Shown one piece after another: positions 1-45,827 of a stretch of DNA of 45,827 bases. Below the pieces are notes generated by a model, which saw only the letters and a list, made by a program, of their open reading frames with translations, was not told where the DNA came from and searched no databases. This DNA is from Elusimicrobiota bacterium (lineage in GTDB: Bacteria > Elusimicrobiota > Elusimicrobia > Elusimicrobiales > UBA9959): positions 64,364 through 110,190 of the forward strand of contig JAGVVD010000038.1 in NCBI GenBank assembly GCA_019135865.1, in the 5' to 3' direction. How positions within the stretch are numbered: position 1 is the stretch's first letter; every line of letters begins with the position of its first letter. The position numbers and the translations under genes are program-made.

Positions 1-98
1 GTCCTGCTCCTGGTTTTGTCGCCGTCCGCCGGCTTGGACTGCGCGAAAACAGGCGCCGTCAGTATAAGTACGGCGAGGACCGCGGGAAGATGTCGCAT
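1..98 (-). CDS. N-terminus of a secreted protein (cut by window edge)
   Basis: Reading the minus strand from an ATG at 98-96 gives an open frame running off the window: MRHLPAVLAVLILTAPVFAQ, then a charged stretch. This is a textbook Sec signal peptide (Arg/His start, hydrophobic core, AQ cleavage site). A GGAGG ribosome site lies 5 bases before the ATG. About 32 residues are visible, too few to name the protein. It is transcribed in the same direction as the gene at 156-821 and lies just downstream of it. Confidence 0.6.
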   Translation of the reverse strand, partial: MRHLPAVLAVLILTAPVFAQSKPADGDKTRSR

Positions 99-155
99 CG
101 TGAACCTCCGTGCTGCGCGTGAACTTCAAAATGATAGCCGATGGGGGAGAGGGTG

Positions 156-821
156 TCAATCGGCTTTAGGCGCCGCCGCCGCGTATATGGCCCTGAGCAT
201 GTCCGCGCAGGCGGTCTGCCAGCCTGCCGGGGCCTTGTCGTAGATTATTTCGGCCGCGCGGCCTTCGCCGAACATGGCGTTGTCTATGGGGAACAGCGGC
301 TCCGACCCGGCGGGGAGATGTTCCTTCTTTATCTCCATGCGCAGCGCCCAGCCGGGATAAAGGTGCAGGCAATGGACCCGTTTCCCGCTGCGGGGATTGA
401 GGACCTTGATGACCGGCCCGGGGTCCTTGGCGGTGTCGGCCCGCATTTCCCAGGTCTCGCCCGGCAGGTCCCCCACGGCCTCCAGCAGGGCCGACCAGAG
501 CGACAGGAAAGACTCGGCCGACCTGGGGTAGCGCGCGGCTATGTGCTTTACGAACTTATCGAATCTCTCCCTGATGACGGCGGGGTCCGGCGGCGGCTTG
601 GCCGGGGAGGCCTTTTTGGCCTCCCGGGCCAGGTGCCAGTCCAGCAGGGGCTTGAGCTTTTCGGCCTCTTCCGGAGAGGCCGGGGCCAGGTAGCGGGACA
701 TAAGCGTCAGGCGCTGTCCGCGCGTGGTCAGGACCGTGACGAAGCCTTCCTCCGTCCTCGTTACTATGCCGTAGCCGCCGTTGAGCAGGTTCTTTACGGC
801 GTCATGGGCTTTGAATTCCAT
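156..821 (-). CDS. hypothetical protein, 221 aa
   Basis: I do not recognise this family. The protein has no signal peptide or membrane helix, so it is probably cytoplasmic. Residues about 12-45 (LLNGGYGIVTRTEEG, then VTVLTTRGQRLTLM) look like a small Tudor/SH3-like beta barrel. A proline- and lysine-rich linker follows (about 70-82), then a mixed alpha/beta region to about residue 215. The start is the ATG at 821. There is no Shine-Dalgarno site, but a TATCAT -10-like hexamer at 828-833 ends six bases before the ATG, so the mRNA is predicted to be leaderless. The gene is divergent from the one at 916 across 94 bases. Confidence 0.75.
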   Translation of the reverse strand: MEFKAHDAVKNLLNGGYGIVTRTEEGFVTVLTTRGQRLTLMSRYLAPASPEEAEKLKPLLDWHLAREAKKASPAKPPPDPAVIRERFDKFVKHIAARYPRSAESFLSLWSALLEAVGDLPGETWEMRADTAKDPGPVIKVLNPRSGKRVHCLHLYPGWALRMEIKKEHLPAGSEPLFPIDNAMFGEGRAAEIIYDKAPAGWQTACADMLRAIYAAAAPKAD

Positions 822-827
822 GGGCCT

Positions 828-833
828 ATGATA
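828..833 (-). promoter_or_regulatory. -10 element for a predicted leaderless mRNA
   Basis: TATCAT on the minus strand, with six bases to the ATG at 821. No ribosome site fits in between. I see no good -35 hexamer at 16-18 bases. Confidence 0.45.
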
Positions 834-903
834 TCAAATCGGGGGGTCCTAAGGACCCGGCCGGGTGGGCCCTTAGACACTTATTGAAAAGGGCGGCGTC
901 CGC

Positions 904-909
904 TATACT
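904..909 (+). promoter_or_regulatory. -10 element for a predicted leaderless mRNA
   Basis: TATACT ends six bases before the ATG at 916. The usual distance from a -10 to the transcription start would put the first base of the RNA on the A of the ATG. TTGAAA at 884-889 lies only 14 bases upstream, short for a -35. Confidence 0.45.
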
Positions 910-915
910 ATAGGC

Positions 916-2181
916 ATGACCATCAAGAACTTTTTCCGCAATATCCTCGCAGGGACGCTCGCCTTCTCCTCGGCGGCCCCGGCCTTCGCCGGCGGCCCCG
1001 CGCTGGAGACCGTGTCGCTGGAGAACCTCGAAAGCCTGACCGAAGGCCTGGCGGTGCCGAAGGCGCGGCTGGACGCCGACCGGGCACCCAATCAGCCCGC
1101 GCCGGTGCTGGACCTGAGCCTGAAGCTGCCCTTCCGGACCCTGACCGCGCTGATCGTGGACCTCAAGGACGCGCAGATAACCGCCCTCGACCCCTCCCTG
1201 CCGGTGCTCCAGAAAGCCGGCGAGAACGTCGCTTTCAGGAACGTACTTATAAACTATAACGGCATAGAGGCCGAGCCGAACATCCTGCTCAAGCCCGTTT
1301 TCGAGGGCCCCAACCGGCTCTCCATAAAAGTCGTCAGGGTCGCCATGGATATATCGTTCGGCCCCAAGGCCATGGGAATGACCGAGATGGACAAGAATGC
1401 GGTCATGGAGATGGTCATGACCAAGGTGACCGAGGGCGTGACCTCCGCGATGGACGCGGCTTTCATCAAGAACAAGGTCCCGCTCAAGGCCCGCGACGTC
1501 CTGACCTTCCAGTACGACCGCCTGGCCTGGAAACTGACGGCTTCGGTGGACCCCAAATTCGTCGCGCCGCTGCTGCCCGGCCTCATCCCCAGCATAAACC
1601 TGACCTCCTTCAGTTTCGACGAGAACGGTTTCGCCCTCGGCGCCCATTCTGGCGTCGGCGCCGCCCAGCTCAGGGACCACAACCTGATGATCTCCGACGG
1701 GCTGGTCACCAACTTCATAGCCAGGCACTCCAAGGAAGGCGATTTCGAGCTGCTGCCCAAGGGGCACGACGGCGGCGTCAAGTTCCGCGCGGACGGCCGC
1801 CTGGAACTGGCCGGCAAGTTCTACGCCCGCGACGTTTTCCTCAAACCCAATGTCTACTTCACGGCCAGGGTGGTCCCCTACCTGACGGCCCCCAACACTC
1901 TGCGCGTACACTTCGAGCGCATAGATATCGACCAGGCCTACGGCATCGGCCTGCCGGGCTTCATCAGCAGCTGGCTCCAGAACAAGATGGTCAACGGCAT
2001 CATAGAGGCCCTGACGACCAACCCGGAGCTGGCCAAGGTCATGAAGGCCCGGAAGATCGACGATAAGACCGTCGAGATAAAGCTGGCGGATTCCGCCTTC
2101 CTGCCCTCCTTCGCCAAGGGCGCCGTCATAAAGAAGCTGACGCTGGGCAACGGCCTGCTCTACCTGGCCTTCGAGCTTTAA
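916..2181 (+). CDS. secreted hypothetical protein, paralogue of the next gene
   Basis: A 421-aa protein with a Sec signal peptide (residues 1-25, ending AAPAFAGG), so it is probably periplasmic or outer-membrane associated. No family is recognised with confidence. The body alternates amphipathic beta strands, as in lipid-binding tubular folds. Residues about 105-240 align well with the next gene: both share an LKP-x-(FL)-G-x-N-x-L-x-(IV)-x-(VR)-(VR)-x-(RV) block, a V-M-x-x-V-x-x-(GI)-(IV) helix and an L-T-(FL)-x-Y-D-(RK)-x-A-W-x-L block. The C-terminal 180 residues have no counterpart there. The start is the ATG at 916, whose -10-like hexamer is only six bases upstream. The downstream gene follows after 15 bases in the same operon. 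Confidence 0.75.
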   Translation: MTIKNFFRNILAGTLAFSSAAPAFAGGPALETVSLENLESLTEGLAVPKARLDADRAPNQPAPVLDLSLKLPFRTLTALIVDLKDAQITALDPSLPVLQKAGENVAFRNVLINYNGIEAEPNILLKPVFEGPNRLSIKVVRVAMDISFGPKAMGMTEMDKNAVMEMVMTKVTEGVTSAMDAAFIKNKVPLKARDVLTFQYDRLAWKLTASVDPKFVAPLLPGLIPSINLTSFSFDENGFALGAHSGVGAAQLRDHNLMISDGLVTNFIARHSKEGDFELLPKGHDGGVKFRADGRLELAGKFYARDVFLKPNVYFTARVVPYLTAPNTLRVHFERIDIDQAYGIGLPGFISSWLQNKMVNGIIEALTTNPELAKVMKARKIDDKTVEIKLADSAFLPSFAKGAVIKKLTLGNGLLYLAFEL

Positions 2182-2196
2182 GGATACAAGGGAGAA

Positions 2197-2949
2197 ATGA
2201 ATAACATGAGAACTTTAAAGACGATGATGGCGGGACTCCTGGCGGCGGCGGCTTTCGCGGCCCCCGCGGCGGCCTTCGACCTAGACTCCATACAGGTCCC
2301 CGACATAGAGGGCATCGAGAGCGTTTCCACCATGCGCGCGCCGGTCCCCAAGGCCAGGCCCGTGCAGATACCCGCCGAGGACCTTATCGGCCTTACCGCC
2401 GAGGCGACCGTGCCTTTCGCGGCCGTCAAGCGCGGCCTGGAGCAGGTCGCGGCTTCCGATCCCCGCGTCCGCATCACCGACCCGCTGCTGCCCGTCGCCG
2501 TAAAGGTCGGCGAGTTCATGCGGCTGCAGAACGTGCATATCGATATCGGCGGCATCAATGTCGATCCCGTCATCACCCTCAAGCCCTACCTCGCCGGCCG
2601 CAACAGCCTGGCGATACGCGTGCAGCGCGTGCAGCTCCACGTCGAGATGCAGCCCGACCGGGCGAAGGCCGCCGTGCCCCAGCTGTCCCAGGAGGACATC
2701 ATGGCCCAGGTCATGGACGTGGCGATAAAGGGCATCATGGCGGCGCTGGACTCCAAACTCGCCGCGCAGAACATGAAGGCCTCCGACCTGCTGACGCTGC
2801 GCTACGACAAGGCCGCCTGGACGCTGAAGGCCGACATCAAGACCTCGTTCACGCAGAAGTACCTGCCGGCGAACCTCTTCGCCCGGCCCGATATCACCGG
2901 TTTCGGTCTCTACGAGAAGGGGCTCTCGCTCAAGGTGTCCACCCGCTGA
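2197..2949 (+). CDS. secreted hypothetical protein, shorter paralogue of the upstream gene
   Basis: A 250-aa protein with a signal peptide (MNNMRTLKTMMAGLLAAAAF, cleavage after AAA-F/AAAFD). It matches the first part of the 916-2181 product across the LKPYLAGRNSLAIRVQRVQL and LTLRYDKAAWTLKADI segments and stops where the longer one continues with its extra domain. The pair therefore arose by tandem duplication, followed by loss or gain of the C-terminal part. The start at 2197 has GGGAG four bases upstream; a second ATG at 2206 is possible. Function is unknown. An intrinsic terminator follows at 2972-3000. Confidence 0.75.
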   Translation: MNNMRTLKTMMAGLLAAAAFAAPAAAFDLDSIQVPDIEGIESVSTMRAPVPKARPVQIPAEDLIGLTAEATVPFAAVKRGLEQVAASDPRVRITDPLLPVAVKVGEFMRLQNVHIDIGGINVDPVITLKPYLAGRNSLAIRVQRVQLHVEMQPDRAKAAVPQLSQEDIMAQVMDVAIKGIMAALDSKLAAQNMKASDLLTLRYDKAAWTLKADIKTSFTQKYLPANLFARPDITGFGLYEKGLSLKVSTR

Positions 2950-2950
2950 A

Positions 2951-4585
2951 TCATTGCGCCGGAACGGAGGGACGCCCGCCCCGCGCGGGCGTTCTTTTTT
3001 GGGGCAGGGACTCCAGGAGTTCCTGCGCCGGCGTGTAGCCGGGGCTGAGGCGCAGCGCCTCGGCCGCGTGCCTGCGCGCGGCCTCCCGGTCGCCCTTCAG
3101 CAGGCTGCAGCGCGCCAGGTTGAAGCGCGCCAGGTGATCCTCCGGGTTCAGGTCGGCCGCGGACGAGAAGTAGAGTTCGGCGCGGGACGCCGCGCCTTCC
3201 GAGGCGAAAAGCACCCCCAGCTGGTTGAGTATCATCGAGCGCTGGCCCGCGGTCCAGGCCGAGGCCAGGGCCGCCTCCAGCGCCTCGCGCGCCCCGCGGC
3301 TCTCGCCGCGCGCGGCCAGCGCCTCCGCCAGGCGCATCCGGGTCAGGTAGTTGTGCGGGTTCTTGCGCGCGTCGTAGCTCCAGAGGGCCGCGTCGTCGGC
3401 CCAGACCGGCAGCCGGCGCCGTATCTCCGCGGGGAAGGCCGCCAGGAGCAGCAGCGCGCCAGCCGCGAAAATCGAACGCAGGCGGGGCCGCGAAGCCAGC
3501 GCCTGCCCCGCGCCGCCCAGGGCCAGCGCCGCGCCCGCGGCCGGCAGGTAGAGCAGCCGCTCGGCCATGTAGAACGTCATTTGCGCTATGTTCAGCACCG
3601 GCAGGAGGGCCAGGCCGTACCAGGCCAGGCCGAAGGCCGCCGCCCGGTCGCCCCGCCGGCGCAGCGCGTAGAGCAGCAGCGCGTACAGGGCCAGGAAGAG
3701 CAGCGCGAAAGGCAGGTAAAAGCCCGGGCGGGCGAGGCGCAGCATCACCAGGTCGCTGTAGCTGACCAGCATGCTGAAAGGCCAGAGCGTGATCTCCGCG
3801 TACTTGGCGAACAGTATGAACGGCAGCGCCGCCTGGGTCCCGGCGGACAACGAGGCGCCGACCGGCTGGTGGAAGTGCCCCAGGACCGCGAAGCGCAGCA
3901 GGATGAAGACCGCGGTCGGCAGGGCCAGCCACAGGGCGGCCTCCGCGTAATGGCGCCGCCGGCCGCCGTAAAGGTAAAGGCCGGCCGCCGCCAGCAGCGG
4001 CAGCACGGCCGACACCTCTCTCGACAGCAGGGCGGCCGCGCAGAAAAAGCCGGCCGCGTACAGGCAGCCCCGCCCATCGCCGCGGACCCGCCGGGCGAAG
4101 CAGTAGAGCGAGGCCAGGCTCAGCGTCGTGGACAGCGCCCCCGAGCGCCCCGAGATCCACGCGAAGGCCTCCACCCCGGCCGGGAAGAAGGCGAAGAAAG
4201 CCGCGGCCAGCCCGGCCCAGGGCGCCGCGAGCCCCAGCAGGCCCGCCAGGAGGTACAGGAGGACGACCGAGCAGCAGTGCAGCAGCAGATTGACCAGCCG
4301 GAACCGGCCCGGGACCGGCCCCGCCGCGGCGTAGTCGGCGGCCAGCGAAAGAGTGGTGAGGGGGCGCCAGGCGTCCTGGTTGAGGCCGGGGGAAGCCGAA
4401 AGCGTGGAGGGGTCGGTAAAGAAGCGCCAGGGCGCGGTCAAAGTTCGCACCGCGGCATTGTTCTCCACAAAATGGTGGTCGTCGTAGACGAACTTGCCCG
4501 CCAGGGAGGGAGAGTAGACCCAGAGTACGGCGGCTGCGCCGAGCGTCAGGCAGAGGATTTCCAGGGCGCGGCCGCGCGGAAGCAT
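2951..4585 (-). CDS. TMTC-like polytopic membrane protein with C-terminal TPRs
   Basis: A 544-aa protein. About ten hydrophobic helices fill residues 10-390, and TPR-like helices follow (about 400-535, with NPHNYLTRMRLAEALAARGE and NPEDHLARFNLARCSLLKGD). The first luminal segment has YDDHHFVENNAAVRTL and WRPLTTLSLAADY, and a later one GVEAFAWISGRSGAL. These match the TMTC/DUF1736 family of GT-C type glycosyltransferases, so a lipid-linked sugar transferase acting outside the membrane is likely; substrate unknown. The open frame runs upstream into the M28 gene, but residues there are only an out-of-frame reading of that gene. I start at the ATG at 4585, which has TACAAT five bases upstream and no ribosome site. 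Confidence 0.7.
   Translation of the reverse strand: MLPRGRALEILCLTLGAAAVLWVYSPSLAGKFVYDDHHFVENNAAVRTLTAPWRFFTDPSTLSASPGLNQDAWRPLTTLSLAADYAAAGPVPGRFRLVNLLLHCCSVVLLYLLAGLLGLAAPWAGLAAAFFAFFPAGVEAFAWISGRSGALSTTLSLASLYCFARRVRGDGRGCLYAAGFFCAAALLSREVSAVLPLLAAAGLYLYGGRRRHYAEAALWLALPTAVFILLRFAVLGHFHQPVGASLSAGTQAALPFILFAKYAEITLWPFSMLVSYSDLVMLRLARPGFYLPFALLFLALYALLLYALRRRGDRAAAFGLAWYGLALLPVLNIAQMTFYMAERLLYLPAAGAALALGGAGQALASRPRLRSIFAAGALLLLAAFPAEIRRRLPVWADDAALWSYDARKNPHNYLTRMRLAEALAARGESRGAREALEAALASAWTAGQRSMILNQLGVLFASEGAASRAELYFSSAADLNPEDHLARFNLARCSLLKGDREAARRHAAEALRLSPGYTPAQELLESLPQKRTPARGGRPSVPAQ
2972..3000 (+). terminator. intrinsic terminator inside the 3' end of the convergent gene
   Basis: An 8-bp stem (ACGCCCGC / GCGGGCGT) with a 5-base loop is followed by TTCTTTTTT. 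It is oriented to stop the 916-2949 transcript. The hairpin lies within the last 20 codons of the convergent gene at 2951-4585, whose KKRTPARGG-type tail is written by it. Confidence 0.75.
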
Positions 4586-4590
4586 AAGGG

Positions 4591-4596
4591 ATTGTA
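4591..4596 (-). promoter_or_regulatory. -10 element for a predicted leaderless mRNA
   Basis: TACAAT on the minus strand, ending five bases before the ATG at 4585. There is no Shine-Dalgarno sequence between them. Confidence 0.45.
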
Positions 4597-4763
4597 TCAA
4601 TCTGTGACGCCGGCCAAAAGAGCGGTCAAAGGGCTGATGAACATAAGGAGTCAGGTCGGATAGGGCCCATTTTTTACGGCCGCAGGATTTACGACGGAGG
4701 GGGAAGTAAACATAGAATTTAACCGCGGCATACTGAGATCGAGGGGGCGAGATGTTCTCATCG

Positions 4764-5759
4764 TTAATTCGGGGGAGGCAGCGTCCTGAGGGCCGCTTCC
4801 AGGCCGTCGGCCGCGGCCGCCATGCGGGCGTAATCGAGCGTGCCCGGCAGGTCGGAGTCCTTGTGGTAGTTATCGTTGCGGTAGAAGGCCGTGTCGCTGT
4901 ACATGACGGCGGGGATGTCTTTCGCCCAGAAGTTGCGGTGGTCGGAGAAATCGACGCCCGGGACGAAGGCCGGCAGAGTGACCGCCACGAGCGGCAGGCC
5001 GGTCCCTTTCCTGAAGGCGGGGGCCAGGGCTTTGGAAAGTCCCCGCGAGCCGAAATCGCCGACCTGCGCCAGGAAATCCCCGCGGTCCGGCAGGAAAGGC
5101 CCGATAAGCGGCGGGTATTTCTGCGAGAACCGCTCCTCACTGTAATAGCCCAGCATCTCCAGGACTATCCCGCCCGTTATGCGCTCGCCGCGCGCTATGG
5201 CCGATGAGACATAGACCGCGCTGCCCATCGACGGTTTGCGGAAGAAAGGAGGCTCTTCGTTGGTGAAGGCGACGAAGCGGAGGTTCGCGGCCGGCGGCTC
5301 TTTAGCGAGTCGGCAGGCCAGCTCCAGCAGGACGGCCGCGCCGCTGGCATTGTCGTCCGCGCCCGGGTTCTCGGCCGTGTCGTAATGCGCGCCGACGACA
5401 TAATAAGGCGCGCGCGGATCGGCGCCGGACGGCAGCGCCTCCAGGTTGGCGACCTCGACCCCGAAGGTGATGTAGGGTTCCCGCCGGACCTCGAGCCCGC
5501 ATTTCCCGAATTCGGCGGTCATGTAGCGGCCGGCGTCTTTCAATTTCGGCAGCCGGGGCCCGAAGAAATGCCGTTCCCCCAGTTCTCCGGCCAGCTTTTC
5601 GACATGCGCGCGCAGGCGCTCCGGCGCCCCGTCGGCGCGCGGCCCCGGCTCGAAAGCGGGGCTCCACAGGTTCCAGCCGAAGGTGCTGGCCCTTACGACG
5701 AGATAGGCCGCCGCGGCGAACAGCAGGTAGTAGGAGAGTTTTTTCTTCATCGTTCCCAT
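4764..5759 (-). CDS. M28-family zinc peptidase, membrane anchored or secreted
   Basis: A 331-aa protein. After MKKK a single hydrophobic segment (about residues 8-23) serves as signal or anchor, placing the enzyme in the periplasm. The catalytic part carries the M28 aminopeptidase ligands: H125 and D127 in GAHYDT, the bridging Asp in GADDNASG (about 135), the Glu pair in TNEEP (168-169), and a downstream DFSDHRNFW plus a late His in NDNYHKDSD. All metal-binding positions look intact, so it should be an active di-zinc exopeptidase; substrate unknown. The GTG at 5783 is rejected. The ATG at 5759 has TATTTT exactly six bases upstream (leaderless pattern); ATG 5750 is an alternative. The divergent radC starts 73 bases away. 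Confidence 0.85.
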   Translation of the reverse strand: MGTMKKKLSYYLLFAAAAYLVVRASTFGWNLWSPAFEPGPRADGAPERLRAHVEKLAGELGERHFFGPRLPKLKDAGRYMTAEFGKCGLEVRREPYITFGVEVANLEALPSGADPRAPYYVVGAHYDTAENPGADDNASGAAVLLELACRLAKEPPAANLRFVAFTNEEPPFFRKPSMGSAVYVSSAIARGERITGGIVLEMLGYYSEERFSQKYPPLIGPFLPDRGDFLAQVGDFGSRGLSKALAPAFRKGTGLPLVAVTLPAFVPGVDFSDHRNFWAKDIPAVMYSDTAFYRNDNYHKDSDLPGTLDYARMAAAADGLEAALRTLPPPN

Positions 5760-5765
5760 GTTACA

Positions 5766-5771
5766 AAAATA
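5766..5771 (-). promoter_or_regulatory. -10 element for a predicted leaderless mRNA
   Basis: TATTTT on the minus strand, six bases before the ATG at 5759. It decides that start over the GTG at 5783, which lies upstream of the hexamer. Confidence 0.4.
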
Positions 5772-5832
5772 ACGGCCCGACACTACGTTGTCGCGCGGGG
5801 TGTCTACGCTATGGGGGCGGCAAGGAGGGGAT

Positions 5833-6516
5833 ATGGGAAGGACCTGCGTTTCGCTGATAAAGGATATGCCGAGGGTTGAGCGGCCGAGGGAGCGGATGAT
5901 GCGCTACGGGCCGGACAAGCTCTCGGACGAGGAACTGCTGGCGCTGCTGCTGCGCACGGGCGTACGGGGCACCGGCGTGATGGACTTCGCGGCGGGGCTG
6001 ATGAAGCGCTTCGGCCGCGAGGGGCTCGCGAAGGCCGGTTTCGCGGAGCTTAAAAGCGCGCAGGGACTGGGGCCGGCGCGGGCCTGCGAGATAATGGCGG
6101 CCTTCGAACTGGGCCGGCGGGCGCTGGGCGGCAAGAAGACCTCGGTCTATCTTAAACCGCGCGACGTCTGGGATGAACTGCGCGACATCCGCGAGCAGAA
6201 GAAGGAGCATTTCGTGGTGTTCTTCCTCGACACGCGCAACCAGGAGATAAAGCGCGACATAGTCTCCATCGGCACGCTCAATTACAACCTGGTCCATCCG
6301 CGCGAGGTGTTCGAGCCGGCGGTGAAGAACCTGGCCGCGGGGGTGATAGTCGCGCACAATCACCCTTCGGGCTGCCTGGAGCCCTCGGACGAGGACATCG
6401 CGCTGACCAAACGGCTGGCCGAGGCGGGCAGGCTGCTGGGCATCGAACTGCTGGACCATGTCATCGTGGCCAAAGGGGGGTGGCTCAGCTTCAAGGAAAA
6501 GGGGCTGATGCGCTGA
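5833..6516 (+). CDS. radC: RadC family protein (JAMM/MPN+ domain)
   Basis: A 227-aa protein of normal RadC length. The N-terminal helix-hairpin-helix part (residues 25-100, LSDEELLALLLRTG) precedes the JAMM metalloprotease-like domain with H175, H177 and D188 in HNHPSGCLEPSDED, all ligands present. RadC was named for DNA repair, but its molecular role remains unsettled; it is not a proven recombination factor. The start is the ATG at 5833 with AAGGAGGGG five bases before it. The open frame extends 15 codons upstream to 5788 without a ribosome site. Confidence 0.92.
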   Translation: MGRTCVSLIKDMPRVERPRERMMRYGPDKLSDEELLALLLRTGVRGTGVMDFAAGLMKRFGREGLAKAGFAELKSAQGLGPARACEIMAAFELGRRALGGKKTSVYLKPRDVWDELRDIREQKKEHFVVFFLDTRNQEIKRDIVSIGTLNYNLVHPREVFEPAVKNLAAGVIVAHNHPSGCLEPSDEDIALTKRLAEAGRLLGIELLDHVIVAKGGWLSFKEKGLMR

Positions 6517-6546
6517 GCCGTGGCCGGAACCGGCAGCGCTATTTCC

Positions 6547-6552
6547 TATAAT
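6547..6552 (+). promoter_or_regulatory. -10 element upstream of the PAS protein gene
   Basis: TATAAT, a perfect consensus, lies 46 bases before the ATG at 6599. The gene has its own GGAGGT ribosome site, so this one has a normal leader. No convincing -35 is visible. Confidence 0.35.
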
Positions 6553-6598
6553 TATTACCTCTTATGTATAAGGCGGCGGCGCCGCTACGGAGGTAAGC

Positions 6599-7006
6599 AT
6601 GCTTTTCGACAGGATGAGCGCGGACATGGTGAAGGCGATGATCGAGGCCATCCCGGCCGAGGTCACGGTCATAGACGCCAACGACGAGGTCGTGGGCTGG
6701 AACAAGCACGAGAAACGGCTGTTCCACAGGCCGATGACCTGTATCGGCATGAACTTCCGGGACTGCCATCCCAAGAAGAGCCTGGACCAGGTGGAGCGGC
6801 TGGTGGGCGAGATGAAGTCCGGCAAGCGCGACAATGCGCGGTTCTGGATAGACCTGCCCGTCGGTCCGGAGAAGAAGGTCCACAAGATCCTTATCGAGTT
6901 CTACGCCCTGCGCGGCGACGGCGGGAAATACCTGGGCTGCCTGGAGTTCACGCAGGATGTGCAGTACATACGCGAGCTGGAAGGTCAGAAGCGCCTGATG
7001 GACTGA
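6599..7006 (+). CDS. single PAS-domain protein, 135 aa
   Basis: A small soluble protein that is almost entirely one PAS domain: AEVTVIDANDEVVGWNKHEKRL (residues about 19-40) is the typical PAS beginning, and GKYLGCLEFTQDVQYIREL the closing strand and exit helix. It resembles the PAS part of DUF438 proteins. No output domain is attached, so it would act by binding a partner or a cofactor. The ribosome site GGAGG lies 6 bases before the ATG. It is monocistronic between radC and a bidirectional terminator. Confidence 0.8.
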   Translation: MLFDRMSADMVKAMIEAIPAEVTVIDANDEVVGWNKHEKRLFHRPMTCIGMNFRDCHPKKSLDQVERLVGEMKSGKRDNARFWIDLPVGPEKKVHKILIEFYALRGDGGKYLGCLEFTQDVQYIRELEGQKRLMD

Positions 7007-7046
7007 TGTGCGGCGATGGTTTGAAACTGCTCTTTGCCGGGCCGCG

Positions 7047-7084
7047 TATAAAAAAGCCCCACGCTTGAAGGCGGGGGGCTTTTC
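7047..7084. terminator. bidirectional intrinsic terminator
   Basis: AAAAAAGCCCC pairs with GGGGCTTTTC around the loop ACGCTTGAAGGCG. T tracts follow the stem on both strands, so it serves both the PAS gene and the convergent lipoprotein gene. Confidence 0.8.
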
Positions 7085-7108
7085 CTTTCCGGTCCCTGAG
7101 CGCCGGGT

Positions 7109-7744
7109 TTATCTCTGTATTATCAGTTCCGGCCAGATCTGCGCCAGCGAGCGGGCGAAGGCCTCGGTGATGCCGTTCATGGCGGCGGAGACGTCGAAGC
7201 CCTCGTAGGACATGGAGGCGGCCCAGAGCACGGAGCCGGTCTGCACGTCCACCATCCGCGAGACCAGCGAGACGTTGGCGGTGGTGCTGAGCAGCTGCGA
7301 GTTGGGCAGGCCGAGCACCGTTCCCTCGGAATAGACCGAACCGCCGGACACCTGAGACACGGTGGTGCGGCGGGCGTTCTCGGCGCCGCTGACTATGTAA
7401 CTGGCCTGCGGGGTGCTTTCGGCCACGGTGCCCACGAAAAGGGCGTCCACGCCGAGGAGGCGGCCAAGCTGCTTGGCGGTGGCCGGGTCGAAAGCGGTGG
7501 AGGCGGTGAGCCGCTGCTCCTCCATGACCGCGTTGAGACGCTGCCGTTCCACTACGTCCGCGCCGCGGGCCAGCAGGCTCTGCGTCAGCAGGTCGGCCGC
7601 CAGGTCGCCCTGCTGGCCCCCGAAGGAGAGCACGGCGACGCGCTTTACGGCGCTGAAGTCGGCGCGCGGGTTGACGGCCACGTTGGGCGTGGCGCAGGCG
7701 GAGAGCAGGAGCAGCGCGGGAAGCAGGTTCTTTTTCATGTTCAT
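7109..7744 (-). CDS. CsgG/GNA1162-like lipoprotein
   Basis: A 211-aa protein with a lipoprotein signal (LLLLSAC, lipidated Cys about residue 17). The body has the pattern of CsgG-related proteins: FSAVKRVAVLSFGG, a LTQSLLARGADVVERQRL segment, LGVDALFVGTV, and VSRMVDVQTGSVLWAASMSYEG. CsgG itself forms the curli secretion pore, but most relatives of this length are envelope lipoproteins of unknown role. No curlin genes are near. The ATG overlaps the stop of the upstream TPR gene (ATGA), so the two are translationally coupled and probably work together. Confidence 0.8.
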   Translation of the reverse strand: MNMKKNLLPALLLLSACATPNVAVNPRADFSAVKRVAVLSFGGQQGDLAADLLTQSLLARGADVVERQRLNAVMEEQRLTASTAFDPATAKQLGRLLGVDALFVGTVAESTPQASYIVSGAENARRTTVSQVSGGSVYSEGTVLGLPNSQLLSTTANVSLVSRMVDVQTGSVLWAASMSYEGFDVSAAMNGITEAFARSLAQIWPELIIQR

Positions 7745-8148
7745 TTTCCGGCCGTAAGATTGTGTATATGACGGTTCGCCGTGGCGCGCATGGCCGGGTC
7801 GGAGGCGTGCTCCAGGCAGGCCCGCCAGGCTGCGAGGGCCCTGTCCTTCATGCCTTTCTTCTCGTAGATGAGACCGAGCATGTAATGGGCCTCTGCTTTT
7901 TTAGGGTCCAGGGCTATCGCGGCCTCGAAGGCCCGCTGGGCTTCGGCGGCCTGCTTCAGGCGGGCGTAAGTGAAGCCGAGCCTGACGAAGATGCCGGCGT
8001 TCTTGGGCTCGGCGGCGGCCTGCCGTTCCAGCTCGGCGGCCTCTTCCTTCAGGCGCTCTATGGCCGCCGGGGTCTCCGGCGGGCGGCGCTGCTCGGCCGC
8101 CGCGAAAGCGGGCAGCAGCAGAAGAAGGGGTAATACGGCGTTTTTCAT
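7741..8148 (-). CDS. secreted TPR protein, 135 aa
   Basis: Sec signal peptide (MKNAVLPLLLLLPAFAAAEQ), then a helical linker rich in Glu/Ala and at least two TPR units (NAGIFVRLGFTYARLKQAAE and KAEAHYMLGLIYEKKGMKDR). It is probably a periplasmic scaffold for the coupled CsgG-like lipoprotein. GAGGTGA lies five bases before the ATG. A TATATT-like -10 occurs near 8171-8176 on this strand. The large palindrome at 8204-8303 stands directly upstream. Confidence 0.8.
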   Translation of the reverse strand: MKNAVLPLLLLLPAFAAAEQRRPPETPAAIERLKEEAAELERQAAAEPKNAGIFVRLGFTYARLKQAAEAQRAFEAAIALDPKKAEAHYMLGLIYEKKGMKDRALAAWRACLEHASDPAMRATANRHIHNLTAGK

Positions 8149-8203
8149 GGTTCACCTCGTCCTGCCTAAACAATATAAAATTTCCCGCCCCGCGGGTAGG
8201 GGT

Positions 8204-8303
8204 AGGGGACGTTGTTGAGTTGTTGACTTGTTGACTTTTGGCCTGGCGTCGCGGTCTGCTGGCCGGAATAACTCAACAAGTCAACAACTCAACAACGTCC
8301 CCT
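8204..8303. repeat. large GGGGAC-headed palindrome (family copy 1)
   Basis: Two perfect 31-base arms, 8204-8234 and 8273-8303, flank a 38-base centre. Each arm is AGGGGAC followed by GTTGTTG, AGTTGTTG and ACTTGTTG, that is, an 8-base unit repeated with small changes. It lies between divergent genes (TPR gene and hyfB). The rest of the 8149-8451 gap contains a TAGAAT -10-like hexamer at 8313-8318 and nothing else I can identify. Related copies occur at 15679-15731 and 40441-40477. The layout resembles REP elements mobilised by RAYT transposases, but no transposase gene is in the window. Confidence 0.8.
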
Positions 8304-8451
8304 CCTTTATTGTAGAATAAAGAGGTCTGAAATTTTATCGTCTGGACAGCCGATAAACCCGGGCCCTCCGCCCGGTAAAATGACCGCCCGGTCCCATCAC
8401 GGACAGCCACGGCAGCAGTAAAGCGGTAAACAAGGTCTTTGCGTTCTTCGC

Positions 8452-10422
8452 ATGGTCTTCTTCGCGCTTTCTATTCTCGTTCTGGCCTCTTCCGCTTTTC
8501 TCGCTCTCGCGTCGGGAGGCCTTGCCGCGCGGGCCCGTATCATCGGCGCCGGCGGCGCGCTGCTCGGCTCGGCGCTGGGCCTCGTCTCCGTTCTAAAAGT
8601 GCTGTTCATGACCGGCGCCGAGGCCTACGCCGGGTGGCCCGCTTTTTCAGTCCCGCTGGGCCGGCTGGCGCTTTCGATCGATCCGCTGGCCGCCTTCTTC
8701 CTTCTTCCCGTCTACCTGCTGACCGCCTTCGCCGCCGTCTACGGCGCGGAATACCTCGGCGCCGGAGGGGGGCGCAGGACCGGAGCGGCCTGGTGCTGCT
8801 TCAATCTGCTCACCGCCTCGATGGCGCTGGTCTTCGCCTCGGCCAACGCGGTGCTGTTCATGCTGGCCTGGGAGGCGATGGCCGTCTCCTCTTTCCTGCT
8901 CGTGGTCTACGATCATCATAAGGAACAGGTGCGCCGCGCCGCCCGGATCTACCTGGTCGCGGGCGGGGCGGGCGCGCTGGCGCTGCTCTTGCTCTTCTCG
9001 CTGCTGGGCGCTTCGTCCGGGACGCTGGATTTTGCGGCCTTCGCCAGGCCGGAGGGCGGCGCGGCGGCCGCCGCGTTCCTCGCCGCGCTGCTGGGCTTCG
9101 GCCTCAAGGCCGGCGTGGTGCCGCTGCATGTGTGGCTGCCCGAGGCGCATCCGGCCGCGCCCAGCCACGTGTCGGCGGTGATGAGCGGCGTCATGATAAA
9201 GACCGGCGTTTACGGCCTGGTAAGGACGCTGGGCTGGCTGGCGCCCTGGGACGGCTGGTGGGGGCCGGCGCTGCTGCTGGCCGGTCTGGCCTCGGGGCTG
9301 GTGGGCGTCATCTTCGCCCTGGCGCAGCACGACCTCAAGCGCCTGCTGGCCTATTCCAGCGTCGAGAACATAGGGATAATACTGATGGGGCTCGGCCTGG
9401 GCGTGACGGCCTCGGCCTCCGGCTCTACGGCGGTAGCCGGCCTCTGCTTCGGCGGAGCGCTGCTGCACGCGCTCAACCATTCGCTGTTCAAAGGCCTGCT
9501 GTTCATGGGGGCCGGCGCCGTCATGCACGCGACCGGCACCGGAGAGCTGGAGGCGCTGGGCGGGCTGGCGAAGCGTATGCCGCGCGCTTCGCTCTATTTC
9601 CTCGCCGGCGCCGCGGCCATCTCCGGCCTCCCGCCTTTCAACGGCTTCATCAGCGAGTTCCTGATCTTCCTCGGCTCCTTCGGCGCGCTGCGGGGGCCCG
9701 AGGCTCCGGCGCTCTGGTCCGTGGCCGTATTGCTGGCGCTGGCCGCGATAGGAGGACTGGCGGGAGCCTGCTTCGCGCGGGCCTACGGCTCGGTTTTCCT
9801 GGGCGAGCCGCGTTCTTCGCGCTGCCACTCTGCCCATGACTGCGGCGCGCCCATGCTGGCCGGCCTGGCGCTGCCGGCCGCCGCCTGCCTGTTCATCGGC
9901 CTTTTCCCGTCGGCGGCGGCCGGTCCCGCCGCCGCCGCGGTCTCGTCGGCTTTCGGCGCGGAGCCGGGAGCCGCCTTCCTGTCGGCCGCGGAACTGCCGC
10001 TGGCCTATGTCTCGGCCGGCGCGCTGGCGCTGGTCCTGCTGCTGGCGCTGGCGGCGGCGCTGCGCGTCTTCCTGCTGCGCGGCAAGGTCCCGGCCGCCGG
10101 CCCCACCTGGGACTGCGGCTACGCCGCCCCGACGGCGCGCATGCAGTACGGCGCCTCCTCTTTCGCGCAGCCGTTGACGGACTTCTTCAGGCCGCTGCTG
10201 CGCACCGCCGGCCGCCACGCGCCTCCCGACGGCTATTTCCCCAGGGGCTCGGAATTCCATACCGAGGCCGGCGCTGTCTTCTACAATAATTTCTACGCGC
10301 CGGCGGCGCTGATGCTCAGGCGGGCCGCCTACCGCTTCAGCTGGCTGCAGCACGGCCGGCTGCAGTTCTATATCCTTTATATAATCGGCGCGCTGCTGGC
10401 CCTGCTTCTATGGAAACTCTAG
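8452..10422 (+). CDS. hyfB: HyfB-type antiporter-like subunit
   Basis: A 656-aa polytopic membrane protein of the NuoL/MrpA-like proton-translocating family, closest in layout to HyfB/HycC. The core (about residues 120-420) has the conserved FGLKAGVVPLHVWLPEAHPAAP channel segment with its Lys, the HDLKRLLAYSSVENIG motif and LHALNHSLFKGLLFMGAG. The C-terminal soluble segment (WDCGY, RMQYGASSFAQPL) is typical of HyfB and absent from NuoL. It should be one of two ion-pumping subunits of the complex encoded here. The start at 8452 is the only good ATG, with only a weak AAGG about 15 bases upstream. It overlaps hyfC by 13 bases. Confidence 0.9.
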   Translation: MVFFALSILVLASSAFLALASGGLAARARIIGAGGALLGSALGLVSVLKVLFMTGAEAYAGWPAFSVPLGRLALSIDPLAAFFLLPVYLLTAFAAVYGAEYLGAGGGRRTGAAWCCFNLLTASMALVFASANAVLFMLAWEAMAVSSFLLVVYDHHKEQVRRAARIYLVAGGAGALALLLLFSLLGASSGTLDFAAFARPEGGAAAAAFLAALLGFGLKAGVVPLHVWLPEAHPAAPSHVSAVMSGVMIKTGVYGLVRTLGWLAPWDGWWGPALLLAGLASGLVGVIFALAQHDLKRLLAYSSVENIGIILMGLGLGVTASASGSTAVAGLCFGGALLHALNHSLFKGLLFMGAGAVMHATGTGELEALGGLAKRMPRASLYFLAGAAAISGLPPFNGFISEFLIFLGSFGALRGPEAPALWSVAVLLALAAIGGLAGACFARAYGSVFLGEPRSSRCHSAHDCGAPMLAGLALPAAACLFIGLFPSAAAGPAAAAVSSAFGAEPGAAFLSAAELPLAYVSAGALALVLLLALAAALRVFLLRGKVPAAGPTWDCGYAAPTARMQYGASSFAQPLTDFFRPLLRTAGRHAPPDGYFPRGSEFHTEAGAVFYNNFYAPAALMLRRAAYRFSWLQHGRLQFYILYIIGALLALLLWKL

Positions 10423-11327
10423 AGACCGCGACCAGGTTCGCCGCGGCCCTGCTGCTGGCGCCGCTCCTGCCCGGGATAGTGAACCGGGTAAAAGCCCTTT
10501 TCGCCGGCCGCAAAGGCCGTCCGACGCTGCAGCTTTACTACGACCTGGCGAAGCTGGCGCGCAAGGTGCCGGTCTACAGCCGCACGACGACCTGGGTCTT
10601 CAAGGCCGGACCGGCCGCCGGGCTGGCCGCCGCGGTCTGCGCGCTGGGCGTCCTGCCCTTCGGCGGGCGGCCGGGCCCGCTCGCCTTCGAGGGCGATTTC
10701 CTTTTCATCATCGGTCTGCTGGCCTTCTCGCGCTTCATGACCGTGCTCGCCGCGCTCGACACCGGTTCCGCCTTCGAGGGGATGGGCGCCAGCCGCGAGG
10801 CGCAGTTCGCCGTCTTCTCCGAGCCGGCCTTCTTCCTTTCGCTGGCCGCCCTTTCGCGCGTGACCGGTGAGTTCTCGCTGGCCGGCATGTTCCTTTCGCT
10901 CACGCCCGACTCCTGGCGGGCGGCCGCGCCCGTGCTGGCCCTGGTCACCGCCGCGCTCTTCATCGTCATGCTGGCCGAGAACTGCCGCGTGCCGGCCGAC
11001 GACCCGGACACGCATCTCGAACTGACGATGATACACGAGGTGATGGCGCTCGACCACGGCGGTCCCGAGCTGGCTTACATCCTTTACGGCGCCTCGCTCA
11101 AACTCTGGCTCTTCGCCGCGCTGATAGCGGCGGCCGTGCTGCCGCGCCATTCGGGCTCCTGGCTCTACGACGGGGCCTTCTTCCTGGCCGCGATGGGCGG
11201 CATCGCCGCCGCCGTCGGTATCGCCGAGTCGGCCATGGCCCGGCTGCGGATGCTCAAGGTGCCGTACATGCTGATGGGCGGGCTTATCTTCGCGGCGCTG
11301 GCGCTGCTTTTCCAGACCGGACGCTGA
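10410..11327 (+). CDS. hyfC: HyfC/NuoH-type membrane subunit
   Basis: A 305-aa protein with about eight membrane helices, homologous to complex I NuoH and to HyfC/HycD. The conserved cytoplasmic loop is present: GRKGRPTLQLYYDLAKLARK, GMGASREAQFAVFSEPAFF and ENCRVPADDPDTHLELTMIHE with its cluster of acidic residues. In this family the subunit joins the soluble arm to the membrane arm and forms the entry to the ion path. It overlaps hyfB by 13 bases and is followed one base later by hyfE. Confidence 0.9.
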   Translation: METLETATRFAAALLLAPLLPGIVNRVKALFAGRKGRPTLQLYYDLAKLARKVPVYSRTTTWVFKAGPAAGLAAAVCALGVLPFGGRPGPLAFEGDFLFIIGLLAFSRFMTVLAALDTGSAFEGMGASREAQFAVFSEPAFFLSLAALSRVTGEFSLAGMFLSLTPDSWRAAAPVLALVTAALFIVMLAENCRVPADDPDTHLELTMIHEVMALDHGGPELAYILYGASLKLWLFAALIAAAVLPRHSGSWLYDGAFFLAAMGGIAAAVGIAESAMARLRMLKVPYMLMGGLIFAALALLFQTGR

Positions 11328-11328
11328 C

Positions 11329-11988
11329 ATGAACACCTTCGCCGAACTGACCATAGTGCTGATCATCCTGCTCAACATGGCGATGTCCGTGTCGGGCTCG
11401 CTCGCCTCCTGCATACGGCTGGCGGCCGCGCAGGGCGTGGCGGCCGGCCTGCTGCCGCTGATGGCCGCCGGCGGGGCGCACGGCCGCGCGGTGGCCTTCG
11501 CCGCCTTCATCATCGCTCTCAAGGGCCTGGTCTTCCCCTGGCTGATGCTGCGCGCGCGCGAACTGACCGGCGCGCGCAAGGAGATAGACCCGCTGATCGG
11601 CTACCCGGCCTCGATAACGCTGTGCCTGGCCGCCTTCGCCGCCTCGGCGTGGCTGGGCTCGCGGCTGCCGCTGCCGCAGAGCGGGGTGGCCTATATCATC
11701 CCGGCCTCGCTGGCCACCATCTTCACCGGCTTCCTGCTCATAACCACGCGCGTGAAGGCCATCACGCAGGTGGTAGGCTACCTCGTCGTCGAGAACGGCG
11801 TCTATATCTTTGGCCTGGCGCTGTTCGTGGAGCAGCCGCTGATGGTGGAGCTGGCGATACTGCTCGACGTCTTCGTCGCGGTGTTCGTGATGGGGATAGC
11901 GATCTTCCACATCAGCCGCGAGTTCGACCATATCGACACCGACGCGCTCTCGCAGCTCTCCGACTGGCGGCGCGGGGAGGAGGGCTGA
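11329..11988 (+). CDS. hyfE: HyfE-type membrane subunit (NuoK-like)
   Basis: A 219-aa protein with about seven membrane helices. The C-terminal part (TRVKAITQVVGYLVVENGVYIFGLAL, then EQPLMVELAILLDVFVAVFV) is the NuoK-like region with the conserved membrane Glu residues. Length and end fit HyfE. The stop overlaps the hyfF start (TGATG). In the complex it would sit between the HyfC and antiporter-like subunits. Confidence 0.88.
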   Translation: MNTFAELTIVLIILLNMAMSVSGSLASCIRLAAAQGVAAGLLPLMAAGGAHGRAVAFAAFIIALKGLVFPWLMLRARELTGARKEIDPLIGYPASITLCLAAFAASAWLGSRLPLPQSGVAYIIPASLATIFTGFLLITTRVKAITQVVGYLVVENGVYIFGLALFVEQPLMVELAILLDVFVAVFVMGIAIFHISREFDHIDTDALSQLSDWRRGEEG

Positions 11989-13508
11989 TGGCCGTAGTGC
12001 TGATCGTCCTGCCCCTGCTCTCGGGCGCGGCCGCCTTCCTGCTGCGCGACGACGCCGCGCGCCGGCGGCTGCTGCTCTGGACGGCCTGGCTGCATTTCCT
12101 GCTGACGGCCGGCCGCATACTGGCCTACGGCCGCTGGGGCTGGGCCTATTCCGTCGCGGAGGGGTTCAGGGAAACGCCGTTCTGGCTGCCGGGCGCCTGG
12201 GAGTGGTTCTCCTTCGACGCGCCCGGCCTGCTTTTCCTGGGCGTGACCTCGCTGCTGTTCCTGGGCGCGGCGCATTACGCCGCGGCCTACCTGGCCGAGG
12301 AGAAGCGCGACCCCGGCGAGAAGGGGGAGAACGGGTTCATCTTCAACAACGCGCCCGAGGCCGTCTTCACCGGCTGCCTGCTGCTGTTCCTCTCGGCGAT
12401 GACGGCCGTGGCCGCCGCGCGTCACCTGGGCCTGCTCTGGGCCGCCGTCGAGGCCACCACGCTGCTCAGCGCGCCGCTCATCTACTTCCACCGGCACAAG
12501 CGCTCGCTGGAGGCGACCTGGAAGTACCTGCTGATCTGCTCCGTCGGCATCGCGCTGGCGCTGATGGGCAATCTCTTCATGGGCGCGGCCGGCCTGCGCG
12601 GCGGCGCGGGGCTGCACCTCGACGGCCTGCTGGCCGGGGCGGCGGGGCTCGACTCGCAGCTGCTCAAGGCCGCCTTCATCTTCCTCTTCGTCGGCTACGG
12701 AACCAAGATGGGCCTGGCGCCTTTCCACACCTGGCTGCCCGACGCGCACAGCGAGGCGCCGGCCGTGGTCTCGGCGCTGCTCTCGGGCGCGCTGCTCAAC
12801 TGCGCTTTCCTGGGCGTGCTGCGCGCGGCGCAGGTCTGCGGCGCGGCGGGGCTGGCCGATTTCTCCGGCGGCATACTGGTGCTCTTCGGCCTGGCCTCGC
12901 TGGTCACGGCCGCGCTGTTCATGCTGGGCCAGCGGGATTATAAGCGCATGCTGGCCTATTCGAGCATCGAGCACATGGGTATACTGGCCATAGGCGCGGG
13001 GATGGGCGGCCGCGCGCTCTACGGCGCGCTGCTGGGCGCCGTAGGCCATTCGCTGACCAAAGCCGGGCTCTTCTTCGTCTCGGGACTGGTACTGGCCGCG
13101 TACAGGACCAAGCAGATAAAGGACGTGAAGGGGCTGCTGCGCCGCTCGCCGGCCGTCGCCGCGCTGTGGCTGGCGGGGTTCCTGCTGATAACCGGCACGC
13201 CGCCGTCGGGGATATTCCTGGCCAAGTTCGTCATACTCAAGGAAGCCGTGGCGGGCGGGCGCTGGGCCGTCGCCGGCGTCTATCTTTTCTTCCTGGCCGT
13301 GGTCTTCGCCGCGATGGCGAAGATCTTCATCGAGACGACCTTCGGCGAGCCGGCGCAGGAGCCCGAACGCGGGTTCGAACCGCCGCGCGCCATGGTCCGT
13401 CCCGCGCTCGTTTTCTTCGTCCTGGTCGCGGCGCTGGGCCTCTGCGTCCCCTCCTGGCTGGACGCGGTGCTGAACCTGGCCGCCGGGGCCATAGGAGGCG
13501 CGCGATGA
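11988..13508 (+). CDS. hyfF: HyfF-type antiporter-like subunit
   Basis: A 506-aa second antiporter-like subunit (NuoM/N family, close to HyfF in length). Motifs: GYGTKMGLAPFHTWLPDAHSEAP with the channel Lys, QRDYKRMLAYSSIEHMG and GAVGHSLTKAGLFFVSG. The longer open frame starts at 11622, but the family begins at the ATG 11988 (MAVVLIVLPLLSG), which has GGGGAGGAGGG just upstream and overlaps the hyfE stop. It ends in an ATGA overlap with hyfG. With HyfB it gives two candidate ion pumps. Confidence 0.9.
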   Translation: MAVVLIVLPLLSGAAAFLLRDDAARRRLLLWTAWLHFLLTAGRILAYGRWGWAYSVAEGFRETPFWLPGAWEWFSFDAPGLLFLGVTSLLFLGAAHYAAAYLAEEKRDPGEKGENGFIFNNAPEAVFTGCLLLFLSAMTAVAAARHLGLLWAAVEATTLLSAPLIYFHRHKRSLEATWKYLLICSVGIALALMGNLFMGAAGLRGGAGLHLDGLLAGAAGLDSQLLKAAFIFLFVGYGTKMGLAPFHTWLPDAHSEAPAVVSALLSGALLNCAFLGVLRAAQVCGAAGLADFSGGILVLFGLASLVTAALFMLGQRDYKRMLAYSSIEHMGILAIGAGMGGRALYGALLGAVGHSLTKAGLFFVSGLVLAAYRTKQIKDVKGLLRRSPAVAALWLAGFLLITGTPPSGIFLAKFVILKEAVAGGRWAVAGVYLFFLAVVFAAMAKIFIETTFGEPAQEPERGFEPPRAMVRPALVFFVLVAALGLCVPSWLDAVLNLAAGAIGGAR

Positions 13509-14947
13509 AGCTCTTCGGCCCGGCGGAACTGGCGGCGCTGCCCGCGGATAAGTTCTTCACGCAGCTTTCCGCCTCGCTCTCCGACGGCGGCCGGGCCGCG
13601 GCTTATTTCGCCTCGCCGGCCGACGGCGGCCGGCGGCTCTGCGCCGCGCTGGCGCATGACCGCGCCGGGCGGCTGGAGCTGCTGCTGTCGGAGCCGCTCT
13701 CCGACGGCTTCCCCTCGCTGACGCCCAGGTTCCCGCAGCTGCATCTCTTCGAGCGCGAGATCTTCGAACTTTCGGGCCTCAGGCCCGAAGGACATCCCTG
13801 GCTCAAGCCCGTGCGCTATCCCGCGGGCGGCCCGGACCCGGGCACCGGCGATTTCTTCCGCGTCCACGGTCCCGAGGTGCACGAGGTGGCCGTCGGGCCG
13901 GTGCACGCCGGCGTGATCGAACCGGGCCATTTCCGTTTCCAGTGCCACGGCGAGAACGTTTTCCACCTGGAGATAGCGCTGGGCTACCAGCATCGCGGCG
14001 TCGAGCGGGCGCTCTCCGCCGGGCCCGGCGCGCGCTCCATGCATTACGCCGAGACGCTCGCCGGCGACACGACCATCGGCCACGCCTGGGCTTACTGCGG
14101 CGCCCTGGAGGCGCTCTCGGGCTGCGCCGTGCCGCCGCGGGCGCAGGTCCTGCGCGGCGTGCTGCTGGAGCTCGAGCGCCTGGCCAATCATACCGGCGAC
14201 CTGGGCGCGCTCTCGGGCGACGTCGCCTACCTCCCGACGGCCTCCTTCTGCGGCCGGCTGCGCGGCGAGTATCTCAATATGACCGCCCTGATATGCGGCA
14301 ACCGTTTCGGCCGCAACGCGCTCAGGCCCGGCGGCGTCGATTTCGACCTCGAGCCCGCGCGCGCGGCCGAGCTGCTGCGCCGGCTCGAAGATGTGTTCCG
14401 CGACACGGAAGGCGCGGTCTCGCTCCTCTGGGACACCGCCTCCGTCACCGAGCGTTTCGAGAACACCGGCCCGGTCTCCCGCGCGGACGCGGCGGCGCTG
14501 GGGCTGGTAGGCCCCGCGGCGCGCGCCAGCGGCGTCGATATCGACACCCGCCGCGATTTCCCTTACGGCCCCTACTCGAGGTATGATCCGCCGAAGCCCG
14601 GCCGCGGCGACGTTTACGCCAGGGCATATATGCGCTGGGATGAGATAATCCGCTCCGTGCGCCTGATACGCGGCTGGCTGGCCTCGCTTCCGGCCGGACC
14701 GCTGACCGCTCCCTGCGGTGCCCCCGCGTCCGATTCGGCGGCCGTCTCGCTGGTGGAGAGCTGGCGCGGCCAGGTCTGCCACGCCGCCTTCACCGGGCCC
14801 GGCGGCGGATTCCTCGGCTATAAGGTGGTCGATCCGTCGTTCCACAACTGGCAGGGCCTGGCCCTGGCGCTGCGCGGCGGCCAGATCTCGGATTTCCCGC
14901 TCTGCAACAAGAGCTTCAACCTTTCATATTGCGGTCACGACCTATAA
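13505..14947 (+). CDS. hyfG: HyfG/NuoCD-like large subunit lacking NiFe ligands
   Basis: A 480-aa fusion of a NuoC-like domain (about residues 15-110, with LFEREIFELSGLRPEGHPWL) and a NuoD/hydrogenase-large-subunit domain, as in HycE and HyfG. GPVHAGVIEPGHFRF and GYQHRGVERAL align with the family. Active enzymes carry CGxCGxxH at the first metal site; here the aligned residues are AGDTTIGH (186-193), with both Cys replaced. At the C-terminal site DPCxxC is replaced by NLSYCGHDL; C467 and C476 remain but are wrongly spaced. The protein cannot bind a NiFe centre in the known way, like Ehr proteins and complex I. The open frame begins at 13166, but I start at ATG 13505, coupled to hyfF. Confidence 0.88.
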   Translation: MKLFGPAELAALPADKFFTQLSASLSDGGRAAAYFASPADGGRRLCAALAHDRAGRLELLLSEPLSDGFPSLTPRFPQLHLFEREIFELSGLRPEGHPWLKPVRYPAGGPDPGTGDFFRVHGPEVHEVAVGPVHAGVIEPGHFRFQCHGENVFHLEIALGYQHRGVERALSAGPGARSMHYAETLAGDTTIGHAWAYCGALEALSGCAVPPRAQVLRGVLLELERLANHTGDLGALSGDVAYLPTASFCGRLRGEYLNMTALICGNRFGRNALRPGGVDFDLEPARAAELLRRLEDVFRDTEGAVSLLWDTASVTERFENTGPVSRADAAALGLVGPAARASGVDIDTRRDFPYGPYSRYDPPKPGRGDVYARAYMRWDEIIRSVRLIRGWLASLPAGPLTAPCGAPASDSAAVSLVESWRGQVCHAAFTGPGGGFLGYKVVDPSFHNWQGLALALRGGQISDFPLCNKSFNLSYCGHDL

Positions 14948-14949
14948 CC

Positions 14950-15693
14950 ATGTTCAAAGAACTCATCGAAAGATTCAGACAGGGGCACCGCACCGCGCCT
15001 TTCCCTCCCGGGCCGGAGAAATTCTCCGACCGCTACCTCGGCCTGCCGCGCCTGACCGGCGCGCCGCTGGCGAAAGCCGCCGCCGCCTGTCCCGTCGGTG
15101 CGCTCTCGGCCGCCGACTCCGCGCTGGACATGGGGCGCTGTCTCTTCTGCGGGGCCTGCGCCAAGGCCGACCCCGCCGCCGTCGAGTTCACCCGCGATCA
15201 TCGCCTCAGCTCCGGCTCCCGCGAAGGCCTGGTCCTCGGCTCCGGCGGGACCTTCCGCGCCTCGGGCGAAGCCCCGCCCGACCTGCGCCGTCTCTTCGGC
15301 CGCTCTTTCCGATTGCGGCAGGTCAGCGCCGGCGGCTGCAATGCCTGCGAGGCCGACTGCAACGTGCTGGGGACTCTCGCCTTCGACCTCGGCCGCTTCG
15401 GCGTGCAGTTCGTCGCCTCGCCGCGCCACGCCGACGGCCTGCTGGTCACCGGCCCGGTCACGAAGAACATGGAACTGGCCCTGCGCAAGACCTACGACGC
15501 CACGCCCGGGCCTAAACTGGTCATAGCCTGCGGCGCCTGCGCGGTTTCCGGCGGCCCCTACGCCGGCCACGCCGAGACGCTGGGCGGCGCCGCCGCCGTC
15601 GTGCCGGTGGACATGTTCATCCCCGGGTGCCCTCCGCATCCCTACACCATCCTCGACGGCATCCTGCGCCTTATAAACGGGGACATTGTTTAG
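14950..15693 (+). CDS. hyfI: HyfH-HyfI fusion: one-cluster ferredoxin domain plus small subunit
   Basis: A 247-aa protein. Residues 40-80 are a reduced ferredoxin domain: C47 in AACPVGAL and C64, C67, C70 in CLFCGACAKADP, enough for one [4Fe-4S] cluster; the first CxxCxxC and the fourth Cys of the second motif are gone. Residues 120-245 are the NuoB/HyfI small subunit with proximal-cluster Cys C130 and C133 (GGCNACEADC), C197 (ACGACAVSGG) and C227 (IPGCPPHP). Normally these are two genes, hyfH and hyfI. The ATG at 14950 has no clear ribosome site; a TTG at 14929 is less likely. The stop codon lies inside the palindrome at 15679-15731. No hyp maturation genes are nearby. Confidence 0.85.
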   Translation: MFKELIERFRQGHRTAPFPPGPEKFSDRYLGLPRLTGAPLAKAAAACPVGALSAADSALDMGRCLFCGACAKADPAAVEFTRDHRLSSGSREGLVLGSGGTFRASGEAPPDLRRLFGRSFRLRQVSAGGCNACEADCNVLGTLAFDLGRFGVQFVASPRHADGLLVTGPVTKNMELALRKTYDATPGPKLVIACGACAVSGGPYAGHAETLGGAAAVVPVDMFIPGCPPHPYTILDGILRLINGDIV

Positions 15694-15731
15694 TTCTTTA
15701 GTTTTAACTAAAGAACTGAAGAACGTCCCCC
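15679..15731. repeat. GGGGAC-headed palindrome (family copy 2) at the hyfI stop codon
   Basis: The left arm begins GGGGACATTGTTTAGTTC and the right arm, read in reverse, begins GGGGACGTTCTTCAGTTC; both continue TTTAGTT to a tiny loop. It has the same GGGGAC head and 8-base period as the copy at 8204-8303, with different unit bases. The last codons of the hyfI-like gene (GDIV, stop) are written by the left arm. No T tract follows on either strand, so it is not a typical terminator. Confidence 0.75.
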
Positions 15732-15744
15732 GGTTATCTTTTAT

Positions 15745-15750
15745 TATAAT
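15745..15750 (+). promoter_or_regulatory. -10 element upstream of the alpha-2-macroglobulin gene
   Basis: TATAAT in an AT-rich patch (TTTTATTATAAT) within otherwise GC-rich DNA, 60 bases before the ATG at 15811. No good -35 is visible at 17 bases. Confidence 0.35.
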
Positions 15751-15810
15751 AGCAGCGGATCCAGGCGCGCTGCCCGGTGCCCGGGACCGCCGATCTCAGC
15801 AGGGGGAAAG

Positions 15811-18800
15811 ATGCTCAGACTCGCCGCCATCCTCTTATTCTCGTTCCAGACCGCTTATGCGCAGGCGCAGAGCGGGGCCGACGCCCTTTTCGACAAAGGG
15901 CTTTACCAGGAAGCCCTGGCCGCCTATTCCGAAAAGGCCGGTTACGGCGATGAGGACGCTTTGCGGGCGCTGTACAGGTCGGCGGAATGCGAGGCGCTCC
16001 TCTTCCGCTACGCCGAGGCGAACGCGCGTCTTTCCGGCTTCAGGCCGCCGAAGGATCCCGTCTGGCGCGGGCGTCTCCTCGCCCTGCGCGCGGAACTCGG
16101 CAAGGAGTTCCTGCGGCAGTACGGCCATTCTCTGCCGGCGGACCTGCGGAAAGGCACCACCGACCTGACGAAGCTCACCCGCGCAGAGTGGGAGTCCAGG
16201 ATAAACTCCGACTATGACGCGCTCTGGCCGCTGGCGGAGACCCTCTCGAAGGTCCCTTTAAAGGAAGAGGGTTATTTCGTGGACCTGGAGAAGGCGTATC
16301 TCGGCTATACCGCGTCGTTATGGGATTTCTTCGCGCTGAAATGGGGAGGCTGGCTGCTGGACGGGGCGGAGAAACCCTCCAAGGACCCGGGAGCGGAGCC
16401 GTTCCTCGCCGAAAACTACGAGCGGGCTTTCTCCGCGGCGCTGCATCCGGCGCTCAAGGCGGCCGCCGTTTATGAAAGGGCCTCCGGTCTGGCCCCGCGG
16501 GGGTCCGTGCCGAACGAATACTGGAGGATACGCCGGGCGCTTATCCCTTACAGGCTGGGCTACCTGCTCTCCGGAAAGAGGGAGGGGAGCGCCGGTCCCG
16601 GTCCGGCGCGGGAGACGGCCCGGCTCCTGGCCGCCTGGTCCCTTTCTTTCTCCTCCCCGCAGGGAAAGGCCTGGGCGGCGCGGGAAGCCGCGCGGCTCCA
16701 TCACGATTTCGGGGATTTCGAAAAAGCCGTGGAGCTCTGTTCCGCGGCCGAGGACTACGCCCCCGGCTCCAGGCCCGCCGCGGAGTGCGGGAAGCTGAAG
16801 GCCGGCATCGAAATGCCCGAGCTGGAACTTTCGCTCAGGACCGTCCCTCCCCCGGGGAGCGGCGGCCTCTCCGTTTCCGCGCGCAATCTCCACCAGGTGC
16901 ATTTCCGGGCCTACAGGACTTCGCCGGAGGCCATAGAGTTCGCCGCTCCCGCCGGCCGCAACGGCTGGGGCCACCTGAGGGACTTAAGCCTGGAGGCCGC
17001 CGGTTTCTTCCTGAAAAAGGGGCCGGACGTTTCCTGGAAGGAGGAGATCCGGTATCCCTCCCGCTACGCCCGGCACACGCAGGAAGCGGTCCCTCCCGCG
17101 CTGAAGAAAGGTCTCTACGTCGTCATCGCCTCCGGGGACCCGTCCTTCGACAGCGGCTCTTCCCTGATGAGGGCCGGCGTCCTGAACGTGACCGACATCA
17201 TGCTGATGGCCACCGGCGCGCCCGGCGGCGACCCCGAGGATTTCCTCGCGGCCCCGGAAGGGGCGCGCAAGGTCACGACGGCCATGTTCCATCTCTACGC
17301 CCTGGACGGGGCGTCCGGCAGGCCGCTGCCGGGGGCCAGACTGGATCATTTCTACTCCCTGCCGCGGCGCGGGGGATGGAACAGGGGGACGGCCTCTTTC
17401 GGCCCCGGCGGGACCCTGGAGCTCCCTTTCGAGACGGAGATCTCCTATCCGTCGCGGGAGCATTTCTCGCTGGACCCGCTGGCCTCGCACGGCGGGGCTT
17501 ACGCTTATACCGGCCGCGCGCTGAGCTCTTCGCTGTCCGTGCCGCCGCCCCTCGTGGTAGGACTGGAAACGGACAGGCCGGTGTACCGGCCGGGACAGGA
17601 GGTCAGGTTCAAGGCCACGGTGCTAGAGCGGCGTCCCGGCGGTCTCGCCGTCCACGCCGGCGGGAGGAAGATAAAGATCAGCGCCCGGGACGCGAACTGG
17701 CAGGAATTCTTCAGCAGCTCCTTCGAGCTCAACGATATGGGCAGCGCGGCCGGGTCTTTCACCGTCCCCCCGGGACGCCTGCTGGGCGGGTATCAGGTCG
17801 CGGGCGAGATCCTGGGCCACGGCGGCTCTTTCCGCGGTTCGGCCGCTTTTTCCGTGGAGGAATACAAACGGCCGGAGTTCGAGGTCCTGCTGGAGGAAGC
17901 GAAGGGTCCGTTCCGCTTCGGCCGGAAAGCGAGGGTGAGCGGGTCCGCCAGATATTATTCCGGCCCGCCGGTCGCCGGCGCCGAAGTGCGCTACCGGGTG
18001 AACAGGTCCCGTTACGTGCCCTGGTACGCCTGGTGGATGCCTTCGGACCCGTCGGCGGAGGAGGTCGCCTCCGGGACGATGAGAACGGCGGCGGACGGTT
18101 CTTTCTCCTTCGAGTTCACGCCGGAGGGCGACGGGGATTACCCGGCGGACCTCGGGGTGACCGTCGAAGCGCGCGACGCCGGCGGCAGGGTCATAACCGC
18201 TTCCCGTTCCTACCGCGCCGGGGCGAGATCGTACCTGGTGGACATAAGCCCGGAAGCCGGGTTCTTCACCCCCGCCGCGAAGCCTTCGGTAAAGCTCAGG
18301 CTCCTGACGCTCGGGGACGTCCAGGTCTCCGGTTCGGGTACCTACCGGCTTTACAGGATAGACAAGACCCCCGATTACGAGCCGCGGACCGGCTGGGGCG
18401 GCTCTTTCGGCCGCGCGCAGGACCTCAACACTTTCTTCGCCGAAGTTCCGGACGGCAGGCTGGTGGAGGAGGGGCGCGCGGATTTCGACGCGAGGTCCGC
18501 GAAGGAGCTGAAACTGGGCGCGCTGACGGAGGGAGTCTACCGTCTCAGGCTCAGGGTCCCGGACCCCTGGGGAGGGGAGTCGGAGGGGTCCCTGGTCCTC
18601 GTTTCCTTCGACCCCGGGCGCAAACTCTCCTCGCTGAACCTGCCCCCGACGGCCATCTTCGAGAGAAGCTCGTATCAGGCCGGAGAGACGGCCCGCCTGC
18701 TCCTCGGGGCTTCGGCCCTGAAAGGGGCCAAGTTCCTGGAGATCTTCGCCGGCGGTTTCCTGCTGGAGAAACGCACTCTCGCGTCCCCCGGCGTTTCCAT

Positions 18801-21711
18801 GGCCGAGATCAGGATCGGCGACCGGCACCGCGGCGGCTTCGACGCGCGCTGGTTCGGGGTTTCGGATTCCAATATCTACTCCGCCTCGGAGCACGCCTCC
18901 GTCCCGCTTTCCGACAGGGAACTGGCGGTGACGCTGGAGCATCCCGGCTCCCTGGAACCGGGCGGACGGGCCGAATGGACCCTTAACGCCAGGGACTCCG
19001 CCGGCCGCCCGGCCGGGGGGGAGGCCACCGTCAGGGTCTTCGACCGCTCGCTGGAATATTACCGCGCCGCGGCGGTCCCCTGGCTGGACGGACTTTACCA
19101 GGAGAGACGTTCGCACGCTCCTTCCGCCTCCTCCCTTTTCCAGGGACGGGCCGCTTCTTTCCCGGTGAAGAGGGGCCTCGTGTCGCGGATGTTCGACCTC
19201 TTCGCGCGCAGCGCGGCCGAGGAGAAGTTCCCCTCTTTCAGGCTGAACGCCGCCGCCGCCGCGGACCGTGTATATTTTTCCGCCAAGTCCCTGGGCGGGA
19301 CCATGATGGACACCGCCGGCGGGGGCCTGGCGGCGGCGGACCCGGCTTCCCGCCCCGCGATCGCGCTCTCCGGGGTCAGGGAGGAGCGGGAGACCTTTAA
19401 CGAAGCGCCTCCCGCCGGAAAGGAGAAGGAGGCGCAGTCGGCTCCCCGCTCCGATTTCTCGGAGACGGCTTATTTCAATCCCCAGCTCAGGTTCGAGAAG
19501 GGGCGCGGGCGGATATCGTTCACCATGCCGGAAAGGCTGACCTCCTGGAAGGTGACGGCGCAGGTGCTGACCCCGGACGTGAAAAAAGGAGCGGTTTCCG
19601 CGACGGTCGTGACCCGGAAGGACCTGATGGCGCGTCTCGACCTGCCCCGTTACCTGCGCGAAGGCGACGAGTCGGAGATCGTGGCGGTGATCGGCAACGC
19701 TTCCGACGGGCCGCTGAGCGGCTCCGCGGCGCTTTCCGTGACCCGCGACGGCAGGGACGCGGCCGCGGAGCTGGGGCTGTCCGGCCTGTCCCGGGAGTTC
19801 TCGGCCGGAAAGGACGCCTCGGTCGCGCTGCGCTGGAAGGCGAAGGCGCCGCTTTCCACGGGCTTCTACAAGGTCAGGATAACGGCGCGCGCAGGCCGCT
19901 TCTCCGACGCCCAGGAGAACGACCTGCCCGTGCTGCCCTCGCGCGAGCGGCTTTTCGCCTCGGTCAACGCCGTTCTGGACGGTCATGCCGAAAAGGAACT
20001 GCGCCTCAGGGAACTGGAGAAACGGGACGCCTCGCGGATCGTCGAATCCTCGCATCTGGAGATACAGCCGCAGCTGGCGCTGGCCGTGCTCAACAGCCTG
20101 CCGCACCTGGTGCGCTACCCGCACGAATGCACCGAGCAGCTGCTCAACCGCTACGTGCCGCTCTCGATAGTGAACGCGTTCTATTCCAGGTATCCGGCGC
20201 TGGCGGCCGCGGCGTCGAAGGTCCCCAGGCGCGCCTCCGTCACGCCCGCCTGGGAGCGGGACAACCCGCTGCGCCTCATCTCCCTGCTGGAAACGCCGTG
20301 GGAGGAGGCCTCCAGGGGCCGCGCGCGTTCGCGGCCCTCCGCCGACATGCTGGACGCCGGGCTGGTGTCGGCCGAGCGGAAGGCGGCCCTGGAGAAGCTC
20401 AAGAGCTACCAGCTCCCCGACGGGTCCTTCCCGTGGTTCCCGGGCGGCCGCCCGAACCTGCACATGACGCTCTATGTCCTGGAGGGTTTCGCCGAGGGCG
20501 AGCGCTACGGCGTGGACGCGCCTGACGATATGGCACGGAGGGCGCTGAAATACGTCCTCGCCGAGATCCCCGGCTACATGAAGCCGGAGCCGGCGGAGAC
20601 TTCCATGCTCCTCTACGCCGCTTACGTCGTCTCGGCCTTCGAGGGCAGATGGCCGGAATCCCGCGCGGCCCTCAAGTACGCCAAGCTCTGGGCCGATCAC
20701 GCGGACAAGCATTACCGCGCCATGACGCCGATGGGCAGGGCCTACGCGGCCTATGTCTACCTGCGGCTGGGAGAGAAGGAGAAAGCGGAACTTTATCTTA
20801 AGCGCGCCATGGACGGCGCGCGCGAGGACGAGGTCTCGGGGCTTTACTGGGCGCCGGAGAAGATCTCCTGGCTCTGGTACAACGACACCGTCGAGAAGCA
20901 CGCCTTCCTGCTGCGAACGCTCACGGCCTTCAGTCCCAGGGACCCGCGCGCCGCCAAAATGGCGCGGTGGCTGCTTTTCAACAGGCGCGCTTCCGAGTGG
21001 AAGTCCACCCGCGCCTCGGCCGCGGCCATCTATTCGCTGCTGGACTTCATGAAGGCGCGCGGCGCGCTCGACAAGGGGGAGGAATTCTCCCTGGAATGGG
21101 GAGGGACGAAGGAAAAGGCCTCCGTCGGCCCGGCGGACTGGCTGGAGAAGCCGCTGCGCTGGTCGCTCTACGGCGCGGACATAAAGCCCGGGCACGCCTC
21201 GGCGAAGATCTCCAAGAAAGGTCCCGGCCTCGCCTTCGCCTCGCTGGCGGCCGTATATACCAGCGGCGAACCGGCCGGGTCTTCGCCCTCAGGCATGATG
21301 AACGTGGAGCGGAAATATTTCCTCCGCGAGAAGGAGGGCGCGGGCTACGCCCTGAGACCGCTGAAGAGCGGCGACGCCGTGCCGGCCGGTTCGGAGATAG
21401 AGGTGAAGCTCACGGTAAGGACGCGTTCGGCCTTCGAGTACGTGCATCTGAAGGACCCCAAGCCGGCCGGCTTCGAGGCGGAGTCGCTGCTGAGCGGCTG
21501 GAAATGGGACCGGCTCTCCCGCTACGAGGAACAGCGCGACTCGCTGACCAATTTCTTCATGGAATGGGTCCCCCGCGGCGAATACGAGTTCGGCTACCGC
21601 CTTCGCCCGTCGCTGCCCGGGACCTACCGCCTGGGCGCGGCGGTCATACAGTCCATGTACGCGCCGGAGTTCGGCGCTCATTCCGACGGCATGATCATCA
21701 GGGTGAAGTGA
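15811..21711 (+). CDS. bacterial alpha-2-macroglobulin with thioester motif
   Basis: A 1966-aa periplasmic protein with a Sec signal (MLRLAAILLFSFQTAYAQAQ) and no lipobox. Residues about 20-350 are TPR-like helices, unusual compared with the E. coli YfhM layout. An MG2 domain starts near 585 (ETDRPVYRPGQEVRFKATVL); the A2M domain is near 1218 (AYFNPQLRFEKGRGRISF, then LTSWKVTAQVL); the thioester sequence is CTEQ with C1440 in YPHECTEQLLNRY, followed by the alpha-helical thioester domain (about 1500-1720). Such proteins trap proteases covalently and protect the periplasm. They are often next to pbpC; here no pbpC is present. The start has AGGGGG 5 bases before the ATG. dinB follows after seven bases. 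Confidence 0.92.
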   Translation: MLRLAAILLFSFQTAYAQAQSGADALFDKGLYQEALAAYSEKAGYGDEDALRALYRSAECEALLFRYAEANARLSGFRPPKDPVWRGRLLALRAELGKEFLRQYGHSLPADLRKGTTDLTKLTRAEWESRINSDYDALWPLAETLSKVPLKEEGYFVDLEKAYLGYTASLWDFFALKWGGWLLDGAEKPSKDPGAEPFLAENYERAFSAALHPALKAAAVYERASGLAPRGSVPNEYWRIRRALIPYRLGYLLSGKREGSAGPGPARETARLLAAWSLSFSSPQGKAWAAREAARLHHDFGDFEKAVELCSAAEDYAPGSRPAAECGKLKAGIEMPELELSLRTVPPPGSGGLSVSARNLHQVHFRAYRTSPEAIEFAAPAGRNGWGHLRDLSLEAAGFFLKKGPDVSWKEEIRYPSRYARHTQEAVPPALKKGLYVVIASGDPSFDSGSSLMRAGVLNVTDIMLMATGAPGGDPEDFLAAPEGARKVTTAMFHLYALDGASGRPLPGARLDHFYSLPRRGGWNRGTASFGPGGTLELPFETEISYPSREHFSLDPLASHGGAYAYTGRALSSSLSVPPPLVVGLETDRPVYRPGQEVRFKATVLERRPGGLAVHAGGRKIKISARDANWQEFFSSSFELNDMGSAAGSFTVPPGRLLGGYQVAGEILGHGGSFRGSAAFSVEEYKRPEFEVLLEEAKGPFRFGRKARVSGSARYYSGPPVAGAEVRYRVNRSRYVPWYAWWMPSDPSAEEVASGTMRTAADGSFSFEFTPEGDGDYPADLGVTVEARDAGGRVITASRSYRAGARSYLVDISPEAGFFTPAAKPSVKLRLLTLGDVQVSGSGTYRLYRIDKTPDYEPRTGWGGSFGRAQDLNTFFAEVPDGRLVEEGRADFDARSAKELKLGALTEGVYRLRLRVPDPWGGESEGSLVLVSFDPGRKLSSLNLPPTAIFERSSYQAGETARLLLGASALKGAKFLEIFAGGFLLEKRTLASPGVSMAEIRIGDRHRGGFDARWFGVSDSNIYSASEHASVPLSDRELAVTLEHPGSLEPGGRAEWTLNARDSAGRPAGGEATVRVFDRSLEYYRAAAVPWLDGLYQERRSHAPSASSLFQGRAASFPVKRGLVSRMFDLFARSAAEEKFPSFRLNAAAAADRVYFSAKSLGGTMMDTAGGGLAAADPASRPAIALSGVREERETFNEAPPAGKEKEAQSAPRSDFSETAYFNPQLRFEKGRGRISFTMPERLTSWKVTAQVLTPDVKKGAVSATVVTRKDLMARLDLPRYLREGDESEIVAVIGNASDGPLSGSAALSVTRDGRDAAAELGLSGLSREFSAGKDASVALRWKAKAPLSTGFYKVRITARAGRFSDAQENDLPVLPSRERLFASVNAVLDGHAEKELRLRELEKRDASRIVESSHLEIQPQLALAVLNSLPHLVRYPHECTEQLLNRYVPLSIVNAFYSRYPALAAAASKVPRRASVTPAWERDNPLRLISLLETPWEEASRGRARSRPSADMLDAGLVSAERKAALEKLKSYQLPDGSFPWFPGGRPNLHMTLYVLEGFAEGERYGVDAPDDMARRALKYVLAEIPGYMKPEPAETSMLLYAAYVVSAFEGRWPESRAALKYAKLWADHADKHYRAMTPMGRAYAAYVYLRLGEKEKAELYLKRAMDGAREDEVSGLYWAPEKISWLWYNDTVEKHAFLLRTLTAFSPRDPRAAKMARWLLFNRRASEWKSTRASAAAIYSLLDFMKARGALDKGEEFSLEWGGTKEKASVGPADWLEKPLRWSLYGADIKPGHASAKISKKGPGLAFASLAAVYTSGEPAGSSPSGMMNVERKYFLREKEGAGYALRPLKSGDAVPAGSEIEVKLTVRTRSAFEYVHLKDPKPAGFEAESLLSGWKWDRLSRYEEQRDSLTNFFMEWVPRGEYEFGYRLRPSLPGTYRLGAAVIQSMYAPEFGAHSDGMIIRVK

Positions 21712-21718
21712 GGCGCCT

Positions 21719-22891
21719 ATGGCGGAGCGCCATATCGTTCACGTCGACATGGACGCTTTCTTCGCGGCCGTGGAGCAGCGCGACGATCCCTCGCTGCGCG
21801 GCAGGCCCGTCATAATAGGGGCCGACCCCAGGGGCGGCCGCGGGCGCGGCGTGGTCTCGACCTGCTCCTACGAAGCGAGGAAGTTCGGCGTCCGTTCGGC
21901 CATGCCCATCTCCGAGGCCTGGCGCCGCTGCCCCGGCGGCGTCTACCTCCGGCCGGATTCCCGCAAATACAGCCGGGCCTCGTCCGTCATAGAAAAGGCC
22001 TTCCACGAATTCACGCCCGACGTGGAGATGGTCAGCGTGGACGAGGCCTTCCTGGACGTCACGCTGAGCGCGCATCTCTTCGGCGGGCCGGAGCAGACCT
22101 GCCGCCGCCTGAAACGCCGCGTGAAGGAGCTTACCGGCCTGACCTGTTCCGTCGGACTGGCCCCTACCAAGATGTGCGCCAAGATAGCCTCCGACCTGCG
22201 CAAGCCGGACGGTTTCGTGACGGTGCCGCCCGGCGGGGAAGCCGCCTTCCTGGCCCCGCTGGACATCTCTAAGCTCTGGGGACTGGGACCTAAGACCGCC
22301 GCGGCCCTCCGCGCCAGGGGCCTCAATACGATAGGGGAACTGGCGGCCTGCCCGGAGGGAAGTCTCGCGTTCCTCGGTCGGAACGGCGCGGAGCTGAAGG
22401 CGCTGGCCGGCGGAGTGGACCCCAGTCCGGTCTCGCCGGAGGGCGAGGCTAAGTCGGTCTCCAACGAGATAACTTTCGACAGCGACACCGGCGACGAGCG
22501 GGAGATACGCGAGTCGCTGGTGGCGCTCTGCGACAAGGTCTCATCCAGGCTGCGGGCCGCCGGGCAAAAGGGCCGCACCGTGGGGCTGAAGATAAGGCTA
22601 GAGGGGTTCGTCACCTATACGCGCGCGAGGACCGTGCTCCTTGCCACCAATTACGCGGACGTTATATGGAAGGAGGTCTCCGGCCTCTACGCGGCCTTCC
22701 CCCGCGGCCGCAGGAAAGTGCGGCTGCTTGGGGTCAGGGTGTCGGGGCTGATGCCCGCCTCGGAGAGGGAAAGCCTGTTCGAGGAAGAGGGCGACGAGAG
22801 ACGGGAGAGGTCCCACCGCGCGGTGGAGGAGATACGCCGCAGGTTCGGCCGGAGTTCCATTTACCGGGCGGGCGGGAAGAAGGAGCTTTAA
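21719..22891 (+). CDS. dinB: DNA polymerase IV (Y-family translesion polymerase)
   Basis: A 390-aa Y-family polymerase. Motifs: VDMDAFFAAVEQRDDPSLRG at the N-terminus with the first metal-binding Asp, YEARKFGVRSAMP, SVDEAFLDVT with the catalytic Asp-Glu, and CSVGLAPTKMCAKIASDLRKP. A helix-hairpin-helix (LWGLGPKTAAALRARGL) and a little-finger domain follow. The C-terminus has no clear beta-clamp motif of the QxxLPLF type; the end is RAGGKKEL. It begins seven bases after the alpha-2-macroglobulin stop with GTGAGG as ribosome site, so the two are probably co-transcribed, an odd functional pairing. No LexA box is evident upstream. Confidence 0.92.
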   Translation: MAERHIVHVDMDAFFAAVEQRDDPSLRGRPVIIGADPRGGRGRGVVSTCSYEARKFGVRSAMPISEAWRRCPGGVYLRPDSRKYSRASSVIEKAFHEFTPDVEMVSVDEAFLDVTLSAHLFGGPEQTCRRLKRRVKELTGLTCSVGLAPTKMCAKIASDLRKPDGFVTVPPGGEAAFLAPLDISKLWGLGPKTAAALRARGLNTIGELAACPEGSLAFLGRNGAELKALAGGVDPSPVSPEGEAKSVSNEITFDSDTGDEREIRESLVALCDKVSSRLRAAGQKGRTVGLKIRLEGFVTYTRARTVLLATNYADVIWKEVSGLYAAFPRGRRKVRLLGVRVSGLMPASERESLFEEEGDERRERSHRAVEEIRRRFGRSSIYRAGGKKEL

Positions 22892-22894
22892 GTC

Positions 22895-22927
22895 AAAAAG
22901 AGGGGCCCCCGCCAGGGGGCGGGGGCC
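22895..22927 (-). terminator. strong intrinsic terminator of the minus-strand RNA
   Basis: A 10-bp all-GC stem (22904-22913 with 22918-22927) and four-base loop, followed on the minus strand by CCTCTTTTT. There is no T tract on the plus side, so it works only for minus-strand transcription. It begins four bases after the dinB stop. Confidence 0.8.
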
Positions 22928-23133
22928 GTACACCAGCTGGGTCCTGTTGTGGGCCGGACCGAAGCACTGCGCTGCAACCGCACCTGCACCGCGACCGCAC
23001 CGACGCTGCTACCGCTACCGCACCGCTACTGCCGCTGTTACCGCACCGCACTCGCTGCTGTTCGCCCTCCCGGGGGACGGCCCTCGGGGGCCGACCGGGA
23101 CACCGCAAAACTACCGCACTTCACCTTTCTGCG
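22895..23133 (-). ncRNA. predicted noncoding RNA with GUGCGGU repeats
   Basis: The 400-base gap between dinB and htpX has no convincing protein gene but a complete minus-strand transcription unit: promoter at 23139-23167, about 235 transcribed bases, and terminator at 22895-22927. ACCGCAC (GUGCGGU in the RNA) occurs at least six times: 22977, 22994, 23017, 23040, 23045 and 23113. Two hairpins are clear: CGGCCC/GGGCCG near 23070-23100, and GGUCC/GGACC near 22940-22960. It lacks the conserved parts of tmRNA, RNase P RNA, SRP RNA or 6S RNA that I would recognise. The RNA is inferred, not shown. Short open frames here are low-complexity and without ribosome sites. Confidence 0.6.
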
Positions 23134-23138
23134 ACTAT

Positions 23139-23167
23139 AGTCTAACATTATAGGCTTGACTTGTCAA
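23139..23167 (-). promoter_or_regulatory. near-consensus sigma70 promoter of the predicted RNA
   Basis: On the minus strand: TTGACA (23167-23162), a 17-base spacer, then TAGACT (23144-23139) preceded by TGT, an extended -10. A TATAAT also lies in the spacer. Start expected near 23132. This is the best promoter match in the window. Confidence 0.75.
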
Positions 23168-23291
23168 GGGGTAAAAAATACTTGTATTTCCGTCTCTTTC
23201 CGTTCGCCGCCGGTAAGCCTTAGCCGCCCCGGATTTTGTAAAATATAGGCAGTGGAACGGGGCGGTAGCCCCCGGTCCGGGAGGCAAAGCT

Positions 23292-24179
23292 ATGAGATTC
23301 GCCAAGAGAATTTTCCTTTTCGTAGCTCTCAATGTCCTGGTCATAACGACCATCTCCATCACCCTTAACCTGCTGGGCATAAGGCCTTATCTCGACGCCC
23401 AGGGCATAGATTATTCCGCCCTGATGGCCTTCTGCCTGGTCTGGGGCATGGGCGGCGCTTTCATTTCGCTGGCCCTCTCCCGCGTAATGGTCAAATGGAT
23501 GATGGGAGTGCGGGTCGTCGATCCGAACACCTCCGATCCCGCTCTTTCCCGCCTGGTGGCCGCGGTGCACAACCTGGCCAAGGCGGCGGGCCTCCCGAAG
23601 ATGCCCGAGGTGGGCGTCTACGACAGCCCCGAGGTCAACGCTTTCGCCACCGGCCCCACCCGCTCCCGCTCCCTGGTGGCGGTCTCGGCCGGCCTGCTGG
23701 AGGCCATGGACTGGGAGCAGGTCGAAGGCGTGCTGGGCCACGAGGTCGCGCATATCGCCAACGGCGATATGGTCACGATGACCCTGCTGCAGGGCGTCAT
23801 CAACGCGATGGTCATGTTCCTCGCGCGCGTCATAGCTTTCTTCCTGTTCCGCAATTCCCGCGACGGCGGAGGAGGGATGCAGTTCCTCGTAGTCATAGTC
23901 CTCCAGATCGTGCTGAGCTTCTTCGGCATGATACTGCTGGCGGCCTTCTCGCGCCGCCGCGAGTACCGGGCCGACGCCGGCGGGGCCTTGCTTGCCGGCA
24001 GGGAGAAGATGATAGACGCCCTGGAAGGTCTGCGCCGGACCGTGAAGTACGCGGACATGACGGGCCACGGTTCGGTGGCGGCTTTCAAGATCTCCTCCAG
24101 GCCCGGAGGGCTGATGAGCCTGCTCTCGACCCATCCGCCGCTGGAAGAGCGCATCGCCAGGCTGAAGGCGGCCGCGTGA
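23292..24179 (+). CDS. htpX: HtpX membrane zinc metalloprotease
   Basis: A 295-aa protein of typical HtpX length with two N-terminal helices (about 8-27 and 44-64), the HEXXH zinc site H150-E151-H154 in LGHEVAHIANGD, two further helices (about 175-225), and the downstream Glu region RRREYRADAGGALL. It degrades damaged membrane proteins from the cytoplasmic side. GGGAGG precedes the ATG by eight bases. TAAAAT at 23239-23244 is a possible -10. The stop overlaps the next gene (GTGA). Confidence 0.93.
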   Translation: MRFAKRIFLFVALNVLVITTISITLNLLGIRPYLDAQGIDYSALMAFCLVWGMGGAFISLALSRVMVKWMMGVRVVDPNTSDPALSRLVAAVHNLAKAAGLPKMPEVGVYDSPEVNAFATGPTRSRSLVAVSAGLLEAMDWEQVEGVLGHEVAHIANGDMVTMTLLQGVINAMVMFLARVIAFFLFRNSRDGGGGMQFLVVIVLQIVLSFFGMILLAAFSRRREYRADAGGALLAGREKMIDALEGLRRTVKYADMTGHGSVAAFKISSRPGGLMSLLSTHPPLEERIARLKAAA

Positions 24180-24853
24180 AGGCCGTCCATCTCGCCGCGG
24201 CGCTGCCGCTGTTCTTCGCTTTTTCCGGCTGTTCCCGTACCCCGGACAGCCAGTACCGTAATTCCCTGCGCAAAGTGAAGGCCGCGCTGGAGGCCGACAG
24301 CGCCGCAGGCAAGTTCAAAGAATCACTGTCCGCGGACATGAAGCTCAAGACCGCCCGCGACAGGCTGGACGCCACGCTGATGAGCCATCCTTCCAGCGTT
24401 TTCGCGGACGACGCCTATCTCGTCAGGGCGCTGCTGAGGGACCCGGATTCAGGGACCCCCGAGACCTGGAGGGATTTCCTGGTCAGGCATCCTTCGGCGG
24501 AGTTCGAACCCTGGTCCACGGAGAACCTTCAGGGCGTATTCGGCGATTCCGTGCTCAAGGCGCCCAAAGGGCCCGTCTTCGAAGCCCGTTACCGTCTCGT
24601 TTCCGCCCTGGCTTCGCGCAAGCGCTGCCCCGAAGCCCTGGCCGAGGCCAGGGCCGCCATGACCCTTTATTCTTCCGCCGGCGCCCCGTCTTCCGTGGAG
24701 GCCATGCTGGCGCTGGGCTATCTCCGCGCCGGCTCCTGCTTCTCCAAAGCGGGCGACCGGAAGTCGGCCGAGTCGGCGTACCGGGAAGCGGCCGGTTTCT
24801 TCGACGAGCCCAGGATAAGGGCTTCTTTCGAGCGGGAACTTTCGAAGCGCTGA
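24176..24853 (+). CDS. lipoprotein with TPR-like helices, 225 aa
   Basis: The open frame begins far upstream, but the meaningful start is the GTG at 24176, which overlaps the htpX stop. It gives a lipoprotein signal peptide (KAVHLAAALPLFFAFSGC) with lipidated Cys about residue 19. The mature part is helical: TARDRLDATLMSHPSSVFADDAYLVRAL and AMLALGYLRAGSCFSKAGDRKSAESAYREA look like TPR/Sel1-type hairpins, as in BamD-like or tol-associated lipoproteins. No specific function can be assigned. Coupling to htpX suggests an envelope quality-control role. Confidence 0.75.
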   Translation: MKAVHLAAALPLFFAFSGCSRTPDSQYRNSLRKVKAALEADSAAGKFKESLSADMKLKTARDRLDATLMSHPSSVFADDAYLVRALLRDPDSGTPETWRDFLVRHPSAEFEPWSTENLQGVFGDSVLKAPKGPVFEARYRLVSALASRKRCPEALAEARAAMTLYSSAGAPSSVEAMLALGYLRAGSCFSKAGDRKSAESAYREAAGFFDEPRIRASFERELSKR

Positions 24854-24860
24854 TAAGGGC

Positions 24861-24889
24861 TTCACAAGCCGCGATCAATTTTGTAATAA
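24861..24889 (+). promoter_or_regulatory. promoter of the histidine kinase gene
   Basis: TTCACA (24861-24866), a 17-base spacer and TAATAA (24884-24889). Start is expected near 24896, giving a leader of about 110 bases before the ATG at 25008. Confidence 0.5.
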
Positions 24890-24909
24890 TTCCCAAGGGG
24901 TAGGGATAA

Positions 24910-24972
24910 GACGCCTGTGGCCGGTTCAAGCCTCGGTCTTCGGACCGCGGCGGCCGACGTTCGCGTCTTTTT
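24910..24972 (+). terminator. terminator-like structured leader (possible attenuator)
   Basis: Three nested stems: GACGC (24910) with GCGTC (24967), GGCCG (24919) with CGGCC (24955), and CGGTC-TTCG-GACCG (24934-24947) with a stable UUCG loop. Five T follow at 24968-24972. It lies between the kinase promoter and start codon. It could instead simply end the htpX transcript. Confidence 0.5.
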
Positions 24973-25007
24973 CCCGCATCTGAGAGTTCTTCAGCGGGGG
25001 GGGGCTT

Positions 25008-27431
25008 ATGTCAACAGTGCGCGGCAGAACCCTTGTGACTTCGAAGGGCGGGTCGGCCGGCTTCAGGGAGAGGCTGGCCGGGTCTTTCGGTCCAGGCACA
25101 TTTTTCTACCGTTACGACCTCAGGGGTTTCTTCACCCAGGTCAGTCCTTCCGTGCGCGGCGTGCTGGGCTGCTGCGCGAAGGATTTCCTGGGCCATTACA
25201 CCCGGTACCTGACCACGCATCCCTGCAATAAAGAAGCGCGCCGGCGCGCCGCGCTCAGTATAAAAGGAAAGCGACAGAAGCCCTACCTCGTGGAGATGCG
25301 CCACGCCGGCGGCGGCACCAGGTGGCTGGAACTGCTGGAAGCGCCAGTGCGGGACCAGCGCGGGAAAAGGGCCGGCGTGGAGGGCGTGGCCCGCGACGTC
25401 ACGGCGAGGGTCGGGGCCGAGCTGGCGCTGGCGGAGGCCAGGAGGAACTGCGCCGACCTCGAGTCTCTCGTCAACAATACCGCGGACCTCGCCTGGTCGG
25501 TGGACCGCGGGCTCAGATTCGTCACTTTTAACGGCTCCTTCCGGAAGAGCTACGAATCGCGGCTGGGCGCGGTCCCCAGGCCGGGCGACAGCGCGCTGGA
25601 CCGTATCCCGGCGCCTCTCGTGCACAAGTGGAAGAAACGCTATCTTGAAGCGCTTTCGGGAGGCGTCTTCCGCGACGAGGAGTCCTTCACGCGTTGCGGC
25701 CACCGGCACAATTTCGAGTTCGCTTTCGGCCCGATCCTCCTCGACGGGAAGATCGTCGGCGCCGCCTGCCTCGGCAGGGACGTGACGTCAAGGCGCCGGA
25801 TGGAGGACGATCTCAAGCGCGCTTCCGCGCAGCTCAACGCGGTCTTCAACAACTCGCCGCTGCTGATGCTCCTGGTGGACAAGGAACGCAGGATAAAAAA
25901 AGTGAGCATGTCCGGGATCTCCAACCCGGGCTCCGGCGTCGGCCTGCTGGCCGGAGAGGCGCTGGGTTGTTCCATCGCCGCGGAAGGCATGTGCGGGAAG
26001 GGACGGGATTGCCTGAACTGTCCCCTCCGGGAACTCGTCAACGAGACTTTCCGCACAGGCAAGGCGATAAGCCGCCGCGAGATAGAGGTGAGCGTGGATG
26101 GGGAGCCGGTCTTTTTCATGGCTTCGACCGCGGTGATAACCGAGGAAGGGGAGCCGCAGGTCCTGATCTGCCTGGACGACATAACGCGCCTGAAGAAAGC
26201 CGAGGTGGCGCTGAAGCGGCAGAACGAGTCGCTGGAGGCGCAGAACATAACGCTGGTCTCCCTCAACAAAAGCCGCAAGACCTCGGGACAGGGTCTGGAG
26301 GCGGCCTTCAGGGAAGCCACGGAGATCTGCGCCCACGCCCTCCGGGTGGACCGCGTCGGGATCTGGCTTTTCACGGAAGACAGTTCCGTCATGCGCTGCC
26401 GCGACGTCTACGACGCCCCCACCCGCCGGCACTTTTCCGGCGAAACGCGGGAAAGACGGGGCTCGCCCCTCTACTTCAAGGTCATGGAAGCCGAAGGGTT
26501 CGTGGCCGCCGCCGACGCGAGGCGCGATCCGCGCACTGCCGAACTCGCCCGGGATTATTTCATTCCCAACGGCGTCCTTTCCTCGCTGGGGATGCTCATA
26601 ATGGCGGAAGGCCGCCCCGCCGGCATCGTCTGCGCCGAGACCGCGCGGGACCCCAGGGAGTGGAGCGCGGCGGACAGGAACCTGGTCTCGGCGGTCTGCG
26701 ACTACGCGGCGCTGGCCATACTCGAGGAGCGGCGGGCGCAGCTGGAGCGCAGCAAGGACCTGCTTTCCCACGCCGTCGTGCACGACCTGAACAACCCGAT
26801 GACCGCGCTGCTCTGCAGCTGCGAGTTCCTGGAGGAGGAGCTCAAAGGCAGGATGACGAAAACGCAGCACGAGCGTTTCAAGGATATCTATTACGTCCTC
26901 AACGAGATGCGGGAGATGATAAACGATATACTGCGCATCAGCAAGATGGAGGCCGGCTCGCTGCGGCTGGAGCTCAGGCCCGTGCCGGCCAGGGAGATAG
27001 TCGGCGGCGCGGTGAAGACCATGCTGCCGCGCGCGCGGGCCGAGCGAAAATCGCTCAAATGCGGGGAGACAAGCGGGCAGCTGGTGCGGGCGGACACCGA
27101 CCTGGCGGGCCGCGTCCTGCAGAACCTGATAAACAACGCCCTTAAGTTCAGCCCCTCCGCGGGCCAGGTGAAGGTGCAGGCCGAGGCGCGCCGCGGCGAG
27201 AAGGCCGTGCTTTTCTCGGTGAGCGACAGCGGACCGGGGATCCCCGAAGAGCATATAGGCCGCATCTTCGACAAGTTCTTCCAGGGTCCCGCCGCGGCGG
27301 CGGCGCGCGGCGGCATGGGCCTGGGACTGACCTTCTGCCGCATGGTCATAGAAGCGCACGGCGGCCGCATCTGGGCCGAGAACTGTCCCGGCGGCGGGAG
27401 CGCCTTCCGCTTCACCCTGCCGCTGGGATAG
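25008..27431 (+). CDS. soluble PAS-PAS-PAS-GAF sensor histidine kinase
   Basis: An 807-aa kinase without signal peptide or membrane helix. Three PAS-like domains lie near residues 30-135, 150-260 and 275-405; the third contains CGKGRDCLNCPLRELV, a cysteine-rich stretch often seen in PAS domains of anaerobes and possibly metal- or redox-binding. A GAF domain follows (about 425-580). The kinase core has H592 in VVHDLNNPMTALL, the N box NLINNALKFS, DSGPGI, FDKFFQ and GGMGLGLTFC, all intact. It has no receiver domain and no partner regulator next to it, so it is an orphan. A run of nine G ends three bases before the ATG and acts as ribosome site. The leader carries a terminator-like fold. Confidence 0.9.
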   Translation: MSTVRGRTLVTSKGGSAGFRERLAGSFGPGTFFYRYDLRGFFTQVSPSVRGVLGCCAKDFLGHYTRYLTTHPCNKEARRRAALSIKGKRQKPYLVEMRHAGGGTRWLELLEAPVRDQRGKRAGVEGVARDVTARVGAELALAEARRNCADLESLVNNTADLAWSVDRGLRFVTFNGSFRKSYESRLGAVPRPGDSALDRIPAPLVHKWKKRYLEALSGGVFRDEESFTRCGHRHNFEFAFGPILLDGKIVGAACLGRDVTSRRRMEDDLKRASAQLNAVFNNSPLLMLLVDKERRIKKVSMSGISNPGSGVGLLAGEALGCSIAAEGMCGKGRDCLNCPLRELVNETFRTGKAISRREIEVSVDGEPVFFMASTAVITEEGEPQVLICLDDITRLKKAEVALKRQNESLEAQNITLVSLNKSRKTSGQGLEAAFREATEICAHALRVDRVGIWLFTEDSSVMRCRDVYDAPTRRHFSGETRERRGSPLYFKVMEAEGFVAAADARRDPRTAELARDYFIPNGVLSSLGMLIMAEGRPAGIVCAETARDPREWSAADRNLVSAVCDYAALAILEERRAQLERSKDLLSHAVVHDLNNPMTALLCSCEFLEEELKGRMTKTQHERFKDIYYVLNEMREMINDILRISKMEAGSLRLELRPVPAREIVGGAVKTMLPRARAERKSLKCGETSGQLVRADTDLAGRVLQNLINNALKFSPSAGQVKVQAEARRGEKAVLFSVSDSGPGIPEEHIGRIFDKFFQGPAAAAARGGMGLGLTFCRMVIEAHGGRIWAENCPGGGSAFRFTLPLG

Positions 27432-27461
27432 GCACAGGTTCCCCGTTAGGCCGCAGTAAAG

Positions 27462-27467
27462 TATAAT
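27462..27467 (+). promoter_or_regulatory. -10 element for a predicted leaderless mRNA
   Basis: A perfect TATAAT ends six bases before the ATG at 27474, with no room for a ribosome site. No clear -35 at 17 bases (TTCCCC). Confidence 0.55.
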
Positions 27468-27473
27468 TAGCTT

Positions 27474-28211
27474 ATGTGCGGCCGGTATTCACAGTCAGCG
27501 GACCTGCCCGAACTGATAAAGCGCTTCGGCCTTAAGCAGCCTCCTTTCCATTACACGCCGGCATACAACATCGCCCCCGGCGTCCTGACGCCGGTGATAA
27601 CGCCGGCCGGCCTGCGCCTGCTCAAATGGGGCTTCGTCCCGGCCTGGTCCGGCGGCCCCTTCCGCGCCGGTCCGTCGCTGCCGCTCTTCCCCGCGGGCAG
27701 CCCGCTGGAGCGGAAATATTCCGGCGAGGAGAGCGTTCCGGAGCCGCAGCCGGAAAGGGAGCCGGAGGGCTTTATAAACGCCAGGGCGGAAGGCATCGCT
27801 TCGCGTCCGGCCTTCCGCGGAGCTTTCTACAACTCGCGCTGCCTGGTGCCGGCCGACGGCTTCTACGAGTGGAGCGGTTCGGCCGGCGAGAAGATCCCCT
27901 ACCGCTTCTCGATGCGCGACGGCGGGCTTTTCGGCATGGCGGGGGTATACGAGGAGAAGCGCGGCACCTTCGCGATCATAACGGCCGCGGCCTCCGCCCT
28001 CGTGCGCGCGGTGCATCACAGGATGCCGGTGATACTGGAGCCGAGGCACGAGGCGCTCTGGCTCAATCCGCGCATGCGCGACAGCGAGACGCTGCTGCCG
28101 CTGCTGCGCGCCTGCGATTCTTCGCTGATGAGAGGCTACCGAGTTTCCGACATCGTCAACGACCCGGACCACGATTCCCCCGACTGCGCCAGACCGCTGG
28201 ACAGCGCCTGA
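27474..28211 (+). CDS. yedK: SRAP/HMCES-family protein (abasic-site shield)
   Basis: A 245-aa SOS-response-associated peptidase family protein. Catalytic residues are present: C2 directly after the initiator Met, which forms the thiazolidine crosslink with abasic sites in single-stranded DNA; N102 in INARAEG; E132 in GFYEW; and H181 in VHHRMPVIL. The start must be the ATG at 27474 because Cys2 has to be exposed after Met removal, and the -10 six bases upstream agrees. Between WGFVPAW and INARAE sits a longer Pro/Glu-rich insertion (about residues 59-99) than usual. It is first of a likely operon with the next three genes. Confidence 0.92.
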   Translation: MCGRYSQSADLPELIKRFGLKQPPFHYTPAYNIAPGVLTPVITPAGLRLLKWGFVPAWSGGPFRAGPSLPLFPAGSPLERKYSGEESVPEPQPEREPEGFINARAEGIASRPAFRGAFYNSRCLVPADGFYEWSGSAGEKIPYRFSMRDGGLFGMAGVYEEKRGTFAIITAAASALVRAVHHRMPVILEPRHEALWLNPRMRDSETLLPLLRACDSSLMRGYRVSDIVNDPDHDSPDCARPLDSA

Positions 28212-28242
28212 CCCTCCTTCCCTTCATCACCGGACATACGCC

Positions 28243-29802
28243 ATGACGATACCCGCGCTTGTTTTTCTGCTGCTCCAGCCGCCCGCCGCCGGCGCGGCCT
28301 CCATAAGCTCCGCCTCCGCCCGCGGCGGTTACGACTACGGCATGGAACAGCGGCGGGCGGGGGACCACGCCGGTTCCAGGGCCACTTTCATGGAGATGCT
28401 CTCCTCCGATCCTTCCAGTTCCGGCGCTCTGGAAGGCCTCTCGCTGGCCTGCCTGTCCCTGGGCCGCTACGAGGAAGCCCTGGGCTACCTTGAAAAGTGG
28501 AACTCGCAGTCTCCCGGCAATCCGTACATATTGCGCCTGCTGCTGCGGGCCCGGGGCGGGGCGGGGGACGACGAGGGAGCCCTGGAAACCTGCAGGGAAC
28601 TGGCCGCGCTCGACCCGCGCGACTGCGGGGTACGGGCCAGGGCCGAATCCCTGGCCGGGCGCGCCGGCGACGGCGTTTTCCCGGAGGCGCGCACCTCGCG
28701 CACGCTCTCCATCGAAGGGCTGGAGACCCCAGCCCCGCAGCGCATACTTTACGAGGGGCGCTCCGCCTCGGCGCGTTTCCGCCGCCGGCTGGGCGGCGGC
28801 CTGGTCCTGACGGGCGGCGCCGGGATACGCGAGGAAGCCCAGCGCAACGACGGCCGGGGCTTCACCTATTACGACATACGCGAGCGGATCTACTCGGCGG
28901 GCCTGGCCCGCCGCTACGGCGGAAGGTCAGGCTGGGAGGCCGAGTACGGGCGTTCTTTTCTCTCCGACATAGAGGGGGAGGGAGTGGGCACGCGCGAAGT
29001 CGACCGTCTGCGCCTGCACGGCTATACCCGTCTGCGCGGGACCTCGCTGAGGCTATGGCTGGAAAGCGGGCCGAGGTATCTCCGGGTTTCCGGCGGTTCC
29101 TCTTATTTCAGGCTGCTCCGCGACGAGTCCGTCCGGGCCGAGGCCGAAGGCGGCTCCGGCGGCCTCTCCTGGCTGGCCAGGGGGGGAGTGACCGACACTT
29201 CCGAAGGGACCACCCTGCCGGCTTATTCGCTGCGGGGGAACCTCGAGTCGGGACCCTGGTATTTCAGTTCTTCCTACGCGCATGCCCAGCAGGAGTTCTA
29301 CAGCGGCTCCGCCGCCGGGCGGCTGCGCTACGTCAATTACGACAGGCTGGGTCTGGGCCTGCGCCGCCAGGAGACTGAACGCTACCGGGCGGGCGTCTCC
29401 GGCTCCGGCACTTCCTATTCCGACGCCAACAGCCTCGGAGAACTGGAAGCCGAGCTGGCCGCCTGGCTGCCGCGGAACACTGAGTTCTACGCCGCCTACA
29501 GGTTCTCCTACCGGGATTTCGGCCGCGACGCTTCCGGTTATGATTCTACCGACGAGAAAGGACACTGGCTGGGCGCCTACTGGCGCCGCTGCCGTGGCCG
29601 CAACTGGTCGGCCCTGGCCGGCTATGAGCACGGCTTCCTTTCCGACCCCCTGATGAACTATGACGCCGGCGTTTACCTGGCTGAGTTCGACTGGTACGCC
29701 GGGCCCTCCGGCGCGCTAAGTCTGCAGGTCCGCCGCAAGACGGCCGCCGGACGGGGCAAGTCCTTCTCCGCCGGACTTCAGGGGAGAATAAGCTTCAGAT
29801 GA
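28243..29802 (+). CDS. TPR plus outer-membrane beta-barrel protein
   Basis: A 519-aa protein with a short signal peptide (ending AAGAAS). Two or three TPR units cover residues about 30-140 (FMEMLSSDPSSSGALEGLSL, RYEEALGYLEKW). From about 165 to the end there are many alternating aromatic/Arg beta strands and the chain ends in ISFR, with Phe one residue from the C-terminus, as in outer-membrane barrels. This layout resembles YaiO/PgaA-type export porins, but that is inference only. The stop overlaps the next start (ATGA). Confidence 0.7.
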   Translation: MTIPALVFLLLQPPAAGAASISSASARGGYDYGMEQRRAGDHAGSRATFMEMLSSDPSSSGALEGLSLACLSLGRYEEALGYLEKWNSQSPGNPYILRLLLRARGGAGDDEGALETCRELAALDPRDCGVRARAESLAGRAGDGVFPEARTSRTLSIEGLETPAPQRILYEGRSASARFRRRLGGGLVLTGGAGIREEAQRNDGRGFTYYDIRERIYSAGLARRYGGRSGWEAEYGRSFLSDIEGEGVGTREVDRLRLHGYTRLRGTSLRLWLESGPRYLRVSGGSSYFRLLRDESVRAEAEGGSGGLSWLARGGVTDTSEGTTLPAYSLRGNLESGPWYFSSSYAHAQQEFYSGSAAGRLRYVNYDRLGLGLRRQETERYRAGVSGSGTSYSDANSLGELEAELAAWLPRNTEFYAAYRFSYRDFGRDASGYDSTDEKGHWLGAYWRRCRGRNWSALAGYEHGFLSDPLMNYDAGVYLAEFDWYAGPSGALSLQVRRKTAAGRGKSFSAGLQGRISFR

Positions 29803-30752
29803 ACCTGGACCCGAACGGCCGGCTGCTGGCCGCGGCGCTCTTCCTGCTGTCCGCCGGGAGCGCGCGGGCCGCCGGCCGCGCCGTCTGGGTCTGGGAACCC
29901 GAGACCTTCGCCATGCTGGAGGACCGGCGGGTCGCCCTCGAGGCGATAGATTTTCTCCGCTCCAGAGGTGTGGACGCCGTCTACCTGTACGCCGATTCCT
30001 ACAAAGGCAGGAGCCATATCGAAAAGAAGCCGAAACTTTACCGGGCCCTCATCCGCAGGCTGGCCAAGCGCGGGATACGCTCCTACGCCCTGCTCGGCTC
30101 CTGGCATCTGCGCACTCACGAGTATGTCCTGCCGGAACGGCGCGCCGAGGCCGTCGCCATGCTGGAGCGGGTCCTGGCCTATAACGCCTCCGTCAGGCCG
30201 GCGGAGCGTTTCGCCGGGGTGAACATCGACATAGAGCCGCATATGCTGGAGGGCTGGAAGACCGACAGGGACGGGCTTTTGCTCGATTTCCTGGACATGT
30301 CCAACGACCTGATGGACGCGAAGCGCCGCGCCGGGGCCGGCCTGCCGACAGGCCCCGCGATACCTTTCTGGCTGGACCGCATCGAGCTCGAGTGGAACGG
30401 GGAGAGGAAGCCCGTAAGCGAACATGTCCTGGACGTCTATGATACCGCGATACTCATGAATTACCGCGACACGGCGGAGGGCCGGGACGGCCTGATAGAG
30501 CACGCGGCCTCCGAACTGGCCTACGCCTCGAAACTGGGCAAGCGGCTGGAGATAGGCGTGGAAGTTACGCCCAACGAGATCCCCAAGGTCACTTTCGACG
30601 GTCATACAGAGGAATACATGGAGGAGGAACTGGCGAAGGCGGTCGTGATTTTCTCCTCCAGCCCGGCTTTCGGCGGTTTCGTCATACACCATTACGAGAG
30701 CTACAGGGCCGGGTTCGGAGCCGGGAAGGGCAAGGATAAGGAGCGACGATGA
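29799..30752 (+). CDS. secreted TIM-barrel protein, possible glycoside hydrolase
   Basis: A 317-aa protein with a Sec signal (LLAAALFLLSAGSARAAG). The pattern AVWVWEP, ALEAIDFLRSRGVDAVYLY, RLAKRGIRSYALLGSW, FAGVNIDIEPHML and DTAILMNYRDTAEG is a beta/alpha barrel with acidic residues on strand 4 (NIDIEP), similar to GH18-like folds. Family and substrate are not certain. It overlaps both neighbours by four bases, so it is tightly co-translated with the barrel protein and dgkA. Together with the barrel it could process and export a glycan. Confidence 0.65.
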   Translation: MNLDPNGRLLAAALFLLSAGSARAAGRAVWVWEPETFAMLEDRRVALEAIDFLRSRGVDAVYLYADSYKGRSHIEKKPKLYRALIRRLAKRGIRSYALLGSWHLRTHEYVLPERRAEAVAMLERVLAYNASVRPAERFAGVNIDIEPHMLEGWKTDRDGLLLDFLDMSNDLMDAKRRAGAGLPTGPAIPFWLDRIELEWNGERKPVSEHVLDVYDTAILMNYRDTAEGRDGLIEHAASELAYASKLGKRLEIGVEVTPNEIPKVTFDGHTEEYMEEELAKAVVIFSSSPAFGGFVIHHYESYRAGFGAGKGKDKERR

Positions 30753-31105
30753 GGAAGAGACTGTTGAGCTTCAGGTACGCTTTCAGGGGGATAGGCCACG
30801 CCTGTTCGGAGCCCAATTTCCGCATACATATCGCGGCGGCCCTGACCGCTTCGTTCCTGGGGTTCCTGCTGGATATTTCCCGTCCGGAATGGTGCGCGGT
30901 GCTGCTCTGCTTCGCGGCGGTGATGTCGGCCGAAGCGATGAACAGCGCGGTGGAGAAACTTACCGACCTGGTCTCGCCGGGACATCACGAAACGGCGGGG
31001 CAGATAAAGGACATGGCCGCCGGCGCCGTGCTTATCTCGGCGATCATGGCCGCGGCGGTCGGTTGCGTCGTCTTCCTGCCCAGGCTGGGGGAACTGCTGC
31101 GGTAG
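30749..31105 (+). CDS. dgkA: diacylglycerol/undecaprenol kinase
   Basis: A 118-aa DgkA-family integral membrane kinase with three helices. The signature EAMNSAVEKLTDLV (about residues 62-75) and KDMAAGAVLISAI are intact. Its position after envelope genes would fit recycling of lipid carriers used for glycan transfer. It overlaps the upstream stop by ATGA and converges on the frameshifted gene eight bases away. Confidence 0.93.
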   Translation: MRKRLLSFRYAFRGIGHACSEPNFRIHIAAALTASFLGFLLDISRPEWCAVLLCFAAVMSAEAMNSAVEKLTDLVSPGHHETAGQIKDMAAGAVLISAIMAAAVGCVVFLPRLGELLR

Positions 31106-31112
31106 CCGCGCG

Positions 31113-32209
31113 TCAGTCCTTCCCGTAGACTTCGATGAATTCGGCGCTTTCCGGGGTATGCGCGAGGAAGGCGTGTATGACCAGCGGTTTTTCCATCGCC
31201 TTTATCTCGCGCAGCACCTTCGCCTTTCCCGCCTTATCCAGGGTTTTCCAGGGATGGTTCGCCCATTTCAGGCCGTATTTTTCCGCTATCGCCTTTCTTT
31301 TTCTATCCAGGGCAGGTCTTCGGGATTACCGGGGTTCAGCAGCGAGGCTACCGACTTCACGGTGCCGTTGAGGATATAGGCGAAGAACTCCTCGTCGGTG
31401 GGATAGGGGGTGAAATACACATCCTTTCCCAACGGGGTTACCATGCCGCGCTCGAAACGTTCCTTATTCGAAAGCCGGCGTATGTTTTCCGGGTCCAGGG
31501 AAGTCGTCTTCGCTCTTCCCATCACCGAGGCGAGCATGTTCTTGAAGACGTTGACCCGGTCCTTGCCCAGGTAGCAGTGGACATAGTATTTGCCGGGGCC
31601 CCTGCGCTCCAGTTTTTTCAGTTCCTCCGCGACATGGTCGTTGGAGGAGACCCAGGGCAGCATGGGGATGTGTATGAGCTCTATTCCCGTTTCCTTCGCC
31701 GTCTCTTTCTCCCTGTTGAAAAGGACCGGCTCGAAAGGGACCACGGCCATGCTGAGCAGCGAGATGACGGCGGTATAGCCTTCCGCTTTCAGTTCCGCCA
31801 GACGCTTCTTTTCCGGGTAAGGTCCGAAGACGAACTCCGACCAGGAATAAGATCCTTCCGCGGTCCGCGCCGCGGCGCCGGTCATCAGGCCGGGGGTCAT
31901 CCAGGCCCAGAGAGCGGTCAGGAACATGGCCAGCGAGAGGGCCGGCAGGCCCAGGCGTCCGGCGCGGCTTTGGGCTTCCAGGGTCCTCCTGGTCAGCCGC
32001 AGGGCCAGGTATGCCGATACGGCCGTCAGCAGGGCTATGAACAGCAGGACCACCGTTTTTTCCGCGGAGCCGCTCCAGCCGGCGGCCCTGATGCGGTCGG
32101 TGGTCCAGCGCACGGGGCCGAGCAGCGTCAGGGTCCCCAGCAGGAAGCCCGTGAATATCCAGTGCCAGAGGAGGATGAACAGTGTCCGTGCGTCCGTCCT
32201 TATCTTCAT
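31113..32209 (-). pseudogene. membrane-anchored PTP-like phosphatase, frameshifted near 3' end
   Basis: The product starts at ATG 32209 (AAGGAG five bases upstream, ATGA overlap with the glycosyltransferase stop). Three membrane helices (about residues 9-100) precede a phosphatase-like domain with HCYLGKDRV, the Cys-x5-Arg signature of tyrosine/dual-specificity phosphatases. The frame stops at 31286 after WIEKERR. In the next frame coding continues without a break to a TGA at 31113-31115 (IAEKYGLKWANHPWKTLD through EFIEVYGKD). One extra A in the A5 run (T5 at 31298-31302 on the plus strand) would join them as WIEKRKAIAEKYG. So either the gene lost one base or the assembly did. The catalytic motif is upstream of the break, so the short form may still work. 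Confidence 0.75.
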
Positions 32210-33615
32210 TCGGTCTCCTTGTCCATCACTTTGCGGGTCTGGGAGCCCCAGTGCCCCTGCCTGAAGGAAAAAGTCGCGCGTACCCTTTCCAGCAGCGTCA
32301 ATTGCCTGTAGCCCAGGAATTCGCACGCTCCCAGCAGGCAGAGGCGGAGTATATCCCGGTCGCGCCTGTAGCGCCTGAAGTTGTAGGTGTCCAGGAAGAC
32401 GGCCGAGATGTTTATGGAGATACCCCAGGCTGCGACCAGGACCAGGAACAGGAGCATGAAACGGGTGTTCAGGATGCCGGCCGCCCACAAGGAGGGCAGG
32501 GAGATATACCCGAATAGCTCTATCAGCGGACCGAGACACTCCACGAAAACGAAATAGGAGACGCCGAAAAGGCTGGTCGGCCCGTACTTAGGGTTGAGTA
32601 TCATGGCGCGGTTGAAGAGCAGGGCGTCTATCATGCCGCGATGCCAGCGGTTGCGCTGTCGCAGCAGTCCCCGCAGGGTGAAGGGCACCTGCGTCCAGCA
32701 TACCGGGTCCGGGAGGAAAAGTATCTTGTAGGGGATGGAGTTGTCCGCGCAGTGCCTGTGCAGGCGCATGACCAGGTCCATGTCCTCGCCCACCGTCCTG
32801 CGGTAGCCGTTGACGGCCACCACCATGTCCTTGCGGAAGACGCCGAAGGCGCCCGAGATTATCAGCAGGCTTTTCAGCGCGTTCCAGCCGGTCCGGCCCA
32901 AGAGGAAGGCCCTGGTGTATTCCAGCGCCTGCATCGCCTCCAGCGGGGCGCGGGGGAGCCGTATGTCCGTAACGGCCCCGTTACGGACCTCGCAGCCGTT
33001 GAGGACCCTCACTATCCCGCCGGTCGCTATCAGTTCGTCGTCTTCCAGGAAGAGCTTAGAGGATTTGAGTATCGCGTCGGGCTCCAGCAGCGAATCGGCG
33101 TCTATCGAGCAGAAGATCGGGTAGGAACTGACGTTGATGCCGGCGTTTATCGCGTCCGCCTTGCCGCCGTTCTCCTTGTCCACGACGAGAAGGTTGGGAT
33201 ATTCCGGAGACCGGTAGACGCCGCGTATGGGTTCATGAGGCACCCGCAGGCACACCGGTTTTTTTGAGACGGCGAGCGCGAACTCGGTCCTGATCCTGGC
33301 GAGGGTGCCGTCGGTGGAGCCGTCGTTGACCACTATGATCTCGAACTCCGGATAATGGAGGTTGAGCAGGGCGCGCACGCTCTCCGCGATGACGGCCTCC
33401 TCGTCGCGGGCCGGCACTATGACCGAGACCGGCTTGTAATAGAACTCCCCGGTCAATTGCCGGCGGGCGGCGCGGGAGGTGGAGAGGTGGGAGTGGCGGA
33501 CCATGTCGCGCCACGCCAGGATTATCAGCAGCGTATAGAACGAGTTGACGGCGAAAAAATAGAGGAGGACCGAGTACTGGGTGAAATGCGCGGCAAGCTG
33601 GAGCGGCGGGCTCAC
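32206..33615 (-). CDS. family 2 processive glycosyltransferase, membrane bound
   Basis: A 469-aa GT2 enzyme like BcsA/PgaC/hyaluronan synthases. It has one N-terminal helix (about 15-35), the cytosolic GT-A domain with VNDGSTDG (97-103), DAD at 172-174, the ED pair at 277-278 (VGEDMDLV) and QRNRW at 320-324, then three to four C-terminal helices (about 340-425). All catalytic motifs are intact, so it should polymerise and export a sugar polymer, possibly poly-GlcNAc-like. The start is the GTG at 33615, overlapping the upstream stop (GTGA) with GGAGG five bases before it; the open frame extends farther up but only as a shadow. Confidence 0.88.
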   Translation of the reverse strand: MSPPLQLAAHFTQYSVLLYFFAVNSFYTLLIILAWRDMVRHSHLSTSRAARRQLTGEFYYKPVSVIVPARDEEAVIAESVRALLNLHYPEFEIIVVNDGSTDGTLARIRTEFALAVSKKPVCLRVPHEPIRGVYRSPEYPNLLVVDKENGGKADAINAGINVSSYPIFCSIDADSLLEPDAILKSSKLFLEDDELIATGGIVRVLNGCEVRNGAVTDIRLPRAPLEAMQALEYTRAFLLGRTGWNALKSLLIISGAFGVFRKDMVVAVNGYRRTVGEDMDLVMRLHRHCADNSIPYKILFLPDPVCWTQVPFTLRGLLRQRNRWHRGMIDALLFNRAMILNPKYGPTSLFGVSYFVFVECLGPLIELFGYISLPSLWAAGILNTRFMLLFLVLVAAWGISINISAVFLDTYNFRRYRRDRDILRLCLLGACEFLGYRQLTLLERVRATFSFRQGHWGSQTRKVMDKETE

Positions 33616-34700
33616 GCGGCCTCCTGCCCGAGGGCGTAGGCGGCCGTCTCCGCGGCGAACCTGTCGCCGGAGGAGGCGGCCGCGCGCAGGGCGGCGCTGC
33701 CCCGCTCCCCCGCTTTGGCCAGGGCCAGAGCCGCGTTGAGCCTGATGTGGTAGTTGGGATCGGAAAGCAGGCCGGATATTTCTTCGGCCAGTCCCTCGCG
33801 GCAAGAATGAGCGCTCTTGAGCGCGGCCAGTCTTACCAGCCAGTGGGGGTGGCGCAGCGCGCCCGGCAGCAGCGAGAGATCGCCCGTCCGTGCCAGAGCT
33901 TTAACGCAGGCGGCCAGTATCTCGGGTTCTTCCGGGTAGGCCGCGTAGTAGTCCCTGAAAAGGGCCCTGGCTTCCTCGCAGGCCGCGGCGTGGCAGGCCG
34001 TCAGACAGTCGCGCTTGACCAGCGTGAGCACGCGGCCGTCGCGCATTATCTGGCGCATGAAAAAACCGAACTCCTGTTCCAGGCCCGCGGTCTTGAGCGC
34101 CGTCACGGCGTTGTAGAACAGGTCCTCGGTGTACTTGGGAGTGAGATATGGAAGTGCGGAAAGCCGGAATGCGAGTCCGGTTATGTCGTCGTGGCCCCGG
34201 ACTATCAGGCTGAGCGCGCGCAATATCCTGTACCTGACCTCCTTCACTTTCTCCTTTTCGAAAAGGTCCAGCAGGAACTCCCTGTTCTCCTCCAGTTTGA
34301 AGACCGAGAGTATGTCTATCGCGTTGCAGCGCCTGTACCAGCGTCCGCTGCCGGCCATTTTCCTGTAATGTCCGCTTATGTCGAAAAGCCTGAGGAGGTC
34401 CGAGGCGCGTTCGGCTATCTCTCCCTCGAAGTTGTCCAGCACCCCGGCTATGGATTCGCTGCAGGCCTCGTACTCTTCCTCGTCGGCGGGAGGGTGGAGC
34501 AGGTCCGCGGGGGAGGCGGAGTTCATGATGGCGGTGACCGTCAGACGCCTGAGTTCGTCCTTGCGCCGTTCCGCACTCTCCACCCTGGCCTTGTTCCAGA
34601 GCAGGTAGATTATCTGGGCGGCGTTGAAAGCGGCGAGCAGCAGTACCGCCCAGCCGAGGTAATCGTAGAAGAGGGGTGATCCGGTGAGGTGTTCCAGCAA
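33612..34700 (-). CDS. membrane-anchored HEAT-repeat protein
   Basis: A 362-aa protein with one N-terminal helix (about residues 13-35) and HEAT-type helical pairs to the end, such as VRYRILRALSLIVRG, WLVRLAALKSAHSCREG and YHIRLNAALALAKAGERG. HEAT proteins serve as docking scaffolds. Coupling to the glycosyltransferase (GTGA overlap) suggests it organises that enzyme. The start is a TTG at 34700 with AGGCGGA upstream; no nearer ATG gives the membrane helix. Confidence 0.75.
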   Translation of the reverse strand: MLEHLTGSPLFYDYLGWAVLLLAAFNAAQIIYLLWNKARVESAERRKDELRRLTVTAIMNSASPADLLHPPADEEEYEACSESIAGVLDNFEGEIAERASDLLRLFDISGHYRKMAGSGRWYRRCNAIDILSVFKLEENREFLLDLFEKEKVKEVRYRILRALSLIVRGHDDITGLAFRLSALPYLTPKYTEDLFYNAVTALKTAGLEQEFGFFMRQIMRDGRVLTLVKRDCLTACHAAACEEARALFRDYYAAYPEEPEILAACVKALARTGDLSLLPGALRHPHWLVRLAALKSAHSCREGLAEEISGLLSDPNYHIRLNAALALAKAGERGSAALRAAASSGDRFAAETAAYALGQEAA

Positions 34701-34722
34701 AGTTCCGCCTGCGATGCTTATC

Positions 34723-35106
34723 TCAGGCGCGGTGCTGGTCCGGTAGCGTAAGCGCCCTGTTAATGATGGCGGCCAGTTCCGGCGCTCTGGTGGGCTTGGT
34801 GATATAACCCGCCACGCCCATGGCCGCGGCCCTTTTGACGTGATGCTCCTGTTTGAGGGAGGTTATGATGAAGACCGGGATGTCCTTCGTCGAAGGGTCT
34901 TCCTTCAACTGTTTGACCACCTCGAAGCCGGAGAGCCGGGGCATATTGATGTCCACCAGTATCAGGTCGGGCGCGAAGGTGGCGGTCATGCGCAGACCCT
35001 CCACTCCGTCTTTCGCGGACTCTATCGTGTGGCCGGCCTTGGCCAGGTAGGTCCGGTAGACGATACGCACGGTCTCGTCGTCGTCGATGATCAGTATTTT
35101 CGCCAT
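34723..35106 (-). CDS. single-domain response regulator (CheY-like)
   Basis: A 127-aa receiver domain with acidic pocket D8-D10 (IIDDDE), phosphoacceptor D52 (LILVDINMP), T82 and K104 (YITKPT). No output domain is present, so it would act by protein contact. It lies 22 bases upstream of the HEAT gene and may control the polysaccharide module. The ATG at 35106 fits the family start; there is no clear ribosome site, and the 47-base gap from the upstream gene shows no obvious promoter. Confidence 0.88.
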   Translation of the reverse strand: MAKILIIDDDETVRIVYRTYLAKAGHTIESAKDGVEGLRMTATFAPDLILVDINMPRLSGFEVVKQLKEDPSTKDIPVFIITSLKQEHHVKRAAAMGVAGYITKPTRAPELAAIINRALTLPDQHRA

Positions 35107-35153
35107 AAAACGCGCCGCGGGCGGCCCCTGCGGGACGCCCGCGGCTGGAACGG

Positions 35154-35867
35154 TCAATCGAGCAGCGAAGCGGACTTGATATAGTCCAGTTTAGGGAAAT
35201 CCGCCTTGAGGTAGGCGTTGCCCTGCATCTGCACGCGGCCCTGCTCGGGGCCCCGGCCGTTGGGCGCGCCCTCGCCGTAGCCGTTGTATATCGCGTCCAC
35301 GACGTCCATGCCGGAGCTGACCTTGCCGAAAGGCGAGAACCCCATCGAGTCCAACTGCGAGTTGTCGCCGAAGTTGATGAAGAGCTGCGTGGTGCGGGTG
35401 TTGGGGCCGGCCATCGCGTAGGAGATATAGCCGCGCTTGTTGGACTGCTTCACCGGGTCGTCCTGGATGCGGGCGCCGCGCCAGGCGGTCGACACTTTGG
35501 GATCGCCGTGTATGCCGAACTGCGCCATGAAGCCGCCAATGACGCGGAAGAAAGCTATGTCGGTGAAGTAGCCGTTCTTGACCAGGTTGTAGAACCTGTC
35601 GGCGCCCAGCGGCGACCAGTCGCGGTCGACCTGCAGCGTGAAGTCGCCTTTGGTGGTCTTGAAAAGGACCTTGAACGAGGCCGGGGCCTGTTCGGTGAGC
35701 TGTGAAGGGTTGAGCAGGGCTGACATGTCGGTATTGGCCTCCTTGGCCGGAGCTTCCGCCGCCGGTTTTTCCTGGCTGGCCGGGGCCTGTTCCGTTTCCG
35801 GTTTGCAGGCCGCGGCGGTAGAAAGAAGTATGGCGGCCGCGAGGGCCGCGAATTTACTGTTTTCCAT
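35154..35867 (-). CDS. cyclophilin-type peptidyl-prolyl isomerase lipoprotein
   Basis: A 237-aa lipoprotein (LLSTAAAC), with an Ala/Glu/Pro linker (about 25-45) and a cyclophilin domain from about residue 62 (FKTTKGDFTLQVDRDWSPLG). Conserved parts include FFRVIGGFMAQFG, GYISYAMAGPNTRTTQLFINFGDN and FSPFGKVSSGMDVVDAI. The active-site Arg (FFRVI) and Gln (MAQFG) are kept. It should assist folding of envelope proteins. A TTG at 35873 is possible, but the ATG at 35867 has TATCAT exactly six bases upstream and TTGAGG 17 bases further, a leaderless promoter. Confidence 0.9.
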   Translation of the reverse strand: MENSKFAALAAAILLSTAAACKPETEQAPASQEKPAAEAPAKEANTDMSALLNPSQLTEQAPASFKVLFKTTKGDFTLQVDRDWSPLGADRFYNLVKNGYFTDIAFFRVIGGFMAQFGIHGDPKVSTAWRGARIQDDPVKQSNKRGYISYAMAGPNTRTTQLFINFGDNSQLDSMGFSPFGKVSSGMDVVDAIYNGYGEGAPNGRGPEQGRVQMQGNAYLKADFPKLDYIKSASLLD

Positions 35868-35873
35868 GAACAA

Positions 35874-35902
35874 ATGATACCTTTTTTAAATCGGCCCCTC
35901 AA
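35874..35902 (-). promoter_or_regulatory. leaderless promoter of the peptidyl-prolyl isomerase gene
   Basis: On the minus strand: TTGAGG (35902-35897), a 17-base spacer, TATCAT (35879-35874), then six bases to the ATG at 35867. Confidence 0.6.
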
Positions 35903-35906
35903 TTGC

Positions 35907-35912
35907 TACAAT
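35907..35912 (+). promoter_or_regulatory. -10 element for a predicted leaderless mRNA
   Basis: TACAAT ends six bases before the ATG at 35919. A possible weak -35 (TTTTAA) lies 17 bases upstream. The whole intergenic space to the divergent gene is 51 bases. Confidence 0.5.
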
Positions 35913-35918
35913 CCCGTT

Positions 35919-36320
35919 ATGGCTACCGAGATCAAAGCCGAGTATATAGGCGACGAGCAGGTCCGTCTGACCCACGGGCCCACCGGCGCCGTGATAGTCA
36001 CCGACCTGCCTCCCGATAACGGGGGGAAAGGCCGCATGTTCTCGCCGACCGACCTGTTCGCCTCTTCGCTGGCTTCCTGCGTCCTGACGATAATGGCCAA
36101 GGTCGCCGCGCGCGAGAACATCCCGTTCGAAGGCTCCTCCATCGACATAACCAAGGAGATGACGGAGGCGCCGCGCCGGGTGGCGCGCTTCGCGGCCCGC
36201 GTGAAGCTGCCGGCCGGGCTCGCCGCGCCGCAGCGGGAGAAGCTGATGGCCTGCGTGAAGGCCTGCCCCGTGCACCGCAGTCTCCACCCCGATATCAAGG
36301 TGGAGTTCTCGGAGCTATGA
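35919..36320 (+). CDS. OsmC/Ohr-family protein
   Basis: A 133-aa OsmC-like protein. The family's reactive cysteines appear in LASCVLTIMAKVA (about residue 50) and KACPVHRSL (about 118). Members reduce organic hydroperoxides with these two thiols. The start is ATG 35919; the frame extends to 35874, but the -10 lies in that extension. It overlaps msrA by ATGA, pairing two oxidative-stress functions. Confidence 0.88.
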   Translation: MATEIKAEYIGDEQVRLTHGPTGAVIVTDLPPDNGGKGRMFSPTDLFASSLASCVLTIMAKVAARENIPFEGSSIDITKEMTEAPRRVARFAARVKLPAGLAAPQREKLMACVKACPVHRSLHPDIKVEFSEL

Positions 36321-36898
36321 GACGGCTGGCCGCCGCCGCGCTGCTGGCGTTAGCCGCCTGTTCGCCCGCGCCCGGCCCGGCGCCGGAAAAAAAGGAGACC
36401 GTCATGCCCGAAAAGACCGGGACGGCGACGTTCGCCGGAGGATGTTTCTGGGGAGTGGAGGAACTCATCCGCGCGCTGCCCGGCGTACTGGGGACGCGCG
36501 TCGGCTATACCGGGGGAACCCTGAAGAACCCGTCCTACGAGGACGTGAAGACCGGCGCCACGGGCCACGCCGAATCGATAGAGGTGAAGTTCGACCCCGC
36601 GGCGCTTTCCTACGGGGCCCTGCTCGATTTCTTCTTCCGGATACACGACCCGACGACGCCGAACAGGCAGGGCAACGATATCGGCACGCAGTACCGCTCC
36701 GCGATCTTCTACTCCTCCCCGGAGCAGAAAGCCGGGGCGGAGGCCGCGATAAAAAGGGCCGCCGCTTCGGGCAGGTGGAAGAGACCGATAACGACCTCGC
36801 TGGAGGCGGCGGGGGAATTCTGGCCGGCCGAGGAGTACCACCAGGATTACCTGAGGAAGAATCCCGGCGGCTACACCTGCCACTATATCAGGGACTGA
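36317..36898 (+). CDS. msrA: peptide methionine sulfoxide reductase A, lipoprotein form
   Basis: A 193-aa protein: lipoprotein signal (LLALAAC, Cys15) followed by the MsrA domain with catalytic C43 in GGCFWGVEE, GYTGG, TGHAESIEV and GNDIGTQYRSAIFY. A second Cys near the end (GGYTCHYIRD) could resolve the sulfenic acid. The lipid anchor places it in the envelope, unlike the cytoplasmic E. coli enzyme. It repairs oxidised Met with thiol reductants. It is coupled to the OsmC gene. Confidence 0.93.
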   Translation: MRRLAAAALLALAACSPAPGPAPEKKETVMPEKTGTATFAGGCFWGVEELIRALPGVLGTRVGYTGGTLKNPSYEDVKTGATGHAESIEVKFDPAALSYGALLDFFFRIHDPTTPNRQGNDIGTQYRSAIFYSSPEQKAGAEAAIKRAAASGRWKRPITTSLEAAGEFWPAEEYHQDYLRKNPGGYTCHYIRD

Positions 36899-36910
36899 GC
36901 GGGCCGGGTC

Positions 36911-37366
36911 TTATTTCCGCTCCGGCCCGGACCCGCGTTCCTCGGCGAGCTTGCGTATCTCCCCGGCGAACCTGGGGTTCTCTTTCGCGGCGGCTTCGAA
37001 GTGGTCGGCCAGCAGCACGAAGACCCTGGTCGGCTCTTCGCAGGTGACGGTGGCGTTGCGCGGCTGGCGCGAGAGCAGCGCCATCTCGCCGAAGAAATCG
37101 CCAGGCCCGAGGTCGGCCAGTTTCCTCGGAAAAGGGAGCAGGCCCCGTTTCGCCTTGACGCTGACCCGGCCGGAGTCTATCGCGTAGAAGGCGTCGCCGG
37201 GGTCGCCCTGCGTGCGGATCCTCTCCCCTTTCCCGTATTCGCAGAGCGTGACCCAGGCCAGGATCTTCTCCAGCAGCGCCATGCTCATCGACGAGAAGAA
37301 CTTTATCCTTCCCGCTATGCCCGTGAACCTGACCGTGTCGGCGTCGGTCATCGGCAGCTTTTTCAT
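36911..37366 (-). CDS. cyclic-nucleotide-binding domain protein
   Basis: A 151-aa protein that is one CNB domain (residues about 15-130): FFSSMSMALLEKIL, GERIRTQGDPGDAFYAIDSG, and the phosphate-binding cassette FGEMALLSRQPRNATV with its Arg. No DNA-binding helix-turn-helix is attached, so it is not a Crp-type activator as such. It overlaps the upstream DUF2007 gene by ATGA. Confidence 0.88.
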   Translation of the reverse strand: MKKLPMTDADTVRFTGIAGRIKFFSSMSMALLEKILAWVTLCEYGKGERIRTQGDPGDAFYAIDSGRVSVKAKRGLLPFPRKLADLGPGDFFGEMALLSRQPRNATVTCEEPTRVFVLLADHFEAAAKENPRFAGEIRKLAEERGSGPERK

Positions 37367-37587
37367 TCGCCTTCCTTCTCCGCTATGAATTTCAGCGCGG
37401 CGGCCCTGTCCTCCGCGGCGACCATTACGCGGACCATTATCGCGGGCCCGAACATCGCCACGCTGGCCGCCGCGCGGCCGTCGAAGACGAAAGCGCGGAT
37501 GCCGTTCTCCTCGAGCGCCGACCTGACCAGCTCCGCCTCATGCGGGTCCTGGGTCCGGAAAACGCATTCGGCTCTGTCTTTGTCCAT
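37363..37587 (-). CDS. DUF2007-like small protein, 74 aa
   Basis: Begins MDKDRAECVFRTQDPHEAEL and contains EENGIRAFVFDG and VMVAAEDRAAALKFI, the pattern of the DUF2007 putative signal-transducing family: a small ferredoxin-like alpha/beta fold. The open frame starts at 37614, but the ATG at 37587 has GGGGG nine bases upstream and matches the family start. Coupled to the CNB protein, so the pair is probably regulatory. Upstream, 37588-37818 holds only AT-rich promoter-like DNA for the divergent gene. Confidence 0.75.
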   Translation of the reverse strand: MDKDRAECVFRTQDPHEAELVRSALEENGIRAFVFDGRAAASVAMFGPAIMVRVMVAAEDRAAALKFIAEKEGE

Positions 37588-37818
37588 AGGAAAACCCCCG
37601 CGATATTCTAGCAAAAATACCCGGCCGGCCCGGCGCCGTCGGGGAATTTCTGTTTTATTATTTCATTTGCTAAACTAAATAACAAAATCGAGGGTAGAAC
37701 GGGGCGCAGGGGAAAGACTTAAGCCATCGTCGTTCCGGCCCGCGCCGGAGAAGATGACTCCAGTCTTTCGGTCCCGTCCCCCGCTGACCGGCGCCCGCGC
37801 CGCAAGGAGGCAAGTAAT

Positions 37819-38835
37819 ATGGCGAACACAGCTACTACAGGAAAGGCCGCGGCGGCCCAGACCGCCAGAGGCTCGATAAGCTCCTTCATCGAACGCAATT
37901 ACAGGCACTTCAATTCGCTCGCCCTCAGGAACGCGGCCGACGCCTACAACGCCCACATCGAGAAGGGCGGCAAGATGTTCCTGGCCATGGCCGGCGCGAT
38001 GAGCACCGCCGAGCTCGGCATAACGCTGGCCGAGATGATACGCCAGGGCAAGATCCACGGCGTCTGCTGCACCGGCGCCAACCTCGAGGAGGACGTCTTC
38101 AACCTCGTCGCCAACAACGAGTACGAGAAGGTCCCCCATTACCGCGACCTGAGCCCCGAGCAGGAGAAGGAACTGATGGACCGCGGTTTCAACCGCGTCA
38201 CGGACACCTGCATCCCGCAGGACGTGATGTACCACATCGAGGACCACATCGTTAAGCGCTGGAAGGCCTCCGAGAAGACGGGCAACCGCAAGTTCCCGCA
38301 CGAACATTTCTACGACCTGCTGCTCTCGGGCGACATAAAGAAACACTACCAGGTGGACCCGGCCGACAGCTGGCTGCTGGCCGCGGCCGAGAAGAACCTC
38401 CCGATATACGTGCCCGGCTGGGAGGACTCCACGCTCGGCAACGTCTACGCCGCCAAGTGCATAAAGGGCCAGCTCAAGCCCGGCACGATGAAGACCGGCA
38501 TCGAGTACCTGATGCACCTGGCCGACTGGTACCAGAAGACCAGCCGAGAGACCGAGGCGGGGATCGGTTTCTTCCAGATAGGCGGCGGCATCGCCGGCGA
38601 CTTCCCGATCTGCGTCGTGCCGCTGATCGAATGCGACCTGCGCAAGGAAGTGAAGATGTGGAGCTACTTCTGCCAGATCTCCGACAGCATCACCAGCTTC
38701 GGCTCCTATTCCGGCGCCGTGCCCAACGAGAAGATCACCTGGGGCAAGCTGGCCGTCGACACTCCCAAGTTCGTAATAGAGAGCGACGCGACGATAGTGG
38801 CCCCGCTGTTGTTCAGTTACGTCCTCAACCGCTGA
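37819..38835 (+). CDS. deoxyhypusine-synthase-like protein
   Basis: A 338-aa member of the deoxyhypusine/homospermidine synthase family. GKMFLAMAGAMSTAELGITLAEMI and HGVCCTGANLEEDVFNLV are the NAD-binding parts; GIGFFQIGGGIAGDFPICVVPL follows; the catalytic Lys is K310 in NEKITWGKL, matching the active-site Lys of eukaryotic DHS. Bacteria have no eIF5A, so a true deoxyhypusine role is unlikely. Bacterial homologues are thought to make homospermidine or related polyamines from spermidine or putrescine. AAGGAGG lies 9 bases before the ATG. An alpha-amylase gene follows after 12 bases. Confidence 0.9.
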   Translation: MANTATTGKAAAAQTARGSISSFIERNYRHFNSLALRNAADAYNAHIEKGGKMFLAMAGAMSTAELGITLAEMIRQGKIHGVCCTGANLEEDVFNLVANNEYEKVPHYRDLSPEQEKELMDRGFNRVTDTCIPQDVMYHIEDHIVKRWKASEKTGNRKFPHEHFYDLLLSGDIKKHYQVDPADSWLLAAAEKNLPIYVPGWEDSTLGNVYAAKCIKGQLKPGTMKTGIEYLMHLADWYQKTSRETEAGIGFFQIGGGIAGDFPICVVPLIECDLRKEVKMWSYFCQISDSITSFGSYSGAVPNEKITWGKLAVDTPKFVIESDATIVAPLLFSYVLNR

Positions 38836-38847
38836 GCACCCGGGCCG

Positions 38848-40407
38848 ATGAAGACCGCCGCGGCGCTGCTGCTTTTACTGCTGGCGCCGGCCCTCCCCGG
38901 GTCGGCGTCGGACTTCCGCGACGAGACGATATACCTGGTCCTGACCGACCGCTTCGCCGACGGCGACCCTTCCAATAACGACATCTACGGGGACGAATAC
39001 GTCCCCGGGAACCTGCGCTACTACCAGGGCGGCGATTTCCGCGGTCTGATGGACAATCTGTCCCACATAAAGGACATGGGTTTCTCGGCCGTCTGGATAA
39101 CCCCGCCGGTAATGCAGCCGCCGGGCCGCTACCTGAACTCGTCGGAGACCTACGACGCGGCCGGCTACCACGGCTACTGGGGCTGGGACTTCTCACGGAT
39201 AGACCCTCACCTGGAGTCGAAGGGGGCGTCTTACGCCGACCTGATAAGGGAATTCCACTCGCGGGGCCTGAAACTGATACAGGACGTGGTGGCCAATCAC
39301 GGCCACGGCGGCGACACCCACCCGTCGGTGAAATGGCACGCGGAGCGCGGAAAGGTGCGCGGCCTCGGGCTGGAGTTCGACTATTACGCGGACGGGAAGG
39401 ACTGGTTCAACCGCAAGGGGCCGGTCATAGCGGACCTGCTGGACTTCAACGACGAAAATCCCGCGACGGCGAAGTGGCTGACGGATATCTACCTGAAGTA
39501 CCAGGCTATGGGCGTGGACGCCTTCCGGCTGGACACCGTCGTCTGGATGGGCGACGCCTTCTGGCGGTATTTCACGGACGCGCTGCACGCGGCGAAGAAG
39601 GATTTCTTCATCTTCGGCGAGGCCTGGACCCGCGACGACTTCGACATGCTGGCCCGCTACAGCCGCCTGTCGGAAGGCGAGCCGATGAATTCCGCCATGA
39701 GCCTGCTGGACATGCCGCTCTCGGCTATGGGGACCTGGGGGCCGATGGAGGAGGTCTTCAAGGGAGGGGATTACTCGAAGGCCGACGCGATATTCGCCCA
39801 CGACCATAAATACAAGGACCCAACCTGGCTCGTCACTTTCCTGGACAATCACGACAAACCGAGGTTCAACGGCGCGGGCGGGGAAGGACAGGGCACGCCC
39901 GCCTCAGCGGAGCAGTACTTCGACGCGCTGAACTTCTATTTCACCGCGCGCGGCATCCCCTGCGTCTTCTACGGCACCGAGGTGCGCATGGCCGGCGGCA
40001 ACGATCCCGACAACAGGAGGATGCTCGGCGCCGAAGGGATAAAGAGCGCGAAGACCGATCCCGTTTATCATCACCTGAAGAAACTCAACGCGATGAGGCG
40101 CTCCGCCGCCCCGCTGCGGCGCGGGACGCAGACCGCCGTTTTCTCTTCGAGCGACTCCTATGTCTTCAGGCGGGACTACGGCGGGGAGACCGCCGTGGTC
40201 ATGCTCAACAAGGGCTCCTCGCACGCGCTGCTGAAGGCCGGCGGCCTGCCCGCCGGAAAATACCGCGAGCTGTACGCCGGGAATAAGGCCCGCGTCTCCG
40301 CCGGCTTGCTGGAAGCGGAAGTCCCCGCGCACGGCCTGCGTGTTTTCGTGAAAGGACGGGTCAAAGGCCGGCCCTGGCGGTTGCCCGGCGGCCCGGAATA
40401 CAGGTAG
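38848..40407 (+). CDS. secreted GH13 alpha-amylase family enzyme
   Basis: A 519-aa enzyme with a Sec signal (residues 1-20). All four GH13 regions are present: DVVANHGHG (146-154), GVDAFRLDT with nucleophile D229, FGEAW with acid/base E258, and FLDNHDKPRF with D336. It should cleave alpha-1,4-glucans outside the cytoplasm; the layout (ETIYLVLTDRFADGD start) is close to cyclomaltodextrinase/CGTase-type enzymes. A short beta domain ends the chain. There is no strong ribosome site, so it probably depends on the upstream gene. Confidence 0.92.
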   Translation: MKTAAALLLLLLAPALPGSASDFRDETIYLVLTDRFADGDPSNNDIYGDEYVPGNLRYYQGGDFRGLMDNLSHIKDMGFSAVWITPPVMQPPGRYLNSSETYDAAGYHGYWGWDFSRIDPHLESKGASYADLIREFHSRGLKLIQDVVANHGHGGDTHPSVKWHAERGKVRGLGLEFDYYADGKDWFNRKGPVIADLLDFNDENPATAKWLTDIYLKYQAMGVDAFRLDTVVWMGDAFWRYFTDALHAAKKDFFIFGEAWTRDDFDMLARYSRLSEGEPMNSAMSLLDMPLSAMGTWGPMEEVFKGGDYSKADAIFAHDHKYKDPTWLVTFLDNHDKPRFNGAGGEGQGTPASAEQYFDALNFYFTARGIPCVFYGTEVRMAGGNDPDNRRMLGAEGIKSAKTDPVYHHLKKLNAMRRSAAPLRRGTQTAVFSSSDSYVFRRDYGGETAVVMLNKGSSHALLKAGGLPAGKYRELYAGNKARVSAGLLEAEVPAHGLRVFVKGRVKGRPWRLPGGPEYR

Positions 40408-40440
40408 CCTTCCTGAATCGCCGGAATTTTTGGAAAGTGG

Positions 40441-40477
40441 AACAAGTCAACAACTCAACAAGTCAACAACGTCCCCT
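40441..40477. repeat. GGGGAC-headed repeat arm (family copy 3) before prfC
   Basis: On the minus strand it reads AGGGGAC then GTTGTTG, ACTTGTTG, AGTTGTTG, ACTTGTT: the same head and 8-base units as at 8204-8303 in another order, but without the opposing arm. It ends one base before the prfC ATG at 40479 and fills the place where a ribosome site should be. Confidence 0.75.
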
Positions 40478-40478
40478 G

Positions 40479-42086
40479 ATGACCCTGATGATCAACACTA
40501 AAGAAATAGCCAAGAGGCGCACTTTCGCCATCATTTCGCACCCGGACGCCGGCAAGACCACGCTGACGGAAAAATTCCTGCTCTACGGCGGCGCCGTGCA
40601 GCTGGCCGGCTCGGTCACCGCCCGCCGCAAGCAGCAGAGCACCTCGTCGGACTGGATGGAGCTGGAGAAAAAACGCGGTATCTCGGTCAGCTCGACCGTG
40701 CTGCAGTTCGATTACGGCGGCTGCAAGGTCAACCTGCTCGACACCCCAGGCCACCGCGATTTCTCCGAGGATACCTACCGCGTCCTGATGGCCGTGGACT
40801 CGGTCATCATGGTGCTCGACGCCGCCAAGGGGATCGAGGCGCAGACGCTCAAGCTCTTCGAGATCTGCCGGATGAGGCAGATACCTATCTTCACCTTCAT
40901 AAACAAGATGGACCGCCCGGCCAAGGAGCCGCTGGAACTGCTCGACGAGATAGACAAGTCGCTGCAGCTGCAGACCTACCCGGTCAACTGGCCGCTGGGG
41001 ATGGGCTCGGATTTCAAGGGCGTTTTCGACAGGCGCTCGCGGGACCTGCACCTCTTCGAGCGCGTGCCGGGAGGGGCCTACCGCGCGCCGCTGACCGTGG
41101 TGAAGGACCTGGACAGGGAACTGGCCGGCAGGGCGGACGCCGTCTCGACCGCCCGTTTCCTGGAGGAAGTCTCGATGCTCGACGCGGTCGGCGACGCTTT
41201 CGACCGGGAGGCCGTGCTCAAGGGGGACCTGACGCCGGTCTTCTTCGGCAGCGCGGTCAATAACTTCGGCGTACAGCTGCTGCTGGACAATTTCCTGGCC
41301 ATGGCCCCGGAGCCGCGCCCCCAGTCGGCGGTCTCCGGCCCGGTGCCCGTGGACGATCCCCGCTTTTCCGGCTTCGTCTTCAAGATACAGTCGAACATGG
41401 ACCCCAAGCACCGCGACCAGATAGCCTTCCTGCGCGTCTGTTCGGGGCGCTTCGAGCGCGATATGAAGGTCTTCAACGCGCGGACGAAGGAGACCATGCG
41501 CATCTCCAGCTCCCACAAGCTCTTCGGCCGCGAACGCGAGACCGTCGACGAGGCCTATGCCGGGGACGTGATCGGCATAGTCGGCCACGAGGAGTTCCGC
41601 ATCGGCGATACCCTGACCGAGGACCCGTCGATAATCTATCCCGAGGTGCCGAGGTTTCCGCCCGAGCACCTGGCTTTCCTGCACTGCAGCAACACGGCGC
41701 AGTTCAAGCGCTTCCGCGCCGGCTTCGACCACCTGCTGCGGGAGGGCGTGGTGCAGACCTTCAATATCCCCAGCTCCCAGTCGCGCGTGCCGCTGCTGGG
41801 CGCCGTCGGGCCGCTGCAGTTCGAGGTGTTGCAGTACCGGCTCGCCAACGAATACGGCGCCGACGCGCGTCTCGAACAGACCTCCTGGGAAGTGCTGCGC
41901 TGGCTGGGCGCGGGTTCGGACCCCGTCACCGAGGAGATGCTGCCGACGGGAGCGCGCCTGGCCGAAGACCCCGACGGCAGGCCCGTGCTGCTCTTCGCGC
42001 GGGAGTGGGACTGCAAATATTTCCTTGAGCGCCACCCGAAGGTGGTCCTTTCCAAACTTCCCCCGCCCCGGCAGGCCGGGAACTGA
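40479..42086 (+). CDS. prfC: peptide chain release factor 3
   Basis: A 535-aa RF3 GTPase (529 aa if started at 40488). G motifs are intact: SHPDAGKTTLTEK (P loop), the switch region KKRGISVSSTVLQ, DTPGHRDFSEDT and NKMDRP. It releases RF1/RF2 from the ribosome after termination. The start is unclear: ATG 40479 and ATG 40488 fit the family, but the repeat arm directly upstream leaves no Shine-Dalgarno site. A GTG at 40437 would add 14 residues encoded by the repeat (EQVNNSTSQQRPL). Confidence 0.93.
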   Translation: MTLMINTKEIAKRRTFAIISHPDAGKTTLTEKFLLYGGAVQLAGSVTARRKQQSTSSDWMELEKKRGISVSSTVLQFDYGGCKVNLLDTPGHRDFSEDTYRVLMAVDSVIMVLDAAKGIEAQTLKLFEICRMRQIPIFTFINKMDRPAKEPLELLDEIDKSLQLQTYPVNWPLGMGSDFKGVFDRRSRDLHLFERVPGGAYRAPLTVVKDLDRELAGRADAVSTARFLEEVSMLDAVGDAFDREAVLKGDLTPVFFGSAVNNFGVQLLLDNFLAMAPEPRPQSAVSGPVPVDDPRFSGFVFKIQSNMDPKHRDQIAFLRVCSGRFERDMKVFNARTKETMRISSSHKLFGRERETVDEAYAGDVIGIVGHEEFRIGDTLTEDPSIIYPEVPRFPPEHLAFLHCSNTAQFKRFRAGFDHLLREGVVQTFNIPSSQSRVPLLGAVGPLQFEVLQYRLANEYGADARLEQTSWEVLRWLGAGSDPVTEEMLPTGARLAEDPDGRPVLLFAREWDCKYFLERHPKVVLSKLPPPRQAGN

Positions 42087-42119
42087 GCCCTCTTTCCCCG
42101 GTCCTGGCCGGCGAACTGG

Positions 42120-42157
42120 AAAAAGCGCTGAAAATGACGGCCGCGCTCCTTCAGCGC
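42120..42157 (-). terminator. intrinsic terminator of the ankyrin gene
   Basis: On the minus strand GCGCTGAA (42157-42150) pairs with TTCAGCGC (42132-42125), followed by TTTTT (42124-42120). The stem includes the stop codon of the ankyrin gene. Confidence 0.6.
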
Positions 42158-43368
42158 GCCGGCCTGTAAATGAGCGTTTCGCCGCCTTCGCCGGTCAGGC
42201 GGAGGGTCTTCTTCCCGCCCCGCGCTTCCACGAAGGCCCCGTAGCGCGCGGCGCCCGCCTCGTGCTCCATGACCAGCAGCCCGTCCTCGACGCGCCAGTT
42301 GCCCGAATGCAGGGTCTTGTTCCCCCGTTTGAGCGAATAGAGGCGTTCCTGCGGGGTGGAAAGCGATATCGTTTCGGTCGCGCCGCCGTAAGGCCTTTCC
42401 CAGACGCCCGGCAGCGCGGCCTCGTTAAGCCAGCGGCCGCCGGCGGCGAGTTCGGAGACGCAGGTGTCGTCGGATCCGGAGCCGCGGTACACCTCCAGGG
42501 GTTCAAGACGCAGGACGAAGGAGGAATAGAGCCGCTTCCTGCCGCGGTAATCGGCCCGCTTCATCAGGGAAGAGACGGCTTCCGCCCTCCTGAAACGCAG
42601 TTCCTCCCAGTTGAAAGGAAGGGGCAGTTCCTGCGTTTCCGGGACGTCCTTGAGCTCCAGCGCGGCGTCCGCGGTCAGCCTGGCGGCTTTCCAGGCGCGC
42701 GCCGTTTCCGTGACATCGCCGTCCAGATGCTCGGCGGTCCAGACGGAGACGGCCAGTTTCTTAGCGCGGTTATTTGCCTTGAAGCGGGTCCGGGTTTTCG
42801 CGCAGCCGTTGCTCACGCGCAGCGAAGGGGCCCCGGGATTTATGAAAAGCCATAGTTCCGCGCCGGTCCCTTTCGCCGCCCAGGCGGTGGAGAGGTCGCC
42901 GTCGGCGGCGCCGGCCGCGGGCAGTACCTGGGGGTCGGGTGAGAGCGCCGGGGAGGGGGCGGGATCGGGCATAAAAAGCGTAGACCAGGCGTAGGGCAGT
43001 TGTACGCTCTTTTCGGCCGCCGTCGCGTACAGCAGCCGGCGCAGCCGCTTATGCGCGGGTCCGGCCGGCGGGAGGAGGTATTCTTCCACCGGCCTGCCGC
43101 CGGCGTCCACGGCCGCGATGTCCGCGCCATGCTTTATCAGCAGTTCCGCCAGTTCCTCGTTCCCCGCCCGGCAGGCCAGCATCAGGGGGGAGGTGTCGTT
43201 GTCGTCGTAGGAGACGTTCACGTTCTGGTCGCTCTCCTCCAGTATGGCCCTGACGGTCTTCAGGTCGCCGGCCGCGGCGGCCGTATAAAGTTCCTCGGTC
43301 CTGTCCTCCATCCTGGCCTCCGCCGGCCAGGGCAGGATCAGGAACAGCGTTGTCGATATTATTCTCAT
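42151..43368 (-). CDS. secreted ankyrin-repeat protein with discoidin-like domain
   Basis: A 405-aa protein with a short signal peptide (MRIISTTLFLILPWPAEA). Residues 25-100 form two to three ankyrin repeats (TEELYTAAAAGDLKTVRAIL, SPLMLACRAGNEELAELLIKHGADI). The middle part (about 150-290) has DGDLSTAWAAKG, then INPGAPSLRVSNGCAKTRTR and NNRAKKLAVSVW, the pattern of the discoidin-like NADase-type glycan-binding domain. The end (about 325-405) is a lipocalin-like beta section (GVWERPYGG, LYSLKRGNKTLHSG). A cell-surface or periplasmic binding role is likely. GGAGG precedes the ATG by five bases. Confidence 0.75.
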   Translation of the reverse strand: MRIISTTLFLILPWPAEARMEDRTEELYTAAAAGDLKTVRAILEESDQNVNVSYDDNDTSPLMLACRAGNEELAELLIKHGADIAAVDAGGRPVEEYLLPPAGPAHKRLRRLLYATAAEKSVQLPYAWSTLFMPDPAPSPALSPDPQVLPAAGAADGDLSTAWAAKGTGAELWLFINPGAPSLRVSNGCAKTRTRFKANNRAKKLAVSVWTAEHLDGDVTETARAWKAARLTADAALELKDVPETQELPLPFNWEELRFRRAEAVSSLMKRADYRGRKRLYSSFVLRLEPLEVYRGSGSDDTCVSELAAGGRWLNEAALPGVWERPYGGATETISLSTPQERLYSLKRGNKTLHSGNWRVEDGLLVMEHEAGAARYGAFVEARGGKKTLRLTGEGGETLIYRPAR

Positions 43369-43413
43369 TTTTCCTCCGCGGCGGCCGGGGCCCGTCCGGC
43401 CGCTTTCAGATCC

Positions 43414-45528
43414 TCATTCCATGTCCGCCCCGGCCAGCCAGCCGCCGCGGATGAGCCTGAAGAGATTGCTGTAGCGGTCCGTGAAGACCAGCGGCGCGCG
43501 GCCTTCCTCCAGCCCGCGCGAACGGCTCGAGATCAGCGGGTCCGCCAGGAGTCCCGCGTCGGCGCTGACCAGCACCCAGGTGCTGGCCGAGGCGCCGTCC
43601 TCCGGGACCTCGTAAGAGTCCGTCACCGTCCAGGCCAGGCCGCGTTCCTCCGCGAGACCGGCTACCAGCGGTTCCAGGTCCAGGAAACGGTTGGAGACGT
43701 GCACGGCGAGCACGCCGTCGGGCCTGAGGCGTCTGAAATAGACCTCGAAGGCCTCGCGCGTGAGCAGGTGCAGCGGTATGGCGTCGCTGCTGAAAGCGTC
43801 GAGGACCAGCAGGTCCTGACGGCGCGCCTTCCCTGCCGCTTCGCGCTCCAGGCTGAGCCGCGCGTCGCCCATGACCACCGCCACGCCGGCGCGCGTCGAA
43901 TCGAGGTAGGTGAAATAGGCGTAGCTCAGCCGCGTCACCAGCGGGTTGAGCTCGTAGAAGGTCAGCCTGTCGCCGCTCCGGCCCCAGGCGGCCATGATGC
44001 CGGCCCCCAGCCCGACGACTCCCATTTCCAGCCCCGCCCGGCCGCCCCGCCTGCGGCGCAGCGCGCGCACCGCCGCCCCGGCGCCCGAGTCCGGCCCGTA
44101 ATAGGAGACCGGCTTGTCCCTGCGCGGGTCCCCTTCGAGGAACTGGAAGCCGTGATCGATCTGGCCGTGCATCAGGGTCAGGGCCTGAGCGCCGTAATGC
44201 TCCCATTCGTAGACCTGCAGCGTGCCGTAGAAGTTGCGCCGCATGTCCAGGCGCGAGGAGGATTCCTCGGAGTAATTGTCGTAAAGCGCGTAGACGAAGC
44301 CGCCGTAGAGAGCCAGCAGCGCCGCGCCGCCGAGGCGCGCGCGCCGGGAGCGGAGGCCGGCCCGGCCGGCGAGCAGGCCCAGCACCGCGGCCGCCAGCGT
44401 CCCCCAGGCGATGTGGTATTCCCACGGCCCGTCCAGCAGCAGCGGCGCGCCCACCGCCGTCAGCAGCCCGCCCAGCGCGCCGCCGGCCGAGACCGCGACA
44501 TAGAAGAGCGTCAGGCTCCCCGCCGCCGGGCGGAGCGCGGCCAGTTCGCCATGGCAGACCATGCAGGCGATGAAGATCGAGAGCGAATGTATCGGCAGCT
44601 GCAGCGCCAGCGGCGTCTTTATCCAGGCGGTCAGGAGATAGACCGTACCGGCGCAGGCGAAGCCGAAATAGACCGTCCACCTGCCGCGCGAGTACCAGCG
44701 GTCGCTCTCGAAGCAGAGGATGAAAGAGAGCAGGTAGAGAGAGAGCGGCAGTATCCAGAGGAAAGGCGCGGGCGCCACGTTCTGCGTCAGCTGTGCCGTG
44801 CCCGAGAGCAGTATCGCCGAGCCGCAGGCGGCCAGCAGCGTCCAGAGCGCGATCGCGGAGGCCGGGGGGCGGCCGGCCGCGGCGACGGGTCCCGGCGGCG
44901 GAAGAGGTCCCGGCCGGGCGGCCAGATAAGCCCGGGAAGATCGCCAGAGAGCCGTCGCGAACAATATATAGAGGATGCCCCACAGGCCGGCCTGCGCGCG
45001 CAGTTCGAGGAAGGGTTCCACCAGGAAAGGATAGCTGAGCAGCGCCAGCATCGATCCCGCGTTGGAGAGGGCGTAGAGCCTGTAGGGGGAACGGCCCGGC
45101 GCCGCCGCGCCGTACCAGGACTGCAGCAGCGGGCTGGTGGCGGAGAGCAGGAAGAACGGCAGACCGACATTGACCGTCAGCAGCAGCAGTATCCTGAACG
45201 CGGGGGCCCCGCTGTTAAGCGGGCGCCAGTCGGCCGAGGGGAGTACGCGTATGAAGAGCGCGCTGAGCAGGAGCAGCGACAGGTGCAGCGCCGTCTGCGC
45301 GTCCGGCCTGAGGCGGGTGGAGAGGAGGTGGGCATAGAGATAGCCGCCCAGCAGCGCCGTCTGGAAGAACAGCATGCAGGTGGTCCAGACCGCCTGCGCG
45401 CCGCCGAACCAGGGCAGTATGGCCTTGGCCATCATCGGCTGCACCTGGAAAAGCAGGAAGGCGCCGAGGAAGATGGCCGCGGCGAAATACGGCGCGGCGG
45501 CCGTTTCCCGCGTATCCCCTGTACCCAT
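43414..45528 (-). CDS. fused MFS transporter/spermidine-synthase-like protein
   Basis: A 704-aa protein. Residues 12-420 hold about 12 membrane helices of the fused MFS/spermidine synthase family (FQVQPMMAKAILPWFGGAQAVWTT, PFFLLSATSPLLQSW). The C-terminal half (about 450-690) is a Rossmann methyltransferase-like fold: VVGLGAGIMAAWG for nucleotide binding, FYELNPLV, MGDARLSLE and VLDAFSSDAIPLHLLT. The residues that hold putrescine in true spermidine synthases are not clearly kept, so the activity is open. The start ATG at 45528 has no ribosome site; TATAGT (45543-45538) is nine bases upstream, so the leader may be only a few bases. Confidence 0.88.
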   Translation of the reverse strand: MGTGDTRETAAAPYFAAAIFLGAFLLFQVQPMMAKAILPWFGGAQAVWTTCMLFFQTALLGGYLYAHLLSTRLRPDAQTALHLSLLLLSALFIRVLPSADWRPLNSGAPAFRILLLLTVNVGLPFFLLSATSPLLQSWYGAAAPGRSPYRLYALSNAGSMLALLSYPFLVEPFLELRAQAGLWGILYILFATALWRSSRAYLAARPGPLPPPGPVAAAGRPPASAIALWTLLAACGSAILLSGTAQLTQNVAPAPFLWILPLSLYLLSFILCFESDRWYSRGRWTVYFGFACAGTVYLLTAWIKTPLALQLPIHSLSIFIACMVCHGELAALRPAAGSLTLFYVAVSAGGALGGLLTAVGAPLLLDGPWEYHIAWGTLAAAVLGLLAGRAGLRSRRARLGGAALLALYGGFVYALYDNYSEESSSRLDMRRNFYGTLQVYEWEHYGAQALTLMHGQIDHGFQFLEGDPRRDKPVSYYGPDSGAGAAVRALRRRRGGRAGLEMGVVGLGAGIMAAWGRSGDRLTFYELNPLVTRLSYAYFTYLDSTRAGVAVVMGDARLSLEREAAGKARRQDLLVLDAFSSDAIPLHLLTREAFEVYFRRLRPDGVLAVHVSNRFLDLEPLVAGLAEERGLAWTVTDSYEVPEDGASASTWVLVSADAGLLADPLISSRSRGLEEGRAPLVFTDRYSNLFRLIRGGWLAGADME

Positions 45529-45600
45529 TCAGAGGACACTATATTATTAATGGGCGCGGCGGCGCCAGTCCGCTCTCTCGCTCGCTTTCGCGCCGCCGGG

Positions 45601-45638
45601 AAAAACAGGAAAGCCGCGCCTTAAAGCGCGGCTTTCCT
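45601..45638 (-). terminator. strong minus-strand intrinsic terminator near window end
   Basis: A perfect 13-bp stem (45607-45619 with 45626-45638) and six-base loop, with five T after it on the minus strand (45605-45601). It would end a transcript entering from the right, upstream of the 45528 gene. Confidence 0.75.
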
Positions 45639-45639
45639 G

Positions 45640-45827
45640 ATTCCCCGCCGTCCTGGTGAAAGTTCTTCGGCGGGAGCTGGCGGGTTTTGCAAACACCAAA
45701 TTTCTCCGGGGAGAAATTTGGCGGGCCTATCAGGATGAAATTACAGGCTACTTTGCGCAACATCCCGAGGTTATCTTGTAATTACCGCCATTGAAAGCGG
45801 TAGGCGGATCTTATCCGCGAGATGTCG
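45640..45827. other. palindrome-rich noncoding DNA at the window edge
   Basis: No convincing gene. It contains a near-perfect palindrome at 45696-45721 (12-base arms, 2-base centre), the hairpin TACCGC/GCGGTA at 45783-45802, and GTAG followed by GCGGAT/ATCCGC at 45800-45818, the last resembling a GTAG-type REP hairpin. A 74-codon minus-strand open frame (45763 to 45539) crosses these hairpins and the terminator and is probably not a gene. The segment may be the 3' part of an RNA or repeat element continuing outside the window. Confidence 0.4.

Follow-up and report, generated by a model that had tools for sequence, protein, structure and literature searches.

An Ehr-type complex in an Elusimicrobiota genome with a conserved pocket at the former NiFe site

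The window, i.e., the whole stretch of 45,827 nucleotides analyzed here from an Elusimicrobiota bacterium, contains an operon of six tightly packed genes on the + strand (8452-15693), encoding HyfB-, HyfC-, HyfE-, HyfF-, HyfG- and HyfI-like subunits. The junctions between neighboring genes are either overlaps (13, 1 and 4 bp) or gaps of 1-2 bp:

8452..10422, + strand: hyfB, EhrA/HyfB-like antiporter-type membrane subunit, 656 aa
10410..11327, + strand: hyfC, EhrB/HyfC (NuoH-like) membrane subunit, 305 aa (Pfam NADHdh, E 3.5e-27)
11329..11988, + strand: hyfE, EhrC/HyfE-like membrane subunit, 219 aa
11988..13508, + strand: hyfF, HyfF-like antiporter-type membrane subunit, 506 aa
13505..14947, + strand: hyfG, EhrL/HyfG-like large subunit, 480 aa (Pfam Complex1_30kDa and Complex1_49kDa)
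14950..15693, + strand: hyfI, EhrS/HyfI-like small subunit with an N-terminal ferredoxin-like domain, 247 aa (Pfam Oxidored_q6, E 3.5e-27)

All members of the gene set proposed in an initial sequence-only reading (two antiporter-like subunits, HyfC, HyfE, a HyfG-like large subunit and a small subunit) were thus recovered. The hyfB, hyfE and hyfF products matched the NCBIfam models for hydrogenase 4 subunit B (E 2.8e-171), hydrogenase 4 membrane subunit (E 5.9e-14) and hydrogenase 4 subunit F (E 1.4e-96), in each case under the curated cut-off; the first also contains Pfam Proton_antipo_M, and the top E. coli match of the second is HyfE. HyfG is a fusion of the 30-kDa and 49-kDa domains without Ni ligands, and the N-terminus of HyfI gave weak matches to HycF and NuoI models.

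Two features of Ehr (energy-converting-hydrogenase-related) complexes are present, namely a single operon with group-4/complex I-like membrane and peripheral subunits and a large subunit without Ni/Fe-binding residues. In a phylogeny of hydrogenases, Ehr and NuoD, of the kind suggested by the sequence-only reading, HyfG forms one clade with Geobacter Ehr (support 100/100; the G. sulfurreducens Ehr protein itself lies outside the tree sample), apart from hydrogenases and NuoD, with E. coli HycE next (99/98). Moreover, the gene order of Geobacter argillaceus equals that of the published G. sulfurreducens ehr loci, KN400_0713-0718 (PMC13194489, PMC7894505). The complex had been suspected of being undescribed and of differing from Ehr in its partners; the former idea is not supported in view of this clade and the matching gene order, nor is the latter, given the finding of the same six genes in the same order across many phyla. 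Judged from its sequence, the operon codes for an Ehr complex and so belongs to a family that is known but functionally uncharacterized. Such complexes have been described as lacking NiFe ligands and as having an uncharacterized function (PMC6349859, PMC10284858), and redox-coupled charge translocation by them is suspected in the literature. The Ehr of G. sulfurreducens (ehrA-1, A-2, B, C, L and S; GSU0739-0745) shares subunit types and order with the window (PMC7894505, PMC13194489); it also has no NiFe ligands, and its large-subunit clade is the same. The examined Geobacter loci often have two HyfB-like genes together with an adjoining HTH + PTS-EIIA gene, whereas the window has a single HyfB and no such neighbor. 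E. coli formate hydrogenlyase/hydrogenase 4 (Hyc, Hyf; group 4a [NiFe]), which is next in the tree, provides the closest solved structure by sequence and fold as well as counterparts in HyfB/C/E/F/G/I. Compared with these E. coli enzymes, the operon is without HyfA, D, H and J, and its large subunit, about 28% identical, misses both the NiFe Cys and the cleavable C-terminal extension. The Ehr complex is related to, and most likely descended from, a formate-hydrogenlyase/hydrogenase-4-like enzyme.

Three stretches of HyfG belong to the former metal site:

14060..14083, + strand: AGDTTIGH (residues 186-193) in place of CGxCxxxH
14918..14944, + strand: C-terminal NLSYCGHDL (residues 472-480) in place of DPCxxC
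13895..13945, + strand: pocket hairpin GPVHAGVIEPGHFRFQC (residues 131-147), with Ile138 where complex I has His38, the hydrogenase-type Glu139, and Cys147

Both motif replacements had been noticed from the sequence alone, and they are borne out by their coordinates and by alignment of HyfG with E. coli HycE, MbhL and two intact hydrogenase paralogues from the same genome. In this alignment, the four NiFe Cys positions are occupied by Ala186, Thr189, Ser474 and Gly477 (0/4 Cys), and neither the CGxC nor the DPCxxC ligands of group 4a [NiFe] enzymes were found. HyfG stops at the position of the Arg in the HycE segment SLDPCYSCTDR, while HycE runs 32 residues further; in this comparison, the C-terminal extension removed by the maturation protease is absent from HyfG. 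With all four ligands gone, HyfG cannot form a NiFe site. Thr189 is present in 84 of the 87 rows of the large-subunit alignment, Gly187, Asp188 and His193 in all 87, and a (N/S)LSYxGxDL terminus in 86. Because the replacements are uniform across these rows, the ligand loss reflects neither chance nor decay.

The two most conserved 20-residue stretches of HyfG among the 87 sequences are the pocket hairpin (128-147, the most conserved) and the C-terminus (461-480). Ile138 and Gly187, at the complex I His38 and Tyr87 positions, are found in 87/87 rows, as is Glu139, which is also present in all aligned hydrogenases and lost in NuoD. For each of the six genes, dN/dS is close to 0.1 (0.09-0.13). 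The AlphaFold2 model of HyfG (pLDDT 86, pTM 0.89) has its closest fold in HycE of E. coli FHL (7z0s_E, TMq 0.86). A new pocket, uniform among these sequences, has taken the place of the NiFe pocket, which was rebuilt rather than left to decay; what is new here is that the old metal site has become the best-conserved region of HyfG. This conservation of the pocket stretches, together with the low dN/dS, argues for an active complex rather than a relic. Six Cys of the large subunit are nearly invariant (147, 249, 264, 425, 467 and 476). A new Fe-S cluster formed by them was considered and rejected on the ground that neither Cys147 nor Cys476 occurs in distant Ehr clades, although the main clade is compatible with it.

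The small subunit carries the ligands of two clusters:

15337..15630, + strand: proximal [4Fe-4S] ligands C130, C133, C197 and C227 of HyfI, with hydrogenase-type CxxC spacing, aligned with MbhJ and HycG
15088..15159, + strand: ligands C47, C64, C67 and C70 of the sole remaining ferredoxin-type [4Fe-4S] cluster of HyfI

The proximal C130, C133 and C197 occur in 82/82 small-subunit rows and C227 in 81/82. The expectation that the Cys of this subunit are kept is right for the proximal cluster; in the ferredoxin domain it holds for one of two clusters, all four ligands of the second being lost in the window's clade. Some Ehr subfamilies have no ferredoxin domain, and one has no proximal-cluster ligands, which weighs against the electron-driven pump set out below. 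Through the kept proximal cluster, electrons could still reach the old pocket, as had been proposed. In MBH, the proximal cluster merely passes electrons (PMC7684303), and since the CxxC spacing is the same here, the chemistry would be placed in the pocket. The complex had been read as ion-pumping, and the checked ion-path positions are indeed 97-100% conserved: all 65 HyfB rows have E141, K219 and K250 and 98% have E402, with HyfF E155, K240, K319 and K358 in 97-100% of 75 rows, and invariant acidic/His E-channel positions of HyfC in 72 rows. Strong selection maintains the proximal [4Fe-4S] cluster, one ferredoxin-type cluster, the acidic channel of HyfC and the charged residues in the two antiporter-like subunits.

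Respiratory complex I (NuoD/Nqo4) resembles Ehr in its fold, the loss of all NiFe Cys and its membrane-arm counterparts. It differs in that Ehr has Ile138 for His38 and Gly187 for Tyr87, keeps the hydrogenase-type Glu139, and has a CxxC in the small subunit where NuoB has an adjacent CC (PMC7684303); neither the quinone-headgroup His/Tyr nor the adjacent NuoB Cys pair was found in Ehr. We consider it probable that Ehr is an ion pump driven by low-potential electrons, with the acceptor within the rebuilt pocket. A low-potential donor (e.g., reduced ferredoxin, or some oxidoreductase) would deliver electrons to the ferredoxin domain of the small subunit, from which they would pass via the proximal cluster to a small acceptor bound where the NiFe site once was, possibly with a proton supplied via Glu139. 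The energy released would drive H+ or Na+ translocation via HyfC, HyfB and HyfF. Reverse operation, in which an ion gradient yields reduced ferredoxin, may also occur.

The sequence-only reading left the acceptor undecided between quinone and another small molecule, and we agree. The leading candidate is a membrane quinone, bound otherwise than in complex I, to which we give somewhat less than an even chance. It is favored by the complex I gene cluster of the host, whose own NuoD carries both quinone residues (His and Tyr), and by a menA-like gene adjoining a polyprenyl synthase. Against it, the complex I headgroup ligands are invariantly replaced. Ehr has been reported without a quinone pathway in Riflemargulisbacteria (PMC6349859); in an Ehr-bearing genome of uncertain completeness (G110), no UbiA or MqnA/D match and no MenD over the cut-off were found, and the host genome gave no MenD over the cut-off and no MqnA/D. 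An absence of quinones was nevertheless rejected as a decisive argument, as the host has the complex I genes and the menA-like gene despite missing MenD and MqnA/D. In favor of quinone, UbiA prenyltransferases over the cut-off were detected in 19/19 Ehr-bearing and 14/18 Ehr-lacking genomes of the host family and in 0/24 genomes of the sister family, a correlation confounded by kinship.

Other explanations differ in how well they fit these data. The loss of NiFe ligands would suit a relic hydrogenase drifting since its metal site was lost, and the Geobacter Ehr was called nonfunctional in a 2026 paper reporting that, after prolonged growth on electrodes, two ehr genes had missense mutations (PMC13194489). 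This is extremely improbable: the purifying selection on all six genes, the pocket as the most conserved region across phyla, the conserved ion-path residues and the gene order retained across phyla already contradict it. The ligand loss and the near-invariant Cys of the large subunit are also what a pump like Pyrococcus MBS (sulfane reductase) might display, reducing polysulfide or another disulfide, possibly via these Cys. MBS is, like Ehr on the reading above, a ferredoxin-linked pump of the same superfamily that has lost its NiFe site. It keeps two of the four NiFe Cys, and a proximal cluster with three Cys ligands is regarded as its catalytic site (PMC7684303), whereas Ehr keeps none of the former and has a four-Cys cluster of the CxxC type (four Cys in 81-82 of 82 rows, with no three-Cys form found); the absence of Cys147 and Cys476 from distant Ehr clades also makes this reading quite improbable.

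A link to formate, with a docked formate dehydrogenase feeding the complex, has been proposed for Margulisbacteria (PMC6349859) and Geobacter. The nearest structural kin of Ehr is indeed formate hydrogenlyase, and the Ehr subunits of G. sulfurreducens are more abundant on formate than in hydrogen-containing cultures (PMC7894505), an observation that also speaks for the electron-driven pump. No formate dehydrogenase was found among the identified recurrent neighboring gene families, however, and a HycB/HyfA-like linker subunit is absent from the operon; we regard such a link as improbable. An ion-gradient-driven ferredoxin reductase, oxidizing quinol or another donor in the pocket, is unlikely, yet deserves more weight: in principle the architecture could run either way, the Geobacter complex has been suggested to carry out reverse electron transport (PMC7894505), and relatives occur on plasmids of the largely aerobic Rhizobium, Azospirillum and Cupriavidus, where spare reduced ferredoxin may be less likely. 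Direction is not readable from sequence, however, and the subfamilies of these plasmid relatives, where examined, mostly have no ferredoxin domain; a literature search for rhizobial Ehr relatives gave nothing.

Returning to the pump driven by low-potential electrons, it is conceivable, if rather doubtful, that Ehr adds a fourth functional class to the complex I superfamily, next to the proton-, sulfane- and His/Tyr-quinone-reducing pumps, the former NiFe cavity having become a specific, protonatable site for an acceptor (or donor) with chemistry new to the superfamily. Ehr occurs widely, cultivable Geobacter being among its hosts, and there are plasmid-borne relatives in Rhizobium and Burkholderia kin; yet it is sometimes labeled nonfunctional. 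A rebuilt, conserved site makes the question of its substrate concrete by focusing it on one pocket, a few (near-)invariant residues (Ile138, Glu139, His142, Asp188, Thr189, His193 and NKSFNLSY) and a limited set of acceptors, and would add a data point on the evolution of complex I from hydrogenases.

Among the neighborhoods examined, no donor gene is consistently linked to ehr, a point against the electron-driven pump. A glycerol-3-phosphate-dehydrogenase-like triad (c8-c7-c10) was rejected as the electron donor; because its DUF1667 member sits on another contig in the host, its proximity to ehr is probably local synteny only. In many Elusimicrobia relatives the triad precedes ehr; in one it follows.

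The operon under study belongs to a genome of 2.95 Mb with a completeness rating of 100%, and the nearest named relatives of the window are Elusimicrobia. The window features at and around the operon, the gene content of which was assigned by family models, are as follows:

8452-15693, + strand: six genes, each overlapping the next or 1-2 bp apart, for HyfB and HyfF (antiporter-like), HyfC, HyfE, a large subunit with fused 30- and 49-kDa domains, and a small subunit
15811-21711: 1966-aa ORF directly 3' of the operon, secreted-looking, possibly akin to bacterial alpha-2-macroglobulin
8204-8303 and 15679-15730: palindromic repeats on both operon flanks, with ends GGGGACRTTGTT...AACGTCCCC
40456-40476: another palindromic repeat

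Half-sites of these repeats occur 28 times genome-wide versus 0 for a reversed-pattern control, and the operon-flanking palindromes are a REP-like family.

The sequence-only reading of a six-gene Hyf-type operon that has lost its nickel ligands was confirmed. The large subunit carries AGDTTIGH at residues 186-193 and ends in NLSYCGHDL, and, aligned with E. coli HycE (formate hydrogenlyase), MbhL (hydrogenase), Nqo4 (complex I) and three host paralogues, it retains none of the four NiFe cysteines, which are replaced by Ala186, Thr189, Ser474 and Gly477. Two of the paralogues (on host contig C41 and at 43 kb of C30) have all four and the third (C46) is a true NuoD, so only the window copy shows this loss. 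The subunit also terminates at the point beyond which HycE runs on past SCTDR; thus, a ready-processed C-terminus is encoded and a maturation protease is unnecessary. Besides the window complex, the host has two group 4 complexes (L117:9827-14877 and L119:3787-13172) with all four NiFe cysteines intact, so that two energy-converting hydrogenases, complex I (genes at L120) and the window complex occur together. A Y1-transposase-like ORF, judged by eye only, was seen at L119:851-1813.

A scan of 84,980 species (one genome per species) matched a large number of close relatives, 80 of which were kept, in Elusimicrobia, Planctomycetes, Hydrogenedentes, Omnitrophota, Acidobacteria, Geobacter, Smithella, Spirochaetes and others, usually in the order B-C-E-F-G-I. 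Geobacter argillaceus (L101) has a second HyfB-like gene, separated from the six-gene operon by three other genes, a spacing matching the published KN400_0713 (ehrA-2)/KN400_0718 (ehrB) layout (PMC13194489); in strain PCA, the energy-converting-hydrogenase-related (Ehr) complex is GSU0739-45 (PMC7894505). The phylogenetic placement called for earlier was obtained by maximum likelihood: the window large subunit forms a 100/100 clade with Geobacter and other relatives (stem, 3.07 changes per site), adjoining HycE (99/98) and distant from NuoD, with long branches making the exact sister uncertain. Among solved structures, HycE is also the best match in both sequence and fold. Gene order, tree and structure match therefore identify the complex as Ehr, a family described as lacking NiFe ligands and having no known function (PMC6349859, PMC10284858) and termed nonfunctional in PMC13194489. 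The interpretation is thus supported in part: the proposed pump is not undescribed, whereas the acceptor question raised with it is real and is narrowed here.

Among 87 large subunits, conservation averages 69% over the protein and, in 20-residue stretches, is highest at 128-147 (97.5%) and 461-480 (96%). By homology to hydrogenases, these two stretches form the pocket; they hold the EPGHFRFQC hairpin and the site of the former second Cys pair, respectively. Complete conservation was found for HyfB Glu141, Lys219 and Lys250, HyfF Lys240, Lys319 and Lys358 (Glu155, 97%), and HyfC Asp96, Asp117, Glu123, Glu130, Glu138, Glu190, Asp197/198, Glu204, His209/Glu210 and Glu273. Comparisons of close relatives gave dN/dS values of 0.09-0.13 (large subunit) and 0.06-0.14 (the five other subunits). 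With this conservation, Ehr is very unlikely to be a relic.

In complex I, the quinone headgroup is bound by His38 and Tyr87 of Nqo4, whereas all 87 Ehr rows have Ile138 and Gly187 instead. Glu139, which every aligned hydrogenase has and NuoD has lost, does not vary within the main Ehr clade; from the alignment, we take it to be the counterpart of the Glu relaying protons to the [NiFe] hydrogenase active site. The proximal cluster of the small subunit has four cysteines with CxxC spacing, which marks clusters that only pass electrons, whereas Pyrococcus sulfane reductase (MBS) performs catalysis at a three-Cys cluster (PMC7684303). Together with the processed C-terminus, these features point to chemistry in a rebuilt cavity that would in detail be neither complex I-like nor MBS-like. 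The AlphaFold2 model of the large subunit is good overall (pLDDT 86) and of low confidence at 127-146 and 476-480, presumably because both segments pack against the small subunit; it therefore does not show the pocket.

Electron entry was said to be preserved through the proximal and ferredoxin cysteines; the four proximal ones are indeed kept, but one of two ferredoxin clusters has none of its four ligands. The small-subunit N-terminus is similar to HycF/NuoI ferredoxin domains, and most Ehr small subunits (about 49/82 rows) have a motif of eight cysteines for two clusters; the window protein and those of its Elusimicrobia relatives share the 0/4 cluster beside a complete one, a coherent loss in this lineage. 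No separate donor gene consistently adjoins the operon across lineages in the neighbourhoods of Ehr loci, which favours a diffusible donor; ferredoxin, for example, could supply the electrons. A candidate regulator of ~230 aa (HTH_17 plus PTS_EIIA_2, PtsN-like) sits beside or overlaps ehrA in 33 loci of many phyla (e.g. L083:4193-4888 and L101:3443-4126), though not beside the operon in the window or close relatives; the one protein read has an IPHPR motif. This suggests phosphotransferase-linked control of Ehr.

As to the acceptor, a quinone is the leading single candidate, though short of an even chance; polysulfide seems improbable, and other acceptors share the remaining weight. Besides its complex I genes, the host carries a menA-like gene (98-99 bits, cut-off 102) next to one for a polyprenyl synthase (L131:4749-6609), but a profile search found neither MqnA/D nor a MenD match above cut-off in it; it may salvage precursors or use a quinone route that is not yet recognised. 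Across 51 genomes (the host and 50 with other Ehr loci), MqnA/D exceeded cut-off in 23, a menA-like match occurred in 25, and MenD exceeded cut-off in none. A UbiA-family enzyme is present in 31 of 32 Ehr genomes tested (exception, G110). Within the host family, UbiA passed cut-off in 19/19 Ehr-bearing genomes (15 main type, four divergent type) versus 14/18 without Ehr, a distribution compatible with a quinone and confounded by kinship.

A divergent Ehr clade in the host family (L121 and L122 in genomes G014 and G027; 35-41% identity) has DGEAAFAH and NLSYPGNDL, lacks Glu139, Cys147 and Cys476, and has a short small subunit (172 aa) with no ferredoxin domain. More distant relatives lie on plasmids of Variovorax, Paraburkholderia, Cupriavidus, Rhizobium, Azospirillum and Meiothermus; the C-terminal NKSF...Y.G.DL is retained in the five examined, and several lack the ferredoxin domain. 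In Meiothermus silvanus (Allomeiothermus silvanus), the small subunit (L137:11260-12132, plasmid pMESIL01; second copy near 21491 of the record) has ferredoxin-type cysteines and none of the four proximal-cluster ones (NTGLDD, GNEAI, PGSP); this is a complex I-type assembly in which no route for electrons to the pocket is apparent. Ehr-like operons at L134:3819-6682 (Paraburkholderia plasmid) and L133 adjoin fused MFS/spermidine synthase genes, and an HPr-family gene lies near the former.
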